Position numbers and translations under genes: made by a program
Shown: positions 1 to 64,000 of the stretch, piece by piece
Layout of the letters: each line of letters opens with the position of its first letter
Position numbering within the stretch: the first letter of the stretch is position 1
NCBI GenBank assembly: GCA_002842035.1
Contig: PHBP01000005.1
Coordinates: 62,001 to 126,000 of the forward strand
Length of the DNA: 64,000 bases
Reading direction: 5' to 3'
Source: Candidatus Cloacimonetes bacterium HGW-Cloacimonetes-2
Lineage (GTDB): Bacteria > Cloacimonadota > Cloacimonadia > Cloacimonadales > Cloacimonadaceae
Notes under the pieces: model-generated
What the model was told of the DNA's origin: nothing
The model's input: only the letters and a program-made list of their open reading frames with translations
Database searches by the model: none

Positions 1-24
1 GGCACAAAACTCTGGAAGTGAACT

Positions 25-774
25 ATGAAAGAATACTATTTCGCAGTAATTAAATTCCCCGTTTTAGTAAGCACCGTGTTGATTATCCTTGTAGGATTGT
101 TTTTCCTACTGGCTCTGGGAAGTAATTCCCGCACAGGCATCTCCGGCAACGAGACCATCATCTACACCCTGGTTTTCATCTCGTTGGTCTTCCTGGTAAG
201 CAATTGGATCCTGGTCCTGATGTCAACCCACAGCGTGATCAAACCTCCTTTTGTTCAGCGCTTTTCCCATTGGATGCTATCCCATATCTATTACCCGATG
301 GCCAAAGCTCTCAATTTTATCACTCTACAAAAGACCCACACCCTCCAGGAGTCCTTTCTCAATTTCAACAACGAGATTGTGATGAGCAACTATATGCGCC
401 TGGAGAATCCCAAAATGCTGGTGCTGCTACCTCATTGCCTGCAAGGCTCCGAGTGCAAGATCCGTATTACCAATGATATCAACGACTGTGCAGATTGCGG
501 AGCCTGCGATATATGCACAGTCAAAAACGCTCTCTCCAACCAGCCCGTCAAAGTGGCAGTGGCTTCCGGAGGCTCCCTTGCCCGCAAACTGATCGCGGAC
601 AACCGTCCCGATCTGATCATCGCAGTTGCCTGCCACCGCGATCTCACCGAAGGCGTCCGCGATGCCTGGCAATTCCCCGTCTATTCCATTCTCAATGAAC
701 GTCCCAAGGGCCCTTGCTTTGAGACCACCGTCTCGCTCAAGGCCATTGAATTTGCTATCAACAGATTTAAATAA
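25..774 (+). CDS. DUF116 family membrane protein
   Basis: This 249-residue protein has two hydrophobic segments at the N-terminus (about residues 10-32 and 45-67) and a soluble C-terminal domain. The domain carries the DUF116 pattern: PHCLQGSECK near residue 137, a cysteine cluster CADCGACDIC near 156-165 (CxxCxxCxxC, iron-sulfur-like spacing), VACHRDL near 202 and GPCFETT near 231. The function of DUF116 is unknown; the cysteines suggest metal or Fe-S binding at the inner membrane face, which is inference. The start ATG follows GGAAGTG. It is the first gene of a co-directional set with the HtrA-like protease 12 bp downstream. The family call is good and the role is open. Confidence 0.85.
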   Translation: MKEYYFAVIKFPVLVSTVLIILVGLFFLLALGSNSRTGISGNETIIYTLVFISLVFLVSNWILVLMSTHSVIKPPFVQRFSHWMLSHIYYPMAKALNFITLQKTHTLQESFLNFNNEIVMSNYMRLENPKMLVLLPHCLQGSECKIRITNDINDCADCGACDICTVKNALSNQPVKVAVASGGSLARKLIADNRPDLIIAVACHRDLTEGVRDAWQFPVYSILNERPKGPCFETTVSLKAIEFAINRFK

Positions 775-786
775 AGGCACTTAGCT

Positions 787-1605
787 ATGCATAAATCCAA
801 TGTCATTATCCTGATGATCATCGTGATCCTGATCAATGCCGGGATCAGCTTGGTCCTCATCAACCGCTTTTCAGGCGGTAACGATAATAGCGTAAACGCT
901 ATGCCCGGACGGGCCAATCGTCTGGCCCAGGAGACAGATATTACCCGCGTCGTGGAGTCCGTCGAGCCTGCTGTGGTCAATATCATAGTTACTCAGACCC
1001 AGATCGTGCGCAGCGGCTTTCCATTTGGCGGTTTCTTCTTTGATTTCTTTGATATTCCCACCCGTCGCCAAGTCCAGGGCTTTGGCTCCGGTGTGATCTA
1101 TGATGCCAAAAACGGCTTTGTAATCACCAATGCCCACGTCGTAAAAGGCGCGGAGGAGATCAAGGTCGTCCTGCCCGATCGCAGGGAACTGGATGCCCGC
1201 ATCGTCAAGATCGACGATGTTCATGATATTGCCCAGCTTAAAGTTACAGCATCCAATCTGCCTGAAGCTCCTTTGGGTGATTCCACCGCTTTACTCACCG
1301 GCGAGTGGGTGATCGCCTTTGGAAATCCTTATGCCTATATGATGAACGACTACAAACCCAGCGTCTCGGTCGGAGTGATTTCCGCTCTCAACCGCAACTT
1401 TTCGATGCGCGAAGACAACCGTTCATACCGCAATATGATCCAGACAGATGCCGCCATCAATCCCGGCAATTCCGGCGGTCCGCTGGTTGATATCAATGGC
1501 AAAGTGATTGGCATCAATACCTTTATCTTTAGCGAAAACGGCGGTAACGTCGGCATCGGGTTTGCCCTCCCAATCAATACTGTAAAAGAGTTTCTTGGTA
1601 TCTGA
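787..1605 (+). CDS. HtrA/DegP-like trypsin-family serine protease without a PDZ domain
   Basis: This is an S1C-family protease of 272 residues. The catalytic triad is visible as H117 (NAHVVKG), D147 (VHDIAQL) and S229 (NPGNSGGPL). An N-terminal hydrophobic stretch (about residues 6-27) is a signal anchor or uncleaved signal peptide, placing the domain in the periplasm. The chain stops right after the protease fold (FALPINTVKEFLGI), so the one or two PDZ domains of classical DegP/DegS are missing. Likely role: cleavage of misfolded envelope proteins or a signalling cleavage. Its TGA overlaps the next ATG by one base (TGATG), so the phosphoesterase downstream is probably translationally coupled. 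Confidence 0.9.
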   Translation: MHKSNVIILMIIVILINAGISLVLINRFSGGNDNSVNAMPGRANRLAQETDITRVVESVEPAVVNIIVTQTQIVRSGFPFGGFFFDFFDIPTRRQVQGFGSGVIYDAKNGFVITNAHVVKGAEEIKVVLPDRRELDARIVKIDDVHDIAQLKVTASNLPEAPLGDSTALLTGEWVIAFGNPYAYMMNDYKPSVSVGVISALNRNFSMREDNRSYRNMIQTDAAINPGNSGGPLVDINGKVIGINTFIFSENGGNVGIGFALPINTVKEFLGI

Positions 1606-3326
1606 TGCGTAGATCATATACAGCTCTTTTTTTGCTGCTGATCGCGCTTGCCTTGCCAATTTGCGCCCAGAGCTCGCCTTACAACGCCCTTGGTGATACA
1701 CTCACCGTGATTCAGCAGCCTATCCTGAATATACCTGCCATCCACATTCCAGGCGAACAGATGCCGATTATCTGCACTGCCCCCGCCTCTACCACAAATT
1801 GGCAAGCCTGGCTGCTTCACGGCTCCAAATCCATTCCCCTGCAGATTACATCCACGCTCCAGCTTGAGAACCCACCTCGCTGGCAGCTCAATACAATCAT
1901 TCCCCAGGTACCGGTCTTTGAGCTCTATGATCTCAGGGTCAGCGCTTCCGGAGATCTGGATGATACTGCCTGGAATGCTGTCCAGGTGATCCCCAGCCGC
2001 AAAACCAGCTATTACTTTGCCCATATTACCGATGCGCATATGCCGGGACGCACCTTCTACCCGGATAATGGCTTTGCCAGCGATTCCACCTCGGTCGTGG
2101 ATTTCCGCGAAGTAGTGAAGGATATCAATATCATCCGCCCTGAGTTTGTGCTCTTTACGGGAGACGTCATCAACGAAGGCGAACTGGAAGGCTTTGCCGG
2201 GATGTATTCCTTTGGCTGGGCACAGCGTGCAATTGCAGAACTCGAAGTACCAGTGTATATTACCGCAGGAAATCACGATATTGGTGGCTGGACAAACACT
2301 CCGCCTCCCGCGGGATCTGCCCGGCGCAATTGGTGGCGCTATTTCGGCTGGAAGTGGCTGGACAATGCCGATTCCAACTGGCATACCCACACCCAAAACT
2401 ACTCTTTTACTTATGGTGATCTGCTCTACGTAGGCCTCGAAGCCTATGACAACTATGACAATTGGCGCTCCAATATATATGGCGGACAGAGCTTTATCTA
2501 CTCACAACTAAACTGGCTCAATCAGACTCTATCGCTCTATCCGGATAAGACCAAAGTGCTATTTCATCACTATGACTTTTCCGATCAGCTCAATCTGAAT
2601 AATCTCGGAATCAGCCTCTCTCTCTGGGGGCATATCCACCGCAATCAGGGCTCGATCAGCACATTTCCTTACGACCTATCCACCCGCAGCGTTACCGATG
2701 GAAATCGTTCCTACAGGATGGTGCGTGTAAACAACGCCACTGTAGCGCCTCAGACCACGATCTACGCCACCAGCCTGAGTATGGCGGATAATCTCTATAT
2801 AAACTATTATCCTTCCAATACGGCGGTTTCTGATAGCATTATGGCAATCGTGACCAATAGCCAGTCCTTCGCCTTTGAAAACGCCCTGGTGAAATTCCTG
2901 ATGCCTTCCGGTAACCAGGCTTATTCTGTGACCGGCGGTGTCCTGGAGCAAGTTGATCGCAGCGGCAGCCACAACGTCTGCTATGTAAGAGTCAATCTCA
3001 GCGCAAATAGCGTCAAATACGTCAGTATTGCCACCAGCGGGGTCCCCAACGATGATCCCTCCGCCTCCCCGGGTGCTTCCCTTTTGGGCTCCCTTTACCC
3101 CAATCCATTCTCAAACAGGCTAAACATCGCCCTAAGTGACGGCAAATCAGTAAGATATATCCGAATCTTCAATCAGCGTGGCGCTTTGGTGCGCAGCCTC
3201 GATCCCGGTGATTATAGCTCTTGGGACGGCTTGGATTCACAAGGCAGAGTCTGCCCTGCCGGCATCTACTTTCTGAGGGTTTCAGATGGCGAAAGGACAG
3301 AAGCACGCAAGGTCTTGAAGATATAG
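1605..3326 (+). CDS. Secreted calcineurin-like metallophosphoesterase with C-terminal sorting domain
   Basis: The 573-residue product has a signal peptide (MRRSYTALFLLLIALALPI, followed by CAQ; the Cys could make it a lipoprotein). A short beta domain is followed by a metallophosphoesterase domain with the metal-ligand motifs in order: DAH (about 144), GDV (about 187), GNHD (about 223), FHH (about 320) and GHIH (about 342). The last 80 residues form a FlgD-like/type IX sorting domain (LYPNPFSNRL...GIYFLRVSDG...KVLKI). It is probably exported to the cell surface; the substrate is unknown. It starts on the TGATG overlap with the protease gene. Confidence 0.88.
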   Translation: MRRSYTALFLLLIALALPICAQSSPYNALGDTLTVIQQPILNIPAIHIPGEQMPIICTAPASTTNWQAWLLHGSKSIPLQITSTLQLENPPRWQLNTIIPQVPVFELYDLRVSASGDLDDTAWNAVQVIPSRKTSYYFAHITDAHMPGRTFYPDNGFASDSTSVVDFREVVKDINIIRPEFVLFTGDVINEGELEGFAGMYSFGWAQRAIAELEVPVYITAGNHDIGGWTNTPPPAGSARRNWWRYFGWKWLDNADSNWHTHTQNYSFTYGDLLYVGLEAYDNYDNWRSNIYGGQSFIYSQLNWLNQTLSLYPDKTKVLFHHYDFSDQLNLNNLGISLSLWGHIHRNQGSISTFPYDLSTRSVTDGNRSYRMVRVNNATVAPQTTIYATSLSMADNLYINYYPSNTAVSDSIMAIVTNSQSFAFENALVKFLMPSGNQAYSVTGGVLEQVDRSGSHNVCYVRVNLSANSVKYVSIATSGVPNDDPSASPGASLLGSLYPNPFSNRLNIALSDGKSVRYIRIFNQRGALVRSLDPGDYSSWDGLDSQGRVCPAGIYFLRVSDGERTEARKVLKI

Positions 3327-3761
3327 GTGGGCAAGGACTGTGTCTTTGCAGTGAAAGAGTTAACAAGTTAATAAGTGAAAGAGTGACTTTCTGCGCCAGG
3401 CTCGAAGAGCGTTTCTACGCCCCTCGTCACTTGTCTCACGTCACTTATCACTGCGCGAAGCGCATACCAATTGCTTCTGATCACTGCTTTCTTTTCACTG
3501 ATTTGCCACAGCTATCGCAGATCGCTCCCCTGTTTTGACTTTAACAAATGCCCCTGCTACTTTCATCTGACAAACCAATCTCACCCGGTTTTTTATCTTG
3601 ACAGCTATCAGCTTGCATCAGTAATAGTTGCCTAAGCGTTTCAAGTCCTTTGGGAGCTTGATGCCCGGTCCGGCACCAGAGCCTCTGGTCACCGCGGATT
3701 GAACTAATCAATACGTCCTTATCCGAGATGTCCCAGCACCATTTGAACAAAGGAAGTGAAT
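3327..3761. other. Intergenic region with degenerate short repeats and promoter-like sequence
   Basis: This gap has no credible gene. At 3350-3470 there is degenerate 7-10 bp repetition (GTGAAAGAGT occurs twice near 3351 and 3375; GTCACTT/CTCACGTCACTT near 3426) followed by a GCGC-nnn-GCGC hairpin near 3455, a combination seen in other gaps. TCTTGACA at 3596-3603 resembles a -35 box, upstream of the adhesin gene. The adhesin ribosome binding site AAAGGAA lies at 3749-3755. Confidence 0.5.
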
Positions 3762-6700
3762 ATGAAAGCCTTGTTTTGTATCCTTGCGTTAGCTTTGTGT
3801 TTTTCTCTTTTCGCTGTAATCCCTGAAGCACCCGCTGTGGGAAATGGCAGTCCCGACAACCCCTTCCGAATCGCCAATTTTCCCAATCTCTATTGGCTTA
3901 CCCAGACCCCGGGAGTCTGGAATCAACACTTTATTCAGACAGCGAATATCGATGCTGCTGATTCAGATGAAATATCTGATCCTGCTCCAAACACTTCAGG
4001 ATGGATTCCTATAGGATGCACCAGCCCTTACTTTACAGGTACTTACGACGGTCAGGGCTATCAGATCCACAATCTCTATATGCACCGTCCATCCCAGAAT
4101 TATGCCGGCCTTTTTGGCTATATGATCGGAGCCAGGATTTCCCGCATCAATCTGCGTAATCTTTCCATCACCGGAGCCCAGTACACCGGCGGACTGGCGG
4201 GCGTTGCCAATAGCAATTCCGTGGTCAATAGCTGCTCCGTAACGGGTGCAGTGAACGGAACTGTAAACGTTGGCGGAATTCTCGGTTATTGCGATAACTC
4301 AGGAGCCACAAACAGCTATTCCCACGCCAGTGTTTACTGCTCCAGCGATCAGGTCGGTGGATTTGTCGGTCTTTCCGGCTGGAACAATCCCAGTTATTAC
4401 AATTTCTGCTATAGCACGGGCACAGTAACCGCCCCCGGCACAAGCTACAAAAATGGTTTTATGGGTAGAAGCGGTAGTAATACAGCCCGGGATTGCTATT
4501 GGGATACCCAGAGCTCCGGAATCGCTACCGACCCGGTGGCTACAGGCAAAAACACTGCCCAGATGAAAAGCCAATACACATTTTTTCGCTGGAATTTTCA
4601 TCACCAATGGAGCATTCAGGAAGGCGTAGCTTATCCCAATCTGGATAATTTGCTCTACTACGCCCTTCCGGCCGTGCTGACGACCGACGACCTGATGGGC
4701 TCAGGTACAGAAACTGATCCTTATGTGATCTTGAGCGCAGATCAACTTAATGTGATCCGCCAAGCCCCAGATGCTCACTTTATCCTCTGGGCAAATATCG
4801 ATCTGGAAGCCTCAGTAGGCTGGAATCAGGGTACGGGCTGGGAACCGATCGGCAACCCAAGCACACCTTTTACCGGTACTTTATCAGGTAATGGCTTCAC
4901 AATCAGCGGGCTCACAATCTGCCGTCCCAGAGATGATAATCAAGGGCTCTTTGGCTATACCTTGGGAGCTACAATAGGAGATTTTGACCTGATAAACTGC
5001 CATATCCTGGGAAAAAGCAATATAGGCGGAGCAGTTGGCTATGCCAAAAGTAGCAGTTTGGACGAGATACAATTCGATGGTACAATGCTTGCCTTCAGCG
5101 CTTCCGGAGGAATCGCCGGAGTATTGGACAATGCAACGCTGCAGCGTTCCTATGCCCAGATCGATCTAAAGAGTTTTAGCGATTATGCCGGAGGATTGGC
5201 AGGCTATATCACCAGCACCGGCACTATTGGTGGCAGCTTGAGTAATTCAGGCAGCAGTGGTAACATTGAGGGTGTTTACAATGTTGGCGGTGCTGTGGGA
5301 ATGATCTCCTGGGGTTATATCCTGAATAGCTACAGCCACTGTCTGGTCAATGGCACTTACAATATCGGCGGCTTGGTCGGAACATTGGGCTGGAGCAATC
5401 CCGGCTATATCTCCCGCTGTTTCTCCACCGGATTGGTAAGTCTGAATGCAGGTGGCAACAGCAACGGAGGTTTATTGGGCAGATTTATGGCAGGAGCTAT
5501 CCGCGAAAGCTATTGGGACAGCCAAAGCTCTGGTTTGTCAAGCAACTCTGGCTCTGGTGCTGTGCCCAAAACCACTGCCGAAATGCAGCAGGAATCCACC
5601 TTTGCACGCTGGAACTTTGGCACAATCTGGCAGATTGAGACAGGGGAATACCCCACGCATCAGGATCTCTCCCTGTATGGATTGCCACAGGCACTTGAGA
5701 TCGGACAGCTATTGGGTTCTGGTACAGAGAGCGATCCTTACCTGATCGTGAATGCCGACCAGTTAAACATCATCCGGGAGGCTCCGGGTGCGCATTACGC
5801 ACTTGCAGAGGATCTTGATCTGAGCGCTACTTGCGTCTGGAACGGAGGAAGAGCTTGGGAACCGATTGGTACGAGTTCTGCTCCTTTCACCGGTTCGCTA
5901 AATGGTGCCGGTCACCTTCTGGCAAACCTCTCAATAGAGAGACCTGATACGGATTACAGCGGTCTCTTTGGCTACGTATCAGGCGGAAAAATCACAAGTA
6001 TAATCTTTAGCGGGGTCAATCTGCTTGCCAGGAACTATCTGGGCAGTGTCGCGGGATATGCCGTGGACAGTCGTATCGATATGATCGAGGCAGATGGCTA
6101 TATCACCGGAAATGACTATGTTGGTGGTATTGCCGGTACAATGCATCGTGGCACAATCCAGCGTAGCACAGTGGATATGACTCTCTGGGCTCAAGGCTAT
6201 TACTCCGGTTTAATAGCCGGTAGCGTTAGCAGCGACGCCAGCTTCATCAGCACTATCAGCACCTGCGAAAGCAGAGGCGCTGTAAGGGGAGTAGACAACG
6301 TTGGCGGATTGGTCGGTTTCCTCAGCTACGGCTCTGTTATCAATAGCTCTTCCCACGCTGCCGTAAGCGGACATAACTATCTCGGTGGCGCCGTTGGCAC
6401 CTGCGGCTGGAGCGAGCAGGGAGCAATTGTGCGCAGCTATTCCACAGGGACTGTCGTATCTGAAATCAGTGGATTTGGAGTATTTGGCTTTGTAGGACGT
6501 ATGCAGAGCGGACAGGTTTACGACTGCTACTGGGATAGCCAGAGCTCCGGACTGACCTTGGGCGGTCACTCGTATCTCACCGGCCTTTCCACAATGGCTA
6601 TGAAGCAAAGTGCAAGCTATCAGAACTGGAATTTTGACAGCCTCTGGGATATCACCGAGGGAGCTGAGTATCCCTACCTGAGAGATCTTTCAGCTTATCA

Positions 6701-7949
6701 GGATCCGGGTAACCTAGCCACAGCAGAACTGATTGGCTCCGGCACCCCGGAGGATCCTTACCTGATTATGAGCAGCGATCAGCTAAATATCATCAGGCAA
6801 AATCTCTCTGCGCATTACCGGATTCATACCGATTTGGATCTTTCTGCTACGCTGATCTGGAATGGCGGTAGAGGTTGGCTGCCCTTGGGAAGCCCTGCTG
6901 AGCCCTTTACCGGCTCTATCGATGGCGATGGCAAGATCATCCACGGGCTTAGCATTATGGCACCGCTGAGCTCCAATATCGGCTTTATCGGGCTCGCTCA
7001 AAATGCCACAATCAGCGATCTGAAGCTTACGGGCGTCAGCATTGTTGCAGAAGACTACTCTGGTGCTTTGGCAGGAGTCCTGAATTACTGCACCACCATT
7101 GGAGCAGAGGTAGATGTAGAGCATACGGGAGCAGGATTTGTGGGAGGTTTGGTTGGTTTAATGACCGGCGGAACCCTCGAATCCAGCTCTGCCAAGGCAA
7201 GTCTATTGGCTCGTAACTACCATATTGGTGGACTCTTGGGCTATATGCAGGACAATGCCCAGGTCTCTCTGTGCTCTACAACGGGCTCTGTAAAAGGATA
7301 TACCCTGGTAGGCGGCATTGTAGGAGATTTGAATCACGGAACTGTCTCCGACAGCTATAGCCACGCAGCTGTGCAAGCCACCCAGCTCTTGGGCGGAATC
7401 GCCGGAAGACTGGGCTGGGGAAATGCCGGGCATATCCTGAATTGCTATGCCACCGGCGCTATCACGATCAATCCGGGTGGATACGATGCAGGTGGAGTGG
7501 CAGGCCAGCTCTATTACGGCTCAATTTCGGGATCCTATTGGGATATCAACACAACCGGGATCAGCACCAGCCCGGGAGGAACAGGCGCGACAGGTCTTAC
7601 GACCCAGCAGATGACCTGGCCTGCCTCGCAAAGCTATTTCTCTGGCTGGGATTTCACGAATACCTGGCGTCACGATAATATCGGACAAAATAGCGGCTAT
7701 CCTTACCTCGCCTGGCAGGGACTTCCCATTCCGGACGCTGTGCAAAATCTACAGATTGTCTCTGTGGGCGATCAATTGATCTTGCAATGGTCGGCAGTGG
7801 ATGATGTAAATCTCTATAGGATATACTCTTCTGAAGATCCATATCTGCCTTTTGCCGAGTGGAACTATCTGGGGCAAAGCTCCGGTACCAGCTACCAGAT
7901 CAATCTCGCAGACAAGGCTTTCTACATCGTAAAGAGCGTAATAGAATAA
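3762..7949 (+). CDS. Giant GLUG-repeat surface adhesin
   Basis: This secreted protein of about 1395 residues has a signal peptide (MKALFCILALALCFSLFAV). The body is four modules of about 339 residues. Modules 2-4 open with GSGTExDPY..(A/S)DQLN(V/I)IR near 4695, 5712 and 6730, followed by W.PIG....PFTG.L.G.G and strings of GLUG-type motifs (AGLFGY, GGLAG, NVGGLVG). Each module closes with a YWD(S/T)QSSG motif. Such repeats form beta-solenoid adhesins. The last 75 residues look like a fibronectin type III domain (LILQWSAVDDVNLYRIY). Unlike its neighbours it ends without a type IX sorting domain. ATG 3762 is chosen over GTG 3756 because AAAGGAA sits 6 bp before it and overlaps the GTG. It appears monocistronic. 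Confidence 0.88.
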   Translation: MKALFCILALALCFSLFAVIPEAPAVGNGSPDNPFRIANFPNLYWLTQTPGVWNQHFIQTANIDAADSDEISDPAPNTSGWIPIGCTSPYFTGTYDGQGYQIHNLYMHRPSQNYAGLFGYMIGARISRINLRNLSITGAQYTGGLAGVANSNSVVNSCSVTGAVNGTVNVGGILGYCDNSGATNSYSHASVYCSSDQVGGFVGLSGWNNPSYYNFCYSTGTVTAPGTSYKNGFMGRSGSNTARDCYWDTQSSGIATDPVATGKNTAQMKSQYTFFRWNFHHQWSIQEGVAYPNLDNLLYYALPAVLTTDDLMGSGTETDPYVILSADQLNVIRQAPDAHFILWANIDLEASVGWNQGTGWEPIGNPSTPFTGTLSGNGFTISGLTICRPRDDNQGLFGYTLGATIGDFDLINCHILGKSNIGGAVGYAKSSSLDEIQFDGTMLAFSASGGIAGVLDNATLQRSYAQIDLKSFSDYAGGLAGYITSTGTIGGSLSNSGSSGNIEGVYNVGGAVGMISWGYILNSYSHCLVNGTYNIGGLVGTLGWSNPGYISRCFSTGLVSLNAGGNSNGGLLGRFMAGAIRESYWDSQSSGLSSNSGSGAVPKTTAEMQQESTFARWNFGTIWQIETGEYPTHQDLSLYGLPQALEIGQLLGSGTESDPYLIVNADQLNIIREAPGAHYALAEDLDLSATCVWNGGRAWEPIGTSSAPFTGSLNGAGHLLANLSIERPDTDYSGLFGYVSGGKITSIIFSGVNLLARNYLGSVAGYAVDSRIDMIEADGYITGNDYVGGIAGTMHRGTIQRSTVDMTLWAQGYYSGLIAGSVSSDASFISTISTCESRGAVRGVDNVGGLVGFLSYGSVINSSSHAAVSGHNYLGGAVGTCGWSEQGAIVRSYSTGTVVSEISGFGVFGFVGRMQSGQVYDCYWDSQSSGLTLGGHSYLTGLSTMAMKQSASYQNWNFDSLWDITEGAEYPYLRDLSAYQDPGNLATAELIGSGTPEDPYLIMSSDQLNIIRQNLSAHYRIHTDLDLSATLIWNGGRGWLPLGSPAEPFTGSIDGDGKIIHGLSIMAPLSSNIGFIGLAQNATISDLKLTGVSIVAEDYSGALAGVLNYCTTIGAEVDVEHTGAGFVGGLVGLMTGGTLESSSAKASLLARNYHIGGLLGYMQDNAQVSLCSTTGSVKGYTLVGGIVGDLNHGTVSDSYSHAAVQATQLLGGIAGRLGWGNAGHILNCYATGAITINPGGYDAGGVAGQLYYGSISGSYWDINTTGISTSPGGTGATGLTTQQMTWPASQSYFSGWDFTNTWRHDNIGQNSGYPYLAWQGLPIPDAVQNLQIVSVGDQLILQWSAVDDVNLYRIYSSEDPYLPFAEWNYLGQSSGTSYQINLADKAFYIVKSVIE

Positions 7950-7975
7950 ACTTACAGGTAAACTTATATGTCGAT

Positions 7976-8010
7976 GGCCGGTTTCTTTTATGGAATCCGG
8001 CCTTTCTTTA
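7976..8010 (+). terminator. Rho-independent terminator after the adhesin gene
   Basis: GGCCGG (7976-7981) and CCGGCC (7997-8002) form a stem around a T-rich loop, followed by TTTCTTTA. It lies 27 bp after the adhesin stop codon. Confidence 0.8.
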
Positions 8011-8077
8011 TAATCTTAATTTGCAAGTCTTTAGAGCTTCTCGCAGAGGCTGCGGTTTGGTGACAGTGCTTTCCTCC

Positions 8078-8176
8078 TGCTTGAATCCTCTGGAGATCCC
8101 CTAGTGATCCCCTAGTGATCCCCTTGTGGTGACAAGGGAATCACCAGTGCAGTGCCAGAGTTTTGCCAGTGGTTTC
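8078..8176. repeat. 11-bp phased array, locus A (nine units)
   Basis: Nine consecutive 11-bp units fill 99 bp without a phase break. The first four end in ATCC (TGCTTGAATCC, TCTGGAGATCC, then CCTAGTGATCC twice). The fifth and sixth form the dyad (CCTTGTGGTGA, CAAGGGAATCA), and the last three begin CCAG. Units left of the centre pair with units on the right, so a transcript would form a long imperfect hairpin. An A/G-rich tract (AAAAGGAAGGA) follows. It is homologous unit by unit to loci B and E. Confidence 0.85.
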
Positions 8177-8274
8177 AAAAGGAAGGATTAACAAGGAGTA
8201 AAGGAGAAAGGAGGGGTTTTCTTTGCCACGAGAAAGCGGAGAACAGCGCTACTCGTAGTGGGGAAGTGATGGAG

Positions 8275-8330
8275 TGTGGGAGCGACATCCTGTCGCTCTG
8301 AAAACTGTGCGTCAGGATGACGCATCCACA
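8275..8330. repeat. Three-way-junction repeat, copy 1
   Basis: An outer stem TGTGG/CCACA (8275-8279 with 8326-8330) encloses two hairpins: GAGCGACA-TCC-TGTCGCTC (8280-8298) and TGCGTCA-GGA-TGACGCA (8308-8324). Other copies lie at 38614-38671 and, inverted, at 48694-48748. A further hairpin shared with 49131-49204 (GCGAGGACGCAGTCCG) follows at 8420-8435. The remainder of the 7950-8514 gap holds no gene. TATTGACA at 8457-8464 is a possible -35 box for the next operon. Confidence 0.75.
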
Positions 8331-8514
8331 AGATGGCAGCACGAACTACTAACCACCTGAATCAAACCGCAGGGACACATTCCGCGCCGTGCACAGCTTC
8401 ATTTGTTAGCTCATTCACTGCGAGGACGCAGTCCGGGCACAGCTCCCCCTTTTTCCTATTGACAATAAACTGCCATAAAATAGCTTCGTCACAAAATATC
8501 AAAAGGGAGAAGCT

Positions 8515-9090
8515 ATGAAATCCAGCAACAACGGACGCAGTTGGCAACCGACTTTGACGCTTGCCAAGCTCTTTGAAGAGCAAAACCAGTTCTTTGATGC
8601 TCTCGCCGCTTATGAGCTGATCAGTCAAAACGACAGCTCTCCGGGTATCCGCGAGAAGATCGAATCACTGCAGTTCCGCATCCTCAGCGATCCCAACAGC
8701 TCCTATGATCCCCGGATTGAAAAGCTCTTTAGTCCGGAAGAACTCGCCTATCTTAAAATATTGAACCATCAAGGTTTTGATAATATGTCCAGGGCTGTCG
8801 ATAAGCTCAGTGAAGGGCTTGCCGGCAGTGATCTCTATATCGAATTGGATGAGCTTGACCTCGTAGAGCCGGATGATGGCGGGGATATCCAGGACATCCT
8901 CAATGAGATCGAACAGAATGCCCAGCAGACCTTTATCGACGATCTGCCCGAGATCGAGCAATATACCGTCAAGGATTTGCTGACCGTGCTTTTGAGCAAG
9001 TATGACAAAGATCAGACACTTAGCGAAGTAAAGCTTTCGGACTTTTTGGCGCTGTTTTTGGAGATGCAAAGCCTTAAAACCAAGGACTGA
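8515..9090 (+). CDS. Hypothetical acidic protein with TPR-like N-terminus
   Basis: This 191-residue protein has no signal peptide or membrane segment. The first 50 residues read like one tetratricopeptide helix pair (LAKLFEEQNQFFDALAAYEL, then a second helix). The rest is acidic and helical, with DELDLVEPDDGGDI near 115-130. I do not recognise a family. It opens the eight-gene run that includes rsmD, kamDE, rseP and tgt; ATG follows an AAAGGGAGAAGCT ribosome binding site. A cytoplasmic scaffold role would be a guess. Confidence 0.75.
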   Translation: MKSSNNGRSWQPTLTLAKLFEEQNQFFDALAAYELISQNDSSPGIREKIESLQFRILSDPNSSYDPRIEKLFSPEELAYLKILNHQGFDNMSRAVDKLSEGLAGSDLYIELDELDLVEPDDGGDIQDILNEIEQNAQQTFIDDLPEIEQYTVKDLLTVLLSKYDKDQTLSEVKLSDFLALFLEMQSLKTKD

Positions 9091-9091
9091 T

Positions 9092-9256
9092 GTGAAACGC
9101 AAGATCATCCAGGATTACAACCGCATCTGTCTGAAATGCACACGCAAGTGTAAACAACGCAAGGAAGTGCATATCCTCAGCTGTCCCCGCTATATCCCAA
9201 AGCCGGTGCAAATGGAGATCAAATTCGTCTTCCCTAAAACCCCAAAAAGCAAGTAA
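9092..9256 (+). CDS. Small zinc-ribbon-like protein (54 aa)
   Basis: A short open frame lies between the TPR-like gene and rsmD. It starts at GTG, one base after the upstream TGA, with AAGGA about 7 bp before it, and stops 9 bp before rsmD. The product is basic with cysteines spaced CLKCTRKC and a fourth at CPRYIP about 11 residues later, which looks like a small metal-binding ribbon. Packing, ribosome binding site and the conserved-looking cysteine pattern support a real gene. Function is unknown; nucleic-acid binding is plausible given the charge. Confidence 0.7.
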   Translation: MKRKIIQDYNRICLKCTRKCKQRKEVHILSCPRYIPKPVQMEIKFVFPKTPKSK

Positions 9257-9265
9257 GGCAGCGCA

Positions 9266-9811
9266 ATGCGCATCATTACAGGACGCTTCAAAGGGGTAAA
9301 GCTCTACACCGTGCCGGGAATCAGCACCCGTCCGACCACCGATTTCAACCGCGAGATCATCTTCTCTATGTATCCTGATTACAAAGGATTAAGAGTCCTG
9401 GATCTGTTTGCCGGAACAGGTTCTTTTGGCTTGGAAACGCTCTCCCGGGGTGCAGTTTGGGTGGACTTTGTGGAATTTGCCAATCCGGCGATCGGGACAC
9501 TGCTGCAAAATATCGAAAAGCTACGCTGTGGAGATGATTGTCATATTCATCGCCGCCGTGCGGAGCTATACCTCAAACAGACAGAAGAAAGCTACGACGT
9601 GATCTTCCTCGATCCTCCCTACAACAAGGGCTTGGTGGACAAATGCCTGGAGACCATTTTTGGCTCTTCTGTCCTGCGTCCGGATGGCATCGTGATCGCA
9701 GAACACTCTCCCAGAGAAGAGATTGACGCACGTTTCAGTAGCCTGATCACGGATCACAAAAAAGGCAAGACCACCTGTTTTACGGTGTTTGCCCCACTAA
9801 TTGAAGAATAG
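9266..9811 (+). CDS. rsmD: 16S rRNA (guanine966-N2)-methyltransferase RsmD
   Basis: This 181-residue SAM-dependent methyltransferase starts with the family's typical MRIITGRFKGVKL and RPTTDFNRE. It has the SAM loop LDLFAGTGSFGLE at about residues 46-58 and the catalytic DPPYN at about 117-121. Length matches RsmD of other bacteria. It methylates G966 of 16S rRNA in the 30S head. The stop codon overlaps no functional start: a TTG at 9801 inside its end is in frame with kamD, but a better kamD start lies downstream. Confidence 0.95.
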   Translation: MRIITGRFKGVKLYTVPGISTRPTTDFNREIIFSMYPDYKGLRVLDLFAGTGSFGLETLSRGAVWVDFVEFANPAIGTLLQNIEKLRCGDDCHIHRRRAELYLKQTEESYDVIFLDPPYNKGLVDKCLETIFGSSVLRPDGIVIAEHSPREEIDARFSSLITDHKKGKTTCFTVFAPLIEE

Positions 9812-9827
9812 AAATACAGGAGAATTT

Positions 9828-11384
9828 ATGCTAAAGCTCAATCTCCACGCGCAGACGGTAGAGCGTGCCCGCAAGGCAGCCGCCACGATCTGCAGCGGGT
9901 TTAGCTGGCTCTTTAACGATTATAGCACCCTCACGATTGAAAGAACCGTAGTACGGTTCCTGGGCATCGATGGTGCCACAGAAGATGGCAAGCCTCTGCC
10001 AAATCTTTTGGTGGAGCATCTGCAATCCCAGAATCTGATCTCCAGGGGAGCAGCTTATTGGATAGTCAATGCAATGCTTGCCAAAGATCTTACCGCTCAG
10101 CAGGTTGCCGATGCAGTAGCTGCCGGTGAGCTCGACTTGGGGGCAGTTCCGGCTCAGGATAATGACAGGGTCTTTGCTCTTTTGAGTGTACTTTCCGATG
10201 CCACCTTGCAGCATATCCGCAGTCAGAAGGCTCATCGCGAAGACAAGTTTGCCGCTTATGGCCCCAGACGTCAGCCTGCGATCTATGTAATCGTCGCAAC
10301 GGGAAACATCTACGAAGATGTCAAGCAAGCCCGGGCTGCTGCACGTGAAGGTGCCGATATCATCGCTGTGATCCGTTCCACTGCCCAGAGTCTGCTCGAT
10401 TATGTGCCTTATGGTGCTACTACAGAGGGCTTTGGCGGCACATTTGCCACTCAGGAAAACTTCCGTATTATGCGGGCTGCTCTAGATGAAGTAAGTGCCG
10501 AAGAAAAGCGCTATATCAGCCTTACAAATTATGCCAGCGGACTCTGTATGCCGGAGATTGCCGCGATGGGAGCTCTCGAACGCCTCGATCTGATGCTCAA
10601 TGACGCTATGTACGGCATACTCTTCCGTGATATCAATCCCAAACGCACCCTGCTGGATCAGTACTTTGCCAGGATGATCAATGCTTTTGCCGGGATCGAG
10701 ATTCAGACCGGAGAAGATAATTATCTCACTACCAGCGATGCCATCGAGAAGGCTTATACAGTGACAGCTTCCCAGCTTCTCAACGAGCAGTTTGCCCTCT
10801 TATCAGGGATCAAGCCCGATAAGATGGGGCTCGGACACGCTTACGAGATCAATCCGGAGATCGAGAACAGCTTTTCTTATGAACTGGCACACGCTCTGCT
10901 AACTAAGACCCTCTTCCCCGCCTCTCCTGTGAAGTATATGCCGCCTACCAAGTTTGCCAGCGGTAATATCTTCAAAACTCACCTGATGGATGCGATGTTC
11001 AATTTCATCGGACAGCTTACCGGACAGGGAGTGCAACTGCTGGGTATGATGACGGAAGCGATCCACACTCCGCACATTGCCGATCGTTCACTGGCTATCG
11101 AGAATGCCCAATACATCTTTACAGCGGTCAAAAATCTGGGCGAAGAGCTCTGTCTGGCGGAAAACAGCTTCATCAATACCCGCGCCAATACAGTCCTGCA
11201 AGAAGCAGCGGAATTCCTCGAGAGAGTGGAGCGCGAAGGCCTCTTCTCAGCTATGGCAAAGGGTGAATTTGCCGATATCAAGCGTCCGGAAAACGGAGGT
11301 AAGGGCTTGTCGGGAGTCTTCCGCAAGGCAGATGACTATTACAATCCCTTCCTGGACAAGATGAAAGCGGAATTGGAGTTATGA
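9828..11384 (+). CDS. kamD: D-lysine 5,6-aminomutase alpha subunit
   Basis: The 518-residue protein matches the large subunit of the adenosylcobalamin- and PLP-dependent D-lysine/beta-lysine 5,6-aminomutase. Characteristic stretches include YVPYGATTEGFGGTFATQEN (about 190-209) and the TIM-barrel core that carries AdoCbl and PLP with KamE. The enzyme moves the terminal amino group from C6 to C5 in lysine fermentation to acetate and butyrate. ATG 9828 has AGGAG 6 bp upstream and gives the expected N-terminus (MLKLNLHAQTV). Its TGA overlaps the kamE ATG (ATGA), as for obligate subunit partners. The other lysine fermentation genes (kamA, kdd, kce) are not in this window. Confidence 0.95.
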   Translation: MLKLNLHAQTVERARKAAATICSGFSWLFNDYSTLTIERTVVRFLGIDGATEDGKPLPNLLVEHLQSQNLISRGAAYWIVNAMLAKDLTAQQVADAVAAGELDLGAVPAQDNDRVFALLSVLSDATLQHIRSQKAHREDKFAAYGPRRQPAIYVIVATGNIYEDVKQARAAAREGADIIAVIRSTAQSLLDYVPYGATTEGFGGTFATQENFRIMRAALDEVSAEEKRYISLTNYASGLCMPEIAAMGALERLDLMLNDAMYGILFRDINPKRTLLDQYFARMINAFAGIEIQTGEDNYLTTSDAIEKAYTVTASQLLNEQFALLSGIKPDKMGLGHAYEINPEIENSFSYELAHALLTKTLFPASPVKYMPPTKFASGNIFKTHLMDAMFNFIGQLTGQGVQLLGMMTEAIHTPHIADRSLAIENAQYIFTAVKNLGEELCLAENSFINTRANTVLQEAAEFLERVEREGLFSAMAKGEFADIKRPENGGKGLSGVFRKADDYYNPFLDKMKAELEL

Positions 11385-12123
11385 TGAAAAAGGAACTAAT
11401 CCGCCCTTACGGGGATACCTTAAACGATGGCAAGATGCAGATTTCCTTTAGCTTGCCGATGCCTCCCACCGAAGCAGGCAAGGAAGCTGCCCGCCTCGTC
11501 CTCAAGCAGATGGGCTTTGAAGACATCGAGATATGTGGGATGCGAGACCTGCGCGAAGGCTTTACCCAGTTTATCGCCTATGCCGTCTGCGGAGCAGCAG
11601 TCGATCCTTCCCAGATCAAGGTCAAAACAGTCGATACACCTGTGATGGATATGGACACCACAGACGAGTATATCTCGGAGCATATTGGCAGAGAAATCAC
11701 CGTCGTGGGTGCTTGCATCGAGAGTGACGCTCATACGGTCGGTATTGATGCCATTATGAATATGAAAGGTTACAACCACCGTTACGGACTGGAGCGTTAC
11801 CAATATATCAACGCGATCAATCTGGGAGCGCAGGTGCCTTCCGAGGAACTGCTCCGGGTAGCCCGCGAAGAGAAAGCCGATGCTATTCTGGTATCTCAGA
11901 TAGTAACGCAAAAGAACATCCATATCAAGAATTTAACCCGCCTGATCGAGCTTGCCGAAGCAGAGAACCTGCGTGACAAGATGCTCTTTATCTGCGGTGG
12001 ACCAAGGATTTCCCACGAACTGGCGATAGAGCTGGGTTATGACGCCGGCTTTGGCACCGGGAGCTATTCCACGGATGTAGCCAGCTTCATCGCTATCAGC
12101 CTCGCTGATAGAAAGGCAAGGCA

Positions 12124-12127
<4 letters not shown>
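11381..12127 (+). CDS. kamE: D-lysine 5,6-aminomutase beta subunit (B12-binding)
   Basis: This 248-residue subunit carries the Rossmann-like cobalamin-binding domain with the base-off DxHxxG motif at DAHTVGID (about residues 116-123; the His is the expected lower cobalt ligand), followed by the MNMKGYNHRYGLERY region. In the characterised clostridial enzyme the PLP-binding lysine lies in this subunit. Two adjacent ATGs (11381, 11384) could start it; the first overlaps the kamD stop. The end overlaps rseP by four bases (TTGA), so the lysine genes are embedded in a housekeeping operon. Confidence 0.95.
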
Positions 12128-15892
<3,765 letters not shown>

Positions 15893-16416
15893 GAGAGCTA
15901 ATCCTTCTGTTCACTGGTTTCTGTTCACTGTTCACGGCGCTTTGCGCCTGGCTCGAAGAGCAGATCTCACCACCTCTTGTTACTCGTCATTGCTCTTAGC
16001 GCTTTCTCCCTGCTTGAATCCACTGGAGATCCCCTAGTGATCCCCTAGTGGCGACAAGGGGATCTCCAGATCAGTGCCGATGAATTACCATAGATTTCAA
16101 AGGGGAAGAGAATGACAATGATTATATGAGGAAGGAGGTCTTCCACCTCAGAGCCCAGTACAGAGTTTCAGGGACAGAGAGCCTGATATTAAACTAAAGA
16201 AAGCCCTGTAATCCGGCTTCCAGTGGAAAGACTCCGCCGGGACGGGGCTAGAAAGTCCTTGACAGAATCAGCCCGGGCGAGAGCTTGGATTCATACATTG
16301 ATGGCAAATAACAATCCAACTGATCTTCCCCACAGGAAGCTTTGGCTCAAATACCCTTACCATACTATTGGTAAACCCATATTACACAATGTAATAAATC
16401 ACTGGGAGCAGTACTT
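15893..16416. other. Intergenic region: degenerate repeats, array B, promoter-like box
   Basis: No convincing gene is present. Degenerate GTTCACT-type repeats (15908-15935) lead into a GGCGC-TTT-GCGCC hairpin and CTGGCTCGAAGAGC (15935-15963), the same combination as near 3400. The 11-bp array B follows at 16011-16098, then a purine tract. TCCTTGACA at about 16256 resembles a -35 box. A small palindrome ATTACA-CAA-TGTAAT occurs near 16382. A 65-codon frame at 16223-16420 has no ribosome binding site and no recognisable product. Confidence 0.5.
16011..16098. repeat. 11-bp phased array, locus B (eight units)
   Basis: Eight units in strict 11-bp phase: TGCTTGAATCC, ACTGGAGATCC, CCTAGTGATCC, CCTAGTGGCGA, CAAGGGGATCT, CCAGATCAGTG, CCGATGAATTA, CCATAGATTTC, then AAAGGGGAAGA. 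It aligns with loci A and E but has one unit fewer left of the dyad, that is, a clean 11-bp contraction. GGAGATCCCCT pairs with the AGGGGATCTCC across the centre. Confidence 0.85.
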
Positions 16417-17268
16417 ATGATCAAATCTATGGGACGTCTCAACATAGACGACTACAAACTGATGGATGCGCATGTTGAGAAGATCTTCAAGAATCTGGAC
16501 AAAGGCAAGACAGCACTGGCAAAGAAGCAGATCCTCGAGCTGGGAAACACACCCAATTATTTCGTGAGAGAAGAGCTCGGCAAGCGTCTGGCGCCATACA
16601 ACGGCGAAGGCGAATTGGATCTGATCATCTCGGAGATGCTGGAAGATCACTTTTACGGAGTCAGAGCGACTGCTCTGTTTTATATCTATTACAAACGTCA
16701 GGACACCCCGGAAGTGATCATCAAGACTTTGGAAAAGACCTATGAGACAGTGCCCTGGGAATCTGAAACTATCTGCTTTGAAATGTGGAAACGAGCTCCC
16801 GAAGTAATGAAAGAATATATGCCTTATTGGGCTGAATCGGATAACGAGAAAAAACGGGCAATGTCTATGCACGGAATGGAAAACATCGCCAGCAAGAATC
16901 CCCAATACGTCCTGACCTTTGTTTCAAGGCTGCTGGATGACGATGGGGAAGAAGTGCAAAAGAAGATCAGCCACATCCTGACCCAAGTGGCACGCACCCG
17001 CCCCCTCCAATGCTATACAAATGTACGCCGCTGGCTGGTTGATGCCGATGAACAGCGGGTTCGCACCATCTGGCAGACTATGAAGAAACTCGCCAATATC
17101 CTTAGTCAGCGTTCCAAGCGCGACAAATCAAACGACTTTATCAATATCACCCAAAAGACCATTGCCGACTGGCGCCAGGATTCCAATCCCAAGGTCCAGC
17201 AGATGGGGCACAGGCTGCATCAGATCGTCGGAAAGAGTGCCAAGCCCGATGCAAGAGCGTCTCGATAA
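16417..17268 (+). CDS. HEAT-repeat protein, DNA alkylation repair (AlkC/AlkD)-like
   Basis: This 283-residue, all-helical protein consists of repeated amphipathic helix pairs resembling HEAT-like repeats (ILELGNTPNYFVREELGKRL; MLEDHFYGVRATALFYIYY; LLDDDGEEVQKKISHIL). The layout is like AlkC/AlkD DNA glycosylase relatives. No unique catalytic signature is visible, so the enzymatic call is tentative. A second relative lies two genes downstream. The start has GGGAG about 9 bp upstream; an in-frame ATG at 16429 is also possible. Its last 20 bases overlap the methyltransferase gene. Confidence 0.7.
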   Translation: MIKSMGRLNIDDYKLMDAHVEKIFKNLDKGKTALAKKQILELGNTPNYFVREELGKRLAPYNGEGELDLIISEMLEDHFYGVRATALFYIYYKRQDTPEVIIKTLEKTYETVPWESETICFEMWKRAPEVMKEYMPYWAESDNEKKRAMSMHGMENIASKNPQYVLTFVSRLLDDDGEEVQKKISHILTQVARTRPLQCYTNVRRWLVDADEQRVRTIWQTMKKLANILSQRSKRDKSNDFINITQKTIADWRQDSNPKVQQMGHRLHQIVGKSAKPDARASR

Positions 17269-17971
17269 TATCTTTATCATCATGGTGGAGCCGGTTTACG
17301 CCGGAAACGTGGGCTCCGTTGCCCGCTTGATGAACAACTTTTCCCTGAAGAATATGCGGATCGTAGGCAGCATCCCGCAAAAGAACGACTTTTATCTGGC
17401 AGTGCATTCAGAAGATATACTCACCGAGGCGCAGACTTTTCCTGATCTCGCTTCCGCGGTGGCTGATCTGGACAGGGTCATAGCGTTTTCCCGCCGGGTT
17501 GGCAAGACCAAGCCGATTGATTATAGTCCTCGCGAAATGGGCAGCTATGTTGCCGAGATCCCTCATCTGAAGACAGGGCTTGTCTTTGGCAGAGAGACTT
17601 ATGGGCTTACCGACGACGAGGCAGATCTCTGTCCTCTGAGGTGTCATATCCCCGCCAATCCTGCCTTTCCTTCGTTTAATCTGGCTCAGGCTGTAGCGAT
17701 TGCCTCTTGGGAAATCTATAGCGCCGGAGTCCCTGCCAGACAGATCGAAGCAGCAGTTCCCGGAATTGAGCTTGACAAGATCAAGGCATATATGCTGGAT
17801 GTAATGCAGGAGATCGGGTTCTTTCGCTCGTATGAAAGCACCAATTGGGAGCACTTTCTTTCCCGGATGCTGAGCCAATTGAATCCATCAGCAGAAATGC
17901 TATACCGGTTTCGGCAGATGTTCAACCGGTTTCACGTCTTGGTCAAAGGCAAAGGCAAGGGATACGACTGA
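17249..17971 (+). CDS. SPOUT (TrmH/TrmJ-type) RNA methyltransferase
   Basis: This is a SPOUT-class RNA 2'-O-methyltransferase of 240 residues. Motifs: IIMVEPVYAGNVGSVARLMN near the N-terminus (motif 1), LVFGRETYGLTDDE (motif 2) and IPANPAFPSFNLAQAVAIA (motif 3, the knot). The arrangement resembles TrmJ, which methylates tRNA position 32, but the target cannot be read here. The frame is open upstream to 17162, but ATG 17249 is chosen because the family motif starts just after it; this leaves a 20-bp overlap with the upstream HEAT gene. Confidence 0.9.
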   Translation: MQERLDNIFIIMVEPVYAGNVGSVARLMNNFSLKNMRIVGSIPQKNDFYLAVHSEDILTEAQTFPDLASAVADLDRVIAFSRRVGKTKPIDYSPREMGSYVAEIPHLKTGLVFGRETYGLTDDEADLCPLRCHIPANPAFPSFNLAQAVAIASWEIYSAGVPARQIEAAVPGIELDKIKAYMLDVMQEIGFFRSYESTNWEHFLSRMLSQLNPSAEMLYRFRQMFNRFHVLVKGKGKGYD

Positions 17972-18009
17972 GCAAGCCTCCTGATCTCCACTAAATAGAG
18001 GAGTTCGCC

Positions 18010-19017
18010 ATGGAAGAGAACCGCTACAAAGAGATATACAAGTATTGCGAACACTATTTCTTTGAATACGAGAATCCCGATCTGGCAATACGCAATGCAC
18101 GTTACTTTACCGAGGGCTACGACGCCTACGGGCTGGATGAAGAGCAATTGCGCACCCTGAAATACAATGTCCTGGATAAATTTGAGCCCACCATCATAGA
18201 AATCGGAGAGCTGGGCGCTCCCTTCTTCCGCACCGGAAAATACGAATTTGGCTCTCTTGCCATTTTGCTCCTGAAGAAATTCCGTCCCCGCTTTTGTGCG
18301 GAACTCTTTCCCCTGATCAAAGAATGGCTGGATAATGGAGTGGAAAACTGGGCTCATACGGACGTTATCAGCACAAAGCTGACACCTGTATTTCTGGAGC
18401 TCAAGCTGGTAGAACTGGATGCCTTTGCAGATTGGCGATTGTCTTCCAGCAAGTGGACCCGCAGAGCAGTACCGGTAACGATGATCTGGCTGCGCGAAAC
18501 TGCTGATCCCAAGGAACTCCTGGACTTTATAGAGCCGATGATGCAGGATCAGGAAAAGGTCGTGCAGCAAGGACTGGGCTGGTTCTTGCGCAAGCTCTGG
18601 AGCATACATCCCGAAGAAGTGGAAGAATTCCTGGAACGCTTTAGCCAGACTGCTCCCCGCCTGATTATCCAGCACGCCACCGAAAAGATGAGCAAGGAAA
18701 AGAAGAAACGCTTTATCAAAGAGCACGTCAACCGTCCAAAAGGTCCAGCAAACCAGGCTCGTCCGCAACAAAGGAACAAACCAGCTCATCAAAAGAATCG
18801 AAACAACCCACCCAAAGACAATCAAGGCTACAAGCATCGCCGGGATAACCACGGCAACACTGCAGAGGGACACGCCAGACCGGATAATCCCAATAGAAGC
18901 CACCAGTCTCGCCCCAAACCCAGTAATCCCAATAAACCTGACAATTCGAAAAAGCCAAACCATCCCAATAAAACAGGCAAACCACGACCCAAACCCAATT
19001 CACAGAGGGATCAATGA
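18010..19017 (+). CDS. AlkD-like DNA alkylation repair protein with Pro/Asn/Lys-rich tail
   Basis: The first 235 residues are HEAT-like helices with AlkD-family features (NWAHTDVISTKLTPVFLE near 117-134; SSSKWTRRAVPVTMIWLRE near 145-163). AlkD relatives excise bulky cationic lesions such as N3- and N7-alkylpurines. The last 100 residues form a low-complexity, basic, probably disordered tail rich in Pro, Asn, Lys, Arg and Gln, unusual for the family and possibly a DNA- or RNA-binding extension. GAGGAG precedes the ATG. The stop overlaps the C25 peptidase start (ATGA). Confidence 0.82.
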   Translation: MEENRYKEIYKYCEHYFFEYENPDLAIRNARYFTEGYDAYGLDEEQLRTLKYNVLDKFEPTIIEIGELGAPFFRTGKYEFGSLAILLLKKFRPRFCAELFPLIKEWLDNGVENWAHTDVISTKLTPVFLELKLVELDAFADWRLSSSKWTRRAVPVTMIWLRETADPKELLDFIEPMMQDQEKVVQQGLGWFLRKLWSIHPEEVEEFLERFSQTAPRLIIQHATEKMSKEKKKRFIKEHVNRPKGPANQARPQQRNKPAHQKNRNNPPKDNQGYKHRRDNHGNTAEGHARPDNPNRSHQSRPKPSNPNKPDNSKKPNHPNKTGKPRPKPNSQRDQ

Positions 19018-21761
19018 AGAAGCTAATACTCACCACACTTTTACTCATACCTCTACTGCTTGCGGCAGCTAATCTGAGCCTCAATCTCCGCCTCGAGGCA
19101 CCTCGCACTTTGGACGAAGAACAGCTACAAGAGAACGGATATGGCTTCCTGAGCGCTCCCGGCTATCCCCGGCTACCCTATAAAACAGTCAATATCCTGC
19201 TGCCCGGTGGTTCTGAAATTATCTCTCAATCAGCAGCATTAAGCAGCCATACCAGGCTTGCCGGAGATGCTCCCCAGATCAATCAAGCCTTTAGTTCCGG
19301 TGACCAGATACTATCCCGCGAGGGTAGCTATCAACCTCAGGAAAGAGTCGTATGCCTCGGGATGAAGCGTTGGGGAGAGCTAAGCTATCTCAGCTACCGC
19401 GTGATCCCTGCAGACTTTCGGGATGGTGCCTGGAACTGGCAAACTCAGCTATCCGTCAATATCGACTACAGCGATCCTGCAAAAGCTCCTGCCAAGCTTC
19501 CGCCAACTTTTTCCGACCGAGCTTTCTTCGCCAATCCGGAAGCGCTATCCCGCTGGTATGACAGCTCAAGACCACGCCTGGAAAACTACCTGATCATCTC
19601 CAATGCAGCGTCGCTTACTGCCGCGCAGAGCCTCCTCACTTACCGCGACAGTCAGTTTGATGTCTTCACAAAAGACATCGCAGAAATCCTGGTACAGTAT
19701 CCCGGGGCAAATCCGGCTGAGAAAGTGCGCAACTACCTGATAGAGCAAAACAGCCTCTTTCCATTCAAATACCTGCTTTTAATCGGAGACGTGGACGTCG
19801 TGCCCACCGCATATCTCAATCCCCAGCCCAATGGCGGCGAGACCGTGCCTTCTGACTTTTATTACAGTGATCTCAGCTCGGTCTGGGATACCGACAACGA
19901 CGGACGCCTGGGCGAGTATTACTCCCAAATGGGGGAGGAGGACTGGCTGGTTGATTACACTCCAGAGTGCTTTGTGGGGCGCATATCAAGCAATAACAGC
20001 GCTGAAATCTCCGCTATCTGTGATCGCATCGTGGCTTTTGAACAGACCAATGCTCCCTGGAAGCGCAAAGCCCTGCTTCCGGCGGCTTATCTGAACTATC
20101 ACGACGAGCCCGAACTGGGCTTTTTGCAGACCGATGGCGCAGGCTTTGTGGAGTATCTCAAAGCTACTGTATTGCAAGACTATCAGACCTTCTCAATGTA
20201 CGAGCAGGAAGGCTTTATCCCCTCCTATCCCGGAGATCTGCCCCTCAATTATGATGCCCTCAAAAACAAGCTCAGTACCGAAAGCTGGGGCATCTTGAAT
20301 TGGAGTGCTCACGGTAGCGCCACCTCCAGTTCACGCAGGGTGTGGGTAAATGACATCGACGGCAATAATCTGCCCGATAGCTGGGAGATGGAATGGATGA
20401 GTATGGTAAACCGCCAGAGCTTCAACAACCTCTCAAACACCGATGGCACAGTGCTTTTTGCCGCATCTTGCAACAACGGTATGCTGGATGGACAAGATGT
20501 CTCGCTGGGTGAATACAGCCTGATCAAAAAGACGGTTGCCTCTCTCGCTGCGACCCGTACCGGATGGTACAAGATCGGCTGGCGCAATGCCGGCTGGGGC
20601 GGACTCTCTTCATACAATTACCACTGGCTGGAAAACTATGCTGCAAATGGCTTTAGCGTTGGTGCAGCGCACGGCTTTACAAATCTTCTGCACACCCAGA
20701 TCTACCTCTTTGGCGATCCGGTCGATTCCGATGGCATCATCTATCCGGAGCTGCAAAACATCTATACTTATATGCTTTTTGGCGATCCTGCTATAGGCTA
20801 TAGCGGCAGTGCATCTATGCCTGAACATAGCTTCCTGATCTACGAACCCACTGGCGACAGTGCTTACCGCCTGCAAAGCGCGCTCCACGCAATGGAGACT
20901 GCTCACGAGAGTTTAAACGATATAAACGTAGTAATTACAGACGTCCTGATCCCGGTGGGAGCTTACAATCCGGAGAGTTATCTGGATCAGTTCGATGCCA
21001 TTTTCTGCCTCTTTGCAGAGCCCTCAGAGCCACATTTTATCATCCCCTTCACGGATGAATACAACCAGCTTGATAGCTACCTTGCGGGTGGCGGCAAGCT
21101 TTATTTGGAAGGTCCCGGAGATTGGGGTGCGCTGGATGGCTTCTTTAGCCGATTCCGGATGCATCAGCCGCTCAATACGATCGTCCCGATCGAGGGCATC
21201 AACGCTGAAGTAACCGGCAATCCCAACTGGAGCTACACCGGTGAAGAGCTGGTATCTCCCTTTATAGCCCTTCCCGGAGGCACTCCGCTCTTTATGACCA
21301 CAGGTGAAACCCCCTGGCAGATCGGGGTCTATACACCTTCAACCACCGGTGATATCCGCACCATCGGCAGCCTCTTCCGCCTTGCCAATGTCGAAGATGG
21401 CAGTAGCACTTACCAGCAAATGGTCGAACTCATCGTTGATTACCTGCTCTTTGGCGGAGCAGTGAGCACGAACGACCTCGTGCAACAGCCGCAAAGCCTG
21501 AAGATTTGGCCCAATCCCTTTAATCCCAGCACTACCATCAGCTTTGATCTGGCAGGAGAATCTCCTGTCACTATCGGGATCTACAACCTGCGCGGACAGC
21601 AAGTCTATAGCATCAATGAGCCCAATCTGCCTGCCGGAACTCACAGCATTGCCTTCCGTGGACAAGACCAGAACGGCAGCAACCTGCCCTCAGGAATCTA
21701 CTTCATCAGGCTGCAAAGCAAGCAGGGAATGCAAAGCAGGAAGCTTATATTACTGAAGTGA
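19014..21761 (+). CDS. Secreted gingipain-like C25 cysteine peptidase
   Basis: The 915-residue protein has a signal peptide (MKKLILTTLLLIPLLLAAA), an N-terminal beta pro-region (to about 180) and a C25 catalytic region with LLLIGDVDVVPT (about 255), the catalytic His in WSAHGSA (H433) and Cys in FAASCNNG (C486). A beta domain follows, then a type IX-style sorting domain (IWPNPFNPSTTISFDL, GIYFIRLQSK, KLILLK). It is likely exported and surface-bound, feeding peptide fermentation. Its gene overlaps the AlkD-like gene, so shared transcription is likely although the functions differ. Confidence 0.9.
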   Translation: MKKLILTTLLLIPLLLAAANLSLNLRLEAPRTLDEEQLQENGYGFLSAPGYPRLPYKTVNILLPGGSEIISQSAALSSHTRLAGDAPQINQAFSSGDQILSREGSYQPQERVVCLGMKRWGELSYLSYRVIPADFRDGAWNWQTQLSVNIDYSDPAKAPAKLPPTFSDRAFFANPEALSRWYDSSRPRLENYLIISNAASLTAAQSLLTYRDSQFDVFTKDIAEILVQYPGANPAEKVRNYLIEQNSLFPFKYLLLIGDVDVVPTAYLNPQPNGGETVPSDFYYSDLSSVWDTDNDGRLGEYYSQMGEEDWLVDYTPECFVGRISSNNSAEISAICDRIVAFEQTNAPWKRKALLPAAYLNYHDEPELGFLQTDGAGFVEYLKATVLQDYQTFSMYEQEGFIPSYPGDLPLNYDALKNKLSTESWGILNWSAHGSATSSSRRVWVNDIDGNNLPDSWEMEWMSMVNRQSFNNLSNTDGTVLFAASCNNGMLDGQDVSLGEYSLIKKTVASLAATRTGWYKIGWRNAGWGGLSSYNYHWLENYAANGFSVGAAHGFTNLLHTQIYLFGDPVDSDGIIYPELQNIYTYMLFGDPAIGYSGSASMPEHSFLIYEPTGDSAYRLQSALHAMETAHESLNDINVVITDVLIPVGAYNPESYLDQFDAIFCLFAEPSEPHFIIPFTDEYNQLDSYLAGGGKLYLEGPGDWGALDGFFSRFRMHQPLNTIVPIEGINAEVTGNPNWSYTGEELVSPFIALPGGTPLFMTTGETPWQIGVYTPSTTGDIRTIGSLFRLANVEDGSSTYQQMVELIVDYLLFGGAVSTNDLVQQPQSLKIWPNPFNPSTTISFDLAGESPVTIGIYNLRGQQVYSINEPNLPAGTHSIAFRGQDQNGSNLPSGIYFIRLQSKQGMQSRKLILLK

Positions 21762-22219
21762 GGCGAGTGCGGAGTGCTACGCGCAGTTAGAGGTTAGCAG
21801 TTAGGCAGTTAGAGCTGCGCATGGTTCGAGCTTTGTACTTCGCGCGCCAGTCATTCCTGCGAAGGCAGAAATCCACTGGCGCGGAGCCCCACCTACCTAT
21901 TCCTTTCTAGAAAAGACCACCACTACGATCCTATCTGGGCTTCAACACACTCTTGAAGAGTATGACCTTTGGCTCCGCTTGGCATCCTGCCTGCTGCCTG
22001 CTTGTAGCCTGCTTGAATCCTGCATGGAGATGCATCAAGCAACTGAGAAACTGGCACATAGGATTGTATCATGCATAAGGAGCGTAAAAAGGCTAATCAA
22101 ACCTATTGCGGAGCTTCGGAAAGCTCCGATACGTTCGATTGTTGAGCTTTGGAAAGCTCTATTACGATGGAAGCGAGAATTTAGATAAACCAATCCAGCG
22201 GGTTATGCTGCTGACTGGT
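21762..22219. other. Convergent intergenic region with several hairpin repeats
   Basis: The gap separates two convergent genes. It holds a 7-8 bp tandem (GTTAGAG, GTTAGCA, GTTAGGCA, GTTAGAG at about 21785-21811), a nested palindrome with arms CGCGCCAGT (21843-21851) and ACTGGCGCG (21875-21883) around CATTCCTGCGAAGGCAG, array C (21977-22042), and two hairpins GGAGCTTCGGAAAGCTCC and GAGCTTTGGAAAGCTC at about 22109-22160. No gene is evident. Confidence 0.6.
21977..22042. repeat. 11-bp phased array, locus C
   Basis: Units in 11-bp phase: GCTTGGCATCC, TGCCTGCTGCC, TGCTTGTAGCC, TGCTTGAATCC, TGCATGGAGAT, GCATCAAGCAA. TGCTTGA...TGCAT pairs with ATGCA...TCAAGCA across the centre. The TGCTTGAATCC unit is identical to the first unit of loci A and B. 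A later AAGGAGCG and AAAAAGG purine stretch follows. Confidence 0.7.
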
Positions 22220-22224
22220 TTATC
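22184..22224 (-). terminator. Hairpin overlapping the stop of the propeller gene
   Basis: On the minus strand, GATAAACCA and TGGTTTATC (9 bp) flank an inner CAGC/GCTG stem. The stop codon (22220-22222) lies inside the arm. The bases after it (TAAATTCTC) are not a good T-run, so this may be a weak or bidirectional terminator. Confidence 0.4.
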
Positions 22225-24364
22225 TGGCCAGTTTTACGGTTTTGAGCACGCGGCTCCCGGCACCATCCTGCACTTGGATCAGATATATTCCGGCAGCGCA
22301 GCTAAGGCCCCGGGAATCTCTGCCGTCCCAGATGATCTCCTGTTCCCCTCGAATCGCGGAGGATACCGTGTATGTCCGCAGTTTTTGCCCTCTCAGATTG
22401 AAGATATTGATCGCAAGGGGAGACGGGCTGTCTTTGATAAAGCGGATCGTGGTGGAGGATAGGAACGGATTGGGGTAGTTGGCTACGGTTCTGGCAGGAG
22501 GTATCAGTAGCTCTTCGGCCGAAGTCGGAATCCCGGATTCGTTAAACAAGAGCAGGTTTTGTTCTCCAATCCACTTGGTGTTGTTGGCATCGACATAGAT
22601 GGTGTTGATATTGCGTCCGCTCAAGGGGGAATTGCTGGAGTTATAGGTGAACCACATATCATCGTATAGCTTAAAAAGCTCTGCGCTGGGGCCGCTTGTC
22701 CCGATCCAGACAGCTTGGTTATTGTCAATTGTCACAGAAGCGGCGTTATTGTTTTGCAGAGCCGAATTTGTATTATCAAATTGCGTCAGGATGTCACTAT
22801 AAAGCTGTGATAACTCACCGTGGGCGATCCAGACAGATCCATCCGGAGCAAAGGCAAAGTCATAAGCTCCGGCAAGCTCGGGATAACTGGTGAAAACTCC
22901 ATCAAAATAGTGGCAAACACCGGCATAACCGCCGATCCAGATCCCGCCCTCAGGATCTTGTTCTATGATTTTCGTCTCTGCGAGATTCATACCTGCCTCG
23001 GCATTGGTCAATACAGACCAAGTTCCGTTCTGATAGCGCGATACACCTCCATCTCCACCGATCCAGACTCCATCACCAATAGGGCAAATAGTTTTAATGT
23101 GGTAACAGGGAATGCCAACCTGGCTTTGGTTATAATGCTGCGACTCTCCCGTGCCGATGCGGAGCAGGTCCAGACAAGTGCCTACCCAGGTATTGAGCTG
23201 GCTGTCTTGGGCAAGCGCCCAGACGTGATCGCAGATCATCCCGGTGTTATACATACCAAAATTCTCAATTACCTCGCCGTCGATACTCATAAATCCGCCA
23301 ATTCCCTCACCATCAGCAGTGCCAATCCAGAGCTTGTCGTCGTAGCCCTTGAAAATATCCTGGATATAGCTGCTGGGCAGGGGCATCTCGCTAATGGGGT
23401 GTTTGCTGAAATTTACGCCATCGAACTGCACCAGCGAATTTGGAGAATAAGTATCATAGAAAACGATCCAGATCCTCTGCTGGGGATCAAGGATAAGCTT
23501 GTCAAAGGAGACGCTGTAATCTGCGAAGTAGCTTCTGGGGTAGCATTGAAAGAGGTCCTGGTCTTTACAGATCAAATCGGTGTAACTGACGATCCAAACC
23601 CGTTGCCAGGAATCGACATAGATATTTTGAACAGAGTAAAGATCTACTCCGGCCAATACGTTGTAGTTCGTCCATAGATTATTAACAAATTTTGCTACTC
23701 CATCGGAATGTCCAAACCAGCCTGTACCATCAGCTTCAAAAGCTATACAATCGATATAGCTGTTTGGAATGGTGGAGTTCGTGGAGGTATAACGATGCCA
23801 GATATTGCCGTTGTAGCGCCAAACACCACCATAACCGTAAAACCAGATATCGTTGTTTTGGGGATTAACCACCAATCCTCTGGGTAGGATGGATTGCGTG
23901 AGGGCGCTGTTGGTGCTGTTGAAGACAGTCCAATTGCCCTGATCGATTTTGTAGATTGCGGCATTGGTGGCTACCCAGATTGCGTGATTTGTATCCTCTA
24001 CGACATCCTTTACGACAGATCCGTCCAGGATGGAATTGCCGGAGTCAAATCTGGTCCAGATCTCGCCGTTATAATGCAGCAAAGCATGTCTGCCTGCCAT
24101 CCAGACATCGTTGTTGGAGCTCACAAAGATGCTGTTTACATCGTTACCGGAGAGGGGAGCTTGAGTGATATCCAGTTGGGTTTTTTCTCCGGTATCTGGG
24201 TTCCAGCGTAATACTCCCGCCCACGAGGAGATCCACAGCTCTCCATTCCTGTAGGCAATATCCATAGCGTAATCTGCAGAGCGATAGGTATGCCAGTTGG
24301 CCGGTTGCGCTATCAGTATAGCCAGTGTGTAGGTAAACATAAGAATCAAAAATACATTCTTCAT
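22220..24364 (-). CDS. Secreted beta-propeller protein with sorting domain
   Basis: The 714-residue product has a signal peptide (MKNVFLILMFTYTLAILIAQ). The body is many repeats of about 40-50 residues with the two-component-regulator propeller pattern (IWVATNAAIYKIDQGNWTVF, WFGHSDGVAKF, WIGTADGEG, WIGGDGGVSRY), predicting one or two seven-bladed propellers. These domains usually sense ligands in histidine kinases, but no kinase is attached. The end is a sorting domain (NYPNPFLSSTTIRF, GIYLIQVQDG). ATG 24364 with GAGGT upstream is chosen over an in-frame ATG at 24412 that would spoil the signal peptide. Confidence 0.87.
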   Translation of the reverse strand: MKNVFLILMFTYTLAILIAQPANWHTYRSADYAMDIAYRNGELWISSWAGVLRWNPDTGEKTQLDITQAPLSGNDVNSIFVSSNNDVWMAGRHALLHYNGEIWTRFDSGNSILDGSVVKDVVEDTNHAIWVATNAAIYKIDQGNWTVFNSTNSALTQSILPRGLVVNPQNNDIWFYGYGGVWRYNGNIWHRYTSTNSTIPNSYIDCIAFEADGTGWFGHSDGVAKFVNNLWTNYNVLAGVDLYSVQNIYVDSWQRVWIVSYTDLICKDQDLFQCYPRSYFADYSVSFDKLILDPQQRIWIVFYDTYSPNSLVQFDGVNFSKHPISEMPLPSSYIQDIFKGYDDKLWIGTADGEGIGGFMSIDGEVIENFGMYNTGMICDHVWALAQDSQLNTWVGTCLDLLRIGTGESQHYNQSQVGIPCYHIKTICPIGDGVWIGGDGGVSRYQNGTWSVLTNAEAGMNLAETKIIEQDPEGGIWIGGYAGVCHYFDGVFTSYPELAGAYDFAFAPDGSVWIAHGELSQLYSDILTQFDNTNSALQNNNAASVTIDNNQAVWIGTSGPSAELFKLYDDMWFTYNSSNSPLSGRNINTIYVDANNTKWIGEQNLLLFNESGIPTSAEELLIPPARTVANYPNPFLSSTTIRFIKDSPSPLAINIFNLRGQKLRTYTVSSAIRGEQEIIWDGRDSRGLSCAAGIYLIQVQDGAGSRVLKTVKLAR

Positions 24365-24631
24365 AATCCGTACCTCGCAATATGGATAAATCACGCTGCT
24401 TAAGACAAGCAATTTCTATTCCCGATAACAAAACTAATATACTAATAGATAACAAGATAAGGCAGGGACTCGTTTTTGTGATGCTTGCCCATAAGCTGAT
24501 CTTGCGGGCAGTAAGGCAAGGCAGGATGAGCTATGAAGATCAGAGAATCATATAGCCTTTTCACTTTCTCTTGACAAAACAGAGGAGCATCAAGAGAATG
24601 AAAAACTACAGAAATCTGGATTGGAAGTAGA

Positions 24632-25471
24632 ATGCCGAAACTCGTTCCGAAGCTAAAACTGCCAAAGATAGCAAAAGCCAAAAACCGGCTGAAGGATTTC
24701 TACGCCAACATTCCGATCCTATTGGAGCACAAAAACTTTATCATCAAGACAGCCGATAGCACCGAAGAGCTCGAAATGGCTCTTCGCCTGAGGCATCAGG
24801 TCTTTTTGGAAGAACTGCTCCACAAAAAGAAACGCAGTGGCAAAGATACAGATCGTTTTGACAAGCAATGCGACCATCTGATGATCATAGACAAGCGAAA
24901 CAACCTGCTGATCGGGACTTACAGGCTCCAATCCTCGCTCCATACCAAGCGCTTTTACAGCGCGACAGAATTTCGGATGAAGCATATCAAGCATTTGCCC
25001 GGCAATAAACTGGAGCTGGGACGTGCCTGCGTGCATCCGGATTATCGCAATGGAGTCACCATCGCCTTACTCTGGGAAGGCATCAATGCCTATATCGAAG
25101 CCAGCCAAAGCAGCTATCTCTTCGGTTGTTCCAGTATAAAAACTATGGATAAAAACGAGATTCACGAGATCTATCAGTACCTGAGGCAAAACGGTCATCT
25201 GATGGACAATGTGAAAGTCCGTCCCCGTACAAAGTTCAGAGTTCCGGGGCTGAAACGTCGCCTCAAAATACAGCCGCATTACTCACTCGATGATGGCAGG
25301 CATCACAAAGAGATGATTCCCTCTCTGCTCAATTCCTATCTCAAATCGGGTGCGGTAGTTTGTGGCAGGCCTGCTCTGGACAAGAGTTTCAAATGTATTG
25401 ATTTCCTTACTCTGCTGGATGTCCGCGACCTCAAAGGCAGCGCCAAGCGGGCGATGAAAAAGGACGATTGA
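24632..25471 (+). CDS. GNAT-type N-acyltransferase (OlsB/GlsB-like)
   Basis: This 279-residue protein has the acyl-ACP-dependent GNAT pattern of ornithine- or glycine-lipid N-acyltransferases: LRLRHQVFLEE, DHLMIIDKRNNLLIGTYRL, LELGRACVHPDYRNG and LLWEGINAYI...YLFGCSSIK. It likely acylates the alpha-amino group of an amino acid with a 3-hydroxy fatty acid, the first step to an aminolipid. The next gene, 3 bp downstream, encodes the matching O-acyltransferase. TCTTGACA at 24569-24576 may be its -35 box and GGAAG its ribosome site. The amino acid substrate cannot be told from sequence. Confidence 0.83.
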   Translation: MPKLVPKLKLPKIAKAKNRLKDFYANIPILLEHKNFIIKTADSTEELEMALRLRHQVFLEELLHKKKRSGKDTDRFDKQCDHLMIIDKRNNLLIGTYRLQSSLHTKRFYSATEFRMKHIKHLPGNKLELGRACVHPDYRNGVTIALLWEGINAYIEASQSSYLFGCSSIKTMDKNEIHEIYQYLRQNGHLMDNVKVRPRTKFRVPGLKRRLKIQPHYSLDDGRHHKEMIPSLLNSYLKSGAVVCGRPALDKSFKCIDFLTLLDVRDLKGSAKRAMKKDD

Positions 25472-25474
25472 TCA

Positions 25475-26251
25475 GTGCCGACCAAGCTGCGTTACCTCAT
25501 CTGGCATCTCTCGATCACAGTCGATTTCTTTGTCCGTGCCTGGCTGATCAAACTCTTTACCAAAGATCAAATCAAGCTGAGAAGAAGATTCATAGAGAAT
25601 AACCACCGTGTGGCAAAGCAGTATCTAAAAGCTTTCCAGATCAAATGCCGGATCGAGAATCCCGATAAACTGGAGCTACTCAAGGACAAGAACTACCTGG
25701 TAGTCGGAAATCACGTCTCTTATACGGATATTATGGTGCTCAGCGCGCTCAGCCCCCTGGTCTTTATCACCTCGGTTGAGATGAGTAACGCTCCCTTCCT
25801 GGGGACAGTCACCAGGCTGGGGGGAAGTCTGTTCACGGATCGCAAGAGATTCGTCTCGCTGCCCAAGGAAATTGAGAGATTTTCGGAAACCGCCAAAGAG
25901 GGATTTAGCATCGTGCTCTTCCCGGAAGGCACCAGCACCGACGGTACGAATCTGCGTCCCTTCCGCAGCTCCCTCTTTGAAATCGCCCTGAAAGCTGATC
26001 TGGACATCCTACCTATCTGTATAAATTACGTTAAAATCAACGGAGAGCCACGTAGTGAGGCGAACCGCGACCTGATATGTTGGTATGGTGATATGACGTT
26101 TGCGCCTCATTTTTGGAGTTTATTGGGTGTCCCTATTGAAGCTGTGGTAACGATCCTTGAGCCTATAACGTGTAGTACACGCACAAAAAGGCAAGAGCTC
26201 TCAGATCGCGCGTATGGGCTGTTGAGCGAATGCTATCATCGCGAGAGCTGA
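25475..26251 (+). CDS. Lysophospholipid-type acyltransferase (PlsC family, OlsA/GlsA-like)
   Basis: This 258-residue PlsC-family acyltransferase has the catalytic NHVSYTD motif (NHx4D, about residues 77-82), RLGGSLFTDRK and FPEGTSTDG (about 148-156). It follows the GNAT gene by 3 bp and starts with GTG. With that partner it would add the second, ester-linked fatty acid to make ornithine, glycine or a related aminolipid; alone it could be a 1-acyl-glycerol-3-phosphate acyltransferase. The pairing favours the aminolipid role. Confidence 0.85.
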   Translation: MPTKLRYLIWHLSITVDFFVRAWLIKLFTKDQIKLRRRFIENNHRVAKQYLKAFQIKCRIENPDKLELLKDKNYLVVGNHVSYTDIMVLSALSPLVFITSVEMSNAPFLGTVTRLGGSLFTDRKRFVSLPKEIERFSETAKEGFSIVLFPEGTSTDGTNLRPFRSSLFEIALKADLDILPICINYVKINGEPRSEANRDLICWYGDMTFAPHFWSLLGVPIEAVVTILEPITCSTRTKRQELSDRAYGLLSECYHRES

Positions 26252-26307
26252 AGCTAATACAAAAATCGTGATTAATTAACAAGAAATAGAAGAACAAAGG
26301 AGTAAGA

Positions 26308-26505
26308 ATGGCAAAGCAAACGAAAGACCGGCTGGGCTTGGGCAAGATCAATTTCCTGATCCTGGCTCTGGCAGCGGTGCTAATGGTGCTAGGATACATC
26401 ATTATGAGTATGAATGAGATAAGCATCTCTCCAATCATACTGGCTGTCGTATATGTAGCTATCATACCGCTGGCACTGCTCTACCGTCCCAAAGAGAAAG
26501 AATGA
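26308..26505 (+). CDS. Small DUF3098-like membrane protein
   Basis: This 65-residue protein has two hydrophobic segments (about 15-33 and 40-57) and a basic N-terminus with GLGKINFLIL, resembling the DUF3098 family common in Bacteroidota. AAGGAG precedes the ATG. Its end overlaps the DUF58 gene by four bases (ATGA). Function unknown. Confidence 0.72.
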   Translation: MAKQTKDRLGLGKINFLILALAAVLMVLGYIIMSMNEISISPIILAVVYVAIIPLALLYRPKEKE

Positions 26506-27383
26506 CCCTTTTACAAGATGAGACCATTGCGAAATTAAAGAAGTTTCAACTGGCGACGCGTTCGATCGTCGAGGGCTTCCTGGTTGGTCTCCACAAGTCA
26601 CCCTACCACGGCTTTAGCGTGGAGTTTTCGGATCATCGTCAGTATAACCCGGGAGAATCGCTCAAGGACGTGGATTGGAAACTTGCTGCTCGTACAGAGC
26701 GTTACTATGTAAAGCGTTACGAAGAAGAAACAAACCTTCGCAGCTATATAATCCTGGATCATTCAAAGTCGATGTTCTATGATTCAGGCAAGGGATCCAA
26801 GATCGAATATGCCACCCAACTCGCGGCAGCTCTGGCATGGCTGATGCTCTCGCAAAAGGATGCTGTGGGGTTGATAACTTTCAACGATCAAGTCACCGGT
26901 CAGTTTGCTCCCAGAGCCTATCGTGCCTATCTGGCACGTCTGATGGCTGCTCTCACCGAACTCAAGCCAGAGGGGGGAACCGGTGCGCTGCTCAGGCTGG
27001 AAGCTATAGCAGAATCTATCCGCAAGCGTAGCATGATCATCATCATCTCGGACTTTCTGGAAGCTCCGGAAGCGGTGCTAAGCTCCCTGAAGCACTTCCG
27101 AAACCGTAAGAACGAAGTACTGGTCTTTCATATTACTGATGAACAGGAAGAGGCGTTTAAGTTCAAGCACGAGACAGAATTTCTGGATAGCGAAACAGGG
27201 GAGAAGATCAGGGTCAATCCCTGGCAAATCCGCAAGGAATATCTGGATAACTACAACCAACACGTGAGTTTTCTTAAGACTGGTTGCCATCAGGCAGGGA
27301 TAGAGTACAATCCCGTCAATACCTCCACTCCTTTCAATGATCTGCTATTAAAGTACCTGATCAGCAGGCAGAGGGCGGGTTGA
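26502..27383 (+). CDS. DUF58 / von Willebrand A-like domain protein
   Basis: The 293-residue protein carries the DUF58 signature: RSIVEGFLVGLHKSPYHGF, EFSDHRQYNPGES, DWKLAARTERYYVKRYEEE, followed by a vWA-like fold with a MIDAS-style DHSKSM (LDHSKSMFYD). DUF58 proteins are typically encoded with MoxR AAA+ ATPases; no MoxR gene is visible directly here. The stop overlaps the fumarase start by one base (TGATG). Confidence 0.9.
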   Translation: MTLLQDETIAKLKKFQLATRSIVEGFLVGLHKSPYHGFSVEFSDHRQYNPGESLKDVDWKLAARTERYYVKRYEEETNLRSYIILDHSKSMFYDSGKGSKIEYATQLAAALAWLMLSQKDAVGLITFNDQVTGQFAPRAYRAYLARLMAALTELKPEGGTGALLRLEAIAESIRKRSMIIIISDFLEAPEAVLSSLKHFRNRKNEVLVFHITDEQEEAFKFKHETEFLDSETGEKIRVNPWQIRKEYLDNYNQHVSFLKTGCHQAGIEYNPVNTSTPFNDLLLKYLISRQRAG

Positions 27384-28228
27384 TGCGGACAATTGATAGC
27401 AGTGTTATCAGGGATCGTGTAGTAGAAGCATACCGGAAGCTGAGCTTTGAACTGGACGGGCGTTTGCTGGAATCCCTAAAGGAGGCCAAGCAGCGAGAGA
27501 GGGAAGAGGCAGCCCAATTGGTCTTGCAAGACATCCTCGACAATGCGGAGATTGCCCGGGCTAAATTGATCCCGCCTTGTCAGGATACCGGGACTCAGGT
27601 CTTCTTTGTAGAACTGGGACAGGAAGTCCTGGTCACAGGCAAGACTCTCGAAGCTGCGATTAACGAAGCGGTATCGATAGCGAGCAGGGATAACTACCTA
27701 AGGGCATCGATCGTGAAGGATCCCCTATATGACAGGACCAATACCCGGGATAATACACCGGTGGTGTTTCACGTGAAACTTGTTGAAGGCAAGAAGCTCA
27801 CTGTCACCATAGCCCAAAAAGGCGGCGGAGCCGAGAATATGAGCCGTCTTTATATGATGTCACCTTCCTCAGTCGAGCAAGATATCATAGAGACTGTAGT
27901 CAAGACCGTTCTGGAAGCCGGGGCCAAAGCCTGTCCTCCTCTGATATTGGGCATAGGGATTGGCGGGAACTTCGAATCTGCTCCTCAAATTGCAAAACAT
28001 GCCTTATTGAGAGAACTGGGAACACCAAATGATAATGCCAGGTATGCGGCTTTGGAAAAGCAGATCCTGGTAAGACTCAATGAGAGCGGTATCGGAGCCC
28101 AGGGATTGGGCGGTAGTACCACAGCATTGGCTGTTCATATTGAACAAGCTCCCTGCCATATTGCCTCACTACCGTTGGCGATCAATATCCAATGCCACGC
28201 ACACAGACATATCAGGATAGAATTGTGA
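27383..28228 (+). CDS. Class I fumarate hydratase, alpha (N-terminal) subunit
   Basis: This is the Fe-S-containing half of a two-subunit class I fumarase/tartrate dehydratase, about 281 residues. The three cluster cysteines are visible in PPCQDTGTQ (about 62), KACPPLILGIGIGG (about 182) and NIQCHAHRH (about 271). It interconverts fumarate and malate in the cytoplasm. The oxygen-sensitive [4Fe-4S] enzyme fits an anaerobe. ATG 27383 is preferred over the TTG one codon upstream. The end overlaps the beta subunit by four bases (GTGA). Confidence 0.92.
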   Translation: MRTIDSSVIRDRVVEAYRKLSFELDGRLLESLKEAKQREREEAAQLVLQDILDNAEIARAKLIPPCQDTGTQVFFVELGQEVLVTGKTLEAAINEAVSIASRDNYLRASIVKDPLYDRTNTRDNTPVVFHVKLVEGKKLTVTIAQKGGGAENMSRLYMMSPSSVEQDIIETVVKTVLEAGAKACPPLILGIGIGGNFESAPQIAKHALLRELGTPNDNARYAALEKQILVRLNESGIGAQGLGGSTTALAVHIEQAPCHIASLPLAINIQCHAHRHIRIEL

Positions 28229-28725
28229 CCAAGCATCTGAACTTACCTCTGAACGAAACTGATATTGCCGATCTGAGGATAGGGGAGAGAGTTTTGCTCA
28301 CGGGGGTGCTCTTCACCGCCAGAGATTCAGCGCACCAGCGGTTGCTGGAACTAATATCTGAAGGTAAAGAGCTACCTTTTGACTTGCGGGATGCTGCGAT
28401 CTTTTACTGTGGACCTTCTCCAGCCAGACCCGGTAAGATCTGCGGCGCTGTAGGACCAACCACCAGTTCCAGGATGGATAAGGCCAGCCTGATCCTGCTG
28501 GATAAGGGACTGAAGGTAATGATTGGCAAGGGTGAGAGGTCAGTGGAAGTAACCCAGAAAATCAAAGCACAAGGAGCTGTGTATTTCACTGCTTTGGGAG
28601 GTGTTGCTGCCCTGCTGAGTAAGTGTATTGTTTCATGTGAAACATTCGCCTGGGCTGATCTCGGAACTGAGGCTATCCACAGGATGGCAGTACGCGACTT
28701 CCCCGTCTATGTAGCTATCAAATAA
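28225..28725 (+). CDS. Class I fumarate hydratase, beta (C-terminal) subunit
   Basis: This 166-residue protein matches the C-terminal domain of class I fumarase: RVLLTGVLFTARDSAHQRL, YCGPSPARPGKICGAVGPTT and SRMDKASLILLDKGLKVMIG. Together with the alpha subunit it forms the active site. GTG 28225, which overlaps the alpha stop and has AGGAT upstream, gives a standard N-terminus; an upstream ATG at 28192 would add 11 residues encoded within the alpha gene. Confidence 0.92.
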   Translation: MTKHLNLPLNETDIADLRIGERVLLTGVLFTARDSAHQRLLELISEGKELPFDLRDAAIFYCGPSPARPGKICGAVGPTTSSRMDKASLILLDKGLKVMIGKGERSVEVTQKIKAQGAVYFTALGGVAALLSKCIVSCETFAWADLGTEAIHRMAVRDFPVYVAIK

Positions 28726-28748
28726 CCAGTTACTATCACCCAACTATC

Positions 28749-29690
28749 TCACAAATCTACAAGTAAATCCTGCTGTGTCAATTGCGCCGTGGTCTTAAAG
28801 TGTAGCTTGGCTACTTCATACAAGCGTTTATAACTGTATGTTTTGATGAATTCCCTGCCTGTCTTGATCACACTGGTTGCACCTTTTGGGAAAGCTATGT
28901 CATAATGCTCGCTCATCTCCTTGTGATGCTGTAAAAACTGATATCTGGATAGTATTGAGGCAGTAGCGACGGCAATATCCTGCTCAGCTCCGGTTCGCTC
29001 AATCACGTTGAGTAGAGGGAGCTTGCCTTTCAGGCTTAATTCAACCTTGCGTGACTTGCTGAACTGGTCGATCAAGGCACCATCAACAACTGACTGACGC
29101 GCATTTACTGCCTCAATTGCCTTGCTATGAAGCCAAGCCAATAGATCGTTCAGATTCTTGCCTTGCCGGCTCATATCACCATAAAGCTTATTGTAGGCTT
29201 CCGGCTTGAGCAGAATTGTCTCAAAACATCCTTTAAATTGACTATAGATAGTCTTGGCTATCTTCTCTATCTGACTATCTGTAAGTTTCTTACTGTCGCA
29301 GACACCCAGCCGTCTAAGCTCTACTTCGCTTGTCTTATCCGCATAGAAAGCTGTCACTACAAGAGCACCAAAGTAGTCACCTTTACCGCACTCATCTGAG
29401 CCGATCCAGGCATTCCAATGGTGCAGACGCTCCGGCGTTGTCTGATCCTTTGGCGCAAGATTCAGGATATGCTGCATCAGTTCTACCAAGGCTTTCTCTT
29501 TACTGGGATTTATCACAGTGCTAAGACCCCTCTTATCAGAGTAGTAGATATTGAGCTTCAATTGCTTAGAATCTCGCCCCAGTGTTAATTGGATACCATA
29601 GGGTAGCTCCTGACTAGCCAGAAGATGCAAGCCTCTGGTATGGACAAGCGGTATCAATTCTGCCAGATAAGTATCGATCGCTTTGTGCAT
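28749..29690 (-). CDS. rnhC: Ribonuclease HIII
   Basis: The 313-residue protein has an N-terminal TBP-like substrate-binding domain (to about 85) and a type 2 RNase H domain with the metal-binding SDECGKGDYFG (about 101-111), LGVCDSKKLTD (about 133-143) and VDGALIDQF. The GSDE rather than GxDE-plus-C-terminal arrangement of RNase HII, and the length, indicate RNase HIII. It removes RNA from RNA/DNA hybrids. It lies downstream of tRNA-Ala, with a terminator between them. Confidence 0.92.
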   Translation of the reverse strand: MHKAIDTYLAELIPLVHTRGLHLLASQELPYGIQLTLGRDSKQLKLNIYYSDKRGLSTVINPSKEKALVELMQHILNLAPKDQTTPERLHHWNAWIGSDECGKGDYFGALVVTAFYADKTSEVELRRLGVCDSKKLTDSQIEKIAKTIYSQFKGCFETILLKPEAYNKLYGDMSRQGKNLNDLLAWLHSKAIEAVNARQSVVDGALIDQFSKSRKVELSLKGKLPLLNVIERTGAEQDIAVATASILSRYQFLQHHKEMSEHYDIAFPKGATSVIKTGREFIKTYSYKRLYEVAKLHFKTTAQLTQQDLLVDL

Positions 29691-29700
29691 AATACCTCTT

Positions 29701-29734
29701 AAAAAAAGAAAGGAAGCCCGCTGACGAGCTTCCC
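29701..29734 (-). terminator. Terminator after tRNA-Ala
   Basis: Read on the minus strand, GGAAGC and GCTTCC (29728-29733 with 29712-29717) form a stem with a 10-nt loop, followed by TTTCTTTTTTT. It lies 7 bp beyond the tRNA CCA end. Confidence 0.9.
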
Positions 29735-29740
29735 TATATT

Positions 29741-29816
29741 TGGTGGAGCTAAGGGGGATCGAACCCCTGACCTATTGATTGCGAACCAATCGCTCTCCCA
29801 TCTGAGCTATAGCCCC
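29741..29816 (-). tRNA. tRNA-Ala, anticodon CGC
   Basis: All arms of the cloverleaf are visible on the minus strand: acceptor GGGGCTA/TAGCTCC, D arm GCTC/GAGC, anticodon stem ATTGG/TCAAT with loop TTCGCAA, and T arm AGGGG/CCCCT with loop TTCGATC. The acceptor stem has the G3:U70 wobble pair that marks alanine tRNAs, and ACCA is encoded. The anticodon CGC reads GCG. It lies between valS and rnhC. Confidence 0.97.
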
Positions 29817-29865
29817 AAGATCAGTAACAAGTGTCGAGTTACAAGTGATATGAGTCACCAGTTGT

Positions 29866-32529
29866 TTAGACACCCAAATCCAAAAGCAGTTCTTTTGTCA
29901 AGGACATCTTTGTTTCGACTTCGCGGTATTTCTCGCGTTCTTTCTCCACGACCTCAGGCTTGGCATTTGCCACAAAGTTCTGATTATCAAGCTTTTTGGC
30001 TATGATCGCCAGCTCTTGCTGCAGCTTGTCCAGAGCTTTGGAAAGTCTGGCTTTTTCGGCATCCAGGTCGACCAGTCCGCTGAGCGGAAGGAAGATTTCG
30101 ATATTACGTACGACTGCTGCGATCGCGGGTGCCGGCTTGTCGATCCCAAGCCCGATTATGGCATCTTCCACGCGGGCAAGTTTACTGAGATAAGACTCGT
30201 AATTCACAAAGAGAGCTTCCTGCTTTTCTTCGGCGATTCTGATCACCACCTTGATCCCCGTGGATGGAGGCAAATTGATCTGCTTGCGCAGGTTACGAAT
30301 TGCCGAGATGCTTTCCTGGATAAAGCTCATCTCGTCGGCAATGGCATCATCGATTCTGGAGGTATCCGCGATGGGATATTCTGCCGTGATCAAGGCATCT
30401 TCGCGCATCGGGAAGATCTGTCTGATGCTTTGCCAGATTTCCTCTGTAATATAAGGCATTATCGGGTGCAGGAGCCGCATGGAAGCCTGCATCACATCGA
30501 GCAGGATATACTTCGCTGTAAGGCGAGGATCCTGTTGTCCCTCAGCTACATCACGATACAATCTATCTTTGGCGAGCTCGATATACCAGCTGCAAAACTC
30601 ATCCCAGATAAACTGGAAAAGGCACTGTGCGGCATCATTGAGCCTTAAGTTCTCGTAGTATTCACGCGTCTGAATGATCACCTGGTTTAGCCTGGAATAG
30701 ATCCAGCGATCTGCGAGCTCGAGTTCCAACTCATCCTGCTTTGGCAGTCCCGGGATAGTCTCCGCATTCATCATAATGAAGCGGTAGGCATTCCATATCT
30801 TATTGGCAAAGTTACGTCCGGTCTCCAGCATCGTATCGGAGTAGAAGACATCTGCGCCTTTGGGCGTATTAAAGATCATAGAAAAGCGCAGAGCATCCGC
30901 ACCGACCTGTCCGATAATATCGATCGGATCGGGTGAATTCCCCAGCGATTTGCTCATCTTGCGTCCCTTTTCATCACGCACTGTGCCATGCAGCAGGACA
31001 GTATCAAAGGGTATCTTATCCTTGAAATGCAGGGTGCTCATAATCATCCTTGCCACCCAGAGATAGATGATCTCCGGAGCGGTGATCAGGACGTTTGTGG
31101 GCAGGAAATAATTCAGATCTTCGGTCTCGTCCGGCCAGCCCATTGTGCTGAAGGGCCAGAGCCAACTGGAAAACCAGGTATCGAGCACGTCTTCATCCTG
31201 ACGGAAGCTGGTACCGCCGCATTTGGGACAGCTTGCCGGCTCTTCCTTTGCCACCACCATCTCGGCGCAATCGTTACAATAATAAGCGGGTATGCGGTGT
31301 CCCCACCAGATCTGGCGGGAGATACACCAATCCCGGATATTATTCATCCAGTGCATATAGACCTTGGTCCAGCGCTCCGGCTGAAACTTCACTTCACCGC
31401 TTTCCACCACAGCTATGGCACGCTCTGCCAGCGGTTTCATCTTCACGAACCACTGATCCGAAAGATAAGGCTCGATCACTGTGTCACAGCGGTAGCAATG
31501 TCCCACGGCATGCTGGTGTTTCTCGGTCTTTTCGAGCAAGCCCTGTTCTTCCAGCAGGTCTAGGATCTTCTTGCGGCATTGATAACGATCCATCCCGGTA
31601 AATTCCGCTCCGGCAGCCTCGTTCATAATGCCGTGTTCATCCAGCACCAAAAGCTGCTCGAGATTGTGCCTGAGTCCGATCTCAAAGTCGTTTGGATCGT
31701 GAGCCGGGGTCACCTTGACGCAGCCCGTTCCAAAGGAAGCATCCACGTAATCATCTGCGATCACGGGAATCTTCCTGCCGGTAAGGGGCAGGATCAGCTC
31801 TTTTCCGATCAGGTGCTTGTAACGCTCGTCTTTGGGATTGACCGCCACAGCGACGTCTCCCAGCATCGTTTCCGGACGCGTGGTTGCCACTGTCACAAAG
31901 CCATCTCCATCTGCATAAGGATAGCGGATATGCCACAGTGCACCTTCCTCATCCGCGTGTTCGACCTCGTCGTTGGCGAGAGCTGTAACGCAGCGTGGAC
32001 ACCAGTTTATGATGTACTTGCCTTTATAAATCAAGCCATCTTCATAGAGGCTCACAAAGACTTCTTTGACCGCTCTGGAGAGCATTTCGTCCATAGTAAA
32101 GCGCTGACGGCTCCAATCGCAGGAGGCACCCAGCAGTTTGAGCTGTTCTATGATGATATTGCCTTTTTCTTGTTTCCATTGCCAGATCAGCTCGATCAGT
32201 TTCTCCCTGCCGATTTTATGGCGCGTGAGACCCTGTTTGGCGATCTGCTTTTCCACCATATTTTGGGTGGCGATACCCGCATGATCGACACCGGGGAGCC
32301 AGAGAGTAGGCTCGCCGAGCATGCGGTGATAACGTACAACGACATCTTGGAGAGTGTTATTGAGGACGTGTCCCATATGCAGGATACCGGTCACGTTTGG
32401 AGGTGGGATCAGGATGGTGAAGGGTTTCTTTCCGGGATCTTTGGTGGGCGTAAAGTAGCCGCCATCTTCCCAGAATTTGTACCACTTGCGTTCGATCTGC
32501 TGTGGTTCATAGGTTTTGTTGATTTCCAT
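29866..32529 (-). CDS. valS: Valyl-tRNA synthetase
   Basis: This 887-residue class I synthetase has HIGH as HMGH in [17 protein letters not shown] (about 41-57), the CP1 editing domain, zinc-type cysteines (YCNDCAEM...SCPKCGG, about 416-436), KMSKS (RKMSKSLGN, about 530) and a C-terminal coiled-coil arm. This matches full-length ValS. It charges tRNA-Val. No T-box-like leader is seen upstream. tRNA-Ala follows 49 bp downstream on the same strand. Confidence 0.97.
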
Positions 32530-32729
32530 TGTTTTTCCTCTCTTTTTGTCGTTGTATTTCTGCCCAAATGGCAGTTATCTCTCAAGTTATGAGCAAAAAC
32601 GGGAAGGGGCTATGTATGTCAAGCAAGAACTTTCTGAAGTAGTGAATGGACTCTATGGACGGTATTGCCAGAGTGGATGGGAGATCGCTTCCGGTTACCG
32701 ATAGCATTTTGCTTAGCCGGAGCAGTTCA

Positions 32730-32817
32730 CCAGCAGATCAAGCCGAAATCACCTCGAACCGCGTTCGACTTGATTTGCTTTTGATTTGCTCTTGATCTGC
32801 TTTAGACCTCCCGGATG
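32730..32817. repeat. 11-bp phased array, locus D (eight units)
   Basis: Units: CCAGCAGATCA, AGCCGAAATCA, CCTCGAACCGC, GTTCGACTTGA, TTTGCTTTTGA, TTTGCTCTTGA, TCTGCTTTAGA, CCTCCCGGATG, then AAAGGGGAAAA. The centre TCGAAC-CGC-GTTCGA is a perfect hairpin, and CAGATCAAG pairs with CTTGATCTG at the base. The unit sequence differs from loci A, B and E although period and layout are the same. Confidence 0.85.
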
Positions 32818-32952
32818 AAAGGGGAAAAGCAGCGCTTGTGTCCTAAAATCCCCCGAAACAGCCCCAATCAATCAAGATAATCCCTGTTTTGCCACGTTTC
32901 TTGCATATACACCAGAGTGTGACTGTCTTTTAATCCTGTCAGGCTTGATTTG

Positions 32953-33016
32953 ATAGGTATTTTTTGCCTATAGAAAGCCGACACAGTTTTGAGAAATTAA
33001 TTATTACCTATAGGAG
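32953..33016 (+). promoter_or_regulatory. Leader with mutually exclusive pairings near the start of the 33022 gene
   Basis: CCTATAG (32967-32973) can pair either with ATAGG just upstream (32953-32957) or with CTATAGG (33008-33014), which overlaps the TAGGAG ribosome binding site (33011-33016). The two pairings exclude each other, so the leader could switch access to the ribosome site. The complementarity is seen in the sequence; regulation is inference. Confidence 0.35.
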
Positions 33017-33021
33017 TTAAC

Positions 33022-36000
33022 ATGCGGAAAACATTAGTTTTGTTAGTCCTGGTGCTGATCAGCTCTCTGAGTTTTGCAGCGCTTTCGGATTACACATTTC
33101 AGCAGAGCCCGGCTACCTATACGGAACTGACAGAATCCACCGTGATTCACAGTACCGGTATAGATGATGCTATGTCTGCAGCCTTAGATATCGGTTTTAC
33201 CTTTGTCTATGACGAGAATTCTTATACCCAGTTCAAAGCGAATTCAAATGGTTTTATCACCCTGAATACCGCTTCGAGCGCGAGCCTTTCAAACAACCTC
33301 TCCGCCCAGACCCTGATTATTGCAGGTATTTGGGATGATCTGAAGACAGATGACAGCGATGCCGGAGTGTCTTATTACCTCAGCGGAACTGCTCCAAACC
33401 GTGTTTTGACGGTTCAATACAAGAACCTGAAGTGGTATTACAGCGCCAATCCTGTCAATCTGGCAAATTACCAGATCAAGCTGTACGAAGGCAGCAACAA
33501 GATCGAAATCGTTTATGGAACAGTTGGTGCCGCCCCCGGAACCAATGCCAGCGCTTCTATCGGTCTCTCCGGTGCCGTGCTGGGCAACTTCCTGAGTATT
33601 ACCCCGGCAAGCCCCACTGCCACATATTCTTCTACCACATCTTTCAATAGCATCAATGCTACTCACGTGCCTTTCTTTACCGGCACGATGTACACTTTTA
33701 ATCCTCCGGTTCCGATGAACAACGACCTTGCCGCGACAGCCATTGCCGGCAATACCATACCTTCGGTCGGAACCAGCTATAACTATACTGTAACCGTATT
33801 TAACCGCGGACTCGTAGCTCAGAGCAACTACAGCGTCAAGCTGATAGATGCCGGCAACGTAGAGCTGGCAACGGTTGCCGGCCCTGCGATCAATCCTGCC
33901 CAGACTCTTCAGGTGACAGTCCCCTGGACTCCCGCCACCGAAGGTCCTGTAGCCATTCGTGGAAAAGTCGTGCTTGCCGGTGATGAGAATCCCGTAAACG
34001 ATCACACTTCTCCGATGAACATCAGCGTTCAGCCTGCCGGAATCACTGTTGTGACCATCGGTACAGGCGATCTGCAAGAGGGTGTGCCCTGGGAATTCTA
34101 TTTTAAAAACAGTCTCTACCAGACCTTGATTTATCAGGATGAGATCGGTTTCTTTGGCAATATCAGCAGCATTCAGTTCTACAACAACTTTGTGACCAAC
34201 CTGCCCGGTAAGCCTGTGAAACTGTGGCTGGGAACTACTGCAATGACAGATCTGAGTGCCGGTTGGGTCGATCCCGCCAGCCTTACTTTGGTCTATGATG
34301 GCACCGTTGACTTTCCCAGCGGAGTAAATACGATTACAGTGCCTTTGCAGACTCCATTCACCTATACAGGCGGAACTTTGGTGCTCTATGCACACCGTCC
34401 GATGGATACTGACTATTTCAGCTCTTCGGATAACTTCGCTGCCCAGACGGTCGGCACAAACCGTGCCCGTAAGCTGGTTAGCGACAGCACCACTTATGAT
34501 CCGATGGCTCCTGCTGCCGGAACAGTCTCCGGTACCTTCCCCAAGATGAGCCTGATGATGAGCCCGCTCAGCCCGGATCCCATCTTCTCGATGAATCCCG
34601 CCAATGCAAACTTTGGGCAGATCCTGATGGGTGCCACTGCCACCAGAACCGTGAATATCACAAACGTTGGTGGCGGTACCCTGGGTATCACCAATATCAG
34701 TTTGGGCGGTTCCCCGATGTACACCATCAGCAATATGCCCACTCTGCCTGCCAGCCTTGGCCTGGGACAGAGCCTGAGCCTGCAGGTGGTCTATGCTCCG
34801 ACTGCTGCCGGTACTCACGAAGCTACGCTCAGCGTGACCGATAATATCGGTGGTGGCACTGTGCATACTGCTACTCTTACCGGTAGTGCGATCGATGCGA
34901 CCATCTATACCCTGCCTTATAGCTACGGCTTTGACGATGTGACGCCGCCTGCGCTGCCTCTACAGTGGAGCAAGCTGATCCAATCCACCGCCACTGCTGT
35001 GGTGCAGACCTATACTACCACCCCGCAGAGCACTCCCAATACTGCCGGTATGACTAATAGCTCCGATGCCAATGCTACAGCTATTCTGATCGCTCCTCCG
35101 CTCTCCTCAGAAATTCCTACCAATACAGTGAGAGTGAAGTTCTGGGGCAGATCCTCCAGCGCCGGATACCTGGTCTCCGTAGGTGTGATGTCCAATCCCA
35201 CCGATGCAGCATCTTACACGGAGATTCAGAGTATTGCACTTACTACAACCTGGACAGAGTATATCGTTTCTCTGACCGGATATACCGGAACCGGCAAGTT
35301 CATATCCTTTAAGCACGGCCTGGGTGGAACCAGCCGTCTGATCTATATCGACACCGTAAGTTTCGAGCCTGTCGCTCCGAACGACCTCGGTGCCGTCAGC
35401 ATCAGCGGGAACGCCACACCTACAGTGGGTATGAGCTCCGATTATGTCGTGAACGTGCAAAACTGGGGCACCAGCGCTCAAAGCACCTACACAGTGAAGC
35501 TCTATAACTCAGACAATACCGAGCTTGCTTCTGTCGCAGGTACTGCCATCAACCCCGGACAGACCATTGCAGTGACAATCCCCTGGGTTCCTACTACTGA
35601 AGGTGCACAAAGCATCTATGGTAAAGTGATTCTCGCAGGTGACGTCAATCCTGCAAACGACCAGACAGCTCCGATGAACCTCCTGGTCAATCCTGCCGGT
35701 TTGGTGACCATCACAGTCGGTGACGGCAGCCAAAGCGCACGTATTCCCTTTGATCTCTTCTACAAGAACAGCCTCTATCAGACTCTCTATTATCCTGCAG
35801 AGATGGGTAACTTTATGGGTCAGATCACAGGTCTGAGGCTTTATGCCAATATAGTCTCCACAGATATACCGGCTGCTCTTCCGTTCAAGGTCTGGATGGG
35901 AACCACCACTCAGGCTGATCTCAGTGCTGCCTGGATTCCTTCCACCGAGTTGACTTTGGTCTTTGACGGCACACTCGATTTCCCTGCCGGTGAACAGACC

Positions 36001-38277
36001 GTAATGCTTCCCTTCAGCACTCCTTACCTCTATCTGAACGGGGAGAATCTGGTCGTGATGTTCAACCGTCCGATGGATACCGATTACTATAGCTCCAGCG
36101 ACCAATTCAAGGTTCAGACCGTTGGTACAAACCGTGCACGTAACGTGTACAATGACACCACAGTGCTTGATCCTGCCGCTCCTACTGGCGGATCAACCAC
36201 AGGTCAGTTTCCCAAGACCACCTTCACAGTGATACCCGGTGGAGTGGGTGATATTATTGGCACAGTGACTGCTGCCGGTGGAACCCTATTGGAAGGCGTC
36301 AGCGTAGAGCTGGTCGATGCCGGATACAATACCACCACAAACGCTCAGGGACAATACAGCCTGCTGAACGTCTTGCCTGCTAACTATACAATCTCCTTCT
36401 CCAAGTATGGCTATGTGACTTATACCCAAGCCATTACCCTGGCAGAAGATCAGGAACTCACCGTCAATGCCACTCTGCAACCGATGGCTACTGTCAATGT
36501 AAGCGGAACCGTCCTTGCTTCCGATACCGGAACAGGCATAAACGGTGCTTCCATCAATATCAGCGGTTATGCAAACTACACAGGCACCACCAATGCCCAG
36601 GGTAATTTCACCATTCCCGGAGTCTATGCCAATCAGACTTATACTTACCAAATCAGCGCTGTTGGTTATACTTCCGCAACCGGTGCGATCAACGTCGCAG
36701 CTACAAACCATGCAATGGGCAATATCACCCTTGCCGAGCTTGCCTTTGCCCCGGGCAACGTACAGGCAGTCCTGAATGTCAACGCCATAGATCTAAGCTG
36801 GACAGCTCCTGATCCAAATTCATTCGAGCTGACTGAAGGCTTCGAAAACACCACCTTCCCGCCTATGAACTGGACTCAAAGTATCACAAACAGCGGTCCG
36901 GTCAATGCCAGCGGTGTTTATCCTACCTGGTGCAGATTTGGTGATGTAACGATCGGAACAGCTACCGTTAGTCCGACCGAAGGCACCAGCCAGACAGGTC
37001 TCTGGTGGGCTTATGAACACCAGGATGAATGGCTGATTACCCCCAGCTTCTACTGCCCTTCAAACACAGTTCTGAGCTTTGATTCCTATGTCTATCTCGG
37101 CTCAACTGCCGGCGATCACTACTATGTGAAAGCCTCTACAGACAATGGCAACACCTGGGATATCCTCTGGGATGCCAGCGCTCAGACCGGTGGATGGAAT
37201 TATTATGCCTCCCCGATCACTGTCGATCTCTCCGCTTATACCGGAAGCGATGTCAAGCTCGCCTTCCACGCCGTAGATCCTCCGTCAAACGACGGTCTCT
37301 GGTATGTCTGGTTTATCGATGACATCCTGATTACCAATGCTACAGATCGCATCAGCTTCACAGGAAACGATCTCGTAACGATGAGCAAGAGAGCCGGCTC
37401 CGGCTTTGCCTCTGCTCCAGCTACACAGATCTCCAGAGCTCTTCAGACCGGCCTGGTGCGCAGCGAAAGCTCACTACCGATGCCTGCCAACGAAACCACC
37501 AGCACCCGCGTGTTGACAGGATACAAGGTCTGGCGTCTCGCAGCCGGGCAGGAAACCAGCCCCGAAAACTGGATTCTTGTAACACCCGATGCCATTACAG
37601 CCCTCAATTCTACAGACAGCGCCTGGGCGACTCTCGTCGATGGCGACTATCGTTGGGCTGTCCGTGCTATCTACACCTCTGATGTGATGTCCAACCCAGC
37701 CTTCTCAAACACAATGCACAAGGAGACTGTTACCGGTATGATCAGCGGTGTGGTTCGCACTCAGACCAATCAACCCATCCCCGGCGCAACCGTTACTGCC
37801 GGCACTTTCACTGCTACGACCAACAACTCCGGCGCCTACACGATGATCGTGCCGACCGGAACTTACAGCGTGACCGCCTCTGCCAATCTCTACCAGAGCC
37901 AGACAGTTCAAAACGTCGTGGTAAATCAAGATCTTACCACTACCGTGAACTTTAACCTGACTCCCGGTTCCGATGGCAGCGAGGATATCGCTCCCGTGGC
38001 AGCCACAGCCCTCAACGGCAACTATCCCAATCCTTTCAATCCCAGTACCACCATCAGCTACAGCATCAAGGATGCCGGACCTGTACGGATTGATATTTAT
38101 AATTTGAAAGGACAGATTGTCAGAACTCTCGTCAATGCCCAGCAAGCCAGCGGTAACTACAATATCGTCTGGAACGGCAAGGACGATCAGGGCCGCAGCG
38201 TTGGCAGCGGTGTCTATTACTACAGAATGCAGGCCACGAGCTTTACCAATACCAAGAAGATGCTCCTGGTCGAATAG
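33022..38277 (+). CDS. Giant secreted multidomain adhesin-like protein with sorting domain
   Basis: This 1751-residue secreted protein has a signal peptide (residues 1-20). Domains in order: an N-terminal beta sandwich (to about 225); CARDB-like domain plus a 'PW..F..KNSLYQTL' module (about 233-510); an ASH/choice-of-anchor-D-like domain (about 515-625, FGQILMGATATRTVNITNVG); a jelly-roll (about 630-785); a second CARDB plus module pair (about 788-1068); two carboxypeptidase-regulatory-like beta domains (about 1070-1240); a fibronectin III domain apparently interrupted by a cleaved-adhesin jelly-roll (from FELTEGFENT); a third regulatory-like domain; and a sorting domain (NYPNPFNPSTTISYSI, GVYYYRMQAT, KKMLLVE). 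It is probably a surface structural or binding protein. Confidence 0.9.
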   Translation: MRKTLVLLVLVLISSLSFAALSDYTFQQSPATYTELTESTVIHSTGIDDAMSAALDIGFTFVYDENSYTQFKANSNGFITLNTASSASLSNNLSAQTLIIAGIWDDLKTDDSDAGVSYYLSGTAPNRVLTVQYKNLKWYYSANPVNLANYQIKLYEGSNKIEIVYGTVGAAPGTNASASIGLSGAVLGNFLSITPASPTATYSSTTSFNSINATHVPFFTGTMYTFNPPVPMNNDLAATAIAGNTIPSVGTSYNYTVTVFNRGLVAQSNYSVKLIDAGNVELATVAGPAINPAQTLQVTVPWTPATEGPVAIRGKVVLAGDENPVNDHTSPMNISVQPAGITVVTIGTGDLQEGVPWEFYFKNSLYQTLIYQDEIGFFGNISSIQFYNNFVTNLPGKPVKLWLGTTAMTDLSAGWVDPASLTLVYDGTVDFPSGVNTITVPLQTPFTYTGGTLVLYAHRPMDTDYFSSSDNFAAQTVGTNRARKLVSDSTTYDPMAPAAGTVSGTFPKMSLMMSPLSPDPIFSMNPANANFGQILMGATATRTVNITNVGGGTLGITNISLGGSPMYTISNMPTLPASLGLGQSLSLQVVYAPTAAGTHEATLSVTDNIGGGTVHTATLTGSAIDATIYTLPYSYGFDDVTPPALPLQWSKLIQSTATAVVQTYTTTPQSTPNTAGMTNSSDANATAILIAPPLSSEIPTNTVRVKFWGRSSSAGYLVSVGVMSNPTDAASYTEIQSIALTTTWTEYIVSLTGYTGTGKFISFKHGLGGTSRLIYIDTVSFEPVAPNDLGAVSISGNATPTVGMSSDYVVNVQNWGTSAQSTYTVKLYNSDNTELASVAGTAINPGQTIAVTIPWVPTTEGAQSIYGKVILAGDVNPANDQTAPMNLLVNPAGLVTITVGDGSQSARIPFDLFYKNSLYQTLYYPAEMGNFMGQITGLRLYANIVSTDIPAALPFKVWMGTTTQADLSAAWIPSTELTLVFDGTLDFPAGEQTVMLPFSTPYLYLNGENLVVMFNRPMDTDYYSSSDQFKVQTVGTNRARNVYNDTTVLDPAAPTGGSTTGQFPKTTFTVIPGGVGDIIGTVTAAGGTLLEGVSVELVDAGYNTTTNAQGQYSLLNVLPANYTISFSKYGYVTYTQAITLAEDQELTVNATLQPMATVNVSGTVLASDTGTGINGASINISGYANYTGTTNAQGNFTIPGVYANQTYTYQISAVGYTSATGAINVAATNHAMGNITLAELAFAPGNVQAVLNVNAIDLSWTAPDPNSFELTEGFENTTFPPMNWTQSITNSGPVNASGVYPTWCRFGDVTIGTATVSPTEGTSQTGLWWAYEHQDEWLITPSFYCPSNTVLSFDSYVYLGSTAGDHYYVKASTDNGNTWDILWDASAQTGGWNYYASPITVDLSAYTGSDVKLAFHAVDPPSNDGLWYVWFIDDILITNATDRISFTGNDLVTMSKRAGSGFASAPATQISRALQTGLVRSESSLPMPANETTSTRVLTGYKVWRLAAGQETSPENWILVTPDAITALNSTDSAWATLVDGDYRWAVRAIYTSDVMSNPAFSNTMHKETVTGMISGVVRTQTNQPIPGATVTAGTFTATTNNSGAYTMIVPTGTYSVTASANLYQSQTVQNVVVNQDLTTTVNFNLTPGSDGSEDIAPVAATALNGNYPNPFNPSTTISYSIKDAGPVRIDIYNLKGQIVRTLVNAQQASGNYNIVWNGKDDQGRSVGSGVYYYRMQATSFTNTKKMLLVE

Positions 38278-38297
38278 TATAATACCCCATAAGTGTG

Positions 38298-38328
38298 AAA
38301 AGCCCTGCAGATGCGGGGCTTTTCTTTT
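38298..38328 (+). terminator. Rho-independent terminator after the 1751-aa gene
   Basis: AAAAGCCC (38298-38305) pairs with GGGCTTTT (38316-38323), followed by CTTTT, 20 bp after the stop codon. Confidence 0.85.
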
Positions 38329-38426
38329 GGGGACGAGTAACGAGTGACGAGAAGGCGGGAATCCACTAAAACAACTGCGCGTAGCGCATTCCGTATTATT
38401 GTAGTCACTAACAATCTAATGCGCTC

Positions 38427-38525
38427 TGCTTGAATTCTTATGTGATCCTCTAGTGATCCCCTAGTGATTCCCTTGTGGCGACAAGGGGATCTCCAGAGCA
38501 GTGGCAGAGTTTTACCAGTGGTTTC
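38427..38525. repeat. 11-bp phased array, locus E (nine units)
   Basis: Nine units in 99 bp: TGCTTGAATTC, TTATGTGATCC, TCTAGTGATCC, CCTAGTGATTC, CCTTGTGGCGA, CAAGGGGATCT, CCAGAGCAGTG, GCAGAGTTTTA, CCAGTGGTTTC, then AAAAGGGAAGG. It corresponds unit for unit to locus A, with substitutions scattered through the units but no phase change. The similarity with locus A continues downstream to about 38671. Confidence 0.88.
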
Positions 38526-38613
38526 AAAAGGGAAGGATTTAACAAGGAGTAAAGGAGGGGTGGGTTATCACAGAGAAAGCGCTGGGCGCTACGCGTAGTG
38601 GGGAAGTGATGGA

Positions 38614-38671
38614 GTGTGGGAGCGACATCCTGTTGCTCGGATAAACTGTGCGTCAGGATGACGCACCCACA
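38614..38671. repeat. Three-way-junction repeat, copy 2
   Basis: Outer stem TGTGGG/CCCACA (38615-38620 with 38666-38671) encloses GAGCGACA-TCC-TGTTGCTC (one G-T pair) and TGCGTCA-GGA-TGACGCA. The CCCACA arm restores a pair that is mismatched in the 8275 copy. It is preceded by the same GCGTAGTGGGGAAGTGATGG stretch as copy 1, with one base difference. Confidence 0.75.
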
Positions 38672-38689
38672 TTTATTGCTCCGAATGAA

Positions 38690-38699
38690 GGGGGGGGGG
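38690..38699 (+). repeat. Ten-G homopolymer tract
   Basis: A run of ten G lies about 240 bp upstream of the 38938 gene. Such tracts are prone to slippage in replication or to length errors in assembly. The following 38700-38937 stretch has no gene that I can support. Confidence 0.6.
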
Positions 38700-38937
38700 C
38701 GTTACGCAAGCCGATGTAGCCGGGTACTACGCGCCGGGCTTTCGTTTTCACTCAAACAAATGCCGGTTAAACTGGTTGGTCGGAGCTGGATAGCACAGGC
38801 ATTTATTTAAGTCAAAACAGCTACTGACACAACGCAATCATCATCTTCTGAAAATAAAAATGATTTGGAACAATCTTTGCACTCAGGTATTCTCACTTGG
38901 AAGATATGAATGTGGGAATATGGCCAAGGAGGAACTA

Positions 38938-41715
38938 ATGAAAGTTCTTGCTTTTACAATAGGTTTGCTAGTGATATGCGCTTTGGCAATCGCGGATATC
39001 GCCCCCTTCGAGCAATTGGGCTCCGGGCTTTTTGCAGGCAAATACGCCTCTTATGCATCCGGTGATACCATAGCTGTGGTCTATTATTATGTCACTGATG
39101 GTACACCAAGTCCGGTGGGTAGGCTGGTGCTCAAATACAGCAATAATGCCGGTCAGGACTGGACAACTCACACCAGACCGATGATAGGCGAAGGCATTAC
39201 CATCCCCAGGTTAATCCGTGATGGTGACAACTTTGTAGTCAGCTATACCCATAATTACCAGCGCTTTATTGCTACTTACGACATATCAACCCAAGAATGG
39301 ACCTGTCAAGCCGCAGGCAGGACTTTTGAAATCAGTCCGCAGGTTTACACTGACAACGGAGTTTACAAGTTATACTCTCTTGATCTGCCCTATCCGCAGT
39401 GGCGAATGGATGAATTTGTCTCCGAGAGCTATATGAGTGGCTACAAGATACCCCAGGGAACTACTGATAACGAGCTCTCGATAAATGGCACTCCGCTCTA
39501 CTTTATGGGGATGGACGTGATCAATGGGCCTTATCGCACCAATGGCGATTTGTATATCAAACAGGCTGGAGGCGGTACCAACAACGGCTGGCCTACCTTT
39601 ACAGATCTGGTGATCTGCGGTGGCTCAGTGATCTCTAACTCCGGATACTATCCTTTGGAGCAGATCTTTCAGGGCGGCTTGATCGAATATGCGCCTTTGA
39701 TCGAAATGCCGGATAATTACACAATGCAAAACGGGGTGTTTGTGGGTCCTGCTTCCTACAATCCCAGCTACATCGTAAGAGTAGAAGTCACCGGAATGAA
39801 CTACCAAGCCTGGCTCGGAGTAAAGACAGTTCATCAAGATATCCAGTATGATGTTTTCCCTGTCTATCCGATAGATCCGCTGGGAGAGCCTTTATATACC
39901 AATACGGTTGCGAGGGTGGACACCATGTGGACTGCATTGGCAGGCGGTACATGCGCAGGACGCAACTTGTTCACTCCAAATGAGCTGTGGATCAAGGGCG
40001 ACTTCAGCGGCAGGCAGACCTGGGCATCAGGGAGCAATATCTACATCATAGGGGATATCACGCTTACGCATACCATACCGGGGAATTCACCGACTTCACC
40101 CCTGAATATGGTCGATAAGGTCAATCTGATCTCGGAAAAATCTGTCCTGATCAAATACGGTTACAAGGATCATCTTAGCTCAGAGCGCGTACATCTGGCA
40201 AGAGCGGATAGCAATCCTATCAAGATCTATGCCAATATCTACGCCCTGGCGGATAATCAAGCCAATCCCAGAAACAGCGGTGTTTTCAGCTTTGAATACC
40301 AACATCCGCATCCCTCTGTGCCGGCAGTAATGTTAGGGGACACCCTGTGGGATAAGATCGATCTGCATCGCAGGAAGTTCCCGCAGACAGTTGATCAGCC
40401 CTGGCCTGCCAATATAGATTATCCTTGGTACAATCCGCTCTGGCCGGAAGCTCATCCTTATCTGGAGCGCGGTACTATCCAGCTTTGGGGTAGCACGGTT
40501 CAGGTTAATAAAGGCTTTATGCATAGAGCTTTGTACGATACCGAGTGGCCCTCAAACGGGATCTGGGACATTGCGATGGATTATTGCGGCGGAACCAGCG
40601 CAGTGAATTACAACGATCCGGTCTTGGGCATCAACCTGAGCACAGTGAATTATCCCGGTGCGACGGGTAGCGGAATCGGCTATAAGAAGGATTTTCGTTA
40701 TGATCCCAGGCAGGGCTTTGATGGTAGTGGCTTACGCTGGCATCTGGGTCCGGAAATATATAGCCTCAGTACCAGTCCCGAAGGGGATCTTGAAGAGAGC
40801 TTGATTGCAGGGAAGAGCTATGTACAGGGCATCTGGTGCGACCAACAATTTGCCCAGGGCAATGGATTAGCTCTGTTTAGTATGAACAACCGTCTATTCA
40901 AGATCAGCGGCGATCAGATCGAGGAATTTGGCACCGAGGATGGATATGGCGGTAATATTATGGGCATCGCATTGAATTCCTACAATATGGCTTTGATCGC
41001 GAAATCGCTGGAGCAAACCGGAGAAGGTGGAGATGAGACCTTTAGGTTGAGTCTGCTCAATGCAAATACCGGTGAGTACACGGAGCCATGGGGGTTCAGT
41101 GATCTTGCTTCCAGGCTTTACAATGTTGCGGTGCTGCCCAATGACCGCTGGATCTTTGCCTATATGGATTCGCAGATGCAGATCAAGGTCTGGGAGATGC
41201 TGCCGGATTATCAGACTGTATTGGTAGATAGCTGGGATCTTAGTACACTGCCTTTGGGGACAAACCTGATGAATAGCCGGCTGGCTTTGGTGCCGGTGCC
41301 GGATAGCTATAACCAACTCGATGTCTATCTCTGGATCAGTAATGAAGGGCAATACGGCGATTATCCCAACGGGCAGATCTGGTATGCGAGATCCATAATA
41401 CCTATCGTTGCCAGTGACGATCCTGTAGCGCCCGCTCTGAAACCAATGGCTATCAATGCCTATCCCAATCCCAGCAAGGGAGAGCTCAAGATCGAGCTAA
41501 TGGGCACGGATCAGGACGCCCGGGTGGAGATCTTTAATCTGCGTGGGCAGAGACTTATGCGGATTCAAGACGGCACTTTGAGCGAAAGCGGTGCACTCGT
41601 CTATGACTGGGATGGCAAGGATGCCTCAGGCAACAAACTGGGCTCCGGGATCTATCTGATCAGAGTCTGGAGCAAGGGACGCCCTGCCATTAGTAAAAGA
41701 ATATGTATTTTTTAA
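38938..41715 (+). CDS. Secreted protein of unknown function with sorting domain
   Basis: The 925-residue protein has a signal peptide (MKVLAFTIGLLVICALAIA) and ends in a sorting domain (AYPNPSKGELKIEL, GSGIYLIRVWSK, KRICIF). The N-terminal third reads like a sialidase-type or other beta-propeller region (VGRLVLKYSNNAGQDWTTHT), suggesting carbohydrate or surface binding, but no catalytic signature is certain. The middle contains HPSVPAVMLGDTLWDKIDLH and many aromatic residues. ATG 38938 with AAGGAGG 5 bp upstream is chosen over an in-frame ATG at 38860, because it begins a clean signal peptide. A terminator follows. Confidence 0.82.
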   Translation: MKVLAFTIGLLVICALAIADIAPFEQLGSGLFAGKYASYASGDTIAVVYYYVTDGTPSPVGRLVLKYSNNAGQDWTTHTRPMIGEGITIPRLIRDGDNFVVSYTHNYQRFIATYDISTQEWTCQAAGRTFEISPQVYTDNGVYKLYSLDLPYPQWRMDEFVSESYMSGYKIPQGTTDNELSINGTPLYFMGMDVINGPYRTNGDLYIKQAGGGTNNGWPTFTDLVICGGSVISNSGYYPLEQIFQGGLIEYAPLIEMPDNYTMQNGVFVGPASYNPSYIVRVEVTGMNYQAWLGVKTVHQDIQYDVFPVYPIDPLGEPLYTNTVARVDTMWTALAGGTCAGRNLFTPNELWIKGDFSGRQTWASGSNIYIIGDITLTHTIPGNSPTSPLNMVDKVNLISEKSVLIKYGYKDHLSSERVHLARADSNPIKIYANIYALADNQANPRNSGVFSFEYQHPHPSVPAVMLGDTLWDKIDLHRRKFPQTVDQPWPANIDYPWYNPLWPEAHPYLERGTIQLWGSTVQVNKGFMHRALYDTEWPSNGIWDIAMDYCGGTSAVNYNDPVLGINLSTVNYPGATGSGIGYKKDFRYDPRQGFDGSGLRWHLGPEIYSLSTSPEGDLEESLIAGKSYVQGIWCDQQFAQGNGLALFSMNNRLFKISGDQIEEFGTEDGYGGNIMGIALNSYNMALIAKSLEQTGEGGDETFRLSLLNANTGEYTEPWGFSDLASRLYNVAVLPNDRWIFAYMDSQMQIKVWEMLPDYQTVLVDSWDLSTLPLGTNLMNSRLALVPVPDSYNQLDVYLWISNEGQYGDYPNGQIWYARSIIPIVASDDPVAPALKPMAINAYPNPSKGELKIELMGTDQDARVEIFNLRGQRLMRIQDGTLSESGALVYDWDGKDASGNKLGSGIYLIRVWSKGRPAISKRICIF

Positions 41716-41763
41716 CCCAATAGCCTAACCATCCCACACGTATCGGCTTGTGGGTTCTGTGGA

Positions 41764-41795
41764 CCAGCCTCCTTTGCCGGGGGCTGGCTTTTTTT
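41764..41795 (+). terminator. Rho-independent terminator after the 38938 gene
   Basis: CCAGCC (41764-41769) and GGCTGG (41782-41787) pair, followed by C and seven T. Between it and 41927, TCTTGACT at 41823-41830 may be the -35 box for ovoA. Confidence 0.85.
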
Positions 41796-41926
41796 GTATG
41801 GGGATACTAAACACCAAAAATCTCTTGACTCACAAAGCGTACAGAGAGAGGCTGATAAATGGATATTTGCGGGTAGCTCAGGCCTGCCTTGCTGATACAA
41901 TAAGTAATTGATAAAAGGATATATAG

Positions 41927-44026
41927 ATGAAAGGACTACGCACAATAATACTCAATCAGGGCTCTGCGGACGAAGTGCGGCAGCGGATCAGAGAGTATTT
42001 CCACGCAACTTTTAGCATAGATGAAAAGCTCTACGAGAGTTTAGCCGGTGATGAGGTCTTTTATCTCAGGGCAGATCCGCTGAGGCATCCCCTGGTCTTT
42101 TATTTGGGACATACCGCAGTCTTTTACGTCAACAAGCTCAATATCGCCAGAATACTGAGCCGGCGGATCAATCCACGCTTTGAGTCAATCTTTGCAGTGG
42201 GTGTGGATGAGATGAGTTGGGACGATCTCAACGAAGCACATTACGACTGGCCCGGTATTCCTGAGGTGAGAGCGTATCGGGACCAGGTGAGAGCATTGGT
42301 GGACGATCTGATCACGCAAATGCCGCTGGAGATGCCGATCACCTGGGAGAGTCCCTGGTGGGCGATAATGATGGGTATCGAGCATCAGCGCATACACTTG
42401 GAGACCTCTTCGGTGCTGATCAGGCACCTGCCTTTGGACAAGGTGAAAGAGCTGGATTTCTTTACCATCTGTCCCCAAAGCGGTGATGCACCGCTCAATA
42501 GCCTGGTCAATGTGCCCGGGGGAGAGGTCACTATAGGTAAAGGTGATGACGACACACACTATGGCTGGGACAACGAATACGGACGTGCTCGCTATCAGGT
42601 AAAAGACTTCAAGGCAAGCAAATACCTCTGTTCCAATCAGGAGTTTCTGGGCTTTATCGAGGCAGGCGGCTATCACGAGGAGCGCTGGTGGACTCCGGAA
42701 GGCTGGGCTTGGAAGAGCTATCAGCAGGCGGAGATGCCTCGTTTTTGGCAAAAAGAGGGGGATAAGTATCTCCTGCGTACTATGGCGTCTCTGATTGAGC
42801 TGCCCCGGAATTGGCCGGTCGAGATCAACTATCTGGAAGCCAAGGCTTTTTGCAACTGGAAAGCAGAGCTAATGGGCAAGCCGATCCGACTTCCTATGGA
42901 AGAGGAGTGGTATCTCTTGCGGGATGGATTGGTTCACGAGGAGCAAAGCACCTGGGCAAAAGCTCCGGGAAATATCAATCTGGAGTATTGGGCTTCGCCC
43001 TGTCCGGTGGATCACTTTGCTTTTGGAGATATCTACGATCTCATAGGTAACGTCTGGCAGTGGACAGAGACACCTATCTACGGGCTGCCGGGCTTTAAGA
43101 TACATCCTGTTTATGATGACTTTAGCACACCTACCTTTGATGGCAAACACAATCTGATCAAAGGCGGCAGCTGGATCTCCACAGGCAATGAAGCTCTGAG
43201 GGATTCACGCTATGCCTTCAGGCGCCACTTCTACCAGCATGCAGGCTTCCGCTATGTCGAGAGCGAGGCAGAGCCTGTCAATCACGATGTTTACTACGAG
43301 AGCGATAAGGAAGTCTGCCGTGCTGCGGATATGGATTGGGGTATCGACCGCAAGCCTGAAAACGAGTATCCAGCCTCTCTGATACTGGCGATTGCCGGGA
43401 TCATCGAGCCCGGGAATCAGGGGAAAGTCCTGCACATCGGCTGCAAGACAGGCAGAACCAGCTTTGAACTTGCCAGGTTTTATGAACACGTTACCGGAGT
43501 GGATTTTACTGCCCGGATGATCCGCCTGGCGACAGAGATGAAAGAGCAGGGCTATATCCGCTATCTGCGTGATGAGGAAGGCGAGATTCAGAGCTTTGTG
43601 GAAGCCCGGCTGGCTGATTACGATTTGGAAGAGCTTGCCAAGAGGTGCGAATTCTGGCAAGCGGATGCCTCCAATCTGGTGCCAAAATTCACCGGCTATG
43701 ATCTTATCCTGGTGGATGGAGTCCTTTCCCGTACTACCAATCCCGCTGCTTTCCTCAAGATGATCCACCAGAGGATGAATCCCGGTGCTTACTTGGTGAT
43801 TTCCGATGACTGGGACTGGCAGGAAGACAGCACTATCAAGGAAAACTGGCTGGGTGGTATCCGCAAGGATGGCGAGCCGTTCAGCAGTCTGGAAGGTCTT
43901 ACTGAGCTGCTCTCAGGACGCTTTGAGCTTCTGGGCAGTCCTCTTGACATTGCCAAGCTCCAGCCTCTGGCAGCCCGGAAATATCTCCTCGGTATGCAGC
44001 AACTAAGCATCTGGAAGCTGAGCTAA
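41927..44026 (+). CDS. ovoA: OvoA: 5-histidylcysteine sulfoxide synthase / mercaptohistidine methyltransferase
   Basis: The 699-residue protein has the full OvoA architecture. The N-terminal DinB-like region has LRHPLVFYLGHTAVFYVNKL and the iron-binding HxxxHxE (H153, H157, E159 in EHQRIHLETSS). The central sulfatase-modifying-factor-like domain has GGSWISTGNEALRDSRYAFR. A C-terminal SAM methyltransferase begins near residue 495 (VLHIGCKTGRTSFEL). Known OvoA enzymes join cysteine to C5 of histidine using iron and O2, and the fused methyltransferase later N-methylates 5-thiohistidine to ovothiol A. The oxygen need is odd in a presumed anaerobe. The C-S lyase OvoB is not in this window. The stop overlaps the next start (TAATG). 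Confidence 0.93.
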   Translation: MKGLRTIILNQGSADEVRQRIREYFHATFSIDEKLYESLAGDEVFYLRADPLRHPLVFYLGHTAVFYVNKLNIARILSRRINPRFESIFAVGVDEMSWDDLNEAHYDWPGIPEVRAYRDQVRALVDDLITQMPLEMPITWESPWWAIMMGIEHQRIHLETSSVLIRHLPLDKVKELDFFTICPQSGDAPLNSLVNVPGGEVTIGKGDDDTHYGWDNEYGRARYQVKDFKASKYLCSNQEFLGFIEAGGYHEERWWTPEGWAWKSYQQAEMPRFWQKEGDKYLLRTMASLIELPRNWPVEINYLEAKAFCNWKAELMGKPIRLPMEEEWYLLRDGLVHEEQSTWAKAPGNINLEYWASPCPVDHFAFGDIYDLIGNVWQWTETPIYGLPGFKIHPVYDDFSTPTFDGKHNLIKGGSWISTGNEALRDSRYAFRRHFYQHAGFRYVESEAEPVNHDVYYESDKEVCRAADMDWGIDRKPENEYPASLILAIAGIIEPGNQGKVLHIGCKTGRTSFELARFYEHVTGVDFTARMIRLATEMKEQGYIRYLRDEEGEIQSFVEARLADYDLEELAKRCEFWQADASNLVPKFTGYDLILVDGVLSRTTNPAAFLKMIHQRMNPGAYLVISDDWDWQEDSTIKENWLGGIRKDGEPFSSLEGLTELLSGRFELLGSPLDIAKLQPLAARKYLLGMQQLSIWKLS

Positions 44027-46005
44027 TGCGCAAAGCACTCTGGTTCTTGCTAATAATCGCCTGGGTCAGCCTGATCAATGCAGTAATAATCCAGATAGGC
44101 GATGACCAGTTCGAGAATCAGGGCTTACCCTGGAACGTAACAGCTCGCTACAGCTATGTCCAGCAGATTTATCCCTCCGGCTCCATCGGCGTAGGTGGCT
44201 CGATCAGTAGCATAGCATTCCAGTACAACCTTGTGAGTAATGTCTTCTTTGATGGCAACCGCTCCCTGACGGTCTATATGGGGCATACCGATCAGGAAGC
44301 TCTCACCGATTGGATACCTGTCTCGGAGCTTACTGAGGTCTTTAGTGGAGATATCTCAATAGAGGATTTTTCCGTAGGCATCCCGGGACAAGGCTGGTTT
44401 ACTTTAAATCTCCCTGAGCCCTTTTATTATGATCTGAATCACAACCTGGTCATTGCCATAGATGAAAACAGCTCCGGTTATGGCAATACAGCGGATGATT
44501 TCTTTTGCACTCCGGTTACAATGAACCGGGCACTGCGCTATAACTCTATGAGTATCAATCCCGATCCTGCCTCACCTCCCACCACCAACCTCAATAATAT
44601 TGCTTATCTTGCCAATCTGAGGCTGGATATCTCGGGTGAGTTTTACCAGCCTCATAATCCTCTACCGGTTGATCTGGCAGAAGGGATAGAGCTCAGTCCC
44701 AGCTTTTCCTGGGATAGCGATGCACAGGTCTTTGACCTCCTTTTGGGTACAAGCCCTGCTTCACTCTCTCCTGTCGCACAGAGCATCACGCAGCATCAGT
44801 GGACTGTTAGCAATCCCCTGGAAGCAGGCACCCAGTACTATTGGCAGGTGGTGGCGCATCGTGAAGGCAATGACTATGCCAGCCCTGTCTGGAGCTTTTT
44901 TACAGCCGGAGGCAGCCTTAGCGCTCCCCGTAATCTAACAGGACAATTCACCGGCAATTCCGTCCTGCTCACCTGGGAAGCCCCTCCCACAGGAAATGCT
45001 GCAGGCTATGAGATCTATCGTGATGGCAGCTTCCTGGCAGATCGAGTAAACAGATCCTACAGGGATTACGCACTTACATCGAATACCACCTACAGCTATA
45101 GCGTCCGGGCAGTCTCTGCAGACCAGGAATACTCTCCCTTCACCGCTCCCTGCCTGGTAAATGTCGGCACTGTAGAGACCGATCTCACTCTTCGCGAAGA
45201 CTTTGAAAGCTATCCGGCTTTCTCTCAGGAGATTGGCGACTGGCTCAATCACGATCTTGACTATGCGCTTACCTGGAGCTGGGATAGCTACAATTTCCCC
45301 GGTGAAGGCACTGCCCTGGGCTGGATCACCTTTGCTCCGGAACAAGTCCTTCCGCCCCTCAGCTCGGTTAGTCCTTACGATGGCAGCTCAATGCTCTGCT
45401 CGATCAGTAGCACAGCACCGCCTTCCAACGACCTGCTGATTTCCAAGCCTATCTATCTGGGCTCCAATCCTGTCCTCAGCTTCAAGGCACGATCCCATAC
45501 CATAGCTTACGGTCTGGAGCGACTGCGTGTATTGATCTCCACCGGCTCCACCGATCCCGCAGATTTCAGCCTGCTCAGTCCCGCACCATACCTGCAGATA
45601 CCGGCTATCTGGACCGGCTATTCCTACGACCTCAGCGCATATCAAAACAGCGTTGTAAGGCTCGCTTTCAATGCCGTCTCCTGGGATGCCTTTGCTCTGT
45701 ACCTTGACCTGATCGAGATCCGTAGCCAGGGCGGCAGCACTACAGATGATGCCCTTGTTCCCGCAGCGGATTACCTTGTCTATCCCAATCCCAGCCGGGG
45801 AGATTTCATTGTCCAAAGCCCCAATCGCTCCAAATTCGATTTAGAGCTCTTTGACGTGCGCGGACGCCTGATCCTTAGTCGAGACCGCCTTGATCGGTTT
45901 GATAGCCGCCAAAGCGATCTCAGGCTGGCTAACGGCCTTTATCTCCTGAGAGTCAGGGATGAACTCGGCAATTCCACCAGCAGCAAGCTGATTATCCTCA
46001 AATGA
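44026..46005 (+). CDS. Secreted protein with fibronectin III, jelly-roll and sorting domains
   Basis: The 659-residue product has a signal peptide (MRKALWFLLIIAWVSLINA). The N-terminal domain (about 20-205: LPWNVTARYSYVQQIYPSG, GGSISSIAFQYNLVSN) is homologous to the two 'PW...YQT' modules of the 1751-aa protein. A fibronectin III pair follows (about 210-385; NLTGQFTGNSVLLTWEAP), then a cleaved-adhesin-like jelly-roll (about 390-565; LREDFESYPAF) and a sorting domain (VYPNPSRGDFIVQS, KLIILK). It is likely surface-exposed. It sits between ovoA and the helicase with 1- and 4-base overlaps, so it is translated from the same message. Confidence 0.87.
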   Translation: MRKALWFLLIIAWVSLINAVIIQIGDDQFENQGLPWNVTARYSYVQQIYPSGSIGVGGSISSIAFQYNLVSNVFFDGNRSLTVYMGHTDQEALTDWIPVSELTEVFSGDISIEDFSVGIPGQGWFTLNLPEPFYYDLNHNLVIAIDENSSGYGNTADDFFCTPVTMNRALRYNSMSINPDPASPPTTNLNNIAYLANLRLDISGEFYQPHNPLPVDLAEGIELSPSFSWDSDAQVFDLLLGTSPASLSPVAQSITQHQWTVSNPLEAGTQYYWQVVAHREGNDYASPVWSFFTAGGSLSAPRNLTGQFTGNSVLLTWEAPPTGNAAGYEIYRDGSFLADRVNRSYRDYALTSNTTYSYSVRAVSADQEYSPFTAPCLVNVGTVETDLTLREDFESYPAFSQEIGDWLNHDLDYALTWSWDSYNFPGEGTALGWITFAPEQVLPPLSSVSPYDGSSMLCSISSTAPPSNDLLISKPIYLGSNPVLSFKARSHTIAYGLERLRVLISTGSTDPADFSLLSPAPYLQIPAIWTGYSYDLSAYQNSVVRLAFNAVSWDAFALYLDLIEIRSQGGSTTDDALVPAADYLVYPNPSRGDFIVQSPNRSKFDLELFDVRGRLILSRDRLDRFDSRQSDLRLANGLYLLRVRDELGNSTSSKLIILK

Positions 46006-48515
46006 TACAAGTCCGCAATCTGGACGAATTCATCGAGTTCATTCAAAGCGAGCCCCGTTTTAGGGAGTCAATAGTAGCGACCCATACGACCGAGGCGCAG
46101 GAGGCATCCTGGCAGGAACTTCCCACGCATCTCTCGCCGGCTCTTGTCAAAGCACTCTCCACCCTGGGGCTCAGCCGTCTCTACAGCCATCAGAGAGAGG
46201 CTCTGGATGCCATCCAAGCCGGGCAGAATGTCGTGATCAGCACCGGAGTTGCCAGCGGTAAAAGCCTGTGTTATCAACTTCCTATTCTCAATGAACTGCT
46301 GGTCTCGCCGCAGAGCCGCGCTATCCTGCTTTTCCCGACCAAAGCCCTGGGGCAGGATCAAGCCGGTAAATTCAAGCAAATGCTCGATTTACTCAATCCT
46401 GATCTGCCCAAAATAGCCAAATTGCACTGCGGCATCTACGATGGCGATAGCCCCTCCGATCTCCGCCAAAAGATCCGCCGGGAAGCCCAGATACTCTTTA
46501 CCAATCCCGATATGTTGCATATGGGCATTCTGCCAAACCACTCTCTATGGCGTGATTTCTTTGCCCGCCTGCACTACATCGTGATCGATGAAGTCCATAT
46601 CTACCGCGGTGTCTTCGGCTCGCACTTTGCCAATGTAATCCGCCGGCTCAAACGCATCGCCAGGCTCTACGGCAGAGAACTGCAATTTATCTGCACCTCT
46701 GCGACTCTCTCCAATGCCCGCGAACTTGCCGAAGAAATGCTGGAATCGCCTGTTACGATGATAGATCAGGATGGTTCACCGCACGGCAGACGCATCTTTA
46801 TGCTGATGAATCCGCCGATGGTCTCGCCGGAGCTTGGCATCAGGCGCAGCGCTTTGATGGAGACCACCTCGATCTCGCGCCATTTTCTTCAGACAGATGC
46901 CCAGGCAATTCTCTTTACCGGTCCCCGTCGCAGCGTGGAAATCCTCTATCTTTACCTGCTCAATAAATCCCGCGATGCAGCTCTGATCCGCGCTTACCGT
47001 AGCGGTTACCTTGCCGAAAACAGACGCAAAATCGAGACTGAGCTGCGTGATGGCTTGATCAAGCTGGTGGTCTCGACCAATGCACTGGAGCTGGGCATCG
47101 ATATCGGCGGGCTCGATGCTGTAATCTTAAATGGCTATCCCGGCAGCATTTCTGCCACCCGTCAGCAAGCCGGACGTGCCGGACGCAAGGGCAATTGTGC
47201 GCTCACCATAATGGTTGCAGGTGCCAATCCGCTCGATCAGTACATCTGTCTGCATCCCGAATATATCTTTGAAAACAATCCCGAGCAAGCTCTGATCGAC
47301 CCTGACAATCCGGAAATCCTGCAAAGGCATCTGCTCTGTGCCATTGCCGATCTTGCGCTGCGGGAAGATGAGAGCTTCGGTGATCTGAGCCCTACTCAGC
47401 TCTTTCCGCATCTGCAGATCCTGCTTGAAGACGGTAAAATCAGCAAAGTAGCGGATCGCTATACCAAACCCCTCGAAGCCTATCCTGCGGCAGAGGTCTC
47501 TATCCGCAACGCCTCCAGCCAGATGCGTCTGATGCATGGTAGCGAATTGATCGGTTATGTAGATAAGGAAAGCTCCTACTGGATGACCCATCCCAATGCG
47601 ATTTATCTGGATCAGGGCGATACCTGGAAGGTTACCAAGCTTGATCTCGAGGAAGACCGGGTAGAACTTGAGCCGATCGTCACAAATTATTATACCCAGC
47701 CCAGCCGCAAGGTAGAGCTCGAGCTGCTCAAGCTCTTTATCAACAAAGAAATAGCTGGTGGACGCAAGTACCTGGGACGCGTCAAAGTCACCTCCACCAT
47801 CACGGGTTTTAAGAAGCTTCGCTTTCTCACGCAGGAAATCCTTGGCTATGAAGATCTTAATCTGCCTCCAGGCACGCTCGATACCATTGCCTGGTGGATC
47901 AGCCTCAATAACGAAACGGTTGCAAAAGTGCGCGAGCAAGGGCTCTGGCGCAACGAGAGCAACAATTATGGCAAGGATTGGCCTGCTCTCTGCCGCCAAA
48001 TCCGGGATCGTGACGGCCATCGTTGTGTCAATTGTGGTGCCCCCGAGACGGAGCGAGCCTTCGATGTGCATCACAAGATTCCCTTCCGCAGTTTTGATGA
48101 TCCTGCTGCAGCCAATAGCCCGAATAATCTCGTAAGTCTCTGCCCCAGATGCCACAAGCTTGCCGAAGCAGCCGTGCATATCCAAAGCGGACTCAGCGGT
48201 TTGGGCTACCTTCTGGTCAATATCGCACCCTTCTTTGTCTCCTGCGATCGCAAGGATATCGACGTCTTTTTTGAAGATAAGAGCATCCTGGGAGATTCGA
48301 ATCCCGTGGTCGTGATCTACGACCGGATTCCCGGGGGTGTGGGGCTGTCCAGGAGGCTTTACGAATTGGGAGAGAAAGTCCTCGGCGAAGCTCTGCGCCT
48401 GGCGGAAGCCTGCCCCTGCACGGATGGTTGTCCCAGTTGCACCGGCCCTGTCGCCTCCAGCGGAGAAGGAGCCAAAGCCCACGCTATAGCGATACTGCAG
48501 GAGCTGCGTTCGTAG
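46002..48515 (+). CDS. MrfA/YprA-like DEAD/DEAH helicase with HNH domain and DUF1998-type Cys cluster
   Basis: This is an SF2 helicase of 837 residues with Walker A STGVASGKSLCYQ (about 84-96), DEVH (about 196), SAT, and helicase motif VI GRAGRKG (about 388). The C-terminus has the four-cysteine cluster CPCTDGCPSC (about 804-813) of the YprA/MrfA (DUF1998) family, whose Bacillus member acts in mitomycin repair. Between them (about 660-728) lies an HNH endonuclease motif: RDGHRCVNCG, VHHKIPF, NLVSLCPRCHKLAE. Classical MrfA lacks a nuclease, so this is a helicase-nuclease fusion, possibly for lesion processing or defence. It overlaps the upstream secreted-protein gene by four bases. Confidence 0.87.
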   Translation: MIQVRNLDEFIEFIQSEPRFRESIVATHTTEAQEASWQELPTHLSPALVKALSTLGLSRLYSHQREALDAIQAGQNVVISTGVASGKSLCYQLPILNELLVSPQSRAILLFPTKALGQDQAGKFKQMLDLLNPDLPKIAKLHCGIYDGDSPSDLRQKIRREAQILFTNPDMLHMGILPNHSLWRDFFARLHYIVIDEVHIYRGVFGSHFANVIRRLKRIARLYGRELQFICTSATLSNARELAEEMLESPVTMIDQDGSPHGRRIFMLMNPPMVSPELGIRRSALMETTSISRHFLQTDAQAILFTGPRRSVEILYLYLLNKSRDAALIRAYRSGYLAENRRKIETELRDGLIKLVVSTNALELGIDIGGLDAVILNGYPGSISATRQQAGRAGRKGNCALTIMVAGANPLDQYICLHPEYIFENNPEQALIDPDNPEILQRHLLCAIADLALREDESFGDLSPTQLFPHLQILLEDGKISKVADRYTKPLEAYPAAEVSIRNASSQMRLMHGSELIGYVDKESSYWMTHPNAIYLDQGDTWKVTKLDLEEDRVELEPIVTNYYTQPSRKVELELLKLFINKEIAGGRKYLGRVKVTSTITGFKKLRFLTQEILGYEDLNLPPGTLDTIAWWISLNNETVAKVREQGLWRNESNNYGKDWPALCRQIRDRDGHRCVNCGAPETERAFDVHHKIPFRSFDDPAAANSPNNLVSLCPRCHKLAEAAVHIQSGLSGLGYLLVNIAPFFVSCDRKDIDVFFEDKSILGDSNPVVVIYDRIPGGVGLSRRLYELGEKVLGEALRLAEACPCTDGCPSCTGPVASSGEGAKAHAIAILQELRS

Positions 48516-48693
48516 CATAATCCTTTATCTGGCAAGAAGTAAGGAGATTTTCTTACCACAGAGAAGGCAGAGAAAAGCGCAGATCAGCAGAGCGCTTCGC
48601 ACTGTGTTGGAATGTTGAAGTGTTGGAGTGGGGATTTGCACGTATTCGTACATCCACCCAGACTCCAAGTGACCTTCATTTATTTGCCTTCAT

Positions 48694-48748
48694 GTGGGTG
48701 CGTCATCTTGACGCACAGCCTAACTGAGCGACAGGATGTCACTCCCAC
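48694..48748. repeat. Three-way-junction repeat, copy 3 (inverted)
   Basis: Outer GTGGG/CCCAC encloses TGCGTCA-TCT-TGACGCA and GAGCGACA-GGA-TGTCACTC. The hairpin order is reversed compared with copies 1 and 2, as expected for an inverted insertion. A half copy, the GAGCGACA hairpin with the same CCTAACT lead-in, lies at 48797-48829. Confidence 0.75.
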
Positions 48749-48893
48749 TCAGGTACCGCGTCAGGCTGATACGAGATTACTAGCGATTCCAGCTTTGCCT
48801 AACTGAGCGACAGGATGTCGCTCCCACTCAGGTCGATTCTACAAACTATTCGCAGCACCGCACTCCACCACTCCCCCCAGTGCTGAGCGCATT

Positions 48894-49126
48894 CCTGAGT
48901 CCCGGAGGGACATCATTCCATAGCCTGGGGTGAAGCGTAGCGGAACCCCAGGTACGCAAAACCTATGCTTCAACACCCTACCGGACCCCCACCCCCTGCC
49001 ACAATGAAACTATCGTTTCATTGTGGCAGGGGGTGGGGGTAATACGGGAAAACTCACAAGAGATGTGCATTACCCTGGGGTTTCGCTACGCTTCACCCCA
49101 GGCTATAGAATTTCGCCCTTCCAGGG
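48894..49126. repeat. Nested palindrome with 26-bp perfect central stem
   Basis: A perfect 26-bp inverted repeat (48985-49010 with 49015-49040) has a 4-nt TATC loop; its arms are ACCCCCACCCCCTGCC-like followed by an ACAATGAAAC tip. Outside it, a copy of CCTGGGGTGAAGCGTAGCGG (48921-48954) faces an inverted near-identical copy (49071-49105), each itself a hairpin (CCTGGGG/CCCCAGG). Further out, TCCCGGAGGGA (48899-48910) faces GCCCTTCCAGGGC (49114-49126). The whole is a dyad of about 230 bp. Confidence 0.8.
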
Positions 49127-49130
49127 CTTT

Positions 49131-49204
49131 GCTCGGACGATGTCCTCGCTGTTAGTACTTAGCGCTGCGAATTGCTCGGACTGCGTCCTCGCTGTTAATA
49201 CTTA
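49131..49204. repeat. Two 31-bp direct repeats with 43-bp period
   Basis: GCTCGGAC-GATGTCCTCGCTGTTAGTACTTA (49131-49161) recurs with three changes at 49174-49204. Each contains the small hairpin GGAC-nnn-GTCC. The same hairpin in inverse orientation lies at 8420-8435. Confidence 0.7.
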
Positions 49205-49354
49205 GGCAGTTAGATTTTAGTGTTGCGCTCGGCTCGCAGATCGTTTCTACAAACTATGCGCAGCACCCCACTCCACCACAGTGCGAAGCGCATTCCGAAT
49301 ATCCTTGTTCACTTTTCAATTCCCTGTGTCCTACACATCAGACTTCCCGATATC

Positions 49355-49497
49355 ACCAGCAGATCAAGAGCAATTCACCTCGAACCACGTTCGACTTGAT
49401 TTGCTCTTGATTTGCTCTTGATCTGCTTTAGACCTCCCATAGGATTGCTGGATGCTCCCTGCTTGTATCCTGCTTGAATCCTGCATAGTGATGCATC
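49355..49497. repeat. 11-bp phased array, locus F (thirteen units, two types joined)
   Basis: The first eight units match locus D (CCAGCAGATCA, AGAGCAATTCA, CCTCGAACCAC, GTTCGACTTGA, TTTGCTCTTGA twice, TCTGCTTTAGA, CCTCCCATAGG). The remainder matches locus C (TGCTTGTATCC and TGCTTGAATCC, 11 bp apart, then TGCATAGTGATGCATCA). The stem CAGATCAAGAGCAA pairs with TTGCTCTTGATCTG. The right arm has one more unit than the left. Confidence 0.82.
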
Positions 49498-49570
49498 AAA
49501 CGACTGATAAACATATATTTAATACACTTCCATCGAAAGGGAGCGATAAACGATGTGGATTCACAACTAA

Positions 49571-49602
49571 GAAAAGAGCTGCGCAATACACTATGCGCAG
49601 CT
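49571..49602 (-). terminator. Terminator of the ABC exporter operon
   Basis: On the minus strand GCTGCGC (49601-49595) and GCGCAGC (49584-49578) form a stem with a 10-nt loop, followed by TCTTTTCTT. It lies about 50 bp after the stop of the 49653 gene. Confidence 0.75.
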
Positions 49603-49652
49603 AATCACTATTAACTTATTAACTCACTAACTATTAACTGCGCAAAGCGCCC

Positions 49653-51470
49653 CTAGCTACAGGGTCTCAGTCCTTCAGCCAGCTCCTGCTCTGTAATCTC
49701 TTTCATAAATTGATTCATATAGAGCTGGTGGTAGCGACCCTGGCGTTTCATCAGGTCGTGATGATTGCCCATTTCGACTATCTCGCCGTGATGCAAGAGC
49801 AGGATTCGATCAACGCTGCGGATGGTGGACAAACGGTGCGCAACGATGATGCCGGTGCGCCCTGAAAGTACTTTGTGCATAGCGTCCTGCACCAATTGCT
49901 CGGTCTCGGTATCGATCGAAGCAGTGGCTTCATCGAGGATCAGCAGACGCGGATTTGCCAATACCACACGGGCAAAAGCGATCAGTTGCTTCTGTCCCGT
50001 GGAAAGCAGGTTTCCGGCTTCGCCAACCTTGTAGTCATAAGTCTCAGGCAAGTTTTGGATGAACTCATCGGCTCTCACCAGGCGTGCGGCTTCCTCAACT
50101 TCTTCATTGGTGGCATCCAGCCTGCCATAGCGGATGTTTTCGCGGATGCTGCCCTGAAAGAGATGCGGCACCTGCTGAACGTAGCCAAGCTGGCTGTGAA
50201 TCCAGGGCAAAGGCAGCTCGCGGTAGTCGATACCATCGATCAGAATTGAGCCCGAGACCGGCTCGTAAAACCTGCAGATCAGGTTGACCAGGGTGGTCTT
50301 TCCGGTACCGGTTTCTCCCACCAGTGCGATCGATTCGCCGGGGGCAATCTCCAGATTGAAATTGCGGAAGACATCTCTGCCTTCCTTGTAAGCAAAATCC
50401 AGATTGCGGATGCTGATGGCGCCGTTCATCTTACGGGCTTTCCACTCATCGGTGAAGGGAACCGTGCTGATGATCTCCGGCTCAAGTTCGAGTAGCGAAA
50501 AGACACGTTCTGCCGCAGCCTGGGCATTCTGCATTTCGGCAAAAAGGCGGGCTACGTTTGAAATCGGCTCAAAGAGATGCATCGTGTAGTTGATGAAGGC
50601 GACCAGCGTACCAAAGCCGATCACTCCGGCAATCACGAGGCTGCCGCCCCGGGTCAGCACCAGAGCCGTGCCAATCGACGAGATCAGCAGGATCAGCGGC
50701 ATAAAGAGCGCGGAAGTCACGGCTGCTTTGACGCTGCTGCGATACATCTTGTGGTTGGTCTCCATAAACTCAGCCAGATTTGCCTCTTCACGCACCAGGG
50801 TCTTGGTGGTTTTGGCACCGTGGATTCCTTCGCCAAAGCTATTGGTGATCATAGAATTGAGCCGGCGTACCTGACGGTATGACTTGAACAGCCTGATCTG
50901 GAATTTTACACTGATAAAGCCGATCAGAGGCAGCATCGCGACCAGAATCAGAGCCAATTGCCAGGACAAGACAAAGATCACGGAGAGCACAAAGGCAATC
51001 ATCGCCAGACCCCAGACCAGATCGACTATTCCCCAGGCCACGATATCGCCCAGACGGGAAATATCCGAGGTGAGCCGGGCAACGATCCAGCCGGTGGGAG
51101 TCCGGTCGTAATAGCTGAAGCTCATACTTTGCAGCTTGCGATAGCAATTGCGCCTCAGGTCATAGTTCATCCCGGTCTCGACCCTTCCGGCAAGATCGAT
51201 CAGCAGAAAGACCATCACAAACTGCACCAGAATCGCACCGATATAGATGGCGATAAAGGGCACAAGATTGTCATAAGTGCGCGGGATAATCATCTTGTCG
51301 ATGCCATATCGCGTGATCAGCGGCAGGATGGCATCAATCAGGGCATTTACCACCATCACAGCCGTCAAAATGAAGATCAGCTTGCGATGTGGCAAAGCTT
51401 GCTTCAGGATAGCGACCCAGAGGCGGTAATCAAACTTCTTGTCAAATTCCTTTTCTTTATATGTATCCAT
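49653..51470 (-). CDS. ABC exporter half-transporter, catalytic-site subunit
   Basis: This 605-residue MsbA-like half-transporter has six transmembrane helices (about 25-325) and a C-terminal ATPase with Walker A GETGTGKTTL (about 376), Walker B LLILDEATASID with the catalytic Glu (about 503) and a switch His in IVAHRLS. Its signature is LLSTGQKQL, not LSGGQ. Paired with the upstream gene product, its Walker motifs would meet the partner's canonical LSGGQ to form the active site, while its own altered signature belongs to the degenerate site. Likely substrates are lipids or drugs. It starts 9 bp after the partner's stop. Confidence 0.92.
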   Translation of the reverse strand: MDTYKEKEFDKKFDYRLWVAILKQALPHRKLIFILTAVMVVNALIDAILPLITRYGIDKMIIPRTYDNLVPFIAIYIGAILVQFVMVFLLIDLAGRVETGMNYDLRRNCYRKLQSMSFSYYDRTPTGWIVARLTSDISRLGDIVAWGIVDLVWGLAMIAFVLSVIFVLSWQLALILVAMLPLIGFISVKFQIRLFKSYRQVRRLNSMITNSFGEGIHGAKTTKTLVREEANLAEFMETNHKMYRSSVKAAVTSALFMPLILLISSIGTALVLTRGGSLVIAGVIGFGTLVAFINYTMHLFEPISNVARLFAEMQNAQAAAERVFSLLELEPEIISTVPFTDEWKARKMNGAISIRNLDFAYKEGRDVFRNFNLEIAPGESIALVGETGTGKTTLVNLICRFYEPVSGSILIDGIDYRELPLPWIHSQLGYVQQVPHLFQGSIRENIRYGRLDATNEEVEEAARLVRADEFIQNLPETYDYKVGEAGNLLSTGQKQLIAFARVVLANPRLLILDEATASIDTETEQLVQDAMHKVLSGRTGIIVAHRLSTIRSVDRILLLHHGEIVEMGNHHDLMKRQGRYHQLYMNQFMKEITEQELAEGLRPCS

Positions 51471-51479
51471 TGTAAATCC

Positions 51480-53279
51480 TTATATTGCTTCCTGTTCGAG
51501 CTGATGCTGAATCTGCCAGATGCGTTTGTACACACCCGGCTGCTCGATCAGCTCCTTGTGCGAACCAATCTGCGCGATACGTCCGTGCTCCAGCACAACT
51601 ATGCGATCTGCCATCGAGACACCTGTAAGACGGTGGGTGATGATGATCGTGGTAGCTTTGCCTTTGCGCAGCAGCAGGTTGCGCTGAATGATTTGCTCCG
51701 TCTCGGAATCCACTGCACTGAGGGCGTCATCCAGAATCAGGATGGCGGGATCTTTGACCAAGGCACGGGCAATGGCGGTGCGTTGGCGTTGTCCGCCGGA
51801 GAGAGTAACTCCGCGCTCGCCGATCACGGTCTCATAAGCCTGTTCAAAATCACTGATCGCATCGTGCAAGGCTGCCTCGCGGGAAGCGGCTTCGATCCGG
51901 CGCATATCCTTGTCTTCCAGGGCTATGCCTATATTATCTGCGATTGAGCGTGAGTATAGGAACGGCTCTTGCAGCACGATCCCTATCTGCCGGCGCAAAT
52001 CCTGGCGATGGTACTTTGAGAGCTCGATACCATCGACAAAGATGGCTCCGCGATAGCCGTCAAAGAGCCTCGGAATCAGGTTTGTAAGTGTAGATTTGCC
52101 GCTGCCGGTTGCTCCCAGAATAGCGATCGTCTCTCCAGCGGAGATCTTGAGATCTATACCCCTGAGGATAGGATTGTCTTCTGTGTAGGCAAAACTGAGC
52201 CCGCGGAACTCAATCTCTCCCTTGAGGCGACTGCCTTTGGGGATATTGGTTTCGGCTTCCATCACCTCTATCGGGGTATCGAGGATCTCGCGCAGGCGCC
52301 CCACCGAGACCAGGGCTTTGCCCATATCGGTAAGGATGCGTCCCATCTCGCGGATAGGCCAGAGCAGCATATTGATATAGGTGCTGAATGCCAGCAGTGT
52401 CCCGAGACTGATCTCGCCCCGGATGGTCCAGCCTATGCCAAAGATAAAGACGATTGCCATCTGGGTAAGGCAGAGCAGATCGGATGAAGCCCAATAGTAG
52501 GCGAGCACGGTGATCAGCTTGCGGCACTTGGCGCGATAATCATCCGCAGCACGTTCAAAGCGTGCCACTTCGTAATCTTCCCGGGCAAAAGCCCTCACTA
52601 CGCGGATGCCATTGAGCGATTCCTCCAGCACAGTAGTCAGATATCCCTCGGATTCATCCGCTGCCTGAAAGCGCTTGCGCACCTGCTTGAAGAAGATGAA
52701 GGCATAGATAAAGATCACCGGCACGACCACGGTCGAGATCAATGTCATCTTGACATTCATTGCCAGCATCACCGGCAAAATCAAGAGTGCCATAAAGATG
52801 CCTCTGCCAAGCTGGATCAGTTGCAGCCCTATAAAGCGCCGCACAGTATCGACATCCGAGGTGCAACGCTGGATGATATCTCCGGTCTGCACTTTGCTGT
52901 GCCAACTGTAGGGCAGCTTTTGGATATGATCGTAGAGCCGGTTGCGCATCCGGCGCGCCAGTTCTTCGGAAACTTCCGCGCTGAGCTTTCCCCTCAGGAA
53001 AGTGCAGCTATGTCCCAAAAGACTAAAGATTACGATGGCAAGAGCTCCCCAGACCAGGCTGAGAGCTGTGGGTAAATCACGAAAGGCCTGAGGCAGGATG
53101 CTATCCAAGCCAAAAGGCAATGCGGCAGGTTTACCGCCAATGATGGAATCAACGGTAAATCTGATAATAAGCGGTGTAAAAAAACTGAATACCGCCGCCA
53201 GTATAATACATAGAGCGGCAGAGATATACTTCAGCTTGAGCTTGTACATAAAGGTCAAAACAAATCTGATGGCAGACAT
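51480..53279 (-). CDS. ABC exporter half-transporter, degenerate-site subunit
   Basis: This partner half-transporter of 599 residues has six transmembrane helices and an ATPase with Walker A GATGSGKSTL, a canonical LSGGQRQR signature, and Walker B ILILDDALSAVD, where Asp replaces the catalytic Glu. That asymmetry is the hallmark of heterodimeric exporters such as TM287/288 and BmrCD. ATG 53279 with GGAG 6 bp upstream is chosen; an in-frame ATG at 53303 would add eight residues. It is the first gene of the operon, divergent from the ABC-2 system. Confidence 0.92.
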   Translation of the reverse strand: MSAIRFVLTFMYKLKLKYISAALCIILAAVFSFFTPLIIRFTVDSIIGGKPAALPFGLDSILPQAFRDLPTALSLVWGALAIVIFSLLGHSCTFLRGKLSAEVSEELARRMRNRLYDHIQKLPYSWHSKVQTGDIIQRCTSDVDTVRRFIGLQLIQLGRGIFMALLILPVMLAMNVKMTLISTVVVPVIFIYAFIFFKQVRKRFQAADESEGYLTTVLEESLNGIRVVRAFAREDYEVARFERAADDYRAKCRKLITVLAYYWASSDLLCLTQMAIVFIFGIGWTIRGEISLGTLLAFSTYINMLLWPIREMGRILTDMGKALVSVGRLREILDTPIEVMEAETNIPKGSRLKGEIEFRGLSFAYTEDNPILRGIDLKISAGETIAILGATGSGKSTLTNLIPRLFDGYRGAIFVDGIELSKYHRQDLRRQIGIVLQEPFLYSRSIADNIGIALEDKDMRRIEAASREAALHDAISDFEQAYETVIGERGVTLSGGQRQRTAIARALVKDPAILILDDALSAVDSETEQIIQRNLLLRKGKATTIIITHRLTGVSMADRIVVLEHGRIAQIGSHKELIEQPGVYKRIWQIQHQLEQEAI

Positions 53280-53673
53280 TGGTTCTCCACTGGTATTGTT
53301 CACTATAACGGGTCTGTTTGATTGGTTTTGAAAGCTGGATTACTGGTCCGGGCACAACAGTGCCATGGGACGATAAAAAACGGCTGTGAAGCCTCGGAAG
53401 GGGATTTATTACTTGAACCGGCGGAGGAAATATCCCTTGGGAGGCAGATTGATCACACTATAAGGCTGCGGCGTGAAAGAGCTATTGATATGTCTCATTG
53501 TAAGTTACCTCCTGAACAAAGGAATATTGGTATCAGTATTTTGATGCTAATTCTGGTGTCAAGAACATTTTCAGTAAAAAGCTCTTGACTTGGAACTAAG
53601 CACTGCAGGATGATGGCGCTGGTTTGTGTGAACGCAGTTCTGATAAGCCATGAGAATTGCCCAAGGAGATTGA
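53280..53673. other. Divergent intergenic region between two ABC systems
   Basis: The gap should hold promoters for both directions. TGTCAAGA (53557-53564, minus-strand TCTTGACA) and TCTTGACT (53583-53590, plus strand) are candidate -35 boxes placed back to back. An 88-codon frame at 53322-53588 has no ribosome site and no recognisable product. Confidence 0.45.
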
Positions 53674-53766
53674 ATGTACCTGCCAATAGAGCATCTGCAG
53701 CCTTGCTACTCCGCTGTCAGTACAGCGATTGTATTGAATACCAGCCAGCCGGAGAGGGACAGTTGA
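53674..53766 (+). CDS. Possible 30-aa leader ORF coupled to the ABC ATPase
   Basis: AAGGAGATTGA precedes an ATG that opens a 30-codon frame. Its TGA (53764-53766) overlaps the presumed TTG start of the ATPase (53763). Placement and ribosome site suggest translational coupling or a leader peptide. The product (MYLPIEHLQPCYSAVS...) has no recognisable feature, so it could be chance. Confidence 0.35.
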   Translation: MYLPIEHLQPCYSAVSTAIVLNTSQPERDS

Positions 53767-54680
53767 AGCCCATCATCGAAGTTAAAAACCTCAAGAAAAG
53801 CTATGGCAATTTCACAGCCGTGGATGGGATCAGTTTCACGGTCGAAAAGGGCAGTCTCTTTGCTTTTCTTGGGCCCAATGGTGCCGGTAAATCCACCACT
53901 ATCAATATTATCAGTACCCTGCTGGCAAAAGACTGTGGCGAGGTGACCATCGATGGCTTTGAACTGGGGAAACAGGACAAAGAGATTCGCTCACGGATTT
54001 GCAGTGTTTTTCAAGAGAACGTGTTGGATGATCTCTTGAGCGTGAGAGAGAACCTGCTCCTGAGGGCGGGCTTGTATGGGAAAAACAGAGCTCAGGCGCA
54101 AGCCAGATTGGCGCAAGTATCAGATTTGATGAGTATCAAAGACATACTTAGCCGTCGTTTCGGCAAACTCTCAGGCGGGCAAAAGCGCCGTGTGGAAATA
54201 GCCCGGGCTCTGATGAGCGATCCTCAGATCCTGATCTTGGATGAACCCACCACCGGCTTGGATCCTCAAACCCGTATCAGCGTCTGGGAAGCAATCGAAA
54301 AACTGCAGCGAGAGCTCAATATGACGGTGTTTCTCACCACTCATTATATGGAAGAAGCTGCCAAGGCTGATATGTTGGGAATCATTGATTTTGGCAAGAT
54401 TGTAGCCTATGGCAGCCCAAACCAATTGAAAGCGCAGTACACTACCGATATTATGAATATCCTGCCCCTCGATCTGGACTATATGGAGAAGTTTCTGCAA
54501 GAGAAAGGCTATACTCCTTTAAAAAAGACCGATATGCTGCAGATAGGAGTAAAGGACAGCTCTGAAGCCTGGCAGCTATTGAAGCAAATCGAAGGGCAAT
54601 ACAGAGCTTTTGAGGTAATCCGCAGCAGTATGGACACCCTTTTCTTAAATGTTACCGGTCATGCAATACGCGATGCCTAG
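53763..54680 (+). CDS. ABC transporter ATP-binding protein (ABC-2 type)
   Basis: This ATPase of about 305 residues has Walker A GPNGAGKSTT, Q-loop, signature LSGGQKRR, Walker B ILILDEPTTGLD and a switch His in TTHYMEEA. The sequence resembles DrrA/CcmA-like ATPases of ABC-2 exporters. The frame extends upstream to 53610, but homology begins at KPIIEVKNLKKSYG, so a TTG start at 53763 after GGAGAGGGACAG is most likely. An upstream TTG at 53667 is an alternative. The permease gene follows after 15 bp. Confidence 0.9.
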   Translation: MKPIIEVKNLKKSYGNFTAVDGISFTVEKGSLFAFLGPNGAGKSTTINIISTLLAKDCGEVTIDGFELGKQDKEIRSRICSVFQENVLDDLLSVRENLLLRAGLYGKNRAQAQARLAQVSDLMSIKDILSRRFGKLSGGQKRRVEIARALMSDPQILILDEPTTGLDPQTRISVWEAIEKLQRELNMTVFLTTHYMEEAAKADMLGIIDFGKIVAYGSPNQLKAQYTTDIMNILPLDLDYMEKFLQEKGYTPLKKTDMLQIGVKDSSEAWQLLKQIEGQYRAFEVIRSSMDTLFLNVTGHAIRDA

Positions 54681-54695
54681 TGAAGGAGCTAAACT

Positions 54696-55571
54696 GTGAA
54701 TACTCTAAGAATATTGGTAATACGGAACATCAAACTCTATCTGCGTGACCCGCTTAGCGTTTTCTTTTCATTGATATCCACCTTCATCATTATACTGCTG
54801 TATGGCCTGTTTTTGAGAGCAAACCTTATGGACGGGGTAAGATCAGTCGCGGGAAGTGCGAAATATGTCTCCTGGCTGGTGGATAGCTGGCTGATGGCAG
54901 GACTGATCGTGGTCAATTCGGTTACTGTGTCTCTGGGTGTATTGGGCCTGATGGTTACCGATCATACCACAAACCGGCTCAGAAGCTTCCTCATAGCTCC
55001 GATCAAACGCAGCACAATCGTTTCTGCTTATATAATAGCAGCCTGGCTAATAGGCTCGGCTCTTACTACTCTCACCTTCATCCTGGGCGAAGTCTATATC
55101 AAGATAAATGGTGGTGAATTGCTCTCTGCTATGGCGATCCTGGAAGTGACGGGACTGATCATCTTGAACGTATTTTCCAGCACCAGCATAGTCTTCTCCT
55201 TTGTTACGATGATGAATAGTGCAGCCGCCTTTCAGACCTTTACTGCTGTTTTGGGCACTATAATAGGCTTTGTAGCAGGCATCTATGTCCCAATAGGATT
55301 ACTATCCCAGCCGATCCAGACCTTTACCAAATTCATTCCCATCACCTATGGCGTAAGCCTGAGCCGAGAGGTCTTTATGCGAGAGCCTATAGCCATAATG
55401 TTTGCCGGAGCACCCTCCAGTGCTATCATTGGTTTTGAAGAGTACTTCGGCTCCCGGGTCTTTTGGGGAGATTATCAGGTATCACGACTACTGATGGCAG
55501 GTATTCTATTAGTATCCGGATTCATCTTCATCGGACTCAGCGTAGTGATTATGAACAGGAAAAAGGGCTGA
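54696..55571 (+). CDS. ABC-2 type transporter permease
   Basis: The 291-residue protein has six hydrophobic segments (the first about 21-43, the last about 264-285) and the ABC-2 pattern with IPITYGVSLSREVFM before the last helix. It should form a dimeric export channel with the ATPase. The GTG start has AAGGAG 7 bp upstream. It ends 20 bp from the convergent FAD-oxidoreductase gene. Substrate unknown. Confidence 0.9.
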   Translation: MNTLRILVIRNIKLYLRDPLSVFFSLISTFIIILLYGLFLRANLMDGVRSVAGSAKYVSWLVDSWLMAGLIVVNSVTVSLGVLGLMVTDHTTNRLRSFLIAPIKRSTIVSAYIIAAWLIGSALTTLTFILGEVYIKINGGELLSAMAILEVTGLIILNVFSSTSIVFSFVTMMNSAAAFQTFTAVLGTIIGFVAGIYVPIGLLSQPIQTFTKFIPITYGVSLSREVFMREPIAIMFAGAPSSAIIGFEEYFGSRVFWGDYQVSRLLMAGILLVSGFIFIGLSVVIMNRKKG

Positions 55572-55590
55572 AGGTACGTGTAGCGGATCC

Positions 55591-57258
55591 CTATCGGGCT
55601 TTGAAGATTCTGCTCCTTAAACGCTGGAGAATACCGGGAGAGAGACTGGCAATCACCTTATTGGCAGCAAGTTTACCGGTAAGTATGGACATCGGCACAC
55701 CCGCCGGGCTATATGCCCACTGTCCTGCCTGATATATTGATGGCAGAGGCGTCAGGACAGCGCGGTCAGCAATCTGTATCTTATTGATCACCGGCATCTC
55801 GTTACAAAACTCCCAGCCCACAATCGCACCCTCGGAGCTGCCAATCCGGCTCTGAATACTCAAGGGTGTAAACATAATGGCTTTCAACACATTGTCTTTG
55901 AGCTGTGGATACACACTATCTGATATCACCCTGATCATACGTTGCTGAAACTCCGATTCAAACTCATCCAGCCAAGCTGCCTCCTGCACTTTCTCAAAGA
56001 GTTCGTATCTGGTAAGCAGACTGATAATCAAGCCGGTTTTCCCGGGTGGCACCAAATCCCTGTCCTTGAGTCCGGGTATGGATATCTCAAAGGTATTAAG
56101 TGAGATGAATCTATCCAGCCAAGCCAGGACATCCTGCTTGCTGAGCTGATCAAAGTCTCGCAAGAGCTCTTGCAGTTCCTTGTGGTGCGTATCACCAAGC
56201 CCTTGTCGGGAGGGAGTATAAAAGAAATGACCGCTGGAGATACTGCCAAAGCTTTCGAGTGGCTGATCGATTTCCAGAAAGAGCGAAACCACTGATTCGC
56301 CTCCCTTATGTTTCAGGATGCTTGCCTTGGTCTCGTCAAACACGGCCTTAGCTTTCTCCGGCAGATCTGGCGCTTTGGCAATTTTGTAAAGTGTCTTCAG
56401 GTCTGCTGCCCAGACCAGGTTTTTGTAAGTATAGCTGTTCTGCCGGCTATCGATGATGACGTGCTCATCGGGCACGACGGATGTGATGAGTGTACCGGTC
56501 TTGATCTGCCCGCCCTGCTTGAGGATCTTATCCCGGATGGCTTCTGCCAGTTTTCCTACTCCGCCCTTGGGATAGAAATAGTCCAGATAGAGCGAGAAAT
56601 AGCTGAGAGCAAAGAATGCCGGGGTCTTAGCGAAAAAGTGCTGTGAGATGATGTCGCGCAGGGAACTATCCTTGATCACCCCCTTAAGATACTCCTCCAC
56701 AGGCATCTGCATACGGTTTATCTTGCCAACAGTAATCAGGAACCTGGGTAGCCAGGGCAGCAACTTCTTAAAGAGGAAGCGGGTATCATTCTTGAGGTCT
56801 TTAAACAGCGGATTCTCTACACCATAAAGCACATCCATCAGCTTCATCACGCGTAGGATGATCTTCTTTAGCCTCTCAATATCCTCTCCACTTTCCGGGT
56901 AGTGCTTCTTCAAGAGCTCGCAATACTTGCCAAGGCTTTCGATTCCCTCAATATGAAGTATGTCCTTTTCAATTCCTATCGACACAGGGCTTTTGACTAC
57001 CTTGAGATCGATCTTCAGCTCCTGGAGCAAGGGAAGGATAATCCCCGCGTCTTCCAAAGCCCTGAGCCCTGCATCAAAGTGAAAGCCATCCCGCTCAAAG
57101 GTATTTACCAGCCCGCCCAGTTCATTGTTCTTTTCCAGGAGCAAGACTTTCTGCCCGGCTAAAGCCAAATATACGGTAGAGGTCAATCCTGCTATTCCAC
57201 CGCCTACAACTATGCTATCGTAACTATTCTCGGTCACTGCCTGTTCTCCATACTTCAT
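55591..57258 (-). CDS. FAD-dependent phytoene desaturase/carotenoid isomerase-like oxidoreductase
   Basis: The 555-residue flavoprotein has an N-terminal dinucleotide-binding motif (VVGGGIAGLTSTVYLALAG, then LEKNNELGG), FHFDAGLRAL, and a C-terminal AGQWAYSPAGVPMSILTGKL typical of CrtI/CrtISO/retinol-saturase-like enzymes. No other carotenoid genes are nearby, so the substrate may be another polyene or lipid. An in-frame GTG at codon 8 (57237) has GGAG 8 bp upstream and may be the true start. It is the last gene of an operon with an SDR and an NTF2-like gene. Confidence 0.85.
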   Translation of the reverse strand: MKYGEQAVTENSYDSIVVGGGIAGLTSTVYLALAGQKVLLLEKNNELGGLVNTFERDGFHFDAGLRALEDAGIILPLLQELKIDLKVVKSPVSIGIEKDILHIEGIESLGKYCELLKKHYPESGEDIERLKKIILRVMKLMDVLYGVENPLFKDLKNDTRFLFKKLLPWLPRFLITVGKINRMQMPVEEYLKGVIKDSSLRDIISQHFFAKTPAFFALSYFSLYLDYFYPKGGVGKLAEAIRDKILKQGGQIKTGTLITSVVPDEHVIIDSRQNSYTYKNLVWAADLKTLYKIAKAPDLPEKAKAVFDETKASILKHKGGESVVSLFLEIDQPLESFGSISSGHFFYTPSRQGLGDTHHKELQELLRDFDQLSKQDVLAWLDRFISLNTFEISIPGLKDRDLVPPGKTGLIISLLTRYELFEKVQEAAWLDEFESEFQQRMIRVISDSVYPQLKDNVLKAIMFTPLSIQSRIGSSEGAIVGWEFCNEMPVINKIQIADRAVLTPLPSIYQAGQWAYSPAGVPMSILTGKLAANKVIASLSPGILQRLRSRIFKAR

Positions 57259-57274
57259 TCACAAAACCTGATTC

Positions 57275-58225
57275 TTATGCCAGACCGGTAATCTTTAGGG
57301 TATGCTTCCAAAGCTCGCCAGCAAGTTCCCTATCCAGAGCCGGAGGAGCAGGCTCTTCCCGGGTGGTAAGATTATAAAATGCTCCGCTCACACCTTCCAT
57401 TTCCCTGGAAACTCCCAGGTAGTAGAGCGCTTCTGCGGAAAGCTCGGACGACTTCAGGGCTCTATCAAAGCAGGTTCTTTTGAACCACCGGTAGAATCTG
57501 CCATTCTCTTGCCCGGTATTGGTTTTCACCGCTCCGGGATGCATAGTATTGATGGTAAGCCCCGAGCCTTGGAACCGCTCTTTGAATATGATCATCGATA
57601 GAAGCTGAGCGAGTTTGGCAGAACCGTAGCTTTTTAATCCGGAATATCTGCGCTTATCCCAATTCAGATCGTCCAGCCTCAGTCCCCAGGCCGCAAAACG
57701 ATGCCCCTCGGAGCCCACCATAATGATCCTTGCTCTGTCCTGCTTCATCAGCTTGTCCATCAAGATGTAATTCATTATAAACGATGAAAGATAATGCACC
57801 GCAAAGACCTTTTCAAAGCCCTCGGGAGTCAATTCCCGCCGGGTAAGATACACCCCCGCGTTATGGATGATCAGGTCTATTGGATAGCTCAGTTTTGCCA
57901 GCTCATTTGATAAGCTTACCACCTCAGCCAGGCAGCTCAAATCAGCTATAAAGTAGCTGCAGCTTATCCCAAATTCTCCCTCAAGTTCGAGCTTGAGTTT
58001 TTCGGATTTGTCCCGATTCCGGTTTACGCAGATGAGATTTGCCCCTTGAGCAGCGTATTTCCGGGCAGTTACATAGCCAATCCCGGAGCTGGCACCGGTG
58101 ATCAGTACGCATTTACCGTCGAATCTGTCGGTGCAGCGTTTGGGAGCTTTGGCGTTGTTGCGGATCATAGCGAATATATTGGACCACTTGTATTCGCGGA
58201 TGTACTGTGCGGTTGTCTTTCCCAT
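57275..58225 (-). CDS. Short-chain dehydrogenase/reductase
   Basis: The 316-residue SDR has the nucleotide-binding TGASSGIG (about 43-50), NAG in IIHNAGVY, the active-site Ser in MVGSEGH and YxxxK in YGSAKL. The sequence resembles retinol dehydrogenase/TIC32-type SDRs. CVNRNRDK after the second strand suggests NADP preference. It is flanked by the NTF2-like protein (9 bp upstream) and the FAD oxidoreductase (16 bp downstream), so it probably works in the same pathway. Confidence 0.9.
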   Translation of the reverse strand: MGKTTAQYIREYKWSNIFAMIRNNAKAPKRCTDRFDGKCVLITGASSGIGYVTARKYAAQGANLICVNRNRDKSEKLKLELEGEFGISCSYFIADLSCLAEVVSLSNELAKLSYPIDLIIHNAGVYLTRRELTPEGFEKVFAVHYLSSFIMNYILMDKLMKQDRARIIMVGSEGHRFAAWGLRLDDLNWDKRRYSGLKSYGSAKLAQLLSMIIFKERFQGSGLTINTMHPGAVKTNTGQENGRFYRWFKRTCFDRALKSSELSAEALYYLGVSREMEGVSGAFYNLTTREEPAPPALDRELAGELWKHTLKITGLA

Positions 58226-58234
58226 TTACTTGGC

Positions 58235-58687
58235 TCAGCCGAATTTCTTGACCAAAAACTTGCGGTAGATCCTGCCAAAGTGAGGGATATTATTAAAGAT
58301 ATCACCCCAAAGATCGTAGTAATCCCGATGTTCTATGATCTGCCCGTTTTCCCCAAGCACCAGTCTGGTAGAGCCATACAGCGGAGTGCTGGGGTATTTC
58401 TTGAACATCATCGTCATAATCCAATCAAACATAATCACATTATCGTTTTGGGCTATATGCAGGATTTCCATCTTGAGCTGCTTGGTGCGTTTGGTAAGTC
58501 TGTTGCACATCGCGATGAAATCGTCGATGCCGTCTATCCGCTGTATTGTATCCTGAAATACGATATCCTGGTGGTAGTACTTAAAGATATGAGACCAATC
58601 CGGCTTCCCCTCTCTGTTATAAGTCTTTGACCACAGTTCTTTGATTGAGTCTATATCCAGGCTTTGCCTGGTCTCTTCTGCGCTCAT
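58235..58687 (-). CDS. NTF2/SnoaL-like protein
   Basis: This 150-residue protein reads as a cone-shaped NTF2-like fold: helix, YYHQDIVFQDTIQRIDGIDDF, then strands with MFDWIMTMMF and the ending IIEHRDYYDLWGD, as in SnoaL-like hydrolases and isomerases. It may bind or process a hydrophobic intermediate handled by the SDR and the flavoprotein. AGAGGT precedes the ATG. TGTCAAGA at 58771-58778 (minus-strand TCTTGACA) may be its -35 box. Confidence 0.82.
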   Translation of the reverse strand: MSAEETRQSLDIDSIKELWSKTYNREGKPDWSHIFKYYHQDIVFQDTIQRIDGIDDFIAMCNRLTKRTKQLKMEILHIAQNDNVIMFDWIMTMMFKKYPSTPLYGSTRLVLGENGQIIEHRDYYDLWGDIFNNIPHFGRIYRKFLVKKFG

Positions 58688-59007
58688 CGGTAAACCTCTT
58701 TCTGTCCTCTATTATTTTCGCTATTGAAACCCAATTCCCTATTCTGCAATAGGATTAGCCTGATCTTTGTTGTCAAGAGTTTTCCCGCTTTTGACCTATT
58801 CAGGATGTACCGGGTATGCACCATCACCTTCAGGTAATATCCGGTATCTATCCCCACAAGATAAGGACTTATTCGCATTTATCAAAAGGATAAAGCTGCT
58901 TAAAGCTTTTGATTGACATATTAAAGCCACGCAAAAAACCTATCTCCTTGATTCCATTACCGGCTCCCTGGGATCGTCCCAAAAGAATGCCGGAATACTG
59001 AGGTGTT
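58688..59007. other. Divergent intergenic region (NTF2-like / exchanger)
   Basis: A 320-bp gap between divergent genes. Apart from the minus-strand TCTTGACA (58771-58778) and the GAGGTG ribosome site before 59008, I see no gene, hairpin or array in it. Confidence 0.5.
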
Positions 59008-59958
59008 ATGATCTTGTTTATACTGCTTATCGCGCTGGGCTTTGCCCTTTTGATCGGGGGTGCGGACATCCTGGTAAGAGGCGCCAGCTCTCTGGCTCTC
59101 AGGCTCAAAGTGCCTGATCTGGTAATCGGTCTGACCGTGGTTGCCTTTGGAACTTCGACCCCCGAACTGGTGGTCAACCTGGTCTCTGCCTTCAAAGGCA
59201 CTGCGGGTATTGCCTTTGGTAACGTGATAGGCAGCAATCTCTTCAATATCCTGGGAATCCTGGGTATCTGCTCACTGGTGATGCCCCTGCAGGTAAAGAC
59301 CAATACGACTTGGCGGGAGATTCCATTTGCCCTGATGACCTCATTTATCCTGCTGATCCTGGTCAACGACTCTCATTTTGTCAGTGGAGCCAAAGACATC
59401 CTTACCTGGGGCGACGGACTGGTATTGCTGGGCTTTTTTGCAATCTTTCTGGTCTATACCCACAACCTCAGCAAACAGGGTGCGGAAAGCGAATCCAGCA
59501 GCCGGCGCTACTCTCTGCCGATCAGCCTGGCATTCATCGCAGGTGGTTTGATTGGCTTGATTCTGGGCGGCAATCTGGTGGTGACTTTTGCCGTGAAACT
59601 GGCAAGACTCTTTGGAATGAGCGAATCGGTAATCGGGCTCACCATCGTGGCAATCGGGACATCTCTGCCGGAACTCAGTACTTCTCTAGTCGCGGCAATC
59701 AGGAAGAAACCCGATATTGCCGTAGGTAACGTCATAGGCAGCAATATCTTCAATCTATTGTTCGTCATGGGGATTACTTCGCTGGTGAGCCCGATGCCCT
59801 ACGACCGTATCTTCAATCCGGGTCAATTTGTGATGATCGGCTCCACCCTCCTGCTCTTCATTATGATGTTCAATCCCAAAAGGCATCGACTGGACCGCTG
59901 GGAAGGCGCTATCTTATTGATCATCTATATCTTGTATTCTGTCTTGTTCCTGAAATAG
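59008..59958 (+). CDS. Na+/Ca2+ exchanger (CaCA/YrbG) family protein
   Basis: The 316-residue membrane protein has two inverted alpha-repeat blocks: VIGLTVVAFGTSTPEL...GNVIGSNLFNI (about 34-80) and VIGLTIVAIGTSLPEL...GNVIGSNIFNL (about 209-248), with about ten transmembrane helices. The acidic residues in the TPEL/LPEL motifs bind cations. It probably couples Na+ or H+ entry to Ca2+ export at the inner membrane. Confidence 0.94.
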   Translation: MILFILLIALGFALLIGGADILVRGASSLALRLKVPDLVIGLTVVAFGTSTPELVVNLVSAFKGTAGIAFGNVIGSNLFNILGILGICSLVMPLQVKTNTTWREIPFALMTSFILLILVNDSHFVSGAKDILTWGDGLVLLGFFAIFLVYTHNLSKQGAESESSSRRYSLPISLAFIAGGLIGLILGGNLVVTFAVKLARLFGMSESVIGLTIVAIGTSLPELSTSLVAAIRKKPDIAVGNVIGSNIFNLLFVMGITSLVSPMPYDRIFNPGQFVMIGSTLLLFIMMFNPKRHRLDRWEGAILLIIYILYSVLFLK

Positions 59959-60403
59959 CTGCGGGGTCATAGCCTCCTGTTTTCCCTTGCTTCCCTATTA
60001 GCTGCTGCCGCGCTCTAGCCGCGATGCTGCCGCGCTCCTGCCGCGATCATGCCGCGAACGCGGCAGGAGCACGGCAGGAGAGTGGCAGGATGATGGCATA
60101 AGTCAAAGGGAGGTTAACAGATGGCTACGGAGCGATCCAACCAGCGTATCCTCGGAACACCATTGTCTCCACCAATTCTCTTACAAAGAAAAAGCAAGTC
60201 CAGGTGAAACTGCTTTGAAAAGTAGATAAATCAGATATTTTTCTTGACTGCCTTGGATATTGATAAAACCTGATCACAATTAGCTCTGGTTGTGTTGGTA
60301 ATTGAGCTATCTTTATGTAGGAGTTTGTGATAATAGAGAGGACAGATAGCTCCGATGAGTCGTCGGCATAACCGGATGCTGAATACTGATTGGGGAGGAA
60401 AAT
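59959..60403. other. Intergenic region with array G and upstream signals of the C25-like gene
   Basis: Array G occupies 60003-60101. TCTTGACT at 60242-60249 is a possible -35 box. TAGCTC and GAGCTA (about 60283-60311) can form a hairpin followed by TCTTT. GGGGAGGAAAAT directly precedes the GTG start at 60404. No additional gene is seen. Confidence 0.5.
60003..60101. repeat. 11-bp phased array, locus G (nine GC-rich units)
   Basis: Nine units in 99 bp: TGCTGCCGCGC, TCTAGCCGCGA, TGCTGCCGCGC, TCCTGCCGCGA, TCATGCCGCGA, then the reverse-complement type ACGCGGCAGGA, GCACGGCAGGA, GAGTGGCAGGA, TGATGGCATAA. The centre GCCGCG-AA-CGCGGC is perfect and the arms pair over about 40 bp with few mismatches. 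GTCAAAGGGAGG follows. The sequence is unrelated to arrays A-F, but period, length, dyad and purine tail agree. Confidence 0.88.
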
Positions 60404-63400
60404 GTGTCAAAGGTCAGTATAAGTCCGATTTTCGGGGGCGTAGGGATCGGTCTCGGAAAGCTCAAGTTTGCATGGATCATGGCAGTTGCGCTCATATTTT
60501 ACGGTGTCTTACCGCTTACTGCTGTGGAAAACGATCATCAACAAGTCTTTAACCTGTTGGAAAGCAATCAAGAGAGGATAGTCCTCGAGCTACACTCTCC
60601 CCCGGCACAGGTAACTGAAGAGCAGATAAATGGCTCGCGATATAGCCGTGTAACTATTGATGGCGCAGAACTTTCGGCACAATCCGGCAGCCTGGAGCTT
60701 CCGCTGTATGGAGCACTCCTGGCGATTCCCGCCAATGCCCGGTATCGGCTCAGTTATGAAAGCCTCGACGTCAGGACGATCGGAAATCTGGCACCCAAGG
60801 CAGTGACGGAAAATGACTTTGCAGGGCTTGAGCCGGATTACCGTGGGGAAGGGAATCCTCAGGTGAAGGCAGGCGCTGATGCCTGGCTGAGGGATTTTAG
60901 GGTCTTGAGCATACAGGCCAGCCCCGTCACTTGGGATACGCAGTCGCAAACGCTATCTCAAGCCGGCAATATCCGTATCACGGTGGAGCTTGACTATCCC
61001 GATGGTGCAGCGGCTCAATACGGTGACTACAGCAAGTCATTTGAGCGTATCTATGAGTCTCAGATCCTGAATTTTGGGTCTTACCGCTATCTGCAAGTTG
61101 ATGCGCTTAATCCGCGTATCCTGATCATCAAGGGGGACAACGCCTCTCCCTTGTATAATGCCAAGATTGCTGATTTTGCCAGATGGAAAAGGCAAAAGGG
61201 CTTTGAAGTCGATATTATGGGCTCGATCGCGGGGCTAAGCAATATCGCCATCCAGGACAGTATAAAGCTGCGCTACAACAATCCCCAGACTCGCCCGGAC
61301 TATATCATCCTGATTGGCGATATCGGCGGAAATTTCCCCGTTCCCACCTGGTTTGAGACGGAATCGGGCTATAATGGCGAAGGAGATTACCCCTATACCT
61401 ATCTCAGCGGCGATGATATGCTGGGGGATGCCTTTATCGGCAGGATTTCAGCGGAAGATATCTCGCAATTGGGCACGATGCTCAATAAAATCTATGCCTA
61501 TGAAAAGAATGTGGTGATCGATCAGCCTTCCTCTGCCTGGCTGGATAGGATCCTGATCATAGGAGATCCCACTGAATCCGGCATCTCCTGCGCTTATACA
61601 GGACACTATATTCAGGAAATGGCGGAAGAAGCCTATCCGGATTACGAGATTATCGCAAATTACGAATACGGCTTTGAGGCCACCATCAACAGCGCTATCA
61701 ATCAGGGAGTAAGCTTCTTTACCTACCGCGGAAACTATGGCACCAGCGGGTGGTCGCCCTCAAACAGCCTGATGAACGGGACAAGACTGCCACATGCGGT
61801 GGTTCTAACCTGCTTAACCGGTGATTTTGCGGTGACATCGCTCTCTGAGACCTTTACCCGGATGGGTACGGAGGCCAGCCCCAGAGGCGCAGTCACCTGC
61901 ATCAGTATGGCAACAGGAGGCACTCATACTGCCTTTAACAATGCCTTGATATCGGGCATTATGGGCGGGATCTATGTGTATGGTATGCGCACGATGGGCG
62001 AAGCGCTGTTGGGAGGCAGGATCTATCTGCATAGTCTCTATGGAGCAACACAGCCGCACTATGTGAGAACTTTTGCCCATTGGTGCAATCTGATGGGCGA
62101 TCCCTCGCTGGAAGCTTGGGTGGGGATACCGGATGCGCTTGAGATGAATGCTCCGGATAGTATAGTTCTGGGTACAAACAGCCTGGAAATCGGGATCATT
62201 GGTGCGGACGGAGCAGGGCTGGAGGGAGTCCTGATCACTGCCTTTAGTCCCAGTCTGGATAGAGTAGTGGGCAAAGCACTCACCAATTCTGCCGGGCTGG
62301 CATTTCTAAACTTTGCAGAACCCATCACGACAGATCTGATTATTACGGCTGCCAAGCACGATTGCAAACCGCTCCAGAAGAGCATAAGTTTGGATGCAGA
62401 AGGCTCGTTGGTCTATTTAAGCCACGGCATTATGGATGATGGCAGCGGTGGTTCCACCGGTAATTCCGATGGTTTTGCCAATCCTCTGGAACAGATAGCT
62501 CTGGAAGTTTATCTGAAAAATAGCAGCTTGGTAGAGCATGGAGGATTCAATGCCATCCTCAGTACGGACAATCCCAATGTTCAGATCACTCAATCCAAAT
62601 CAGCCTATCCCTCCTTTGCACCGGGAGCGGAGCAAAGCCCGATCCAGCCATTCAGGTTCATCCTATCACCTGCCATACAGCCTCATGAGAGGGTAAGATT
62701 CACTCTCAAGCCGGTGGGAGCGGGTAGTCAGCACCTTGAGATGGTCTTTTATCTGGATGCTTACAATGCCGGCTTGAGTCTCGCCAATTACAGCCTGGAT
62801 GCCTCCGGCAACGGAGTCCTGGATCCCGGTGAGAGCTGCGGGCTAAACCTTAGGATATCAAACGACGGCATTTATCATGCATTGGGTCTCACTGGGGAAT
62901 TGCGGTCTTATAACAGCTTGGTCAGTATTACTGATTCGCTCTCCTTCTTTGGGGATATAGCTTCCGGGGCGCAAGCTCTCTCGCAGAATGGATTTGGTAT
63001 TTCTGGACAGAATGGTCTGATCCCGGGGATGCAGATTCCGCTACAGCTCAGGCTTTACAACGATACAGGTTTTGAGCAGATTTGCGTCTTCAACATCCCG
63101 GTGGGCACGGTGAGCCAAAACACTCCGCTGGGTCCCGATGAATACGGATATCTGATCTATGATATGACAGATACGGCATTTCCGGATTGTCCCGGGTATG
63201 ATTGGTTTGAGATTGCTCCGATGCTGGGCGGGCCGGGGACGCTGGTGCCTGATCTCTTTGATAATGGATCGTGGAGCGCTGAGGGGGAATACTACAACGC
63301 CAGAGCGCTTAAAACCTTGGATTTGCCCTTTACTTTCCCCTTCTATGGTATTATGTACGATCAGATTACAGTCTGTGTAAATGGTTTTATCGCTATGGGA

Positions 63401-64000
63401 ATCACCAAGAATGGAGATTTTCGCAATGCCCGGCTGCCGGGTGGACAGGGTCCCAGCCCGATGATTGCTCCCTTTTGGGATGATCTCTGTATGCAGGGCA
63501 CGGACGGGATTTACAACTATTATGACATAGCAAATCACCGCTATATCGTGCAGTATCACGAGATGAGAAATGGCTATGACGGAGAAACCAGGGAGACTTT
63601 CCAGGTGATCTTTTATGATCCTCTATACTACCCGACGGGCCTGGGCGATGGTATGATCAAGATCCAGTATAAGACCTTCAACAATATCGATGTGGGTGGC
63701 TCCGGCATGCCGCCGGTGCAGGGGAATTTCTGCACGATTGGGATCAAGGATCATACCAATACCAGAGGTTTGGAATACTCCTTCAATAATAGCTATGCGC
63801 CTGCGGCAGCACCGCTTGGCAATGGAACTGCCATCCTTATCACCACTATCCCGGCATATCATCAGCAGCCTTATCTGGTGGCAAATGATCTGGTCGTTAC
63901 CGATCTTAGCGGAGACGGTCTGCTGGGTCCGGGAGAAACAGCTACACTCGGCATCAAGCTAAAGAATCTGGGCGCTGCCACTGCTGAGGATGCTCATATT
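60404..64000 (+). CDS. Gingipain (C25)-like secreted protein, 3' end beyond window
   Basis: An open frame of 1199 codons runs to the window edge. It starts at GTG 60404 after GGGGAGGAAAAT; the N-terminus (ISPIFGGVGIGLGKLK, then hydrophobic WIMAVALIFYGVLPLTA) is a long signal peptide. A gingipain-like pro-domain (about 50-215) is followed by a C25-like domain with YIILIGDIGG (about 300) and Cys470 in VVLTCLTGDF. The usual catalytic GHG is replaced by RGNYG (N444). Beta domains follow (ALKTLDLPFTFPFYG near 970), resembling surface-binding modules. It could be a divergent or inactive peptidase; a sorting domain, if present, lies outside the window. Confidence 0.88.
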   Translation, partial: MSKVSISPIFGGVGIGLGKLKFAWIMAVALIFYGVLPLTAVENDHQQVFNLLESNQERIVLELHSPPAQVTEEQINGSRYSRVTIDGAELSAQSGSLELPLYGALLAIPANARYRLSYESLDVRTIGNLAPKAVTENDFAGLEPDYRGEGNPQVKAGADAWLRDFRVLSIQASPVTWDTQSQTLSQAGNIRITVELDYPDGAAAQYGDYSKSFERIYESQILNFGSYRYLQVDALNPRILIIKGDNASPLYNAKIADFARWKRQKGFEVDIMGSIAGLSNIAIQDSIKLRYNNPQTRPDYIILIGDIGGNFPVPTWFETESGYNGEGDYPYTYLSGDDMLGDAFIGRISAEDISQLGTMLNKIYAYEKNVVIDQPSSAWLDRILIIGDPTESGISCAYTGHYIQEMAEEAYPDYEIIANYEYGFEATINSAINQGVSFFTYRGNYGTSGWSPSNSLMNGTRLPHAVVLTCLTGDFAVTSLSETFTRMGTEASPRGAVTCISMATGGTHTAFNNALISGIMGGIYVYGMRTMGEALLGGRIYLHSLYGATQPHYVRTFAHWCNLMGDPSLEAWVGIPDALEMNAPDSIVLGTNSLEIGIIGADGAGLEGVLITAFSPSLDRVVGKALTNSAGLAFLNFAEPITTDLIITAAKHDCKPLQKSISLDAEGSLVYLSHGIMDDGSGGSTGNSDGFANPLEQIALEVYLKNSSLVEHGGFNAILSTDNPNVQITQSKSAYPSFAPGAEQSPIQPFRFILSPAIQPHERVRFTLKPVGAGSQHLEMVFYLDAYNAGLSLANYSLDASGNGVLDPGESCGLNLRISNDGIYHALGLTGELRSYNSLVSITDSLSFFGDIASGAQALSQNGFGISGQNGLIPGMQIPLQLRLYNDTGFEQICVFNIPVGTVSQNTPLGPDEYGYLIYDMTDTAFPDCPGYDWFEIAPMLGGPGTLVPDLFDNGSWSAEGEYYNARALKTLDLPFTFPFYGIMYDQITVCVNGFIAMGITKNGDFRNARLPGGQGPSPMIAPFWDDLCMQGTDGIYNYYDIANHRYIVQYHEMRNGYDGETRETFQVIFYDPLYYPTGLGDGMIKIQYKTFNNIDVGGSGMPPVQGNFCTIGIKDHTNTRGLEYSFNNSYAPAAAPLGNGTAILITTIPAYHQQPYLVANDLVVTDLSGDGLLGPGETATLGIKLKNLGAATAEDAHI

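Follow-up and report, generated by a model that had tools for sequence, protein, structure and literature searches.

MITEs and BOX-type modular repeats are short, non-coding, multicopy bacterial sequences with imperfect terminal inverted repeats (TIRs) and a variable number of units. Bacterial interspersed mosaic elements (BIMEs) lie in intergenic DNA and are composites of palindromes and linkers with alternating REPs. REPINs are intergenic, dispersed hairpins made of inverted REP doublets, and each genome harbours one RAYT gene, with the same REPs on its flanks (Bertels and Rainey 2011, PMC3116915; for GTAG-tagged REPs, PMC3733652). REPs are also known targets of insertion sequences (ISs), which insert specifically beside these dispersed palindromic repeats (Tobes and Pareja 2006, PMC1525189). 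Lastly, the TIRYT/TIRtron systems are dispersed TIR families with Y1 transposases (PMC3733652).

The composite repeat analysed here shares traits with all these systems and differs from each of them. Like BIMEs, it is intergenic and joins palindromes to linkers, but it mixes different kinds of modules, namely an 11-bp fold-back (A), a REPIN (R) and a TIR element (T). Its R module resembles described REPINs in architecture and dispersal, and as in those systems the genome has one RAYT gene flanked by the same REPs, with RAYT retained in a congener whose REPs have diverged. By contrast, the tag of R is GTGG or GTAG, many R copies are embedded in a larger ordered stack behind A, and the RAYT protein scores below the NCBIfam cut-off. 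Module A has the imperfect TIRs, high copy number and variable unit number of MITEs and BOX-type repeats as these are generally described, but it differs in its 11-bp unit architecture and in that neither target-site duplications nor a parent transposon were found. As with REPs, ISs are found specifically beside a dispersed palindromic repeat, although here the target is a class of 11-bp fold-backs whose unit sequences differ among genera. Dispersed TIR families and Y1 transposases are present as in TIRYT/TIRtron systems, but in the related genera no 11-bp fold-backs directly bracket the Y1 genes. Altogether, the composite behaves as an ordered stack of different miniature DNA elements, not as a conserved RNA.

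The window, i.e. the whole 64,000-nucleotide stretch under analysis, corresponds to positions 62001-126000 of contig C14 in a genome of 2.5 Mb and 14 contigs (G000). The initial annotation had described in it a composite repeat of about 250 bp shared by two loci. Their likeness is real, as BLAST and pairwise alignment of 38426-38671 with 8077-8330 gave 85.2% identity over 257 columns (E 7e-76), with identical module order and indels of 1-4 bases, chiefly in the middle of the repeat. Both loci contain the 11-bp array, the purine tract, GAGAAAGCG, GTAGTGGGGAAGTGATGGAG and the double hairpin. The extent originally assigned was slightly short, since the true left end is at 38422 and, in the 38-kb copy, a truncated T module continues to 38819. 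The features of the window are the following.

38422-38538, plus strand: module A, a 117-bp imperfect palindrome with an 11-bp array at 38442-38477 (covariance hit G000:C14:100422-100538, 138 bits; alignment; TRF period 11)
38539-38558, plus strand: purine-rich tail TTAACAAGGAGTAAAGGAGG, directly 3' of A in most high-scoring copies and missing from the most diverged A
38566-38613, plus strand: middle module M (ATCACAGAGAAAGCG...GTAGTGGGGAAGTGATGGAG), variable and with internal deletions in several copies (nhmmer module map)
38614-38672, plus strand: module R, a REPIN of two inverted GTGG-tagged REP hairpins (model R1, C14:100614-100672, 82.6 bits; covariation; same architecture beside the only RAYT gene)
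38706-38819, plus strand: truncated T, consisting of the spacer and the T2 half, with T1 lost (long-composite alignment, module map)
8073-8189, plus strand: module A of the second composite (model match C14:70073-70189, 136 bits)
8190-8273, plus strand: tail and M of the second composite (pairwise alignment, module map)
8274-8331, plus strand: REPIN (R) of the second composite (model match C14:70274-70331, 78 bits)
16006-16111, plus strand: solo A of 106 bp, with one 11-bp unit fewer and no R or M after it (model match C14:78006-78111, 102 bits)
48692-48750, minus strand: REPIN without module A (model match C14:110692-110750; pattern matches, 0 expected)
48781-48829, minus strand: partial REPIN with one REP arm intact (model match C14:110781-110829, 29.7 bits; exact arm match)
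32716-32810, no strand assigned: fold-back of another 11-bp family, TTGATTTGCTC type (lag-11 scan, TRF)
49352-49435, no strand assigned: fold-back of the TTGATTTGCTC type (lag-11 scan; DNA hairpin z -7.0)
59985-60102, no strand assigned: fold-back of a third 11-bp family, TGCTGCCGCGC type (TRF; lag-11 scan; DNA hairpin z -3.7)

The full composite has the order A, purine tail, linker M, R and T. In the window it spans 38422-38819 with T truncated, and 8073-8331 without T. An M-type linker (ACCACAGAG...GCGCTTCGCACTGTG) is also found without module A at 48548-48640. Two inverted matches to Acido-Lenti-1 RNA, approximately 120 bp apart (48898-48952 and 49074-49128), share a repeat-rich gap with REPINs and a fold-back.

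We searched the genome with the composite itself and with covariance models built for A (5' part, 117 positions) and R (3' part, 59 positions), merging the strands. The DNA query yielded at least 47 matches (best 40 of 104 candidates), and the models revealed at least ~77 sites for A and at least ~51 for R, in each case among the best 150 candidates. At least 23 A copies have an R within 400 bp, vs ~1.3 expected, so that the joint occurrence of the two halves extends well past the two window loci. R is located downstream of A in 23/23 composites, with a spacing of 32-112 nt. Among the sites listed, ~54 A copies lack R and ~28 R copies lack A. The left border of the composite is sharp, being constant at A (CTYCCTGCTTGAAT...) and directly preceded by unrelated T-rich DNA. 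No common end exists on the right, where the border varies and coincides with module ends, at 117 bp (A only), ~170 bp, 245-270 bp (end of R) or ~370-560 bp (end of T). Only 3 of 41 A copies fall within a crude ORF, despite a coding fraction of ~0.90, and the upstream gene is on the same strand as A in 22 cases and on the opposite strand in 19. Mean identity to the A consensus is 0.80 for A copies without R vs 0.88 in A+R+T composites, and the most diverged A copies are devoid of tail, M and R. We found no match to the composite in plasmids or phages. A sequence search of solved structures also gave no match.

Module R (TGTGGGAGCGACATCCTGTCGCTC...GTGCGTCAGGATGACGCACCCACA) is a REPIN matched to the sole REP-type transposase of the genome. 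It comprises two inverted REP-like hairpins, both tagged with GTGG/GTAG and built on the core CATCCTG, the pair lying within the about 60-110 bp expected of a REPIN, and the tag at the outer ends is GTGG or GTAG in 25 aligned copies. In the REP stems, 98.1% of cells are paired, with 23 two-sided changes vs a mean of 4.9 in shuffled alignments (0/500 shuffles reaching that number), and pairing drops to 18-52% when the stems are slid. The dispersal of R refers to the sites counted above, and intergenic placement was measured on the A copies.

The 2.5-Mb genome has a single Y1_Tnp gene. Its product (locus L031) matches the Y1_Tnp (IS200-like) Pfam family at 1.1e-11, above the cut-off, and carries the HUH-type motif NHVH. 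The best NCBIfam model for this protein is REP_Tyr_transpos (REP-associated tyrosine transposase, 5e-12), whose cut-off of 80 is reached neither by it (45.9 bits) nor by its orthologue in the congener G001 (64.3 bits). Four R-type REPINs flank the gene, on both sides, which is the standard RAYT-REPIN arrangement (PMC3116915, PMC3733652). In G001, nearly all matches to the R model are on contig C103, most of them at 7114-8157, and they stand on either side of the Y1_Tnp gene (C103:7636-7875); tandem REPIN arrays there (L196 2600-3680) comprise three units before and four after the RAYT gene. The two RAYT proteins share 55% identity, and in both species the gene sits between DNA-methylase-like ORFs. 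No RAYT relatives were found among viral contigs. The G000 RAYT ORF (L031 1432-2118; G000:C2 ~456376-457062) terminates, at its 3' end, inside a REPIN, and its product is missing a C-terminal stretch that the G001 orthologue has; its activity may thus be impaired or lost. An adjacent methylase-like ORF likewise ends in neighbouring REPINs, which are read in frame.

The dyad of module A is imperfect: one arm carries three tandem GTGATCCCCTA units, and the opposite arm has diverged. In the best palindromic register 72% of cells are paired, and the registers that come next are offset by 11 bp in either direction. The module is 117 bp long in 72 of the 77 copies listed, and the others include lengths of 106 and 128 bp, corresponding to the loss or gain of one unit. 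It has sharp ends with TIRs (arms CTYCC/GGRAG and TTGAA/TTCAA). No compensatory changes were detected in the dyad, where pairing at variable positions is no better than chance, and the fold of one A by itself is weak (DNA hairpin z -1.1), so that selection on base pairing is unsupported. A target-site duplication was not found either, with no excess of flanking direct repeats at any tested offset. Our searches for a parent transposon found no long element bearing the ends of A, and the exact end sequence is almost confined to A copies. Genes flanking A were located in two congeners, where the upstream neighbours are not conserved (no synteny), and neither an empty site nor a mobiliser of A came to light. 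Module A has probably spread on its own, in a MITE-like fashion. Several copies (G000:C14:46984, 53803, 28237 and related ones) share haplotype blocks that have been shuffled between them, which points to gene conversion or recombination between the dispersed repeats. As for their distribution, 57 of the 77 copies listed are on contigs C1, C4, C11 and C14, and one is on the 532-kb contig C2 (from the contrasted set C2, C3, C7-C10), hinting at a regional chromosomal bias.

Module A belongs to a wider class of 11-bp fold-backs as one of its families; at least three other genera of this bacterial family have members of the class, with different 11-mers. A scan of 700 kb of G000 for tandem similarity at each lag from 4 to 39 identified lag 11 at 49 places (46 of them intergenic), and every other lag at 0-4 places. 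A accounts for 35 of these; the remainder fall into at least four families with other 11-mers and the same fold-back plan. G006 (190 kb) has nine places with lag 11, four with lag 22 and none with other lags, and G009 (382 kb) has eight with lag 11 and at most one with any other lag. Single cases were found in G018 and G011, and none in samples of G001, G005, G027 and G029. Several arrays of this wider class fold, as DNA, into almost perfect hairpins (z -11 to -16.5). The A model has 73 weaker matches in G009 and zero in two congeners, pointing to a fast turnover of unit sequences. Y1 transposases were considered as candidate mobilisers of these fold-backs. In G006, G009 and G010, 11-bp arrays are located ~0.2-2 kb from many Y1_Tnp genes, above the expectation from background density, mostly with unrelated ORFs in between and without bracketing pairs (L211-L230). 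Nothing matching 11-bp fold-back repeats was found in the open-access literature (subscription papers being outside the scope of the search), and the class is apparently not described before.

Fold-backs of this class are also found next to ISs. We identified 14 copies of the end of one IS3-type element, TGTCAACTTATTTAGGACGAC, in G006, G009, G011 and G016. An 11-bp array is present within 150 bp of 13 of them (lag-11 score of at least 16 of 24, a value attained by 1.7% of random G006 and G009 segments), and 11 of the 14 have a long hairpin within the same distance. The ends adjoining fold-backs (L197, L199-L210) come from three genera. The G011 element is intact and encodes OrfA and OrfB, and its sequence shows a GTA duplication in the flanks. 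This association suggests that 11-bp fold-backs act as landing sites, which would account for other modules sitting beside A. A tentative generalization, which we put forward with some reserve, is that the family carries undescribed fold-backs of ~100-130 bp with a strict 11-bp unit, whose sequence turns over by genus on a constant plan, and that these serve as preferred landing pads where IS3-type elements, and probably REPINs and T, insert and build composites.

The junctions between modules bear on how the stack was formed. The purine tail AACAAGGAGTAAAGGAG comes between A and M, and the A-tail junction is identical in at least 20 copies. T consists of two hairpin halves (T1 and T2) separated by 39 bp, with outer ends TTTTGACTTA...TAAGTCAAAACA, and the T1-39 bp-T2 arrangement also occurs solo at a few sites of the module map. 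Five copies share an R-TG-T junction, and in three to four copies R is connected to T by the same 27-bp linker. Such sharing of junctions speaks for the copying of stacks that were already assembled. Mantel tests showed a correlation between T1 and T2 distances (r 0.45, p 0.001) but none between A and R distance matrices (r -0.03, p 0.57; 20 composites, in which even adjacent parts of A correlate weakly with each other). The module phylogenies therefore do not demonstrate spread as one block, and the decay of correlation within A itself makes recombination among copies, or low test power, likely. The initial idea of a non-autonomous mobile unit is partly right. What repeats is a stack of three or more miniature elements (A, the REPIN and T) whose junctions are identical and whose left end is sharp, but it has no common right end, and each module also occurs solo.

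The block from A to T might be a single MITE-like transposon bounded by the left end of A and the right end of T, the shorter forms being truncated derivatives. Its constant left end, module order, shared junctions and right ends nested at module borders would all fit, but A stands by itself at ~54 sites, the most diverged copies among them, R at ~28 and T at a few, target-site duplications are lacking, the A and R phylogenies are uncorrelated and R possesses its own dedicated transposase gene, making this distinctly unlikely. If, on the contrary, each composite had been assembled independently, with REPINs and T inserting many times at A as a strongly preferred landing site, uncorrelated module phylogenies would be natural, and so would the adjacency of 13/14 IS3-type ends to 11-bp fold-backs in related genera. 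However, identical junctions and linkers would demand repeated insertion at the same base, and the fixed orientation (23/23) also speaks against this scenario, which we regard as rather unlikely.

The alternative reading offered by the initial annotation, a conserved RNA, is very unlikely, whether taken as a structured leader, an sRNA or a 3' UTR element. The 261-nt stretch does fold stably as RNA (z -3.8) and the REP stems do covary, but such a low fold energy is to be expected of two palindromic DNA elements, REP elements match both strands with nearly equal scores and the modules occur separately. We rejected a conserved RNA given that there is no Rfam match, no bias in gene orientation and no covariation in A, whose dyad positions vary without compensation. 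As for chance or low-complexity similarity, the E value between the two loci within the window and the expectation of 0.00 REP patterns in shuffles leave it a negligible probability.

We favour copying plus recombination over pure block spread or repeated accretion, and consider it likely that the composite is a one-order mosaic of non-autonomous miniatures, namely the fold-back A, the tail with M, the REPIN R and the TIR element T. R would be dispersed in trans by the single RAYT of the genome, presumably via single-stranded hairpin intermediates, by analogy with other REPINs. A, as a 117-bp dyad of 11-bp units, would spread by itself, probably like a MITE, and T may likewise have transposed. 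As the left end of A is constant and later modules are found only on its right, we infer that its right flank receives the other modules, possibly as a landing site. Stacks assembled in this manner would then have been copied to other sites and recombined.

This genome displays separate miniature elements turning into ordered composites, and it supplies a RAYT-REPIN pair from a poorly sampled lineage. Should the class of 11-bp fold-backs be upheld, it would be a dispersed bacterial repeat of a new kind, whose helical-turn period is unusually strict, and it would offer a natural system in which to understand why insertion sequences are drawn to hairpin repeats.
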